From: Stenomitos rutilans HA7619-LM2
GTDB taxonomy: Bacteria; Cyanobacteriota; Cyanobacteriia; Leptolyngbyales; Leptolyngbyaceae
NCBI GenBank assembly: GCA_019358945.1
Contig: JAHHIE010000068.1
Coordinates: 1-37,060 of the forward strand
Reading direction: 5' to 3'
Length of the DNA stretch: 37,060 nt
Each line of letters starts with the position of its first letter. Positions within the stretch are counted from its first letter, which is position 1. A model generated the notes under the pieces. It did not search any database. It worked only from the letters and a program-made list of their open reading frames with translations, and was not told where the DNA came from. Both the position numbers and the translations under genes were made by a program. Below, piece after piece: positions 1-37,060 of this stretch.

Positions 1-168
1 CGGTTAAAAATCGCTAATCTCAAGGACAAGCAAGCTTTAGCAGAACGTCTACAAGCGTTCATTGCTGAATGGAAGGCTCATGCTCACCCCTTCAACTGGA
101 CAACTAAGTCAGTCGCAAAAATAATGGTAAAATGTGACCCTAAACCAGTTCATGCCACGGCAGCTTGA
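1..168 (+). CDS. C-terminal end of an IS630-family transposase (cut by the window edge)
   Basis: Frame 1 is open from the first base to a TGA at 166-168 and gives 55 residues. They include AEWKAHAHPFNWTTKSVAK, which closely matches the C-terminal tail of IS630-type DDE transposases (pattern H-P-F-N-W-[ST]-T-K-S-V-A-K). In the family this tail follows the catalytic domain, which would lie outside the window, so I cannot tell whether the element is intact. No convincing terminal inverted repeat is visible in the bases after the stop. The piece marks the left edge as a place of transposon activity next to the conserved ftsX block. It could equally be a decayed remnant. Confidence 0.6.
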   Translation, partial: RLKIANLKDKQALAERLQAFIAEWKAHAHPFNWTTKSVAKIMVKCDPKPVHATAA

Positions 169-357
169 ATTCCGTACCCCTTTTGTGGTGACGTGTACTG
201 AGGAGATTTCTGAGAAAGATATTACCCCTGTACGGGTTTAGCATGCGACAGATCAGCTCTGACCGATCGCGAAGACTGTTGGCTGCATGCTGAACCCCTA
301 CCATTGATAAGTATAAATGCTTCTGGAAATGGCCTAAATCAACTCTACCCCCATCCT

Positions 358-1260
358 TCACTTAGCCGCGATGCGTCGCACAGCGAAGAGACTGCCCATG
401 ACTCCGACAGAACTGCCAAACCCTAGCAAAATTAGGGGCAAAAGAATCATGCGTAGCGGGCTGATTTGTACTCCATTCGCTAGGAACTGAACAAATTCGG
501 GCTGCTGGGCGAGTAGGCTATTGAGAAAGTGCTGCATGCTGCTGATGAGTCCCCAAGACAAGACTGCCCCGGAAATGCCAAACGTGACGCCTTGGAGGAT
601 GAATGGCAGATAGATCCAACTTGTCGTCGCGCCTACAAGCTGCATGACTTCAATTTCCCGCTTGCGCGACATAACAATGAGGCGAATGGTAGTGGTAATT
701 ACGGCCATTGCGGTGAGGGTTAGCAGGGTTGTGATGGTGAGGCTAACCCAACTTAAGCCTCGATTCAGTTGAGTGACACGTTGCACGGCTTCGTCTACAT
801 ACTGTACTTCATCAACACCTTCCAGCTTCGACAGCTTCTGGGCGATCGCGGGGACATCCTGCGGCGATCGAGCCTTAACTTTAAGCTGATCCACGAGCGG
901 ATTGCCATCCAACTGTTTGGTAGCACCATTAATGTCAGATACGCCTAAATCCTTTACCAGTGCTGCCCAAGCGGCTTCTTTGGAAACAGCCTGTGTTTCG
1001 GCCACCCCTGGTATGGTAGCCACGATCGAGTTCAGTGTATCGGCTTGCACGCCTGTATCCAGATAGACCGAGACTTCCAGCTGGCTCCCAAACTGGTTCA
1101 GCAGTCCTTCCAGTTGCCACGATGCCTGAAGACTTACCCCAAACAAAAAGAGCAAAACGGTCACAGTGCTGATAGCGGCCCAATTCATCCAACCGCCGCG
1201 TCGCAGGCCCAGCAGCGTCTCGCGCAGCAAATAATCTAGCTTGGTGAGAAATTGAAACAT
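358..1260 (-). CDS. ftsX: FtsX-family ABC transporter permease-like cell division protein
   Basis: A 300-residue protein with the FtsX layout. A short cytoplasmic N-terminus and a first membrane segment (about 24-46) precede an extracytoplasmic domain (about 50-167) rich in the V-x-x-Y-x-x-x-[EA] signature region (DEVQYVDE). Three C-terminal membrane segments follow, at about 170-195, 215-238 and 268-292. The loop MSRKREIEVMQLVGAT after the second segment is the most conserved FtsX signature. FtsX pairs with the ATPase FtsE to control septal or peripheral peptidoglycan hydrolases. No ftsE is adjacent: the preceding gene, 12 bases upstream, is a TPR protein, so the partner must be encoded elsewhere. 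The start at 1260 is an ATG directly before the conserved membrane-proximal helix. Confidence 0.9.
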   Translation of the reverse strand: MFQFLTKLDYLLRETLLGLRRGGWMNWAAISTVTVLLFLFGVSLQASWQLEGLLNQFGSQLEVSVYLDTGVQADTLNSIVATIPGVAETQAVSKEAAWAALVKDLGVSDINGATKQLDGNPLVDQLKVKARSPQDVPAIAQKLSKLEGVDEVQYVDEAVQRVTQLNRGLSWVSLTITTLLTLTAMAVITTTIRLIVMSRKREIEVMQLVGATTSWIYLPFILQGVTFGISGAVLSWGLISSMQHFLNSLLAQQPEFVQFLANGVQISPLRMILLPLILLGFGSSVGVMGSLFAVRRIAAK

Positions 1261-1272
1261 GCGCCTTTCTCT

Positions 1273-2322
1273 CTACTTTCGCGTCAGGCTAACGAGCCTT
1301 TCTCGTAAAATGCTCTCTTGCTGGCTATCGTCAAGGTTACGGGCAACTTCAACGGCCTGTTGATAGCTCTGCTTCGCCTTAGGATAGTCGCCTACTGTTT
1401 CGTACAGTTCCCCCAACGTTTGCAGCGAGGTTAGTTCCTGTTGATCGTTCTCTAGCATCTGTGCTACGCGCAGCCGTTGATTCAGCAATTCGATGGATTG
1501 TCTATAGTCTCCAATCGCTTTGAGAGCAACAACCATACCATCGATCGCGCGAAACTGGTTGGGGCGATCGCGACTAATATCACTTAGCCTGACTGCCAAC
1601 CCGTAATACTTCATGGAGTCACGGTACTGCCCTTCTGCCTGGTACAGGTCGCCCAAATTGTTCAAGCTCGTGGCTTCTCGTTTGGTGCTACTGGCTCGAC
1701 GAGCGGCGGCCAGAGCAATGTTGTATTCCTCAAGGGCACGATCGCGATCGCCGAGACCTACGGCTAATAGCCCCAAACTATCGTGCGTTAACGCGGCTCC
1801 ATCTGCACTGTTAATGCTGGTTGAAATGGCAAGGGCTTCGTTAAACAGCGATGTGGCTGACGTAATGCCACCCCGTTTTGCCAGCACTCTACCGAGGCTA
1901 TTCAAAGCATAGATTTGCCCTTGAAAGTCTTGCTCATCGCGCGCGATCGCCAACTGTCGGCGCAGCACATCTTCCGCTTCGACCGAGCGTCCCAGGCGAG
2001 AGTATGCCGAGCCAAGGTAACCGTAAGCCAGCGCCTCACCAGAGCGATCGACCAGGTTTTGGTAAAGCCTCAACGCCTGCTGCCACGACTCCACTGCATC
2101 GAGTAATGAACCATCAAATTCCTGGTCTTTACCCAATTGCAGCAGTCGATCGGCTTCATTCCTGGATGCCCCCTGTGTACCGTTGTTCAGCGGTACGGAC
2201 ATTTGCCGATTCAACTGCAACGACTGATTTAAATCGGCAGCACCGACGGTCGGCGCGAAGAGCGCGATCGCACTCAGAACAACCGATTGGCTCAAAAGGC
2301 TCAGGCTCCAACGATTCATCAT
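1273..2322 (-). CDS. Exported tetratricopeptide-repeat protein
   Basis: A 349-residue protein. Residues 1-28 form a signal peptide (hydrophobic stretch about 8-26, likely cleavage after VGA). From about residue 55 to the end there are tandem 34-40-residue helical repeats with TPR spacing (for example A-L-x-x-L-G-x-x-Y-x-x-x-G-x-x-x-x-A at 94-113 and ALNSLGRVLAKRGG). The repeats suggest a scaffold in the periplasm or on a membrane face that binds partner proteins. It shows no catalytic motif. It is read just before ftsX (12-base gap) and after the sigma-like gene (44-base gap), so the three may be co-transcribed. A link to division is only a guess from that neighbourhood. Confidence 0.75.
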   Translation of the reverse strand: MMNRWSLSLLSQSVVLSAIALFAPTVGAADLNQSLQLNRQMSVPLNNGTQGASRNEADRLLQLGKDQEFDGSLLDAVESWQQALRLYQNLVDRSGEALAYGYLGSAYSRLGRSVEAEDVLRRQLAIARDEQDFQGQIYALNSLGRVLAKRGGITSATSLFNEALAISTSINSADGAALTHDSLGLLAVGLGDRDRALEEYNIALAAARRASSTKREATSLNNLGDLYQAEGQYRDSMKYYGLAVRLSDISRDRPNQFRAIDGMVVALKAIGDYRQSIELLNQRLRVAQMLENDQQELTSLQTLGELYETVGDYPKAKQSYQQAVEVARNLDDSQQESILRERLVSLTRK

Positions 2323-2366
2323 CCTGCCTCTAACGAGTGATTGGTGGATGGGCGAGGCATGGGTAC

Positions 2367-3098
2367 CTACTCAACGCTTGGTTCCATTAAAGCAGCACTA
2401 AACCCCAACCCGCTTCTAGAATTCCCTTCCAGGTAGATGGTGCGCACATCTTCTGGTAAGGTTGCCTCCAGCAAGCGATAGCCTTCCTGCACCTGCGATC
2501 GTACCTCTGTGGGAGACATCACTTCACCCTCTGCCCGCAAGTAAGCCGAAATCCGCGTTTCGCTCCAGTTGAAGGTTTGCGCCATCAGCACAACGAGCCG
2601 TAGCGTTGGTGGCATTTGATCGAGCGCTCGTTCGATATAGCACCACAGGGGTGGCGGCGCGGCTTCGAGATTGTATTGAATCGCTTCTACAGGCGGCAAC
2701 TCAGCCCGATTAATGCAAATGGCTGTCACGTTAATCAACCAGCTTTGCAATGTCATGCCAGCCTCACTTTCGCTGCTGCCGCCTCGCAAATCGACTCCGC
2801 CTAGCTCATGGAAGATATGCCGCCAGGTGTTTCCAAATAAGTAGTCTGCCTGTACGGGCGATCGAGCCGAATGCCGAATCAACGTGTAAACCATCGGGCT
2901 ATAGCGACAGAAAATCGCCGTAAAGTACTGCCCAGAGTCTGGATACCGCTGAAACAGCGTCAGCAAATCTTGATCGCTATAGTGTGTCAGCCCCTTGACT
3001 ACGGGATGATTACACTCTGGAAATGACGGAATTGCAGGAAAGGTAGGAATGGACACAGCCAAGTTACCAGCTAGTGGTGGAAATGAATGACCTCCCAT
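2367..3098 (-). CDS. Sigma-70-like / sigma-factor-related protein, function unknown
   Basis: A 243-residue soluble protein. Residues 40-110 (YSDQDLLTLFQRYPDSGQYF and the following C-R-Y-S-P-M-V-Y-T-L-I stretch) resemble the region-2 helices of ECF-like sigma factors. The segment LDQMPPTLRLVVLMAQTFNW followed by a helix-turn-helix-like stretch recalls region 4. The match is recognisable in outline, but the -10 recognition residues are not clear, so it may not act as a true sigma factor. The ATG at 3098 has no good ribosome site; an in-frame GTG at 3056 (Val15, before S-I-P-T-F) is a plausible alternative start. It heads the minus-strand block with the TPR gene and ftsX. Confidence 0.6.
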   Translation of the reverse strand: MGGHSFPPLAGNLAVSIPTFPAIPSFPECNHPVVKGLTHYSDQDLLTLFQRYPDSGQYFTAIFCRYSPMVYTLIRHSARSPVQADYLFGNTWRHIFHELGGVDLRGGSSESEAGMTLQSWLINVTAICINRAELPPVEAIQYNLEAAPPPLWCYIERALDQMPPTLRLVVLMAQTFNWSETRISAYLRAEGEVMSPTEVRSQVQEGYRLLEATLPEDVRTIYLEGNSRSGLGFSAALMEPSVE

Positions 3099-3415
3099 AT
3101 ATAAGCCGTTTTTGGCTAATTGACACGATTTTTTTACAAATTGGGAGAAGGGAGAGCAGTGAGGGGTGAACGTTAAGAGCTTTGAGTTTTGAGTTGATTC
3201 AGCGGTCAGCGGTCAGCTATCAACCTCAGTTATCAGCTTTTTAGCCTTTAGCCTGCACTCTTCATCCCTCATCCTTCTGCCCTCTGCCTTTCGCCTTCGT
3301 CCCCACTTCCCACTACAGACGTTCTTGATACAATGGTTAGAGGTGCTTAAACTCATTGCCTGCAAATGCCGTTTAGCAAGCTTCTTCGATCGTTTGCCCT
3401 GTTTCAATCACCACC
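3099..3415. other. Divergent intergenic region with short-repeat clutter
   Basis: About 317 bases separate the sigma-like gene (minus) from the VOC gene (plus). Bases 3193-3235 hold tandem 'cagcggtcag' and 'tatcag' units. Bases 3236-3300 hold the pyrimidine-rich 'tttagcct' and 'catccct' units seen again at 8806-8890, 17737-17765 and, inverted, 22517-22550. I see no coding potential. Promoters for both neighbours must lie here, but no clear -35/-10 pair stands out. Confidence 0.6.
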
Positions 3416-3997
3416 ATGCTTATCCGTAGTACTCTGGCTCTTGTTCAATCGTTACCGCTGGCATCCATTCCTGGGCTGGATACGTTGTTTTCAACTCAGG
3501 GCATTATGGTGATGCTACTGGGGGCGTATGCCGTGGCGATGTGGATGTTTCTGACCAGTGCGCCGAAAGTTCACACCATTATGGTATCGGATGTGCAACT
3601 GGCGCGGAACCTCTACGAAGGGCTGTTGGAGCTACCAGCGGCGGATATTCCGCTCCACTATTATTACAACTACGAGCAATCATTAGGGACTGCGGCGATC
3701 GACCCTCTGTACGTTACACCTGGGCTAGGGCGATCGACCATCAACACTGCCAGCACACCAGAAGGACTGTGGTATCAACTCAAGAAGAATACCCAACTGC
3801 ATGTGATTTCGGGAGCCAGCATGGGCGAAAAGAATCGACAACGCCATGTGTGCTTCGATCGTGACTGCCTGGAGCAAGTGCTACTGCGAGTGCAGATGCG
3901 AAATGTGAAGCACAAGATCCGCCAGGAGAAGCCGCTCAATTTTTTAGTAAAGGATTATGAGGGCAACGTGATTGAAATGGCAGAAGTGTCGAATTAA
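3416..3997 (+). CDS. Membrane-anchored VOC (glyoxalase-like) domain protein
   Basis: A 193-residue protein. Residues 27-47 (GIMVMLLGAYAVAMWMFL and neighbours) form one membrane segment. From about residue 51 it has a vicinal-oxygen-chelate fold pattern: KVHTIMVSDVQLARNLYEGL opens the first beta-alpha-beta unit, and the closing strand FLVKDYEGNVIEMAEV is the typical VOC end. VOC members include glyoxalases, extradiol dioxygenases and resistance proteins. Metal ligands cannot be assigned with confidence, so no substrate is proposed. The ATG at 3416 precedes the membrane helix. It stops 6 bases before the aldo/keto reductase gene and is almost certainly co-transcribed with it. Confidence 0.65.
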   Translation: MLIRSTLALVQSLPLASIPGLDTLFSTQGIMVMLLGAYAVAMWMFLTSAPKVHTIMVSDVQLARNLYEGLLELPAADIPLHYYYNYEQSLGTAAIDPLYVTPGLGRSTINTASTPEGLWYQLKKNTQLHVISGASMGEKNRQRHVCFDRDCLEQVLLRVQMRNVKHKIRQEKPLNFLVKDYEGNVIEMAEVSN

Positions 3998-4003
3998 ATA
4001 TCT

Positions 4004-5185
4004 ATGCAGTATCGTCGGTTTGGGCGCACAGAACTATCGATGCCTGTTTTTTCGTGCGGTGGGATGAGGTATCAGCACAAGTGGCAGGATGTTTCGCTGC
4101 GAGAGATTCCAGCTGATAACCAGGCGAATCTGGAGGCGACGATCCGGAGATCGCTTGAATTGGGCATCAATCATATCGAAACGGCACGAGGCTATGGCAC
4201 GTCGGAAATGCAGCTAGGGCAGATTTTGCCAGCGCTTCCCCGTGAGAAACTGATCGTGCAAACAAAAATTTCTCCGGTGGCGGATGCTAAAGCGTTTCGG
4301 CGCACGTTTGACCAATCGCTGGCATACCTAAAGCTGGATTACGTCGATCTATTGGGCTTACATGGCATCAATACGCCTGAGTTGCTGGATTTTTGCATCC
4401 GTCCGGGTGGTTGCCTGGATGTGGTTCGCACGTTGCAAAAACAGGGTAAAGTCCGCTTTGTAGGCTTTTCAACGCATGGGCCGACAAACGTGATTGAGCA
4501 GGCGATCGCCACTGACCAGTTCGACTATGTGAACCTGCACTGGTACTACATCAATCAAACGAACTGGTCTGCCATTGAAGCCGCCACTCGTCACGATATG
4601 GGCGTTTTCATCATTAGCCCATCTGAAAAGGGTGGCATGCTCTTTCAAGCACCGCAACGGCTGGTGGACTTGTGTACGCCGCTGAGTCCGATCGTCTTCA
4701 ACGATCTGTTTTGCCTCAGCCATCCTCAGGTGCATACGCTCAGCGTCGGTGCTGCCAAGCCACAAGATTTTGATGAACATCTGAAAACGCTGGCGTTACT
4801 CGATCGCGCTTCGGAACTTCTCCCGCCAATTGTCGAGCGACTGGAGCAAGCCGCGATCGAGCGTCTGGGTGCAGAATGGATGCAAACCTGGCATGTGGGC
4901 TTACCAACCCCCGCCGAAACGCCTGGTGGCTTAAATATTCCTGTGATGCTGTGGCTACGGAATCTGGCGATCGCCTACGACATGGTGGACTTTGGCAAGA
5001 TGCGCTACAACCTGTTGGGGCAGGGGAGCCACTGGTTTCCGGGTGCAAGCGGCGATCGGATTGCAGAACTCGATTTGCGGCAATGTCTTGCCAACAGCCC
5101 TCATGCCGCCAAAATTCCCACGCTTTTAACCGAGGCGCATGAGCTTTTGGGTGGTCAAAAAATCCAGCGCTTATCAAGGCAGTAA
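4004..5185 (+). CDS. Aldo/keto reductase family oxidoreductase
   Basis: A 393-residue protein with the AKR (alpha/beta)8 barrel in residues 1 to about 270. It opens with YRRFGRTEL and contains NHIETARGYGTSE, IVQTKIS and LLGLHG. The catalytic tetrad of the family is Asp-Tyr-Lys-His. Here Tyr64, Lys88 and His120 are visible, but the Asp position reads Glu59, a conservative change. The last ~120 residues are an extension beyond the usual barrel length, as in larger AKRs that carry a helical or ferredoxin-like tail; no Cys cluster is present. AKRs reduce aldehydes or ketones with NADPH. It follows the VOC gene by 6 bases, so a joint carbonyl-detoxifying role is possible. Confidence 0.85.
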   Translation: MQYRRFGRTELSMPVFSCGGMRYQHKWQDVSLREIPADNQANLEATIRRSLELGINHIETARGYGTSEMQLGQILPALPREKLIVQTKISPVADAKAFRRTFDQSLAYLKLDYVDLLGLHGINTPELLDFCIRPGGCLDVVRTLQKQGKVRFVGFSTHGPTNVIEQAIATDQFDYVNLHWYYINQTNWSAIEAATRHDMGVFIISPSEKGGMLFQAPQRLVDLCTPLSPIVFNDLFCLSHPQVHTLSVGAAKPQDFDEHLKTLALLDRASELLPPIVERLEQAAIERLGAEWMQTWHVGLPTPAETPGGLNIPVMLWLRNLAIAYDMVDFGKMRYNLLGQGSHWFPGASGDRIAELDLRQCLANSPHAAKIPTLLTEAHELLGGQKIQRLSRQ

Positions 5186-5204
5186 GCCGCTATACCCAAT
5201 AATC

Positions 5205-5270
5205 AAAACCTCGGAGGTTTAAGCAGCGACATTGTTTAATGCGTCATGCCTATTAAAACCTCCGAGGTTT
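5205..5270. repeat. Pair of AAACCT-type short palindromes
   Basis: Two 16-base units, aaaacctcggaggttt at 5205-5220 and aaaacctccgaggttt at 5255-5270, lie 50 bases apart between the aldo/keto reductase gene and the groEL stop. Each is a near-perfect palindrome with a single central base, G in one and C in the other. The same unit occurs as a pair at 27423 and 27475, and looser relatives are near 22572 and 22803. They could act as a terminator region for the convergent genes or as small mobile repeats. Confidence 0.7.
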
Positions 5271-5298
5271 GTGTCAGTCGTCATGAAGCGATAAGGGA

Positions 5299-7029
<1,731 letters not shown>

Positions 7030-7464
7030 TCACAAGGTAATCCCTTTGTGAGCAGATTTTGGGGTGAGCAGATTTTGAGGTAAGGCGGTGGAGTCTACAG
7101 AAGCGCGATCGCTCGCGTGGGTTTGCTTCTGCTGCGTTAACTGGCTGGTGTATTGCTCGCCCCACGTCCGCATGAGCAGCAAAATCGGCTCTAGGCTGCG
7201 ACCAAACTCCGTGAGCGAATATTCCACTTTGGGCGGCACCTCTGCATAAACCGTCCGTAAGACCACCCCGTCCTGCTCTAGCTCCCGCAATTGCAAGGTC
7301 AACATCCGTTGAGTACAACCGTCGATCAGCCGATGCAGTTCATTAAACCGCTTGGTGCCTTCCATCAGGTGAAAAAGAATCACCCCTTTCCAGCGTCCGC
7401 CAATGACATCTAGCGTGGCTTCCACAGCGCAACCGTAGCGGCAGTCATACTGTCGTTTTCCCAT
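7030..7464 (-). CDS. HxlR-family winged-helix redox/quinone-type regulator
   Basis: A 144-residue protein with the HxlR pattern: Cys-x3-Cys at positions 8 and 12, then [19 protein letters not shown], a recognition region [18 protein letters not shown], and a wing ending [12 protein letters not shown]. HxlR members such as YodB, CatR and QorR sense quinones, diamide or electrophiles through an N-terminal cysteine, and often control a divergent oxidoreductase gene. That is the layout here, with a quinone-oxidoreductase-like gene on the other strand. The frame is open 57 codons further upstream, but that part is repeat-derived and Pro/Leu-rich, so the ATG at 7464 is chosen. The last ~25 residues are not conserved in the family. 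Confidence 0.85.
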
Positions 7465-7481
7465 AGCATCTTTAGGTAGGA

Positions 7482-7529
7482 TACTTTTTGATAGTACTCT
7501 ACAAAATTGTGCGTACTTGTCAAACAGTA
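7482..7529 (-). promoter_or_regulatory. YodB-like boxes upstream of the HxlR gene
   Basis: Bases 7482-7496 read TACT, seven bases, AGTA, which matches the box reported for YodB-type HxlR repressors. A second TACT, eight bases, AGTA occupies 7514-7529. Both lie 18-65 bases upstream of the regulator's ATG, as expected for autoregulation. The divergent MDR gene starts ~240 bases further, so control of it from the same boxes is possible but less direct. The half-site is short, so chance occurrence cannot be excluded. Confidence 0.5.
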
Positions 7530-7769
7530 GGCTGGCTCTCAGAATGAAGGTGTTCGTAAAGAGGTGAAAGTCGGGGAAGCAGGGGGAGATGGGGAGGCAG
7601 AGGGAGTGGGGAGGCAGAGGAAGCAGAGGGAGCAAGGGAAGTAGGGGATCAATCCAATCTCTCTAGCGCAACTCAGAATTCAAAGCTTAAAACTTAAATC
7701 TTCCCTTTCTCCCTCGCTTCCCTTGCCTCCCCCGCTTTCCCACGCCCTCAACCCTTTTAGGAGTTTTCT
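7530..7769. other. Divergent spacer with purine tract and complementary pyrimidine tract
   Basis: Bases 7561-7648 are almost pure purines on the plus strand, built from gggag, gcaga and ggaag units. Bases 7697-7745 are almost pure pyrimidines built from ctccc and cttcc units. The two could pair imperfectly as a large hairpin. No gene is seen. A ribosome site (taggag, about 7759-7764) for the MDR gene lies at the right end. Confidence 0.55.
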
Positions 7770-8783
7770 ATGCAAGTGTATGAATTACGGAGCGATCGAC
7801 CTGGATTGGATGCCGTGACGTTGGTCGAGCGGCCTGATCCCCAACCACAAGCAGGGCAAGTGTTGGTAAAAATGCACGCCGCCTCGTTGAACTATCGAGA
7901 TTTGCTGGTAGCGAAAGGCGCGTATGGTTCCCAGGAAGTACAGCCGATCGTGCCGCTGTCGGATGGTGCGGGCGAAGTGGTTGCGGTCGGTACGGGTGTG
8001 AGCCGTGTGCAGGTGGGCGATCGAGTGGCAGGCATCTTTATGCAAACGTTTTTGGCAGGCGAACTCACATCAGAGAAGTCGAAATCGGCATTGGGTGGCG
8101 CGATCGATGGCGTGCTGGCAGAGTACGTTGTGTTCGATGAACAGGGCTTGGTGAAAATTCCTGCTCATCTTTCCTACGAGGAAGCGGCAACGCTACCGTG
8201 TGCCGCCGTCACAGCCTGGAATGCTCTGGTTGCCGAAGGGCAGTTAAAAGCGGGTGACACCGTTTTGCTGCAAGGCACAGGCGGTGTTTCACTCTTTGCG
8301 CTGCAATTTGCCCACCTAATAGGTGCAACGGTTATTATCACCAGTAGCAGTGATGCCAAGCTAGAGCGGGCAAACCAGCTAGGGGCCGCCAGTGGTATCA
8401 ACTACAAAACCACGCCCAACTGGGAAGAAGTGGCCTGGAATCTGACTGACGGCAGAGGCGTTGATCATGTAGTGGAAGTGGGTGGCTCCAGTACCCTGTC
8501 TCAGTCGCTCAGAGCCGTCCGCTATGGAGGGAGAATTGCCCTGATCGGCGTGCTGACGGGCACGGCAGGAGATGTGAAAACCAGCGCCATTCTGCATAAG
8601 CATGTGTGCGTCCAAGGCATCTATGTTGGCTCCCGCGATCACTTTGAGGCGCTGAATCGGGCGATCGCCTTACATAAGCTACATCCAGTCATCGATCGCA
8701 CCTTCCCCTTTTCTGAGGCCAAAGAAGCTATGCAGTACCTCGAAAGCGGTGCGCACTTTGGCAAAGTCGTCATTACCATTTGA
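7770..8783 (+). CDS. NAD(P)-dependent MDR oxidoreductase, quinone-oxidoreductase-like
   Basis: A 337-residue medium-chain dehydrogenase/reductase. The N-terminal GroES-like domain shows NYRDLLVAKG, VPLSDGAGEVVAVG and VGDRV. The nucleotide-binding Rossmann domain shows GDTVLLQGTGGVSLFALQFA (about 160-179). The usual catalytic zinc Cys/His set is not evident, and the protein groups by pattern with zinc-free quinone reductases and related alcohol dehydrogenases. It probably reduces quinones or enones with NAD(P)H. An AGGAG site 6 bases before the ATG supports the start. It is divergent from the HxlR regulator, the arrangement known for qorR-qor pairs, so electrophile-inducible expression is a reasonable inference. 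Confidence 0.85.
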   Translation: MQVYELRSDRPGLDAVTLVERPDPQPQAGQVLVKMHAASLNYRDLLVAKGAYGSQEVQPIVPLSDGAGEVVAVGTGVSRVQVGDRVAGIFMQTFLAGELTSEKSKSALGGAIDGVLAEYVVFDEQGLVKIPAHLSYEEAATLPCAAVTAWNALVAEGQLKAGDTVLLQGTGGVSLFALQFAHLIGATVIITSSSDAKLERANQLGAASGINYKTTPNWEEVAWNLTDGRGVDHVVEVGGSSTLSQSLRAVRYGGRIALIGVLTGTAGDVKTSAILHKHVCVQGIYVGSRDHFEALNRAIALHKLHPVIDRTFPFSEAKEAMQYLESGAHFGKVVITI

Positions 8784-8805
8784 GCCATTGTCTAGCCGTC
8801 AGCGG

Positions 8806-8890
8806 TTAGCTTTTAGCCTTCATCCTTCATCCTTTAGCCTTCATCCCTCATCCTTCCTCTTTACTTCTGCCCTCTGCCTCCTGCCTTTTG
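8806..8890. repeat. Pyrimidine-rich 'agccttcatcc' short repeats
   Basis: A run of tttagcc, ttcatcc and ctctgcc units fills the spacer between the convergent MDR and fabG genes. The same vocabulary appears at 3236-3300 and 17737-17765, and on the other strand at 22517-22550. It looks like a dispersed low-complexity repeat family confined to spacers. Confidence 0.6.
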
Positions 8891-8894
8891 CCCC

Positions 8895-9680
<786 letters not shown>

Positions 9681-9850
9681 TTACTGAATCATAGGGGAAA
9701 GGGGGAATGGGCGTGGATGGGCAGAGGGAGCAGAGGAGAACGTTGATTGCAAGGATTAAGAAAGTGTTGGGTTTTAGCGGTAGGAGAGATATGAGGCGCG
9801 ATCGTAGAGAGCAAAGCCAGGATTAAACGATCGCACTGGAGAATTGAACG

Positions 9851-10168
9851 ATGGCAGTAAAAAAGCAGTTTGATAGCTTTGAAGAGTTGCTCTCTGGTTC
9901 AGACTTGCCTGTTTTGGTTGATTTTTACGCAACGTGGTGCGGTCCTTGTCAAATGATGGCGGGCATTTTAGAGCAAGTAAATGCTCAAATGAAGCATCAG
10001 GTGAAGGTGATTAAGATTGATACCGATAAATATCCGCAAATCGCTACAGAGCATCAAATTCAAGCGCTGCCCACGCTGGTGTTGTTTAAGCAAGGGCAAC
10101 CTGTAGAGCGCATTGAAGGCGTGGTGCCAGCGGAGAAGCTGATTCAGCGGCTGCGATCGTTGGTGTGA
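9851..10168 (+). CDS. trxA: Thioredoxin
   Basis: A 105-residue classical thioredoxin. The active site is WCGPC with Cys30 and Cys33, in FYATWCGPCQMM. The cis-proline lies in QALPTLVLFKQGQ, followed by the glycine-rich turn near the end. It reduces disulfides in target enzymes using electrons from thioredoxin reductases. The ATG at 9851 follows a weak GGAGAAT site. The gene stands alone: fabG is divergent to its left with a 190-base spacer holding a purine-rich stretch, and the HU gene lies 327 bases downstream. Confidence 0.95.
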   Translation: MAVKKQFDSFEELLSGSDLPVLVDFYATWCGPCQMMAGILEQVNAQMKHQVKVIKIDTDKYPQIATEHQIQALPTLVLFKQGQPVERIEGVVPAEKLIQRLRSLV

Positions 10169-10495
10169 GGAAGACAGGAGGCAGAAGCGACTCAGAACTC
10201 TTAACTCAAAACTGTCTTCTCCCTCCCTTTACTGATACTCCCCCTTTCCCCCACTCATATGCCCTCCTTATGGCTACAAGCACCTAGAATCAGCAAAAAA
10301 GTCCCAAAAGCCATATAACTTAAAGGTTTCGTAGATCAAGAGCCAGAGGAACGCTTTAGAATAGGGCATTGAAAGTTAGAGTGGATGCGTGTTTCAGCCA
10401 TTTTATTGAAAATCCTTGTCAGGTTTTCGATCGCCGCCCTTCACTCAAAACTTCGATGAACAGTGTGTTACGCCCTAAAAACCCAAGGAGAACCT
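10169..10495. other. Spacer between trxA and the HU gene
   Basis: About 327 bases without a coding signal. The left third holds pyrimidine-rich stretches of the common spacer type (10213-10260). The right part (10300-10495) looks less repetitive and must contain the promoter and leader of the HU gene. TTGAAAATCC at 10406-10415 could contribute a -35, but no convincing -10 is paired with it. Confidence 0.5.
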
Positions 10496-10780
10496 ATGAA
10501 CAAGGGAGAGCTAGTAGATGCGGTGGCAGATAAGGCCAGCGTGACGAAAAAGCAGGCAGATGCTGTGTTGACGGCAGCTCTAGAAGCGATCGTTGAAGCC
10601 GTGAGCGATGGGAGTAAAGTAACACTAGTTGGCTTTGGGTCGTTTGAATCACGAGAGCGCAAAGCCCGTGAAGGTCGCAACCCCAAAACGGGAGACAAAA
10701 TGGACATTCCTGCGACCAAAGTGCCAGCCTTTTCGGCTGGAAAATTGTTTAGAGAGAAGGTTGCGCCGGAGAAGAAGTAA
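10496..10780 (+). CDS. hup: HU-family nucleoid DNA-binding protein
   Basis: A 94-residue HU protein that bends and compacts DNA. Seen: MNKGELVDAVADKASVTKKQ at the N-terminus, the saddle region GSKVTLVGFGSFESRERKA, and the DNA-inserting arm REGRNPKTGDKMDIPATKVP with the intercalating proline context, ending FSAGKLFREKV. The open frame extends 11 codons upstream, but the ATG at 10496 is preceded by AAGGAG at 10484-10489 and matches the family start. It appears monocistronic. Confidence 0.95.
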   Translation: MNKGELVDAVADKASVTKKQADAVLTAALEAIVEAVSDGSKVTLVGFGSFESRERKAREGRNPKTGDKMDIPATKVPAFSAGKLFREKVAPEKK

Positions 10781-10887
10781 GGGAGTTGCTGAAACGTGAG
10801 GTGTGTTGAAATAAGTTTTTTGCCTCCAGCCTCCTTTTACCCTCTAGAATCAGCAACACTAAAAGAGCACCGTTTTGATGACGCCAT

Positions 10888-11997
10888 TTGACTCAGCCAT
10901 CGGTTAAGCGTCCATCGCATGGGGGGAATTTAGTTTGGGCAGCGTCACTTGCGGACTGTTCCCCCTCTGCCATTCTGGATTTTTCTGCCAGTATTAACCC
11001 GCTCGGTCCACCTGCTTCCGCGATCGCCACTATTCAAACGCACTTAAGCGATCTCAAAGCGTATCCTGATCCCCAGTACCGCGAACTGCGATTGGCGCTT
11101 AGCGAGTTCCACCAAATTCCCTCAGAGTACATTCTGCCTGGGAACGGTGCCGCTGAACTTTTAACCTGGGCATGCCGGGATCTCGCCGCTCTAGATGTTA
11201 CCTGCCTGGTTACACCTGCCTTTAGCGACTATCAGCGTGCGCTTAAAGCGTTCAACGCAACGGTAAGGGCATGTCCTCTAGAACCATTCGCTAATGGAAC
11301 GTGGGAGTTGAGCAAACCGCTTATCTCTGGCGATCTTGAAAGTCTGTTTCTTAGAAAAGCGGCTGGTTTATTGCTTAACAACCCGCATAACCCAACCGGG
11401 AAGCTGTTTTCAAAGGCATTAGCATCCCTTCCCGACGATTATGCTCTCGTGGTCGTGGATGAAGCATTTATGGATTTCTTGCCACCAGATGAGCAGCAGA
11501 GCGTGATTGATCTGGTAGTGGAGTATCCAAATCTGGTGGTGCTGCGATCGCTCACCAAGTTTTACAGTTTGCCAGGACTACGCCTGGGCTATGCGATCGC
11601 TCATCCCGATCGACTCCAGCGCTGGCAAGCATGGCGCGATCCCTGGTCTGTGAATGCACTGGCAGCCGCAGCAGGTGCCGTGATGGTAAAGGATACTGTG
11701 TTTCAGCAACAGACATGGCAGTGGTTAGCCGCCGCAAAGCCTTTACTGTTCAAGGATTTGTCTGCTTTACCGGGATTACAACCCTATCTAGGAGCAGCGA
11801 ATTTCTTACTGGTGAAGTCAGCGCGATCAGTTGTACAACTCCAAACAGAACTCCTGCAACGGTACCAGATCTTAATTCGAGATTGTCTGAGTTTTCCTGA
11901 GTTGGGCGATCGCTACTTCCGCGTTGCCATTCGCACCGAGGCCGAAAATCAGCGATTACTGGACGGATTGAGGCAGATCCTTTCCAATGGAGAATAG
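10888..11997 (+). CDS. cobD: CobD-like threonine-phosphate decarboxylase (class I/II PLP aminotransferase fold)
   Basis: A 369-residue PLP enzyme. The N-terminus HGGNLVWAASLA followed by ILDFSASINPLGPP is the hallmark of CobD/CobC threonine-phosphate decarboxylases, which make aminopropanol phosphate for the cobalamin nucleotide loop. Seen: NNPHNPTG (164-171), Asp191 in VVVDEAF for the pyridine nitrogen, the Schiff-base Lys224 in SLTKFYSLPG, and Arg232. HisC-type aminotransferases are close relatives and remain an alternative. No in-frame ATG precedes the conserved start: the only in-frame initiator is a TTG at 10888, with an in-frame stop at 10879. No other cobalamin gene is adjacent. Confidence 0.8.
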   Translation: MTQPSVKRPSHGGNLVWAASLADCSPSAILDFSASINPLGPPASAIATIQTHLSDLKAYPDPQYRELRLALSEFHQIPSEYILPGNGAAELLTWACRDLAALDVTCLVTPAFSDYQRALKAFNATVRACPLEPFANGTWELSKPLISGDLESLFLRKAAGLLLNNPHNPTGKLFSKALASLPDDYALVVVDEAFMDFLPPDEQQSVIDLVVEYPNLVVLRSLTKFYSLPGLRLGYAIAHPDRLQRWQAWRDPWSVNALAAAAGAVMVKDTVFQQQTWQWLAAAKPLLFKDLSALPGLQPYLGAANFLLVKSARSVVQLQTELLQRYQILIRDCLSFPELGDRYFRVAIRTEAENQRLLDGLRQILSNGE

Positions 11998-12057
11998 GGT
12001 TAGTTTGAGCAGTAAATGCCATTTTGTAACTCAAATTTTTAACTCAAAACTCTTTTT

Positions 12058-13548
12058 ATGCCTGTTGATTACGATCTCGTCGTTATCGGTAGCAGCGCGG
12101 CTGGCATCCATGCAGCCATTGCGGCCGCCAATCTCAAAGCCCGTGTAGCACTGGTTGAGCAAGGGTGCTCAGCCGTTAGTGATGGGTTTGGCACGCGTGT
12201 TTTAAGCGAGGTTGGGCAAACGCTCTACCAGAAGCAACGGGCAGCACAGCTAGGCTTGTGGGATGAAGTGGCTTTGCCCTCGGTAGCAACGGCTTGGGAG
12301 CAGACACAACGCTGGTCAAAGGCAGCAGCGTTGGCGATCGCTGATCCCCTGTCTCCTTCAGCCCTTTCTGCAATGGGCGTTGACGTGCTTTCTGGCTGTG
12401 GTGAGTTTCATCGTAAGCCAACGTTGGGCTTTAGGGTGAACGATCGCGCGCTGCGATCGCGCGCATACTTGCTTGCGATCGAGCAACTCCCCGTTATCGT
12501 CAAAACGTCTGCCTCTCGCTATGCTGTACCTGCGCCTCTTGCTCTCCCAAACATTGATGGCTTGGCAACAGTCGGCTATTTGCATGCCAACACCGTACTG
12601 CAAAAGATGCCAGCATTTGAGGCGTTGCAGCGCTTGGTGGTTATTGGCAACGACGCGATCGGCGTTGAACTGGCGCAAAGCTTGGTTCGGTTGGGGCAAG
12701 CAGTCACGCTGATCGTTTCGTCTCCCCGCATTCTGCCTGACGAAGATTCAGACGCCGCATTTTTGCTTCAGGCACAGCTAGAAGCCGAGGGTGTTGAGGT
12801 TTTAACGGACACCACCGTAACGCAAGTGCGACACATTGATGACAGCAAATGGGCGCAGGCGGGTAATCACGCGATCAAAGCCAGCGAAATTATTCTGACG
12901 ACTGCCACCCCCCTTGACTGGAAAACGCTCAATCTTGAAGCTGCCAATGTCAAGATGTCTGCCTCAAACGTGATCGTGAACGCCAAACTGCAAACATCGA
13001 ACCCTCACATTTATGCCTGTCGGAGTCAGTTTGATGGCGCTTACACCTCTCATCAAGCGATCGCCGACGCAAACACTGCCCTCAAAAATGCACTTTTTCT
13101 GCCGATTGCCAAGATAAGCGATCGTTCGGTTCCATCGGTCATTGCCACGGTTCCTCCCCTGGCACGGATCGGACATACGGAGCCTTCTGCGATGCAACGT
13201 TTCGGCAAGGATGTTGTTGTCCTCCAGCAGTCGTTCAAGGCGCTAACGAAAGCCCAACTTCAAGGCGAAACAACCGGATTTTGCAAGCTGCTCGTGCATC
13301 GCAATGGTTCGCTGTTAGGCGCACATATTGTCGGTTTGCAGGCAGAAGAACTCATTGCCCCGATCGCCCTTGCCATGCAGCAAAAGATCAAAATTCAGGC
13401 GATCGCGGCTCTCGTCCTACCCTCTTCTTCTCTCGCCGAAATTATGCAACAAACTGCCGCTGAATGGCATCGTCTTCGATGGCAGCAGAACTCGAAACGG
13501 CAAGACTTTTTGGAAGGCTTTTTTAACTGGCGGCGATCGCAAAGTTGA
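12058..13548 (+). CDS. FAD-dependent pyridine-nucleotide oxidoreductase without redox cysteine pair
   Basis: A 496-residue flavoprotein built like dihydrolipoamide and mercuric reductases. It has an FAD site DYDLVVIGSSAAGIHAA (4-20), an NAD(P) Rossmann site VVIGNDAIGVELA near residue 200, a second FAD contact with ...NPHIYACRSQFDG, and a C-terminal dimerisation domain with LLVHRNGSLLGAHIVG. In the disulfide reductases, residues about 40-50 hold C-x4-C. Here the region reads GCSAVSDGFGTRVLSE with only Cys37, and the C-terminal His-Pro-x-x-Glu base is replaced (VLPSSSLAEI). It is therefore unlikely to reduce disulfides and more likely a flavin oxidoreductase of unknown substrate. It follows the CobD-like gene by 60 bases. 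Confidence 0.8.
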   Translation: MPVDYDLVVIGSSAAGIHAAIAAANLKARVALVEQGCSAVSDGFGTRVLSEVGQTLYQKQRAAQLGLWDEVALPSVATAWEQTQRWSKAAALAIADPLSPSALSAMGVDVLSGCGEFHRKPTLGFRVNDRALRSRAYLLAIEQLPVIVKTSASRYAVPAPLALPNIDGLATVGYLHANTVLQKMPAFEALQRLVVIGNDAIGVELAQSLVRLGQAVTLIVSSPRILPDEDSDAAFLLQAQLEAEGVEVLTDTTVTQVRHIDDSKWAQAGNHAIKASEIILTTATPLDWKTLNLEAANVKMSASNVIVNAKLQTSNPHIYACRSQFDGAYTSHQAIADANTALKNALFLPIAKISDRSVPSVIATVPPLARIGHTEPSAMQRFGKDVVVLQQSFKALTKAQLQGETTGFCKLLVHRNGSLLGAHIVGLQAEELIAPIALAMQQKIKIQAIAALVLPSSSLAEIMQQTAAEWHRLRWQQNSKRQDFLEGFFNWRRSQS

Positions 13549-13575
13549 GGAATCAGAAATCAAATTTTTTTTGGG

Positions 13576-13613
13576 CGTTTGTAGGGACGTTACATATAAC
13601 GTCCCTACAAACG
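13576..13613. terminator. Palindrome copy 1, likely bidirectional terminator
   Basis: Two 17-base perfect arms (13576-13592 and 13597-13613) flank a four-base loop, cata. The core gtagggacgtta is shared with copies at 18431 and 20679. It sits between the FAD oxidoreductase stop (13548) and the dcd stop (13614), which converge. A run of eight T (13565-13572) lies just left of it, in the right place for termination of leftward transcripts. Confidence 0.65.
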
Positions 13614-14195
13614 TCAAACCCTTGCCAGCGTCACCTTCTCCGGCTGATCCTGATACTTGCCACGACGGGTTTCGTAGCTGATCGCGCAGGGTGCTCCCTC
13701 CAGGAAAAGCAACTGCACCACGCCTTCATTGGCATAGATCCGACAGTCGGCACTGGATGAGTTAGAGAACTCTAGCGTCAGATAACCGCGCCAACCAGCT
13801 TCGGCGGGTGTCAGATTGGCGATGATGCCGCAACGGGCGTAGGTGCTTTTACCAATACAAACGACCGTCACATTTTCGGGCACTTCTAGTCGTTCGAGGG
13901 CAACCCCTAACCCATAGGAATGGGCAGGTAAGATGAAGTGATAACCATCATTGTCTTCATGCAATTGGGCAGGCTCTAAATTTGCTGGATTAAAGTTTTT
14001 GGGATCAACCACTGTACCTGGAATGTGCTTAAAAATCCGAAATTCGGACGGTGAGAGGCGCAGATCGTAGCCATAGCTGCTTAGCCCATAAGAGATTACA
14101 GGTAAACCATCGGCTTTTCTAACTAGCTGCGGTTCAAAGGGGCTAATCATGCCCTTCTCTGCCATTTGCGCAATCCAGGTATCGTTTTTAATCAT
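13614..14195 (-). CDS. dcd: dCTP deaminase
   Basis: A 193-residue trimeric nucleotide deaminase converting dCTP to dUTP for dTMP synthesis. Seen: the N-terminal MIKNDTWIAQMAEKGMI, the nucleotide-binding stretch GKSTYARCGII, and the catalytic region TPAEAGWRGYLTLEFSN, whose Glu in P-A-E-A-G-W is the family's general base. Its size fits the monofunctional dCTP deaminase; I cannot exclude a bifunctional dCTP deaminase/dUTPase. It converges with the FAD oxidoreductase, and its stop codon abuts the palindrome at 13576-13613. Confidence 0.95.
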   Translation of the reverse strand: MIKNDTWIAQMAEKGMISPFEPQLVRKADGLPVISYGLSSYGYDLRLSPSEFRIFKHIPGTVVDPKNFNPANLEPAQLHEDNDGYHFILPAHSYGLGVALERLEVPENVTVVCIGKSTYARCGIIANLTPAEAGWRGYLTLEFSNSSSADCRIYANEGVVQLLFLEGAPCAISYETRRGKYQDQPEKVTLARV

Positions 14196-14285
14196 AGGAA
14201 TTAACCTGATAGAACAATGAGTTCAAACGAGGTGAGTCATCACCAAACTAATCAAGGACAGATTATGCACTAAGATGGCAACCGC

Positions 14286-14819
14286 TTAAGCACCATAGAC
14301 CTCTTCGTAAATTTCCGAGAGTGTGTCATGGAAGCCCCATCCTATGTTGGATGTATCCTTGACAATTTTTTGAAAACGCTTCTGAAAACCATCTTGAATT
14401 TCATTTTTTGTAACCCACTTTATGGCATCACCATACATACTTTCCATGCTGTTGTAAAAAGGTTCGTCAATATCCCCATAAGCATTTGTAAATTTCACGC
14501 CCTGCTCTACATAAAAGAGCATGATGTCCGCCATATTTACAGGATTTCTGCACAGCTTTTTGTACTCAGAAACTGCCTTTCTTGCAACTGAAAGCCTCGC
14601 CTTGCCATAGCCGCGAGTCGGAAAAAACTCATGCTCAATGATCTGCTTGTACTTTGCAATGACGTGAGTTTCATCTTCAGGGTTTAGCTTGAGCTGATAA
14701 TAATCCTTAACAGGTTGAAATCGCTTGCAAAGCTCGACAATGTCTTTGGCAAGTTCTTCTCTTGGGCAGTCTTTCAAATATTGCTTAAGAACAGTAAGGC
14801 TGAGAGTGTCTTTTGCCAT
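14286..14819 (-). CDS. Uncharacterised protein, DUF6155-like
   Basis: A 177-residue soluble, mostly helical protein beginning MAKDTLSLTVLKQYLKDC, then EELAKDIVELCKRFQPVKDY and the conserved-looking stretch FFPTRGYGKARLSVARKAV. The pattern recalls the DUF6155 family, for which I know no function. The open frame extends 20 codons upstream, but those codons lie inside a MITE-like element (14842-14939), so the ATG at 14819 is the better start. Base composition is visibly more AT-rich than in the flanking genes, suggesting later acquisition. There is no good ribosome site and no operon partner. Confidence 0.6.
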   Translation of the reverse strand: MAKDTLSLTVLKQYLKDCPREELAKDIVELCKRFQPVKDYYQLKLNPEDETHVIAKYKQIIEHEFFPTRGYGKARLSVARKAVSEYKKLCRNPVNMADIMLFYVEQGVKFTNAYGDIDEPFYNSMESMYGDAIKWVTKNEIQDGFQKRFQKIVKDTSNIGWGFHDTLSEIYEEVYGA

Positions 14820-14841
14820 GTCAATAAGTTCACAGAGTGAG

Positions 14842-14939
14842 CTAGTGGTCTGTCGAGACTTATTTTGTGAGTTTCTCACTTACAAAATAACAACCTTCAC
14901 TAAACCCAAAGCACAAAATCAAAACTGACGAACCACTAG
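14842..14939. mobile_element. MITE-like element, 98 bases
   Basis: The two ends are imperfect inverted repeats: ctagtggtctgtc at the left and the complement of ctagtggttcgtc at the right. They match at 20 of 28 positions when followed inward to the shared attttgtg. An inner hairpin pairs ttattttgt (14860-14868) with acaaaataa (14882-14890). There is no coding capacity. Size, terminal repeats and AT-rich interior fit a miniature element moved by a transposase supplied elsewhere. No clear target duplication is visible (flanks ...gtgag and ttgag...). Confidence 0.55.
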
Positions 14940-15008
14940 TTGAGTAGCGATTGGTTTGTACATCCAAGCGATCGCGGACTATCTCCTAACACCAGAAAAT
15001 TGCCGACT

Positions 15009-15545
15009 TCAAGGTTGGTGGCTCCTGCGAAGTTCGGTAATTTGGTCTGCGACATCCAGGAGCGATCGCGGCATTTCGGGGCCAGTGAGAATAACATCGA
15101 CATGACGTGGGCGCTGCTTCAGGAAGGACAGCACTTCTGTATCGGCAATTAGCCCAAAGTTGACTGCCAGGCTGAGTTCATCCAGTACTACAAGCTCGTA
15201 TTTGCCTTCCAGGACGATCGCGCGTGTATACTCCCAGAGTTCCAGCAAAGATTGCGTCTCTTCCTCATCTAAATGAGGTGTATCAATGCAGCGCGGCAAG
15301 TTGCAGCGAATCCAATCCAGATTTTGCCCCAACTGCACGGGATGTTCATAACCTTGCCCAATGCCGCCTTTCAGGAACTGCACCACCAGCACAGGTGTTC
15401 CCTGCCCCGCAATGCGTAGCGCCTGCGCCATGACGTTCGTGAAAAAGCTGCGATGCGAACAGGTAAAGACCTGTACCAACCCCTCTACCCGATGGGTGAG
15501 TTGATGATTGACATCTAGCGAGGGGGTTTCGATCTGTGAAACCAT
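15009..15545 (-). CDS. CobO/BtuR-like P-loop-fold protein with degenerate Walker A
   Basis: A 178-residue protein with the order of motifs of cob(I)yrinic acid a,c-diamide adenosyltransferase (CobO/CobA/BtuR). These are a strand followed by the P-loop position, then GTPVLVVQFLKGG (50-61), then YELVVLDELSLAVNFGLI as the Walker B region, and VDVILTGPEMPRSLLDVADQ. In the enzymes the P-loop reads G-x-G-K-G-K-T-T; here residues 28-36 read TCSHRSFFT, with no glycine or lysine. ATP binding in the usual way is unlikely, so a non-catalytic or altered role is inferred. It stands alone between the MITE-adjacent gene and a decayed toxin region. Confidence 0.65.
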   Translation of the reverse strand: MVSQIETPSLDVNHQLTHRVEGLVQVFTCSHRSFFTNVMAQALRIAGQGTPVLVVQFLKGGIGQGYEHPVQLGQNLDWIRCNLPRCIDTPHLDEEETQSLLELWEYTRAIVLEGKYELVVLDELSLAVNFGLIADTEVLSFLKQRPRHVDVILTGPEMPRSLLDVADQITELRRSHQP

Positions 15546-15753
15546 AAAGCGTGACCCAGTAGCGGTGAATCGGTATCAGCGTTTGGTTGAATTTGAAGTA
15601 CCCAGAATCTAGCGTGCTTTAACAAATTTCTCCCATATCAAACACTATATGTAATAGTCCGTCAAGTAATCGGGGAGAAGGGCGATCGTGGAATTAATCA
15701 GCCCAAACTGCCATAGCGCCTCACCAAGTGAAGATGCCCCTGTCTTTTAGGAG

Positions 15754-15978
15754 ATGACGATCGTGGTCGCTGTTTCTAACGTGCTAAAGATAACCATCAC
15801 GCTTCATCTGAGCACCGTCAGCTATGAAACCGCTTTACCTTTGGATTGCCGTCCTACTCAGCTTGGTAGGTTACTGGGTGTTGATCAACGTCCTGTTCTA
15901 ACCTGCCCTCATTGTGGTGAGAGCTATCTTGCAACTGAAACGTTACACCACATTGAGCAAGCTAAATCAAACCGTTAG
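15754..15978 (+). CDS. Short ORF ending in a YgiT-type zinc-finger half (probable remnant)
   Basis: A 74-residue frame preceded by TTAGGAG directly before its ATG. The C-terminal part, PVLTCPHCGESYLATETLHH, resembles the second C-x-x-C knuckle of YgiT/MqsA-type zinc-finger antitoxin proteins (pattern C-x-x-C-G-E-x-Y). The first knuckle expected ~30 residues upstream is absent and the N-terminal half is not recognisable. It may be a truncated antitoxin-like gene or a fortuitous frame over a remnant. It sits next to a broken HEPN/MNT pair. Confidence 0.35.
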   Translation: MTIVVAVSNVLKITITLHLSTVSYETALPLDCRPTQLGRLLGVDQRPVLTCPHCGESYLATETLHHIEQAKSNR

Positions 15979-16112
15979 CACCTGGCGGTTAAGTGTTTTG
16001 TTGCGATCGCACATTACGAGTGAAGACAAGAACTGCTTCTTGCTTGACTCACTGCACTAGCTACAAGCAGCCGAGGATCTGGCAATTGAAGCGCTGATAC
16101 TCGTTGTTGAGT

Positions 16113-16285
16113 AATCAAGCTGTAGCGCAGTATAGATTGTGGATTTGATAAGCAATGCTATCCAGTTAAGCAGGCGTATCTAACCCCAGAGAGAGGCGAT
16201 CGTCCAATCGTTGATAAACTCGCTCAATGAGGCGCAGTTGGGCTGTTAGCTCGGCGGCTAATCCGACGATTTGATCCCGTTCCAT
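16113..16285 (-). pseudogene. Broken HEPN-domain (HepT-like) toxin gene
   Basis: Reading leftwards from the ATG at 16285, the frame gives MERDQIVGLAAELTAQLRLI and on to GLDTPA, then a TAA at 16166-16168. In the same frame it continues LDSIAYQIHNLYCATA before a TGA at about 16115-16117. The Y-Q-x-H-N-L-Y-C-A core is the conserved heart of the HepT-like HEPN family in cyanobacteria, so the first stop is a nonsense mutation inside the domain. The reading after the second stop is not recognisable. The start overlaps the MNT gene by 28 bases, the standard MNT-HEPN operon layout. The toxin is presumably inactive. Confidence 0.65.
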
Positions 16286-16617
16286 ACAATCCCAGTTTGG
16301 CGGATTTTAGCGGCAAAGTGACATTGATCTAAGGGCACCACATCAACCTCTCGATCGACGTGCAGAGAAAGATAGCTGCCAAGACCAAAGGGATCTCCAT
16401 GCTGCAAACTTTCAACCGCCAGGTCAAGATCTGATTGACGGGAAAAGCGACCAGTCTGAGTGATGGAACCAAACAAATACCCCTGCTCGATCCCAAAATC
16501 AATCGCGTGGTGCTGCAACCAAATCAATGCCATTTGCAGAAGCTGCTGGCGATCGTGCTCCGATTTCTGCCGCTGTTGAGCCAGCTTTTCGTCAAGTAAC
16601 GGGGTAGGGAATGTCAT
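16258..16617 (-). CDS. MNT-type nucleotidyltransferase (antitoxin-like)
   Basis: A 119-residue minimal nucleotidyltransferase. Seen: the catalytic pattern YLFGSITQTGRFSRQSDLDL, with Gly50-Ser51 and the metal-binding Asp63 and Asp65, and a third acidic site in REVDVVPL (Asp92). In HEPN/MNT systems the MNT protein neutralises the HEPN ribonuclease partner, often by adding AMP to it. Its partner downstream, overlapping by 28 bases, is interrupted by a stop codon. This gene itself looks complete, with all three acidic residues in place. The start at 16617 is an ATG; a helical N-terminal extension of ~40 residues precedes the core. Confidence 0.8.
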   Translation of the reverse strand: MTFPTPLLDEKLAQQRQKSEHDRQQLLQMALIWLQHHAIDFGIEQGYLFGSITQTGRFSRQSDLDLAVESLQHGDPFGLGSYLSLHVDREVDVVPLDQCHFAAKIRQTGIVWNGIKSSD

Positions 16618-16733
16618 TTCCTGATTCTAGCCTGGTTCAATCATTTCCTCTCTTCGATCGATGGCGCAGCGAACCATCCTTTGCATCGTTTGGTTGACAG
16701 TAGCCGATCGCTCAAAGAATATGTCAGGATCAG

Positions 16734-17663
16734 GTGTTGCTTATCGGGTCTGCCATGCTGGTGCAAACGTCTTCTTCGCTGCCGTTTCTGGGTTCTGATG
16801 TCGCGGCGACTTACAACAATGCAAAGGTTGTGATCCTGCCCATTCCTTACGAGGCGACGACCACCTATCGTCGGGGCTGTGAGCATGGGCCTGATGCCAT
16901 TCTGGATGCGTCACAGCAGGTCGAGTATTACGATGAGGAACTCGATCGCGAACTGTGGGACGTGGGGATTTATACAGAAGAGGCGATCGCCGATACCCGC
17001 AATGGGCAAAAAGTCTCGTCTGAAGAGATGCTTCGTGTCACGCAGGAGACCATTTATAAGCTGGCTTCAGACGGCAAATTCGTGATCTCGTTGGGTGGCG
17101 AACACAGCATCACGACCGGGATTGTGGAGGGATATCGGCAGGCAAATCCAGGCGAGTCATTTACGGTGGTACAGGTCGATGCTCACGGCGATTTGCGTCA
17201 CGAATACGAAGGTTCCATCCACAACCATGCGTGTGTCATGCGGCGCATCGTGGATATGGGGTTGCCAACCGTGCAGGTGGGCATTCGCAGCATTTGCAAA
17301 GAAGAAGCCGAGCTGATCAAAGAGAAACAGCTTGCCGTTTTCCGCGCACGAGAGATTGTGGTGCAGCCAGACTGGATCGATCGCGCTGTAGCCAGCATCA
17401 AAACCAAAAAGGTTTTCATCACGATCGACCTTGACGGCATCGACCCCACGCTGATCCCCGGAGTCGGCACTCCCGAACCTGGCGGCTTAAACTGGTATAG
17501 CTTGCTCACCTTCATCCAGCGCATCTTTGCCAACCATCAGGTCATCGGCTGTGATGTCATGGAACTCGCTCCTATTAACGATTCTGTGGTGTCGGAGTTT
17601 ACGGCAGCGAAATTGGTCTATAAACTAGTGGGATATCAGGCGATCGCGCAAGGGTGGGAGTAG
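16734..17663 (+). CDS. speB: Agmatinase-family ureohydrolase
   Basis: A 309-residue (302 from the ATG) ureohydrolase that would split agmatine into putrescine and urea. The binuclear manganese site is complete: His in SLGGEHS (124), Asp-Ala-His-Gly-Asp at 149-153, and Asp-x-Asp in ITIDLDGIDP (232, 234). The first in-frame start is GTG at 16734, preceded by AGGA at about 16727; the ATG at 16755, before VQTSSSLPFLGS, is an equally good candidate. Related arginases and guanidinobutyrases (and the cyanobacterial guanidine hydrolases) share this fold, so the substrate is not certain. It lies divergent from the MNT gene. The spacer after it carries a cgcagagacgcagaggcg repeat. Confidence 0.88.
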   Translation: MLLIGSAMLVQTSSSLPFLGSDVAATYNNAKVVILPIPYEATTTYRRGCEHGPDAILDASQQVEYYDEELDRELWDVGIYTEEAIADTRNGQKVSSEEMLRVTQETIYKLASDGKFVISLGGEHSITTGIVEGYRQANPGESFTVVQVDAHGDLRHEYEGSIHNHACVMRRIVDMGLPTVQVGIRSICKEEAELIKEKQLAVFRAREIVVQPDWIDRAVASIKTKKVFITIDLDGIDPTLIPGVGTPEPGGLNWYSLLTFIQRIFANHQVIGCDVMELAPINDSVVSEFTAAKLVYKLVGYQAIAQGWE

Positions 17664-17697
17664 AAGGTAAAAGGCAAAAGGTAAAGGGCAAAAAACC

Positions 17698-17719
17698 GCA
17701 GAGACGCAGAGGCGCAGAG
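17698..17719. repeat. Tandem 'cgcagag' short repeat
   Basis: Three successive units of the type cgcagag(a/g) follow the ureohydrolase gene. This short tandem repeat is common in spacers of filamentous cyanobacteria. No function is assigned. It is followed by the pyrimidine-rich 'agccttcatcc' units at 17737-17765. Confidence 0.55.
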
Positions 17720-17855
17720 AAGATTCAGCACAAACCTTTTAGCCTTCATCCTTTAGCCTTTTTCTCCTAACTAACAACTAACAACCTTAGCGAAGCCATG
17801 CCGAAGGCTTTACAACCAACAACTTCCCTCTCCCGCTCTACCAGGATTCAGGTTC

Positions 17856-18401
17856 ATGGAAAAAATGAGTACCGTGATTGGTAATTACGCCCCCGACTTT
17901 GAGATTCCAGGGATTGATGGCACTGTGCATCATCTAGCACGGTATTTAGAGCGGTTTCGTGCGGTAGCGGTTGTGTTTATGTGCAATCACTGTCCATACG
18001 TGCATCGGCATCTCGATCGCCTGAAGCAGATCCAGACGGATTTTCACGACCAAGGAGTAACGCTGATTGGCATCAATGCTAACGACGCTGATCGCTATCC
18101 TGATGACAGCTTTGAGAACATGAAACGCTTTGCTGCCGAACATCAACTTAACTTTCCCTACCTGCGGGATGTGACACAAGAAGTTGCCCAGAGCTTTGGC
18201 GCTGAGAAAACACCTCACATCTTCCTGCTGAACCAGAACGGGGTGCTCTGCTATAGCGGCTCGGTAGACGATAGCCCAAACGATCCGGGCACTGTGCGGA
18301 TGACGTATCTGCGAGACGCGATCGCCCAAATTTTGATCAATGCTCCCATTCGACCAACCTCAACAGAGCCAGTAGGCTGTTCTGTTAAGTGGCATGCTTA
18401 G
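17856..18401 (+). CDS. Thioredoxin-fold, peroxiredoxin-like protein (PRX-like1 type)
   Basis: A 181-residue protein with an AhpC/TSA-type start GNYAPDFEIPGIDGTVHHL and an active-site-like VVFMCNHCPYVHRH (Cys43-x-x-Cys46). It continues with the thioredoxin fold (TLIGINANDADRYPDDS and TPHIFLLNQNGVLCYSGSVD) and ends in the family-typical EPVGCSVKW. Members are small soluble redox proteins found widely in cyanobacteria; the substrate is unknown, and a thiol reductase or peroxidase role is inferred only from the cysteines. The ATG at 17856 or that at 17865 (M4) could be the start. It converges with the NTF2-like gene across a perfect palindrome. Confidence 0.82.
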   Translation: MEKMSTVIGNYAPDFEIPGIDGTVHHLARYLERFRAVAVVFMCNHCPYVHRHLDRLKQIQTDFHDQGVTLIGINANDADRYPDDSFENMKRFAAEHQLNFPYLRDVTQEVAQSFGAEKTPHIFLLNQNGVLCYSGSVDDSPNDPGTVRMTYLRDAIAQILINAPIRPTSTEPVGCSVKWHA

Positions 18402-18430
18402 GGTTATATTCCAGACCTGTGATTTATCTT

Positions 18431-18460
18431 TGTAGGGACGTTACATGTAACGTCCCTACA
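18431..18460. terminator. Palindrome copy 2, likely bidirectional terminator
   Basis: A perfect 30-base palindrome with no spacer; the left half is tgtagggacgttaca. It lies between the stop of the Prx-like gene (18401) and the stop of the NTF2-like gene (18473), which converge. The same core occurs at 13576 and 20679 in the same kind of position. Confidence 0.65.
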
Positions 18461-18472
18461 GATCACGACTGA

Positions 18473-19333
18473 TTACTTTGCCGCTTTTGCACGATTTACA
18501 ATCCTCAACCGTTGCGTAATCATAGTCATGCCGTCGTGTCGTACTAAAACGGCTGAGATCCAGCGATTGTCAGCCGTGAGTGGAGCGCGACCGACTTTGA
18601 AAATGCCGCCAGCAGATAACAGTTCTAAGTCAAGTGTGGTCGGGTTAACAAAGCCATCCGCTTTGACGGGTTCTTCAAGCGCTGTTCCCAGCAGCAAGTC
18701 GTTCCCCAGTGGTTCCTGTACAACGGCATCAAAGCTAAATTCTTGCCCAGTTGTCACCTGTTCTGGTAGGGTTAACTTCACGTTGGGGGGATTAGTGCCA
18801 GACGTGATTTGGCTGCGTTCAGCGAGTATATTCTGCCGCACAATCTTTTGATTTTCAAACTGTTGCTGTGCCTGTAAGGTAGAGTCAATCTTCAGTTCGC
18901 GATCGCCGACCTTTTGTGTTCCTGTGACATGGGTAACCGTTTCTGCTGTAAACCCACCGCCTTCGGCTTTCCAGTTTTTGAGTTCAGTCTGGTAGGTCAA
19001 ATTTGGATAGCGTTTCCAAAGTTGAGTCAGGGCTTGCTCTAGCGTTTGACGCGTTAAGCCGTCTGAGTGCGTAAAGTTAGGGCTGTAGAACGCTAGAACA
19101 GACTGAACGTTATGATTACTAGCGGCTTTGTCGATCGCGGCTAACGTCTCTTTCAGAGGAGCGGGCGCTGTTTCAGGTGGCTCTGCATTCACGCGATTAG
19201 CCTGTAGGGCGCTACTAACCGTCATTGCTAAACCAAGCGCCACTAGAAACGCCTGCCAACGCCCCTGCCTTGCCTGGAGATGGCATGAAGCGAGTTGAGG
19301 CAGAGCAGGTAAGAAGTGCAAACGCTTAGGCAT
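18473..19333 (-). CDS. Exported NTF2-like (SnoaL/DUF4440-type) protein
   Basis: A 286-residue protein from the ATG at 19333; the open frame extends 20 codons further to 19393 with no better start. Residues about 28-45 (FLVALGLAMTVSSALQA) form a signal peptide or anchor after an unusually long, basic N-terminus. Residues about 60-180 match an NTF2-like cone fold: an opening helix with ETLAAIDKAASNHNVQSVLA, FYSPNFTHSDGLTR, and then strands. A beta-rich C-terminal domain follows (VKLTLPEQVTTGQEFSFDAV, then WISAVLVRHDGMTMITQRL). No catalytic residues are evident and I assign no function. Periplasmic or outer-face location is inferred from the leader. Confidence 0.65.
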   Translation of the reverse strand: MPKRLHFLPALPQLASCHLQARQGRWQAFLVALGLAMTVSSALQANRVNAEPPETAPAPLKETLAAIDKAASNHNVQSVLAFYSPNFTHSDGLTRQTLEQALTQLWKRYPNLTYQTELKNWKAEGGGFTAETVTHVTGTQKVGDRELKIDSTLQAQQQFENQKIVRQNILAERSQITSGTNPPNVKLTLPEQVTTGQEFSFDAVVQEPLGNDLLLGTALEEPVKADGFVNPTTLDLELLSAGGIFKVGRAPLTADNRWISAVLVRHDGMTMITQRLRIVNRAKAAK

Positions 19334-19512
19334 AGGAATAGCAATTGGATGAGTGGACAACAGCGATTTGAAGTACAATCTGCAACTTAGCATCCCAAAC
19401 TTAACATCTCAGACTTAACATCCAAACTTATGTATCCCATAGAGGGTGGTAAGTGAACCACAAGAGGATGGCCCGATGGGTCGGCTGCTGAGATGCCAAT
19501 AACGAATGCCGT

Positions 19513-20676
19513 ATGGTTGAGACGATTGTGAACGATTCTCCTGATTCTACTCTGACAGCAAACGCCAACGCTGTAGTAGCAGAAACTTCTCCAAAGCGGT
19601 TACTGCTTGCGGCAAGTGGTACAGGTGGGCACGTTTTCCCCGCGATCGCGGTGGCTGAGCAGCTTTCCGAGGGCCAGGCAGATTATCGGATTGAGTGGTT
19701 GGGTGTTCCCGATCGACTGGAGACGCAGTTGGTCCCCGATCGCTATCCACTCCATACCGTTACCGCTGAGGGGTTTCAAAAACGGGGTTTAGACAGCCTG
19801 CGCGTTGCCTTCAAGCTCATCGCCTCGATCTGGCAGGTGCGACGGTTATTACAAGTCGGTCGCTTCCAGGGCGTGTTTACGACCGGAGGCTATATTGCAG
19901 CTCCGGCGGTGCTAGCGGCACGATCACTGGGCCTGCCAGTCATTTTGCATGAATCCAACGCGCTACCAGGAAAAGTGACGCGCTTTTTGGGGCCGTGGTG
20001 TAGCGCTGTCGCCCTTGGCTTTGAGGCCGCAGCAGCCTATCTTCCTCGCACAAAAACGGTCTGTACCGGCACGCCTGTGCGATCGCAGTTCCAGGCAACA
20101 GTGCCCGTTGCCTTACCTGACCTGGAGATCCCAGCAGAAGCCCCCCTCATCGTCGTAGTGGGCGGTAGTCAGGGCGCGGTAGGCGTCAATCGATTGGTGC
20201 GGCAGTGTGCACCTGCCTGGTTTGATATGGGCATTTGGATCGTGCATTTGACGGGGGAGAATGACCCTGATGCCAAAACGCTACAGCATCCTCAGTACAT
20301 TGTTTTACCGTTCTATGACCACATGGCGGGCTTGTTGCAACGGGCCGATCTGGCAATTAGCCGATCGGGCGCTGGTACACTAACAGAATTGGCGATGACC
20401 CATACACCGTCGATTCTGATTCCCTATCCCTTCGCAGCAGAAGATCATCAAACGTACAATGCCACCGTGTTTTCCCAGGCAGGAGCCGCAACGCTGTTTC
20501 AACAAGCTGACCTCACACCAGAGGTTTTGCAGGCTGAGGTTTTACGCCTGCTTGGGAGCAAAGGTCCGCACCGCCACCCCTCTGACGAGCTAAAACAGAT
20601 GGCGCAACAGGCGGCAAGTCTAGCTGTACCGCACAGTGCTGAGCAACTGGCGAAACTGGTTCGTCAATGGCTGTAG
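19513..20676 (+). CDS. murG: UDP-N-acetylglucosamine transferase MurG
   Basis: A 387-residue GT28 glycosyltransferase that adds GlcNAc to lipid I to form lipid II at the inner face of the plasma membrane. Seen: the N-domain glycine loop ASGTGGHVFPAIAVAE (35-50), GVFTTGGYIAAP and HESNALPGK, and the C-domain UDP-binding loops VVGGSQGAVGVN and ADLAISRSGAGTLTELA followed by PSILIPYPFAAEDHQ. The first ~28 residues extend beyond the usual start and are not conserved. The ATG at 19513 is the only ATG in that stretch. It is a single gene, converging with txlA; the stop is 3 bases from a palindrome. Confidence 0.96.
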   Translation: MVETIVNDSPDSTLTANANAVVAETSPKRLLLAASGTGGHVFPAIAVAEQLSEGQADYRIEWLGVPDRLETQLVPDRYPLHTVTAEGFQKRGLDSLRVAFKLIASIWQVRRLLQVGRFQGVFTTGGYIAAPAVLAARSLGLPVILHESNALPGKVTRFLGPWCSAVALGFEAAAAYLPRTKTVCTGTPVRSQFQATVPVALPDLEIPAEAPLIVVVGGSQGAVGVNRLVRQCAPAWFDMGIWIVHLTGENDPDAKTLQHPQYIVLPFYDHMAGLLQRADLAISRSGAGTLTELAMTHTPSILIPYPFAAEDHQTYNATVFSQAGAATLFQQADLTPEVLQAEVLRLLGSKGPHRHPSDELKQMAQQAASLAVPHSAEQLAKLVRQWL

Positions 20677-20678
20677 GT

Positions 20679-20702
20679 AGGGACGTTACATGTAACGTCC
20701 CT
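20679..20702. terminator. Palindrome copy 3, likely bidirectional terminator
   Basis: A perfect 24-base palindrome, left half agggacgttaca, begins 2 bases after the murG stop and lies 27 bases from the txlA stop. The pair is convergent, as for the copies at 13576 and 18431. The outermost bases have diverged from the other two copies. Confidence 0.65.
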
Positions 20703-20729
20703 CAAAACAAAATCGGCATCCGTTGATCG

Positions 20730-21335
20730 CTACGCGCCTTGATCCACAACCTGACTACCATGACTACGAGGATCGCTGCTGGTGCTAGCGGGGGTTGATA
20801 CAGGCGCAGAAAACGCGGAAGTCTGCCCACTAGCTTGAGCGTAAGGGAGCGATTCACCAGAGGTGAGGGCAACAAGGTTTGCTTCCATCACCGAGTGGGG
20901 TTGTTCACCGATCGCCTGCGCGATCGCCGACCCGTCTTGACCCAAAAACACGAAATGGGGAATGCCATTCACCCGGTAAGACAGCACTTCGGGCAACCAC
21001 TTGCTGTTATCTACATTCAGCATGACAAAGTTCACCCGATCGCCATACTGCTGCTTCAGTGCTTCAACATCCGGTGCCATTGTTTGACAGCTTGTACACC
21101 AGTTTGCGTAAAACTCCACGAGCGAAGGTTTGCCGTTACTCAGCGCGATCTCTAGCGGTACGGCCTCTTCTGCCATTGTAGATAGCAACCCCGACCCTGT
21201 CTCCGTTTTCAGCCCTAGAAACACCGATGAGGCTAAAACGATCGCCACCAACACAATGATAAAGTTGCGGACGCGTTTGCCTAGCGTTGCTTGATCATCC
21301 GAAGGCAGATTCGCTGGGTCTGGTGATACGGTCAT
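20730..21335 (-). CDS. txlA: TxlA/HCF164-like membrane-anchored thioredoxin
   Basis: A 201-residue protein with one membrane segment (residues about 24-42, NFIIVLVAIVLASSVFLGL) and a thioredoxin domain whose active site is YANWCTSCQTM (Cys80, Cys83). The domain continues with VNFVMLNVDNSKWLPEVL and NGIPHFVFLGQDG. TxlA and plant HCF164 pass reducing power across the thylakoid membrane for cytochrome assembly. The last ~40 residues are Ser/Ala/Pro-rich and probably disordered. The ATG at 21335 is the first in frame. It is a lone gene, convergent with murG. Confidence 0.92.
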   Translation of the reverse strand: MTVSPDPANLPSDDQATLGKRVRNFIIVLVAIVLASSVFLGLKTETGSGLLSTMAEEAVPLEIALSNGKPSLVEFYANWCTSCQTMAPDVEALKQQYGDRVNFVMLNVDNSKWLPEVLSYRVNGIPHFVFLGQDGSAIAQAIGEQPHSVMEANLVALTSGESLPYAQASGQTSAFSAPVSTPASTSSDPRSHGSQVVDQGA

Positions 21336-21398
21336 AGGTCAAAAGGTTTACATCAGCAAAGAGAATACTCTCTATTGTAGCGATCGCGGCTCTGACTT

Positions 21399-21425
21399 GA
21401 GCTATCAGCGGTCAGCTATCAGCAA
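21399..21425. repeat. Short 'agctatcagcggtcagctatcag' spacer repeat
   Basis: Tandem and overlapping 'tatcag' and 'cggtcag' units lie between txlA and argB. Closely similar text is found at 3193-3235. It is one of several dispersed short repeat families restricted to spacers here. Confidence 0.5.
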
Positions 21426-21626
21426 TGACTGCTGAGATAGTTATTACAGCGGTTCTCAATCTGGTAAACCACAGCAAACCTTCTGTTTTCTGCTTCCTAC
21501 CTCCTCTCTGCCCCCTGTTCCCTATCCCCTAAGCCCTCAATCTGATCCTCCAGATTGTTGCAATTGACATAGCCGAAAGTGGCAAGCTCCTTTACACTGC
21601 ATATGATTTGTTTCGATGCTGCTGCC

Positions 21627-22520
21627 ATGACTAACGAGAGTGAATATATCCGCAAAGCGGAAGCCACCAGAGTTCGCGTTTTAAGTGAAGCACTGCCGTA
21701 CATTCAGCAGTTTGCTGGCAGAACGGTAGTGGTCAAGTACGGTGGGGCTGCGATGAAAGACGGCAGCTTGAAAGACAAAGTGATTCGTGATGTCGTCTTC
21801 ATGGCGTGCGTGGGGCTGCGTCCGATCGTCGTACATGGCGGTGGCCCAGAAATCAACACGTGGCTCGACAAGTTGGGGATTGAACCACAGTTTAAGAACG
21901 GATTGCGCGTTACAGATGCCGCCACGATGGATGTAGTGGAGATGGTGCTGGTTGGCCGGGTGAACAAAGAGTTGGTGGCGCTGATCAATCAGGCGGGTGG
22001 CTCGGCGGTTGGCCTATGCGGCATGGATGCCAACTTGATTAAAGCCCGCCCTGTGGATGCTGTAGATGTCGGCTTTGTGGGTGAAGTCACTAGCGTTGAT
22101 ACCCGCATTCTCGAATCACTGGTTAAAGACGGGCATATTCCCGTGGTTTCGAGCGTGGCAGCCGATGAAACAGGACAGACCTACAATATTAATGCTGACA
22201 CAGTCGCAGGAGAGATTGCCGCTGCCTTGGGTGCCGAAAAGCTGATTCTGCTAACTGATACAGCGGGCATTCTGCGCGACTATAAAGATATGGCTACGCT
22301 CATTCCCAAGGTCGATATTCAGGAAGCGCGGAAGCTCATTGATGATGGCATCGTCTCCGGGGGCATGATTCCGAAAGTGACGTGCTGTGTGCGATCGCTC
22401 GCTCAGGGCGTGCGTGCTGCTCACATCATCGACGGACGCATTCCCCATGCGGTGCTGCTAGAAATCTTTACCGACGCGGGGATTGGCTCGATGATCGTGG
22501 CTTCAGAGTTTATGGGATGA
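21627..22520 (+). CDS. argB: Acetylglutamate kinase (NAGK)
   Basis: A 297-residue amino-acid kinase catalysing the second, committed step of arginine synthesis. Seen: an N-terminal helix [20 protein letters not shown] (the hexamer-forming and arginine-binding helix of arginine-sensitive NAGKs), the ATP site [12 protein letters not shown], the substrate loop [25 protein letters not shown], and the C-terminal VSGGMIPKV. In cyanobacteria this enzyme is activated by PII. The frame is open 16 codons upstream from a GTG, but the ATG at 21627 (MTNESEY) is the family start. Confidence 0.95.
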
Positions 22521-22952
22521 AGGATGAGGGATGAAAGATGAAGGGGAAAAGGGAGCACCGGGCAACTTACGTAAACCTTGAAGGTTTTGAAGGATTAAGC
22601 ATCGTGACCTGGTTAACTGACAAAACATCGTTGCCCTCATCCCCAACCCTTCCCCCGGTCGGAGAAGAGAGCTAATCCAGAGTTAGTTCCCTTTTCTGCG
22701 GGAGAGGGCTAAGGTGTAGCTTGCTTCCCGCAGGTGGGCAGCTTGGACAGTGATGCAAAAGATTTGTTAGTCAATCAAGCATCGTGACTAATACGATGGC
22801 TTAAACCTTCGGGGTTTGGTTCAAGATAACCAAAGACACATTCCACAAAAGCTGCGGTTGGTTGAGACGCGCTTCGTGTGGCTTAAGATGAAGCAACGTT
22901 TATTCTTGATTAGAATTTATCCTCTAGCCCTTATCATTCAGCCTGCACACAT
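22521..22952. other. Repeat-rich spacer between argB and the hydrolase gene
   Basis: About 430 bases without a gene. Bases 22517-22550 carry the inverted 'ggatgaagg' repeat family. The 12-mer aagcatcgtgac occurs twice, at 22597-22608 and 22777-22788. A palindrome-like aaaccttgaaggttt stands near 22572 and aaaccttcggggttt near 22803, relatives of the AAACCT units at 5205 and 27423. A stretch at 22630-22735 resembles the 'ccctcatccccaacccttc ... gggagagggc' spacer text common in cyanobacteria. Confidence 0.6.
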
Positions 22953-23975
22953 ATGCCAAACTACGCTGACCTGACAACCGCGATCGTGGCTGAAGCAAAA
23001 CTTCGTGAGGATGCACTGCCGCTCCGCAACGAGTCTTGCCGCTCCAAGTTTCTCTTTCACGACACGCCGACACAAAAGGTCTGTCTATTTTTTCATGGGT
23101 TCACCGCTTACCCAGATCAATTTTTACCGTTGGGTAAAGCTCTGTTTCAGCGGGGATACAATGTGCTCATCCCGCTGATGCCAGGGCACGGCAAAGCAGG
23201 CAAATGGACGCGTGATAACCCAACCCCCTTGCCCACTGATCCGAAGGTATATCAAGCGTTTGTGCTGCAATGGATTCAGAAGGCACAGGCATTGGGGCAA
23301 CAGGTGGTCATTGGTGGTCTATCAGGTGGTGGTACCTTAGCGGCGTGGGTAGCGCTCAATCATCGTGAGTTGATCGATCGCGCCCTGATCTTTGCCCCTT
23401 ACCTGAGTGGCGACATTATTATTGACAAGTTGTTTATCAAACTGTCGAACTCTTACTACTCCTGGGGCGGCAATGCTGATCAGGCGATCGGCTACACCAG
23501 TTTTCAGGTGCCAGCATTACGACTATTTATGGATATGGGCGGTCAACTCATGAAACAAGCCCGCACCACACCCGCCGCACCCATGTTTATGTTCTCGACC
23601 GAAATTGATGATTCGGTTGATACCAACGATCACAAAGCCTTTTTTGCTGATGCGCTCCAGTTCCAGCCTAAATGTTGGTACCACTGCTTCGATCGCTCCT
23701 ATAAAGTGCCCCATACGATGATGACGGCTGCTGAAGGCAACCAATCGGCGGAATTGCTCTACTTGATGGCAAAAGCCTACGTTGAGAGTGACCTGACCTG
23801 GGCAGAAGTAGAGGAAATTGGGTTTCGGATGACTGAAGGCAAAACCTTTCCCAGCATTGTGGCAGAACTGGGGCTTGCTAATCGCGTGGGTCCTGATATG
23901 CCCGCCATGATGACAATGGTTGACAAGGCGGCGATCGTGCAATCGCGCAACCCCTCTATGAGCGATGATAACTAG
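22953..23975 (+). CDS. Alpha/beta hydrolase (carboxylesterase-like)
   Basis: A 340-residue alpha/beta-hydrolase. Seen: the oxyanion motif CLFFHGFTAYPDQF (44-57), PLMPGHGKAG, the nucleophile elbow VVIGGLSGGGTLAAW with Ser124, an acid candidate in EIDDSVDTNDH, and the late histidine in YKVPHTMMTA. This is the arrangement of esterases and monoacylglycerol-lipase-like proteins. It has no signal peptide and no membrane segment. The last ~70 residues after the catalytic histidine are an extension of unknown role. The ATG at 22953 has no strong ribosome site. Substrate unknown. Confidence 0.82.
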   Translation: MPNYADLTTAIVAEAKLREDALPLRNESCRSKFLFHDTPTQKVCLFFHGFTAYPDQFLPLGKALFQRGYNVLIPLMPGHGKAGKWTRDNPTPLPTDPKVYQAFVLQWIQKAQALGQQVVIGGLSGGGTLAAWVALNHRELIDRALIFAPYLSGDIIIDKLFIKLSNSYYSWGGNADQAIGYTSFQVPALRLFMDMGGQLMKQARTTPAAPMFMFSTEIDDSVDTNDHKAFFADALQFQPKCWYHCFDRSYKVPHTMMTAAEGNQSAELLYLMAKAYVESDLTWAEVEEIGFRMTEGKTFPSIVAELGLANRVGPDMPAMMTMVDKAAIVQSRNPSMSDDN

Positions 23976-24054
23976 TACAGCGCATCAAAAGTTCTGCAAC
24001 GTCGGTTGCAAGAGTGCTGAGCGCTGTAGCTTGCTGCCGCTTTGCAGTGGACTG

Positions 24055-24070
24055 AGTGCTGAGGACTGAG
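24055..24070. repeat. 16-base spacer repeat agtgctgaggactgag (second copy inverted at 30640-30655)
   Basis: The same 16 bases occur exactly, in opposite orientation, at 30640-30655 between the NDH-2 and sodB genes. Both are in spacers. It belongs to the small 'cagcactcag' type repeats seen in cyanobacterial spacers. Confidence 0.55.
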
Positions 24071-24124
24071 TAGCGCTCAAGCCTGTTGCCTCATTTCTGT
24101 TTCAGAACACCAGGCTGAAGTCTT

Positions 24125-24268
24125 TTAGCTGACCGTTGTAGCGGACGGGCCATTGTTGGAGCCGTTGGTGGCACCGTTTGTCGAAGCGATCGGTACACCA
24201 TTTGTCATTAAAGGAGTGGCAGGACTGCTGGTACGGCGGCTTTGCTTACGACGCGAGCCACCCGCCAT
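24125..24268 (-). CDS. Small basic Ser/Thr/Asn/Gly-rich protein, unrecognised
   Basis: A 47-codon frame starting ATG at 24268 and ending TAA at 24125, just downstream of the EmrB-like gene (63-base gap) and on the same strand. The N-terminus MAGGSRRKQSRRTSSPATP is strongly basic; the rest (TNGVPIASTNGATNGSNNG) is low-complexity and probably disordered. An AGGA seven bases before the ATG is a fair ribosome site. No family is recognised. It may be the last gene of the P450-efflux transcript, or chance. Confidence 0.4.
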   Translation of the reverse strand: MAGGSRRKQSRRTSSPATPLMTNGVPIASTNGATNGSNNGPSATTVS

Positions 24269-24331
24269 TTCGTATTCCTAGCTTTCACCTCAGCCTAACC
24301 CCTGTTTTGTCAGTCAAGCAGGGGCAGCACC

Positions 24332-25963
24332 TTAATGTTCCATTGGCACATCAGCGCTTGGGTCGCCTTTATCTAGCAGCAGCAGTAATGGTAACGAGCA
24401 GAGAAACACCACGCCGACCACGCGAAACAGATCGGCATAGGCTAAGACAGATGCTTGCAAATCGACGGTTTGACTTAGAATCGCGAGGGCTTGCTGCTTG
24501 GCAGTGACGGCATCTGTGCCGCGACTTTGCACGGCTGATGCCAGCGTGTTCAAGCGTTGCGTCGTTTCAATGTTATAGGGCGTAAGATCCGCTAGCAGCA
24601 AGGCGCGATGAAAAGCCTCACGGTCATCGAGCAGGGTGGTCAGGGCAGCGATCGCAATACTGCCACCCAATTGCCGGGTGAGGTTAAAGAAGCCTGATCC
24701 GGCGGCGATCTCTGGCTTGGGTAGAGACGAAAGCGCAGCCAGATTGAGCGGCAGATACATGAAGATGGTGAACACCCCGCGCCAGATCAGCGGATAAAAT
24801 AAATCATCTTCGCCACTCTGCGGTGTGATGTTGGCGAGCTGAAACATAGAAAAAGAGATGCCTACTGCACCGATGCCAATTAGCAGGCGAGCATCGACTT
24901 TCCCGGTTAGGCGGCTCATTAGCAGCATGGCGATCGCCGATGCCATTGCACTAGGAGCCAGCAGCAACCCGGTTTGGGTGGCGGTAAACTGCAATACACC
25001 CTGAGCGAAAATGGGGATAACAAAGGTCGTGCCATACAGCCCCAGCCCCAGAATGCCGGAAAAAATACTGCCTGCTGCCAGCGATCGATGCCGCAACACC
25101 CTCAGATCCACAGCGGGATGCCGGATCGATAGCTCTCGTCCGATAAACAGGACAAACCCGATCACACTGGCGATCGCCAGTGTGGTGATGAAACTGGAAT
25201 CAAACCAGTCATCTTGTTGTCCTTCCTCCAGGAAGGTTTGCAGCGAACCCACGGCAACGATTAAAAACACAATCCCCCACCAGTCCACTTTTGTCGTCTG
25301 GCTGGTCGCGTTAGTGGGGTGATCCGAATCGTTGGGCAAGGCAAACCAGGAAATCAAGGTTGCCAGAATGCCCACGGGCAGGTTAACGAAAAAGATCCAG
25401 CGCCAGCCTGGACCATCGACCAGAAAACCGCCGAGCGTTGGACCGATCGCCGGACCGACAATCACCCCCAGTCCAAAAACGGCTTGCGCCATCCCCTGTT
25501 CGGCAGGCGGAAAGGTGGTAAAGAGAATCGCCTGCGCCTTAGCCAGCAGCCCTCCGCCACAAAGCCCCTGCACAATGCGGGCGACGATCATCATCGCTAA
25601 ATTGACAGAGAGACCGCACACCACCGACGAGATCGTAAAGCCAATTAGCGAAAAGATGAAGTAGTTTTTCGTGCCAAACCGTTCGCCCAACCAGGCTGAT
25701 AGCGGAATCAGAATCACATTCGCGATCGCGTAGCCGGAGACAACCCAGCCAATTTCACTGACGGTTGCGGACAAACTCGCCTGCATATCGTTCAGCGCCA
25801 CGTTCACGATACTGGTATCGATCACTTCTAGCAACGCACCCAGGGAGGCAGCCGCGACGATCGCCCATTTCAGCGGACCCTGGACGTACCCCATCGCATC
25901 AACGCGAGAACGGCGCTTGCCATTGCGTCTAGCAGGAGTGGCGGAGTGAGAGGATGAAGCCAT
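24332..25963 (-). CDS. emrB: DHA2-family MFS multidrug exporter, EmrB-like
   Basis: A 543-residue 14-TM drug:proton antiporter of the DHA2 type. Seen: a cytoplasmic basic N-terminus, LLEVIDTSIVNVAL in the first helix (motif D1), the cytoplasmic loop motif A form LGERFGTKNYF, IVQGLCGGGLL, and motif C as GLGVIVGPAIGPTLGGF, with WRWIFFVNLPVG after TM5. EmrB works with a membrane-fusion adaptor and an outer-membrane channel. The frame is open 11 codons upstream, but the ATG at 25963 has an AGGGGAA site. The adaptor gene lies 13 bases upstream, confirming an emrAB operon. Confidence 0.92.
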   Translation of the reverse strand: MASSSHSATPARRNGKRRSRVDAMGYVQGPLKWAIVAAASLGALLEVIDTSIVNVALNDMQASLSATVSEIGWVVSGYAIANVILIPLSAWLGERFGTKNYFIFSLIGFTISSVVCGLSVNLAMMIVARIVQGLCGGGLLAKAQAILFTTFPPAEQGMAQAVFGLGVIVGPAIGPTLGGFLVDGPGWRWIFFVNLPVGILATLISWFALPNDSDHPTNATSQTTKVDWWGIVFLIVAVGSLQTFLEEGQQDDWFDSSFITTLAIASVIGFVLFIGRELSIRHPAVDLRVLRHRSLAAGSIFSGILGLGLYGTTFVIPIFAQGVLQFTATQTGLLLAPSAMASAIAMLLMSRLTGKVDARLLIGIGAVGISFSMFQLANITPQSGEDDLFYPLIWRGVFTIFMYLPLNLAALSSLPKPEIAAGSGFFNLTRQLGGSIAIAALTTLLDDREAFHRALLLADLTPYNIETTQRLNTLASAVQSRGTDAVTAKQQALAILSQTVDLQASVLAYADLFRVVGVVFLCSLPLLLLLDKGDPSADVPMEH

Positions 25964-25976
25964 AATGTTAGTTCCC

Positions 25977-27332
25977 CTACTTCCCACTCGTATCAACCGT
26001 TACGGTGACGCTAAGTCCGGCTCGCAGCTTGTGCTGGGGATCGGTATCGGGTTGAAACGTTAGCCGAATGGGCACCCACTGCACCACTTTGTTGTAGTTT
26101 CCGGTGGCGTTGTCCGGCGGCAGTAAAGCGTAGGTGGCTCCGGTTGCCGGACTGATGCCAGCAATGGTGGCTCGAAACACCTGTCCTGGATAGGCATCGA
26201 CCCTGACCTCAGTGGGTTGACCAATGCGGAAATTGCGAATCGCCGTTTCCTTAAAGTTGGCATCCACATAGATGCGGTCTAAATACAGAGGCACTAGCGA
26301 CAGCATGGGTTGTTCCGCCTGAACCCGCTGCCCGACTTGAGCCGTTAAATTCCCCACATAGCCGCTGACTGGCGCTTTGATCAGCAGATATTTAATCTGT
26401 TGGCGAGCTAGGGCTAGGTTCGCTGTTTGCTGCTTCACCTGCGCCTGATACTGTTGCTGATCATCCTGTTTAATCCCCACCTGCTGGCCACCAACCTGGT
26501 TTTGGACAAGCTGTGCTTTGGTGGCTTCGGCTTGGGCGATCGCCTTTTGCAGTTGGGCTTGAGCATTCCCCACATCCGCAACCGATTGCTCGACGGTTTG
26601 ACGAGCAGCCGCTACATTAGCTTGGGCGGTTTTAACGTTAGTGCGATAGGAATCGAGCTGTTGCGCCGAGATTCCCCCTTCCTTGTACACAGCTTCATAT
26701 CGCTGAAAGGTGGTCTGGTTATCCGTCAACGTCGCCTGCGCCTGGTCAACTTTTGCCTGGTTGGTTTTAACGGTGGCTTGAGCCTGCACCACAGTGGCTT
26801 GAGCCGCTGTAACGGCGGCTTCATCGGCGGCGACCTGGGACTGAGACTGCCGCACCTGAGCCTGATTGGTTTGACTCGTGTAGGGAACCGTATCCTTAGC
26901 GCTTTTCAACTGAGCCTGAGCACTGGCTAGATTGGCTTCTGCCTGCCTGGCTTTCAGCGTCAAATCGTGGTCTTCTAAGATCACCAATGTTTGCCCCGCT
27001 TCCACATAATCCCCATCTCGTACCAGCACCTGCTGCACTGTGGCATTAATTTTGGCGGCAACCGGGGAAGGATGTCCCTTAATTTGGGCATTATCCGTAC
27101 TCGGATGGGTGCGCTGATGCTGCCACCAGCGCCAACCAAAGACACCGCCGATGAGCAAGACAATGATTCCAATCAAAAAAAACCAACGCTGTCTTTTGCG
27201 CTTTTCTGGAGACGATGGATCAGGCGTAGAGTCTGCGTTTGATGGTTTTCTATCTGCCGATTGATGGGATTGATCTAGTTCTTCTACGGGGCGATCGTCC
27301 GTTACAGGGGAGTCCGTTTCTAGTTGAGTCAT
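25977..27332 (-). CDS. emrA: HlyD/EmrA-family membrane fusion (adaptor) protein
   Basis: A 451-residue periplasmic adaptor with a disordered acidic N-terminus, one membrane segment (about 50-70, FLIGIIVLLIGGVFGWRWW), then a biotinyl-lipoyl half (HPSPVAAKINATVQQVLVRD). A very long Ala/Gln-rich coiled-coil hairpin follows (about 120-310), then the second lipoyl half (LIKAPVSGYVGNLTAQVGQR) and a beta-barrel domain. It bridges the EmrB-like transporter to an outer-membrane channel. The frame is open from a GTG at 27365, but the ATG at 27332 is preferred; neither has a strong ribosome site. The transporter gene follows by 13 bases. Confidence 0.9.
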   Translation of the reverse strand: MTQLETDSPVTDDRPVEELDQSHQSADRKPSNADSTPDPSSPEKRKRQRWFFLIGIIVLLIGGVFGWRWWQHQRTHPSTDNAQIKGHPSPVAAKINATVQQVLVRDGDYVEAGQTLVILEDHDLTLKARQAEANLASAQAQLKSAKDTVPYTSQTNQAQVRQSQSQVAADEAAVTAAQATVVQAQATVKTNQAKVDQAQATLTDNQTTFQRYEAVYKEGGISAQQLDSYRTNVKTAQANVAAARQTVEQSVADVGNAQAQLQKAIAQAEATKAQLVQNQVGGQQVGIKQDDQQQYQAQVKQQTANLALARQQIKYLLIKAPVSGYVGNLTAQVGQRVQAEQPMLSLVPLYLDRIYVDANFKETAIRNFRIGQPTEVRVDAYPGQVFRATIAGISPATGATYALLPPDNATGNYNKVVQWVPIRLTFQPDTDPQHKLRAGLSVTVTVDTSGK

Positions 27333-27422
27333 AGGACTTGAGTGATTCAAATGATTTAGTGACACAAGATTCTTTTGTCCATTCAGCGCAGGTTGATCAA
27401 CGTTGCGTTCAACATTTTGACC

Positions 27423-27490
27423 AAAACCTCCGAGGTTTAAGCCACTCTGTTGGTCGCTTGCTTGATTCTTCGTGAAAACCTCCGAGGTTT
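27423..27490. repeat. Second pair of AAACCT-type palindromes
   Basis: The unit aaaacctccgaggttt occurs at 27423-27438 and again at 27475-27490, 52 bases apart, between the P450 and emrA genes. The first pair, at 5205 and 5255, has nearly the same spacing. The units could form hairpins in the P450-emrA message. Confidence 0.7.
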
Positions 27491-27553
27491 GCGTAAGTCC
27501 TACACTTCTGGCTTATCCTGATGCACCTACAAATGAGTAGGGTGCTGCGCTTT

Positions 27554-28690
27554 CTATAGCAAAACACTCAAGCTTTCCAGTCCATGCACTCTGATGTTGG
27601 GAATGGGTTTCAAAGGCTGGGTTGAGTCAACGCAGAGGTTGGGAAATTCCTCCAGCAGCGCTTTGAGTCCAATCTTGGCTTCCAACCTCGATAACGGTGC
27701 ACCCAGGCAAAAATGAATGCCATTACCAAAGGCAATATGTTCATTGGGGGTGCGATCGATGATGAAGCGATCGGCATTTTCAAACTGACGTTCATCTCGA
27801 TTGGCACCTGCTAGCCAGGGGTGTACTGTTTGCCCTGCAGGAATGGTCTGGTCGGCAATGTGGGTTTCAACTTGCGTAAATCGGTTCAAAAAGGCGATCG
27901 GAGAAGAGTACCGCAGAACTTCTTCAATGGCACCAGGTAAGAGCGACAAATCGTTCCGTAATCGTTCGTTTTGGTCAGGATTTTCATGCAGACACCAGAT
28001 GGTATTGGCAATCAAGTTTGTGGTGGTTTCATTCCCTGCCGTCAGCAGCAGGACGCAAAAATCGACCACTTCCTGTCCAGTCAACTTTTCGCCCTGCTCA
28101 TATGCCGCCGTTAAATCGCTGATCAAATCTTGCCCAGGATGAGATTGCCGCTCCTGAAGCAAGGTTCGGAAATAGTCGGACATGGTCTGGCTCGCGGTTG
28201 AATCGCTGGCTAAGATCCCATCTGACCAGTGCTTGAAGTTTTCTCGATCGTCCAGGGGGACACCGAGAATTTCGCCAATCACGACGATCGGCAGCGGTGA
28301 AGAGAACGCTTTGATCAAATCAATCTGGTTTTGTGATTTCATTTGATCCAGCAGTTCGTGAGTCAATTCAGTAATCCGAGGTGCCAGCGCTTCGACTCGA
28401 TTGGGCGTAAAGACCTTCTGGACGATCGCTCGCAGTGACTGATGTTTCGGGGGGTCGGTAAAGGGTAAAGCTTGAGTAAAATCTTTGCGATCGGGAGCTT
28501 GAGGCGGTTTAGATGAAAAGGTTTTCCATTCGCTCAAGACGTGTTTCACATCGTCATAACGAAACACCATCCAGGCTTGTTGCGCTTCATCATAGAAAGC
28601 AGGCGCTTCTTGCCGCATTTGCGCTAGCCAGGGATACGGGTTGAGCAGAAATTGGGAATCGATGGGCTGGAATTGTAAATTGTCGGTCAT
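27554..28690 (-). CDS. Cytochrome P450
   Basis: A 378-residue soluble class I bacterial P450. Seen: the I-helix oxygen-activation motif LLLTAGNETTTNLI (214-227), the K-helix EVLR (257-260), and the haem loop IAFGNGIHFCLGAPL, with the axial ligand Cys328. The size and FGxGxHxCxG loop fit CYP107/CYP105-like enzymes, which hydroxylate small hydrophobic compounds; the substrate is unknown. There is no electron-donor gene next to it. AAGGAG nine bases before the ATG at 28690 is a strong ribosome site. It is divergent from a MerR gene and upstream of emrA-emrB on the same strand, which suggests a detoxify-and-export unit. Confidence 0.95.
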   Translation of the reverse strand: MTDNLQFQPIDSQFLLNPYPWLAQMRQEAPAFYDEAQQAWMVFRYDDVKHVLSEWKTFSSKPPQAPDRKDFTQALPFTDPPKHQSLRAIVQKVFTPNRVEALAPRITELTHELLDQMKSQNQIDLIKAFSSPLPIVVIGEILGVPLDDRENFKHWSDGILASDSTASQTMSDYFRTLLQERQSHPGQDLISDLTAAYEQGEKLTGQEVVDFCVLLLTAGNETTTNLIANTIWCLHENPDQNERLRNDLSLLPGAIEEVLRYSSPIAFLNRFTQVETHIADQTIPAGQTVHPWLAGANRDERQFENADRFIIDRTPNEHIAFGNGIHFCLGAPLSRLEAKIGLKALLEEFPNLCVDSTQPLKPIPNIRVHGLESLSVLL

Positions 28691-28745
28691 GGCCGATCTC
28701 CTTGTGTCGAAAGTTGTGGGTCGAGCGCTACAGTCATTACGCTAA

Positions 28746-28767
28746 ACTGCGGACTATACTCCGCAGT
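28746..28767 (-). promoter_or_regulatory. MerR-type operator in the P450 promoter
   Basis: ACTGCGGA, six bases, TCCGCAGT is a perfect inverted repeat. On the minus strand it begins within a TTGACT (-35, 28770-28765) and fills the 19-20-base spacer to a possible -10 (TAGCGT at 28744-28739). Long spacers overlaid by a symmetric operator are the hallmark of MerR-activated promoters. It reads toward the P450 gene and lies 33-54 bases upstream of the merR-like ATG. Confidence 0.75.
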
Positions 28768-28799
28768 CAAGGGGTCTATGCAAAATGGGCTGATAAATC

Positions 28800-29156
28800 A
28801 TGCTGATGGGAGAATTAGCGAAGGAAACCGGGCTATCGAAAGACACAATCCGCTTTTACGAAAAGCTGGGGCTAATTACTGCCCAGGAGCGGCAGGCGGG
28901 AAGCCGGATTTACAAGGAGTTTGGGGAGGAAACCGTCGATCGCTTGAAGTGGATTAATCGAGGTAAAGTGTTGGGCTTTACCTTGAACGAGATCAAGCCG
29001 TGGCTGGATGTCTGGCAGGAGGGAACGCTACCGCAGTCGGAATTGATTGCGCTGATTGAGCAAAAACTGATAGACATTGCTGAAAAAATCCAGCAGTTGA
29101 GCGAGATTGAGGCTGACCTGACTGCCACATTGAGTCGGTTAAGACAACAAAAATGA
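28800..29156 (+). CDS. MerR-family transcriptional regulator
   Basis: A 118-residue regulator. The N-terminal winged helix MLMGELAKETGLSKDTIRFY, EKLGLI and the wing GSRIYKEFGEE are classic MerR. The middle has RLKWINRGKVLGFTLNEIK, and the C-terminus is a coiled coil (about 80-115) for dimerisation. There is no long effector domain and no cysteine, so it is not a metal sensor of the MerR/CueR type; a small hydrophobic effector or stress signal is inferred. It is divergent from the P450 gene, with a perfect inverted repeat between them. An alternative ATG at 28806 would drop two residues. Confidence 0.9.
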   Translation: MLMGELAKETGLSKDTIRFYEKLGLITAQERQAGSRIYKEFGEETVDRLKWINRGKVLGFTLNEIKPWLDVWQEGTLPQSELIALIEQKLIDIAEKIQQLSEIEADLTATLSRLRQQK

Positions 29157-29225
29157 CGATCGCGATAGGTATTTTGCAATGAATTCACATGCATGTATTT
29201 GGGCTACTACGACAGAGAATGAAGT

Positions 29226-30533
29226 TCAAATCTTGTGTTGGGCGCGCTGAAAAATGCCATCCTCCAGCCATTCCGCTGTTACTTTCAAGTTGTGGGCAGG
29301 CAAGGGCAGCATCTCCAGGTAGGTCAATTGCCGAATGGCGTAGCCCAGCTTGCCCGTGACTTTGTGTCGGTTAAATACATCCGCTGCCCCCTCTTCCATA
29401 CCCAGTTTCAACAAAGTGCCGCGCAAGGATACCTGACTGGCTTGCAATGGTTCACCCTTGGAAAAGGCAATCAGGTTTTGGGCAATCGTCTTTCCCTGTT
29501 GATACGCCACTTGCGCTAAGGCAGGTTCGGGTGGCGACTGCGTCACACAATCACCGCCTGCAAACACCTCTGGATAGTTGAGTAGGTGCAGCGTCGGGGT
29601 GACAAATGGACGACCGTGTTGATCCCGATCGGTCTCTGGAATCGACAGATTTTTGATCAATGGATGCACTGCTGTTCCGGCTGTCCAGACAATTGTGGCT
29701 GCCTCTAACACCGCAGGCTGACCGTCCTGAATATAGTCAATGCGATCGGGATGCACCGCTGTCACCGTTGCTCCTAACACCAACTCCACCGGAATCACCC
29801 GCTCCTGTAACGCAGTCCGGGCGGTGTCACGCAGACGATCGTTGACATCACCCGACAAAATATCCGGGCTGCGGTTAATCAACACAATCCGAACTTCACG
29901 ATGATCGCCGCCAAATCGGGCATAGAAGCCAGGGGCACTATCTGCCAGGGTAGCGGCGAGTTCAACCCCAGTCGGACCCGCACCAAGCACAGCGATCGTC
30001 ACCAGCTTGCGACGCAGTTGTGGGTCTTCAACCTGGCTGGCGCGTTGAAAGCACTGAATCGTGTGCTGCCGAATCGCTAAAGCATCCGCTCCACTGCAAA
30101 ACGTGAAGGCGTATTCAGCGGCTCCCGGTGTGCCAAAGTAGCCAACTGTACCGCCCAATGCCAGCACCAGATGGCGATAGGTATAGTGCAATCCAGAGCC
30201 TAGTTCTACCTTCCGCTCGGTCAAATCGATATGCTGCACCGTGTCTTGCAGAAAAGTAATATCGGTGCCATGCAGAAGTTGTTGATAGCGGGGGCAGACC
30301 TGATTGCTTTCCATCTGACCGTTGAGAAACTCATACAGCAACGGTTTAAAAACAAACCGTTCCGATCGATCAATCATCAGAATGCGACCCGAATAGTTGT
30401 GGTGGCTGAGGTAAAGCGCCGAGAACAAGCCTGTGAAGCCACCACCCAAAATGACAGTTTGTTGATTTGAATGATTCACTTCGTCGTTTAATTCTGAAAA
30501 GCAAAGGGCATTTGGCTTCATACAATGTGACAT
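29226..30533 (-). CDS. ndb: Type II NADH dehydrogenase (NDH-2)
   Basis: A 435-residue flavoprotein that oxidises NADH and reduces quinone without pumping protons. Seen: the FAD Rossmann loop QTVILGGGFTGLFSALYLS (25-43), the NADH Rossmann loop TIAVLGAGPTGVELAATLAD, IVWTAGTAVHPLI, and the second FAD site VFAGGDCV, then the quinone-site-like AQVAYQQGKTIAQNL. The C-terminal membrane-binding region is amphipathic. Start candidates are the ATG at 30533 and the ATG at 30521 (M5); the conserved part begins at residue 24. Cyanobacterial NdbA/B/C are possible subtypes that I cannot separate. sodB lies 134 bases upstream on the same strand. Confidence 0.9.
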   Translation of the reverse strand: MSHCMKPNALCFSELNDEVNHSNQQTVILGGGFTGLFSALYLSHHNYSGRILMIDRSERFVFKPLLYEFLNGQMESNQVCPRYQQLLHGTDITFLQDTVQHIDLTERKVELGSGLHYTYRHLVLALGGTVGYFGTPGAAEYAFTFCSGADALAIRQHTIQCFQRASQVEDPQLRRKLVTIAVLGAGPTGVELAATLADSAPGFYARFGGDHREVRIVLINRSPDILSGDVNDRLRDTARTALQERVIPVELVLGATVTAVHPDRIDYIQDGQPAVLEAATIVWTAGTAVHPLIKNLSIPETDRDQHGRPFVTPTLHLLNYPEVFAGGDCVTQSPPEPALAQVAYQQGKTIAQNLIAFSKGEPLQASQVSLRGTLLKLGMEEGAADVFNRHKVTGKLGYAIRQLTYLEMLPLPAHNLKVTAEWLEDGIFQRAQHKI

Positions 30534-30667
30534 TCAAGCACCATCCAATTCGATTAATCAATGCGCTAAGAGAATGTTTGAGAAGTATGTTTGCAGCGGA
30601 TTAGAACCGGATGAAATGGATAGTTGAAATGGTTTCATGCTCAGTCCTCAGCACTTTGTCCTGCTAC

Positions 30668-31294
30668 TTAAACTCGTGCTAATTGATGCATTTGCAATCG
30701 TTGCGTGACAAACTCCCAATTCACTAAATAATCTAAAAACGCTTGAATAAAATCAGGACGACGATTCTGAAAATCCAGGTAGTAAGCGTGTTCCCAGACA
30801 TCGCAAGTCAACAGTGGAATTTGTTGATAAACCATTGGATTTGCCGCATTACCCGTTTTAACGACTTTGAGTTGGTTCTGATCGAGCACTAACCAGACGT
30901 AGCCGCTACCAAACTGAAAGACTCCGGCACTTTTGAACTCAGCCACGAACTGATCAAAACTGCCAAAGCTATGGTTGAATTTCTCAGCCAAAATTTCACC
31001 TGGCTGACCACCGCCCCCCGGTTTCATGCAGTTCCAGAAGAAGGTGTGATTCCACACCTGAGCCGCATTGTTAACGATCGCTGCCTGATTTGTGTCCTGA
31101 CTGGAATCGCTGTCGATCGCCAGGATGACCTCTTCTAACGATTGGTTCTCAAATTTAGTCCCTTTAACCAGCGTGTTGAGCCTGGAAACATAGGTGGCAT
31201 GGTGGCGATCGTGATGGAACTCTAATGTTTTCTGAGACATATAGGGTTCTAGGGCATCGTAAGCGTAGGGCAGAGGCGGAAGTTGGAAAGCCAT
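30668..31294 (-). CDS. sodB: Iron superoxide dismutase
   Basis: A 208-residue SOD that dismutes superoxide. Metal ligands: His27 in LEFHHDRHH, the His in AAQVWNHTFFWNCM, and the Asp-x-x-x-His in CDVWEHAYY. The A-A-Q-V-W-N-H context, with the active-site glutamine in that segment, is characteristic of iron rather than manganese SOD. The frame opens two codons earlier with TTG, but the ATG at 31294 follows an AGGAG site and begins MAFQLPPLPYAYDALEPYM, the family start. It lies downstream of a free-standing spacer and upstream of NDH-2. Confidence 0.95.
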   Translation of the reverse strand: MAFQLPPLPYAYDALEPYMSQKTLEFHHDRHHATYVSRLNTLVKGTKFENQSLEEVILAIDSDSSQDTNQAAIVNNAAQVWNHTFFWNCMKPGGGGQPGEILAEKFNHSFGSFDQFVAEFKSAGVFQFGSGYVWLVLDQNQLKVVKTGNAANPMVYQQIPLLTCDVWEHAYYLDFQNRRPDFIQAFLDYLVNWEFVTQRLQMHQLARV

Positions 31295-31541
31295 AATCAA
31301 GGCTCCTACAGGGCTTCGGATGCAACTGAAGTCTAGGCTTCAAGCTACGCTTTTAGTTTTGCTGATTGCCGAACGTTGGATTGCTATGTTTGTCCTGTTA
31401 AGCTGCAACTTAAGCGATCTCTGCCTAAAGGAATACTAGAGAAAATACGTTGTAAAATCTGATGCCGAGGAGCATTAGTACGGTCAAAGATTGCTTCAGG
31501 GTTAGAGCCAAGGATGAAGCAGGATAGGGTAGGCGATCGCG

Positions 31542-33293
31542 ATGCAAAAGCAACAGAACGAAGGGCAGCAATTACAAGCACGTGTGGTACGCCTAAGGCA
31601 GCAAAACACCGCTTTGCAAGCTGAAGTAGCGGCTTTGCGTCAACAAGAAACAATGCTGCAGGCCCAAGCCGCGCACAGCTATGTTGGCAAAGTGACCGCC
31701 CATCACACAGCGATGCAAGCTGAACGTCTGCTACGGCAACAGACTGAAGCGGCTCTGAGCGAAAGCGAATGTTGTCGCCGCGCCTTTGAACAAGCTGCGA
31801 TCGGCATGACCATTGCCGATTTAGAGGGTCACTGGCTGCACATCAACCAGCACTTTTGCAGCATGGTGGGCTATACAGAGGGCGAACTGCTCGCGCTCAC
31901 CTTTGCCAACATTACCCACCCCGACACGCTGGAGAGCGATCGTGCCTTGTTGCAGCGCTTAGGTAGCGGCGAACTGCCAACCTACCAGACCGAAAAGCGC
32001 TACATTTGCAAAGACGGCTCCTTGCTGTGGGCTTGCCTGACCGTTTCTCTCGTTTGTGATGAGGTTGGAAACCCGGCTTACCTGATTGCCATTGTGCAAG
32101 ACATTAGCCCACGTAAAGAAGCCGAATTGATTGCTCAAGAACAGCAACAGGCACTCCAGCAGACGCTTGCGTTTCTTGCCACTGAACCAGAACTCGACAA
32201 ATTTGTGGAACAAGTTCTGATTACGATCGCAGCGCAACTTCAGGCTCCGGTTGCCGATATCTGGTTGCAAAATAACGAGCAATCTACGATAGCGCTTCAC
32301 GTAACCCACCGGAACGTTCAGCTTGCGCCTGAACCGCTCACGCCCTTTAACCCGACTCCGATTCCGTTGGCCGCCCTTCAAGGTAATGTGGCGCGGGAAG
32401 CGATGACGAAGCACAAGCAACCGTTTGTCTACCCAGATTTGCCCAACCATCCGGATATGGAGATCTTTCGGGCTTGTTCAGCCGTGCGCGAGGGTGTGCA
32501 AACATTGCTGACGGTGCCGCTTGTGTTTGGCAATCATCATATGGGTTCGCTGGCGATCAGTCACATGGAAAGCCATGACTATTCCCCTGAAGCCGTGCGT
32601 CTGGTGACAGCCCTGACGCAACAGATCGTGTTAGCCACTCAACTAACTCGCTTAGCGGAAGAGGCAAAACAAGTGGCGATCGTCGAAGAACAAAATCGCT
32701 TAGCACGAGAGATTCACGATACGCTGGCGCAAACCTTTACCGGCATTACGCTGCAACTCAACAACGCGCAGTACTATGCGACTCAAGAGGCCGCGATCGC
32801 CTGGGACATCATTGAGCAAGTCAAAACTCTGGCGCGGTCTGGGCTAACCGAGTCTCGTCGGTTAGTCTGGTCGCTGCATCCCGATGCGGATGAGTACCGG
32901 GATTTAGCTGGTTCGCTCCAGCGATCGCTGACTCAACTCACCCTGCACACGCCTCTGCAAGCCAATCTAGCAATTGTAGGAATGCCTCAACCCGTGCCCC
33001 CCGACATTGGCATGAACCTGTTACGCATTGGGCAGGAAGCCATCATGAATACGCTGCGTCATGCTCAGGCGCAAACGCTACAGATTGAACTCAGCTTCAA
33101 GACCGATGCGATCGCGCTTTACATTCGGGACGACGGGATGGGCTTTGATCTGCCATCGATACACGATCGTGTCGGCTTTGGCTTACTGGGTATGCAACAA
33201 CGCTGTGATCGTCTGGGTGGGCGGTTCACCCTTTGCAGTCAACCGGGACAAGGCACTGCCATCCTGATTCAAATTCCATTCACTTCTCCATGA
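31542..33293 (+). CDS. PAS-GAF NarL-type sensor histidine kinase 1
   Basis: A 583-residue soluble kinase. It has an N-terminal Gln/Leu-rich coiled coil (about 1-75), a PAS/PAC domain (about 80-190, AIGMTIADLEGHWLHINQHF to DISPRKEAE), and a GAF domain (about 205-370). A HisKA_3 dimerisation region follows, with the phosphoacceptor His392 in LAREIHDTLAQTFTGI, then an HATPase domain with N box IGQEAIMNTLRHAQA, G1 IRDDGMGFD and G2 GFGLLGMQQRC. There is no membrane segment, so it senses a cytoplasmic cue. The next gene is its paralogue, 24 bases on, then a LuxR-type regulator. ATG at 31542. Confidence 0.92.
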   Translation: MQKQQNEGQQLQARVVRLRQQNTALQAEVAALRQQETMLQAQAAHSYVGKVTAHHTAMQAERLLRQQTEAALSESECCRRAFEQAAIGMTIADLEGHWLHINQHFCSMVGYTEGELLALTFANITHPDTLESDRALLQRLGSGELPTYQTEKRYICKDGSLLWACLTVSLVCDEVGNPAYLIAIVQDISPRKEAELIAQEQQQALQQTLAFLATEPELDKFVEQVLITIAAQLQAPVADIWLQNNEQSTIALHVTHRNVQLAPEPLTPFNPTPIPLAALQGNVAREAMTKHKQPFVYPDLPNHPDMEIFRACSAVREGVQTLLTVPLVFGNHHMGSLAISHMESHDYSPEAVRLVTALTQQIVLATQLTRLAEEAKQVAIVEEQNRLAREIHDTLAQTFTGITLQLNNAQYYATQEAAIAWDIIEQVKTLARSGLTESRRLVWSLHPDADEYRDLAGSLQRSLTQLTLHTPLQANLAIVGMPQPVPPDIGMNLLRIGQEAIMNTLRHAQAQTLQIELSFKTDAIALYIRDDGMGFDLPSIHDRVGFGLLGMQQRCDRLGGRFTLCSQPGQGTAILIQIPFTSP

Positions 33294-33317
33294 GCAAAAT
33301 AGGGGCAAGAGGGCAAA

Positions 33318-35051
33318 ATGCAAATGCAGCCAGAGGAGTTGCAGCAACTACAGGAACAGATAGTTCAACTAGAACAGGAGAACGCAGTGCTACAGGCTGA
33401 AGTGGCTGCTTTACAGCAACGAGCGTTGGCATTGCAAGCCACGGCCATGCAAGATGATACCGCAGAGTTGGCAGCACTCAACGATGAACTACAAACTGAA
33501 CTCTTGCTGCGGCAACAGACGGAAACCGCTTTGGGTGAAAGCGAATGTTGCCGCCGTGCCTTTGAGCAAGCTGCGATCGGCATGACGATGATGGATTTAG
33601 AGGGTCGCTGGCTGCACATGAACCAGTACTTCTGCGACATGGTGGGCTATACAGAAGCCGAACTGCTCACGCTCACCGTTGCTGACCTCACCGACACCTT
33701 GGCGGACGATCGTGCTCTGCTACAGCGCTTGAGCAATGGCGAACTGCCTGGTTACCAAACCGAGAGGTCCTACCGTCGCAAAGATGGCTCCCGGCTCTGG
33801 GTCAGCCTGACCACCTCACTCGTGCGCGATGCGGGTTGCAACCCAGCTTACCTGATGTCGATTGTGCAAGACATCAGCCCACGCAAAGAGACTGAATTAA
33901 TTGCTCAAGGGCAGCAGCGGGCACTCCAGCAGACCCTGGCGTTTCTTGCTACCGAACCTGAACTCGACAAATTCTTGGGGCAAGTTCTCGCCACGATCGT
34001 CGAGCAGCTTCAGGCTGTAGTTGCGGATATCTGGTTAGACAATGCCGAACGCACGACGACAACGCTGCACTCAAGCTACTGGAATGTTCAGCTTGCACCC
34101 GAACCGCTAGTTCCGTTTAACCCGCCTCCCATTCCGTTGTCTGTCTTGACTAGCATGGCACAGAAGCTAAAGGAGTATCAACAACCGTTTGTCTACTTGG
34201 ATTGGCCAAACCATCCAGACGCAGCCATCTTTCGGGATCTGTCAGTCATGCGCGATGGAGTACAAACTCTGCTATTAGCTCCACTCCGGTTTGGTCACGA
34301 CTTTCTGGGTGCGTTGGTAATCTGTCACCTGCAACGTCATACTTACTCTCCTGAAGCCTTGCGTCTGGTGACGGCCCTGTCGCAGCAGGTCGTATTAGCT
34401 CTGCAACTGACTCGACTGGCGGAAGAGGCGAAACAAGTGGCGATCGTCGAAGAGCAAAATCGCTTGGCGCGAGAGATTCACGATACGCTGGCGCAAACCT
34501 TTACCGGCATTACGCTGCAACTCAACAACGCACAGTACTATGCGACTCAAGAGGCCGCGATCGCCTGGGACATCATTGAGCAAGTCAAAACTCTGGCGCG
34601 GTCTGGGCTGGCTGAATCCCGTCGGTTAGTTTGGTCGCTGCACCCTGACGCAGAGGAGTACCGAGATTTAGTGGGGGTGTTGCAGCGATCGTTCGCTCAA
34701 CTGACGCTACACACCGCTTTGCAAACCGATTTTGTGGTCACAGGCACCCCTCAGCTTGTGCCGCCTGACATGGGTATGAATTTGTTACGCATTGGACAAG
34801 AAGCCATCACAAATACATTGCGTTATGCGCAGGCGCAAACTCTACGCATGGAAATAGGCTTTAGGGTAGATGCCATCTCACTTCATATTAAGGATGATGG
34901 TGTCGGATTCGACCCGCAGTTAGCCCACGATCACGGAGGGTTTGGTTTGCTGGGAATGCAGCAGCGCTGCGATCGACTCGGTGGGCAATTTACCCTCCAT
35001 AGTCAGTCTGGACGGGGAACTTCTATCCTGATTCAAATTCCACTCACTTAA
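33318..35051 (+). CDS. PAS-GAF NarL-type sensor histidine kinase 2 (tandem paralogue)
   Basis: A 577-residue kinase with the same layout as its upstream neighbour: coiled coil, PAS (about 80-188), GAF (about 200-366), HisKA_3 with His388 in AREIHDTLAQTF, and HATPase with IGQEAITNTLRYAQA, IKDDGVGFD and GFGLLGMQQRC. The PAS and GAF parts differ clearly from kinase 1, so the two may sense different cues. The phosphotransfer helices are nearly identical even at the DNA level. The ATG at 33318 is preceded by a 24-base gap from the first kinase; the response regulator follows after 9 bases. All three are surely one operon. Confidence 0.92.
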   Translation: MQMQPEELQQLQEQIVQLEQENAVLQAEVAALQQRALALQATAMQDDTAELAALNDELQTELLLRQQTETALGESECCRRAFEQAAIGMTMMDLEGRWLHMNQYFCDMVGYTEAELLTLTVADLTDTLADDRALLQRLSNGELPGYQTERSYRRKDGSRLWVSLTTSLVRDAGCNPAYLMSIVQDISPRKETELIAQGQQRALQQTLAFLATEPELDKFLGQVLATIVEQLQAVVADIWLDNAERTTTTLHSSYWNVQLAPEPLVPFNPPPIPLSVLTSMAQKLKEYQQPFVYLDWPNHPDAAIFRDLSVMRDGVQTLLLAPLRFGHDFLGALVICHLQRHTYSPEALRLVTALSQQVVLALQLTRLAEEAKQVAIVEEQNRLAREIHDTLAQTFTGITLQLNNAQYYATQEAAIAWDIIEQVKTLARSGLAESRRLVWSLHPDAEEYRDLVGVLQRSFAQLTLHTALQTDFVVTGTPQLVPPDMGMNLLRIGQEAITNTLRYAQAQTLRMEIGFRVDAISLHIKDDGVGFDPQLAHDHGGFGLLGMQQRCDRLGGQFTLHSQSGRGTSILIQIPLT

Positions 35052-35060
35052 TCCACTGCG

Positions 35061-35690
35061 ATGACGTTAGATTCCAATATCCGCGTTCTAGTTGTTGATG
35101 ACCATCCGGTGGTGCGAACGGGCTTAACCACCATGCTGCACTCTGAACCCGGTCTGGAACCAATTGGCGAAGCGAAAACAGGTGTCGAAGCGATCGCGCA
35201 ATTCCAGGCGCTGCATCCTGATGTGACGCTGATGGACTTACGGATGCCAGAACTGAGTGGCGTAGAAGCCATCACCACCATTCTCAAAGACGACCCCACT
35301 GCTCGCATTATCGTTCTCACCACCTACGACGGTGACGAAGACATCTATCGCGGACTGCAAACGGGAGCCAAAGGCTACCTCCTCAAAGATGCCGATCGCA
35401 GTGAGCTATTAGAGGCAATTCGAGTCGTACACGCTGGACAGAAGTACATTCCGACACTTGTGGGTGCAAAATTGGTTGAGCGCATGAGCGGTCCGCAACT
35501 CAGCGATCGCGAAACTGATGTACTGAAGCTGTTAGCCCAAGGCAAAAACACTCAAGCGATTAGTTTATTGCTCAGCATCACAGAAGGAACCGTCAAGTTT
35601 CACATCACGAATATTTTGCAAAAACTGGGCGTGAGCGATCGCACTCAAGCCGTCGTAACTGCCTTCCAACGTGGCATTGCAAATCTATAA
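35061..35690 (+). CDS. NarL/LuxR-type response regulator
   Basis: A 209-residue regulator. The receiver domain (about 7-125) has the acidic pair in VLVVDDHPVVR, phosphoacceptor Asp59 in DVTLMDLRMPE, the switch Thr in IIVLTTYDGDE and Lys109 in GYLLKDADRSE. The C-terminal LuxR helix-turn-helix (about 145-205) reads LSDRETDVLKLLAQGKNTQ, then ITEGTVKFHITNILQKLGV. It is the only regulator in the locus and so is the expected target of both upstream kinases. The target genes are unknown. The ATG at 35061 lies 9 bases after kinase 2. Confidence 0.95.
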   Translation: MTLDSNIRVLVVDDHPVVRTGLTTMLHSEPGLEPIGEAKTGVEAIAQFQALHPDVTLMDLRMPELSGVEAITTILKDDPTARIIVLTTYDGDEDIYRGLQTGAKGYLLKDADRSELLEAIRVVHAGQKYIPTLVGAKLVERMSGPQLSDRETDVLKLLAQGKNTQAISLLLSITEGTVKFHITNILQKLGVSDRTQAVVTAFQRGIANL

Positions 35691-35830
35691 CCATTCTCGA
35701 AGGGCTCAACCAGACTTCACAGAAACTAAAGTCCACTGCTTGGCTTGCTTTAAGTCTTCAGTTTAAGATTTAATCGTAAAATACGACTCTTTGTAAAGAG
35801 TGCGATAGCTGTGCAAATGGGTACCAGTCC
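35691..35830. other. Spacer between the two-component operon and the uma2 remnant
   Basis: The convergent spacer contains a short hairpin, actcttt-gt-aaagagt at about 35785-35800, without a following T run on the plus strand. I see no gene. It may weakly contribute to termination of the response regulator message. Confidence 0.4.
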
Positions 35831-36417
35831 CTATCGAAGCTGAGTAACGTTTTCATAGAGGGTTTCGATCGCGCAAGCATAGCCAATGCTGGCGAATGCG
35901 ATCGTGTCTCCGGCTCGATAAACCTGGGGCATCCACAAATTATCGGCTTGACGCTGAAACTGCTCGACCAGAATTTGCTTTTGGTAGATCAGAACGTATT
36001 CAGTAAATGCTGAGATTGACTTGTAATCAGCGAACTTATCGCCGCGATCAAAGGCTTCTGTGGCGTCGGAGAGGACTTCAATAATGAGTTTGGGATACAG
36101 AATGAAGTCTTCGTCGGAACGCCGATTCTCTTCGAGAGGTTTCGCCAACGCATCGTCGCAGGTGACTGCCAAATCGGGATAGTAAAAGAGGTTGATGGCG
36201 GGCGCACTTTCATATCGGAAGTGTAGGGAAGACAGCCTGTGCCGCGTAGATGGTTGACGAGGAGGGCGGAGAGGTTGCCTGTAATGATGACATGGGCTTT
36301 GCTGGCTCCTGCTATCGCCACCAGTTCTCCCTGGAGATATTCGTGTTTGATGGGAATGGCTTCGGTTGCAGCATCTCGCATATGGCGTAATTGAGTTAGA
36401 TCATCAATCTTGGACAT
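35831..36417 (-). pseudogene. Frameshifted Uma2 (DUF820) gene with a HEPN-like N-terminus
   Basis: Two overlapping frames join one Uma2-type nuclease-fold protein. The first, from ATG 36417, reads MSKIDDLTQLRHMRDAATEA, then IPIKHEYLQGELVAIAGASK and on to DMKV (cat at 36211-36213). The second frame picks up at about 36199 with AINLFYYPDLAVTCDDALA, then LYPKLIIEVLSDATEAFDRG, and ends at 35831. In the family, K-H-E-Y-x-x-G-E, the F-Y-Y-P-D-L motif and the I-E-V-L-S-D motif belong to one protein, so a frameshift lies between 36213 and 36197. The first ~21 residues do not look like Uma2 but like the start of a HEPN (DUF86) protein. It overlaps the MNT gene by 14 bases. Confidence 0.8.
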
Positions 36418-36712
36418 ATGGTACGAGGGCTTCACTGAGAACGCGATCACGAATGTAGCGGCTGAGTTCTTGCGGGGTTCGCAAATCAATCCTGCGATCG
36501 CCGAGCAGGTGCGAGAGTTCTCGCTGCATGGTGACAATGGCGAAGCTGGGTGTTTTGCCCGATATAAATTCAACTAAGACATCAATATCGCTGTCGGGGC
36601 TAAAATCATCTCGCAGAACGGAGCCAAAAAGGGAGAGTTTGCGGATATGGTGCCGTCGGCAGAATTCAGCGATCTTCGTTTGAGAGATTTGAATCGGTAG
36701 AGTGGGTTGCAT
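36404..36712 (-). CDS. MNT-type nucleotidyltransferase (antitoxin-like)
   Basis: A 102-residue minimal nucleotidyltransferase. Seen: HHIRKLSLFGSVLRDDFSPD, with the Gly-Ser and then Asp-x-Asp in SDIDVLVEF, and the third acidic residue in GDRRIDLRTPQEL. This is the standard antitoxin-like MNT of HEPN/MNT modules. Here the overlapping downstream gene is a chimera of a HEPN start and a Uma2 body, not a normal HEPN toxin. The ATG at 36712 is the first in frame. It differs clearly from the MNT protein at 16258 and so is an independent module. Confidence 0.88.
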   Translation of the reverse strand: MQPTLPIQISQTKIAEFCRRHHIRKLSLFGSVLRDDFSPDSDIDVLVEFISGKTPSFAIVTMQRELSHLLGDRRIDLRTPQELSRYIRDRVLSEALVPYVQD

Positions 36713-37060
36713 ATATCTACTTTTTGTGGGGATACCGCACAGTTAGCGACTTGGCGATCGCTTCTCAATTTAATCGTTTCGTAGTTGTTCAAGTATGTCT
36801 TTGGTGAAAATGGCGGAGGGTGGTTTGCCTGTACGGAGGTTATCGATCCAGCCTTGGCGTTGGGCTTTTCGATCAACCTACAGGCAATCCGGTATGGTTA
36901 GCTCCAGTCTTCGATCGCCAAGCCAGAAACCATTAGATCTCTTACAGTTAGAACCCGTTGAGTTGCAGCGAGGAGAACCATCAGGAACCATCAAGACAGA
37001 ACAAATGCAACCAAGACGGCCTGATGATGCCTACTACAATAGCTCAAACTTTGACTGACC
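36713..37060. other. Right-end region with fragments only
   Basis: About 350 bases to the window edge. On the minus strand, 36770-36877 is open without an initiator and reads AQRQGWIDNLRTGKPPSAIF then TKDILEQLRND before a TAA, which looks like the tail of a real protein cut off by a stop at its left; I do not recognise the family. On the plus strand, an ATG at 36894 opens a 54-residue frame (MVSSSLRSPSQKPLDLLQLE ... DDAYYNSSNFD) to 37058 without a ribosome site. Either could be a small or decayed gene; neither is secure. Confidence 0.35.

Follow-up and report, generated by a model that had tools for sequence, protein, structure and literature searches.

The locus examined here holds two tandem sensor kinase genes, A and B, that are almost identical in DNA over one short stretch, while their flanking sequences are much less alike. 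This raises the question of whether the stretch was copied between the two genes and, if so, whether the exchange served to keep two different sensors on one regulator. The window is the whole stretch of DNA analysed (37,060 nucleotides). It corresponds to an entire contig of a draft genome of 7.28 Mb in 119 contigs. The genes concerned are the following.

31542 to 33293, forward strand: kinase A, an open reading frame of 583 amino acids, with PAS, GAF, HisKA_3 and HATPase_c domains after a putative N-terminal coil.
33318 to 35051, forward strand: kinase B, 577 amino acids, a tandem paralog of A with the same domain order.
35061 to 35690, forward strand: response regulator of NarL/LuxR type, with receiver and GerE domains (Pfam).

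Both kinases are of the HisKA_3 type, with HisKA_3 and HATPase_c matches over the curated cut-offs. Pfam families over the cut-off were PAS_3, PAS_9, GAF_2, GAF, HisKA_3 (residues 383-449) and HATPase_c in kinase A, and PAS_9, GAF, HisKA_3 (residues 379-445) and HATPase_c in kinase B. The N-terminal coil of kinase A is a reading from its sequence. The two proteins share 71% identity, and the phosphoacceptor histidine is present in both (His392 in A and its aligned counterpart in B). The response regulator at 35061-35690 is the only one recognised beside the kinases among the Pfam-scanned genes. Since the spacings are only 24 bases between kinases A and B and 9 bases between kinase B and the regulator, the gene order suggests that the three genes form one operon. 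The two kinase genes contain GCGATCGC sites, which we take to be HIP1. Elsewhere in the window, a 41-base interspersed repeat occurs in three copies (13572-13612, 18423-18463 and 20668-20708), the second and third being 80% and 83% like the first. It has a palindromic core around GTAGGGACGTTACATGTAACGTCCCTAC and is possibly a small non-autonomous mobile element.

A preliminary description of this DNA had reported that 32655-32845 and 34419-34609 differ at only five of 191 bases, all silently, and that the flanks are less alike. Both the coordinates and the count are correct, with mismatches at 32666, 32690, 32702, 32705 and 32768 (A coordinates). The contrast with the flanks was also confirmed. 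Over the whole A-B alignment, nucleotide identity is 74.6% (1731 aligned bases). Outside the interval, pS is 0.588, dS about 1.15 and pN 0.186, whereas inside it pS is 0.13, a value from 64 codons that take in an extra silent change at 32846, just beyond the interval. Among degenerate codons for the same residue, 6/63 are silently different inside against 132/337 outside, one of the six being again the change at 32846, in the codon cut by the end of the interval. In a permutation scan, spans with 0, 1, 2, 3, 4, 5 and 6 silent changes were reached 381, 0, 6, 6, 1, 2 and 6 times in 100000, respectively. Silent divergence also falls, with pS down to 0.15, in the PAS part at about 31779-31905 and its counterpart in B. 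As a second tract, this stretch was within chance expectation when the 32655-32845 tract was removed (permutation fractions 0.097-0.95 for nine span definitions).

The stretch of low silent divergence is shorter than first described. A change-point fit placed it at 32706-32843, where 1 of 45 codons differs, with a log-likelihood gain of 16.2; none of 2000 permutations reached this fit, the best attaining 12.5. Fifteen segments lay within 2 log units, with starts at 32706-32718 and ends at 32831-32843, and each edge is thereby placed to within about five codons. The parts distinguished around the two helices of the DHp domain are listed below.

32655 to 32705, forward strand: 5' part of the interval first described; protein identical in A and B, silent changes in 4/17 codons.
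32706 to 32845, forward strand: core of the very probable conversion tract in kinase A; 140 bases, residues 389-435, including His392, with one mismatch to B.
34470 to 34609, forward strand: the corresponding core in kinase B, in register +1764.
32846 to 32893, forward strand: downstream flank, the rest of the second DHp helix; protein nearly identical, silent changes in 7/13 codons.

Between the mismatches at 32705 and 32846 that bound it, the core is made up of two exact runs, 62 and 77 bases long; elsewhere in the A-B pair no exact run exceeds 23. Its dS is 0.03, as 33.7 silent sites carry a single change. GC3 is 0.59 (A) and 0.66 (B) in the tract and 0.56 in the rest of both genes, a comparison that gives no clue to which gene was the donor. 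The identity of the proteins extends beyond the core: 69 consecutive residues, starting at 32640, are the same in A and B, and within residues 367-460 the two differ only at 436, 450, 456 and 458. From the start of this run to 32705, 7/22 codons are silently different. In silent divergence, the first 51 bases of the interval (32655-32705) cannot be told from what lies outside it (Fisher p 0.31). Because they diverge like the rest of the genes, they were probably not converted in this event. The noted tract is therefore confirmed for 32706-32845, and its first 51 bases probably belong with the flanks.

We compared A and B with 21 other HisKA_3 kinases, eight from the same genome, which has ten HisKA_3 matches, and 13 from related genomes. 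L005, whose match ends at residue 392, and L055 were left out of this control, and L018 and L020 correspond to kinases also labelled L023 and L029. Between A and the 21 kinases, silently different same-residue codons amounted to 381/621 in the 32655-32845 tract and 911/1467 in the flank; the corresponding figures for B were 385/621 and 938/1443. Among the 252 of 253 kinase pairs with at least 15 comparable codons, A-B was the lowest (6/63, 0.095), followed by a pair at 8/23 (0.348). A search of the whole genome with the DNA of the tract returned only these two copies and a 78% match over 63 bases in a kinase on contig 8. Since the 21 other kinases diverge normally in this stretch, a family-wide constraint on its DNA is excluded, and unlinked kinases of the family do not share the tract. 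Internal DNA repeats were seen in two kinase loci of the family, namely the contig 8 locus of this genome (257-320 and 845-908, 89% over 64 bases) and a locus on contig 371 of genome G004 (2366-2501 and 2981-3116, 81% over 137). Kinases of this family may often carry short repeats or undergo short exchanges.

No other explanation accounts for these data nearly as well as a short and recent ectopic gene conversion between the tandem paralogs, in which we have high confidence. Silent divergence in the tract lies far below that of the flanks, it changes sharply at both ends and is restored on either side, and the low value is specific to this pair, as the gene conversion reading of the preliminary description would lead one to expect. 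A tandem duplication of one kinase gene would have placed A and B ahead of one NarL-type regulator, and the two copies would then have diverged until their silent sites were near saturation. Recent copying of about 140 bases between them would have erased the silent differences over residues 389-435, presumably through RecA-dependent strand invasion in the block of greatest similarity, and one silent mutation would have arisen in the tract since. The exchange would have been harmless to protein function, because the block is under purifying selection in both copies. By the ratio of dS values, we infer that the exchange has roughly 3% of the age of the duplication, a rough figure, since a single change and nearly saturated flanks underlie it. 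Against this explanation, conversion should seldom occur between sequences that are about 25% diverged. Strand exchange is easiest where two sequences are most alike. The location of the tract may simply reflect this easier recombination.

Searches of other genomes (6 of the genus, 41 of the order and 387 sampled from the class) yielded no orthologous pair. At E 1e-60, matches occurred in 10 of 57 other relatives, none above 47% identity. At E 1e-75, they occurred in 3 of 41 other genomes of the order (best 45%), and at E 1e-85 in 2 of 387 other genomes sampled from the class (best 45%), with at most three candidates scored per genome in the class search. The sets of relatives, order and class overlap, with one genome per species. 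Of 72,556 plasmid records, 1075 matched, one of which covers at least 80% of the query, at 28.6% identity; the best 10 of the 1075 carry cyanobacterial names. These names and the HIP1 sites in the kinase genes suggest that the host is probably a cyanobacterium. Two scans of genome contigs gave no locus and three loci, respectively; none of the three is an orthologous pair (28%, 34%, and 53% over residues 1-76 only). The last of these, on a Rhizonema MAG contig (L054, 2283-2501), is a 72-codon ORF that resembles only the N-terminal coil of the kinases before it meets a stop, and it may be what is left of a related kinase. Tandem pairs were also looked for by eye among the HisKA_3 matches listed across 41 genomes of the order, including this one. 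Among the matches listed, same-strand pairs less than 5 kb apart were this one and one in genome G064. The G064 pair has no such tract: in 330 codons from each gene, 85/148 same-residue codons are silently different, any 45 consecutive codons contain at least 20 silent differences, the best identity over 140 columns is 0.73, and the longest exact run is 20. This contrast between tandem pairs is one comparison, that with G064.

Was the conversion favoured by selection? Such a proposal adds to gene conversion the idea that the exchange lets two sensors diverge in their inputs while the docking face of both stays matched to one regulator, and perhaps permits mixed dimers. The position of the tract gives it some appeal, as do the two kinases with one regulator after them. 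The core runs from REIHDTLAQ to LARSGL (residues 389-435), so that the helix of His392 and most of the second DHp helix lie inside it, in agreement with the coverage first described. The alignment of the kinases with DesK is free of gaps between residue 373 and the end of the second DHp helix. His392 aligns with the histidine of DesK HDTLGQ, which would be His188, since this numbering fits Gln193, Leu200, Asp203, Arg206 and Arg235 as named in PMC5231405. Gln397 and Leu404 align with DesK Gln193 and Leu200. The same paper describes DesK 190-235 as the DesR-binding DHp region (PMC5231405), and the core covers 42/46 of the residues aligned to it. Equal overlap was obtained in 10/537 uniform placements of a 47-residue block. 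However, among windows with at least 44/47 identical residues, 10/59 placements did as well. The position therefore argues only weakly for a purpose, as strand exchange is also easiest in the block of greatest similarity. Moreover, Arg439, which aligns with the salt-bridge residue Arg235 of DesK, lies outside the tract and yet is the same in A and B, protein identity continues in unconverted DNA on both sides, and the G064 pair, the only other same-strand tandem pair among the matches listed, lacks a tract. Purifying selection is thus enough to keep the DHp domain similar, because the protein is the same or nearly the same where the DNA has diverged normally (7/22 and 7/13 codons on the two sides). 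Judging from gene order, both kinases likely serve the regulator at 35061. The similarity of the domain is consistent with this, and conversion is not needed for it. Maintenance by selection would be expected to leave recurrent conversion as its signature, and among the genomes searched the pair occurs in this one. The DHp helices would not be expected to hinder A-B mixed dimers, while the N-terminal part could; among the regions measured, divergence is highest in the first 64 codons (pN 0.32). On balance, we consider it unlikely that selection drove the exchange.

Explanations without any exchange fare much worse than gene conversion. An overlapping gene, an RNA structure or an internal promoter could constrain the DNA or RNA and freeze silent sites, and those of the core are indeed almost frozen. 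This is very improbable, as the stretch is silently diverged in comparison with all 21 other kinases. RNA folding of the core was no better than that of shuffled sequences (z = +1.07), Rfam gave no match at the gathering score in 31400-35900, and no sigma-70-like promoter match was found in the tract. Besides the kinase, the only ORFs of at least 30 amino acids that overlap 32655-32845 are antisense ORFs of 49 and 39 amino acids. No nucleic-acid element of the kinds considered (RNA fold, Rfam family, overlapping ORF, promoter or terminator pattern) accounts for the tract. We attach equally little weight to an assembly or polishing artefact in which both copies were built from the reads of one. 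The draft state of the genome (119 contigs, the window being a whole contig) and the two exact runs could prompt this suspicion. However, the copies retain one mismatch inside the core and differ densely at either edge, by which reads would separate them, and usual short reads are longer than either of the exact runs (62 and 77 bases). Least probable of all is strong purifying selection on the protein alone, which would explain the 69 identical residues in a row but does not remove silent differences, and five other identical protein runs of 12-18 residues do carry them (4/16, 6/18, 7/12, 5/11 and 9/15 codons).

Gene conversion between bacterial paralogs is established for tufA and tufB of Salmonella (PMC5485169), and psbA and psbD of cyanobacteria are further cases (PMC6053082). 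As in these genes, silent sites reveal a continuous block that has become alike in two paralogs of the same genome. However, only 12 positions in 1185 bases separate tufA from tufB (PMC5485169), whereas kinases A and B are otherwise about 75% alike and share one short tract. The psbA and psbD genes are recurrently homogenised across species (PMC6053082), whereas the kinase tract is known from one genome. Kinases of the DesK/VraS type, which work with NarL-type regulators, have the same HisKA_3 and HATPase_c transmitter as A and B. DesK is a transmembrane sensor, whereas the inputs of A and B are PAS and GAF domains, and here a single regulator follows two tandem kinases. Paralogous two-component systems that became insulated after duplication (PMC9208753, PMC2991266) likewise involve duplicated signalling genes and kinase residues that set the partner. 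In the present case, however, the kinase alone is seen in duplicate, beside one regulator, and the docking block was kept or made identical, which is the opposite of insulation. Among the titles listed by searches of one open-access library, none is on conversion between histidine-kinase paralogs, and a myxobacterial survey mentions conversion merely as a possibility (PMC4603909).

The event is real, ordinary in kind and neatly bounded, and the process behind it is well known. It provides a clean case of segmental gene conversion in old paralogs. It also calls for caution, as short DNA identity in diverged sensor kinases can stem from late exchange, which can mislead trees or predictions of partner specificity that are based on the DHp domain. 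If the exchange was selected, it would show how several sensors stay on one regulator. More generally, selection might favour short conversions of the docking block in tandem kinases that feed one regulator, so that sensory halves diverge while the output face is periodically reset. We regard this wider idea as doubtful, and a little more so than selection on the present exchange. If true, it would amount to concerted evolution by module, opposing the drift to insulation seen after kinase duplication.
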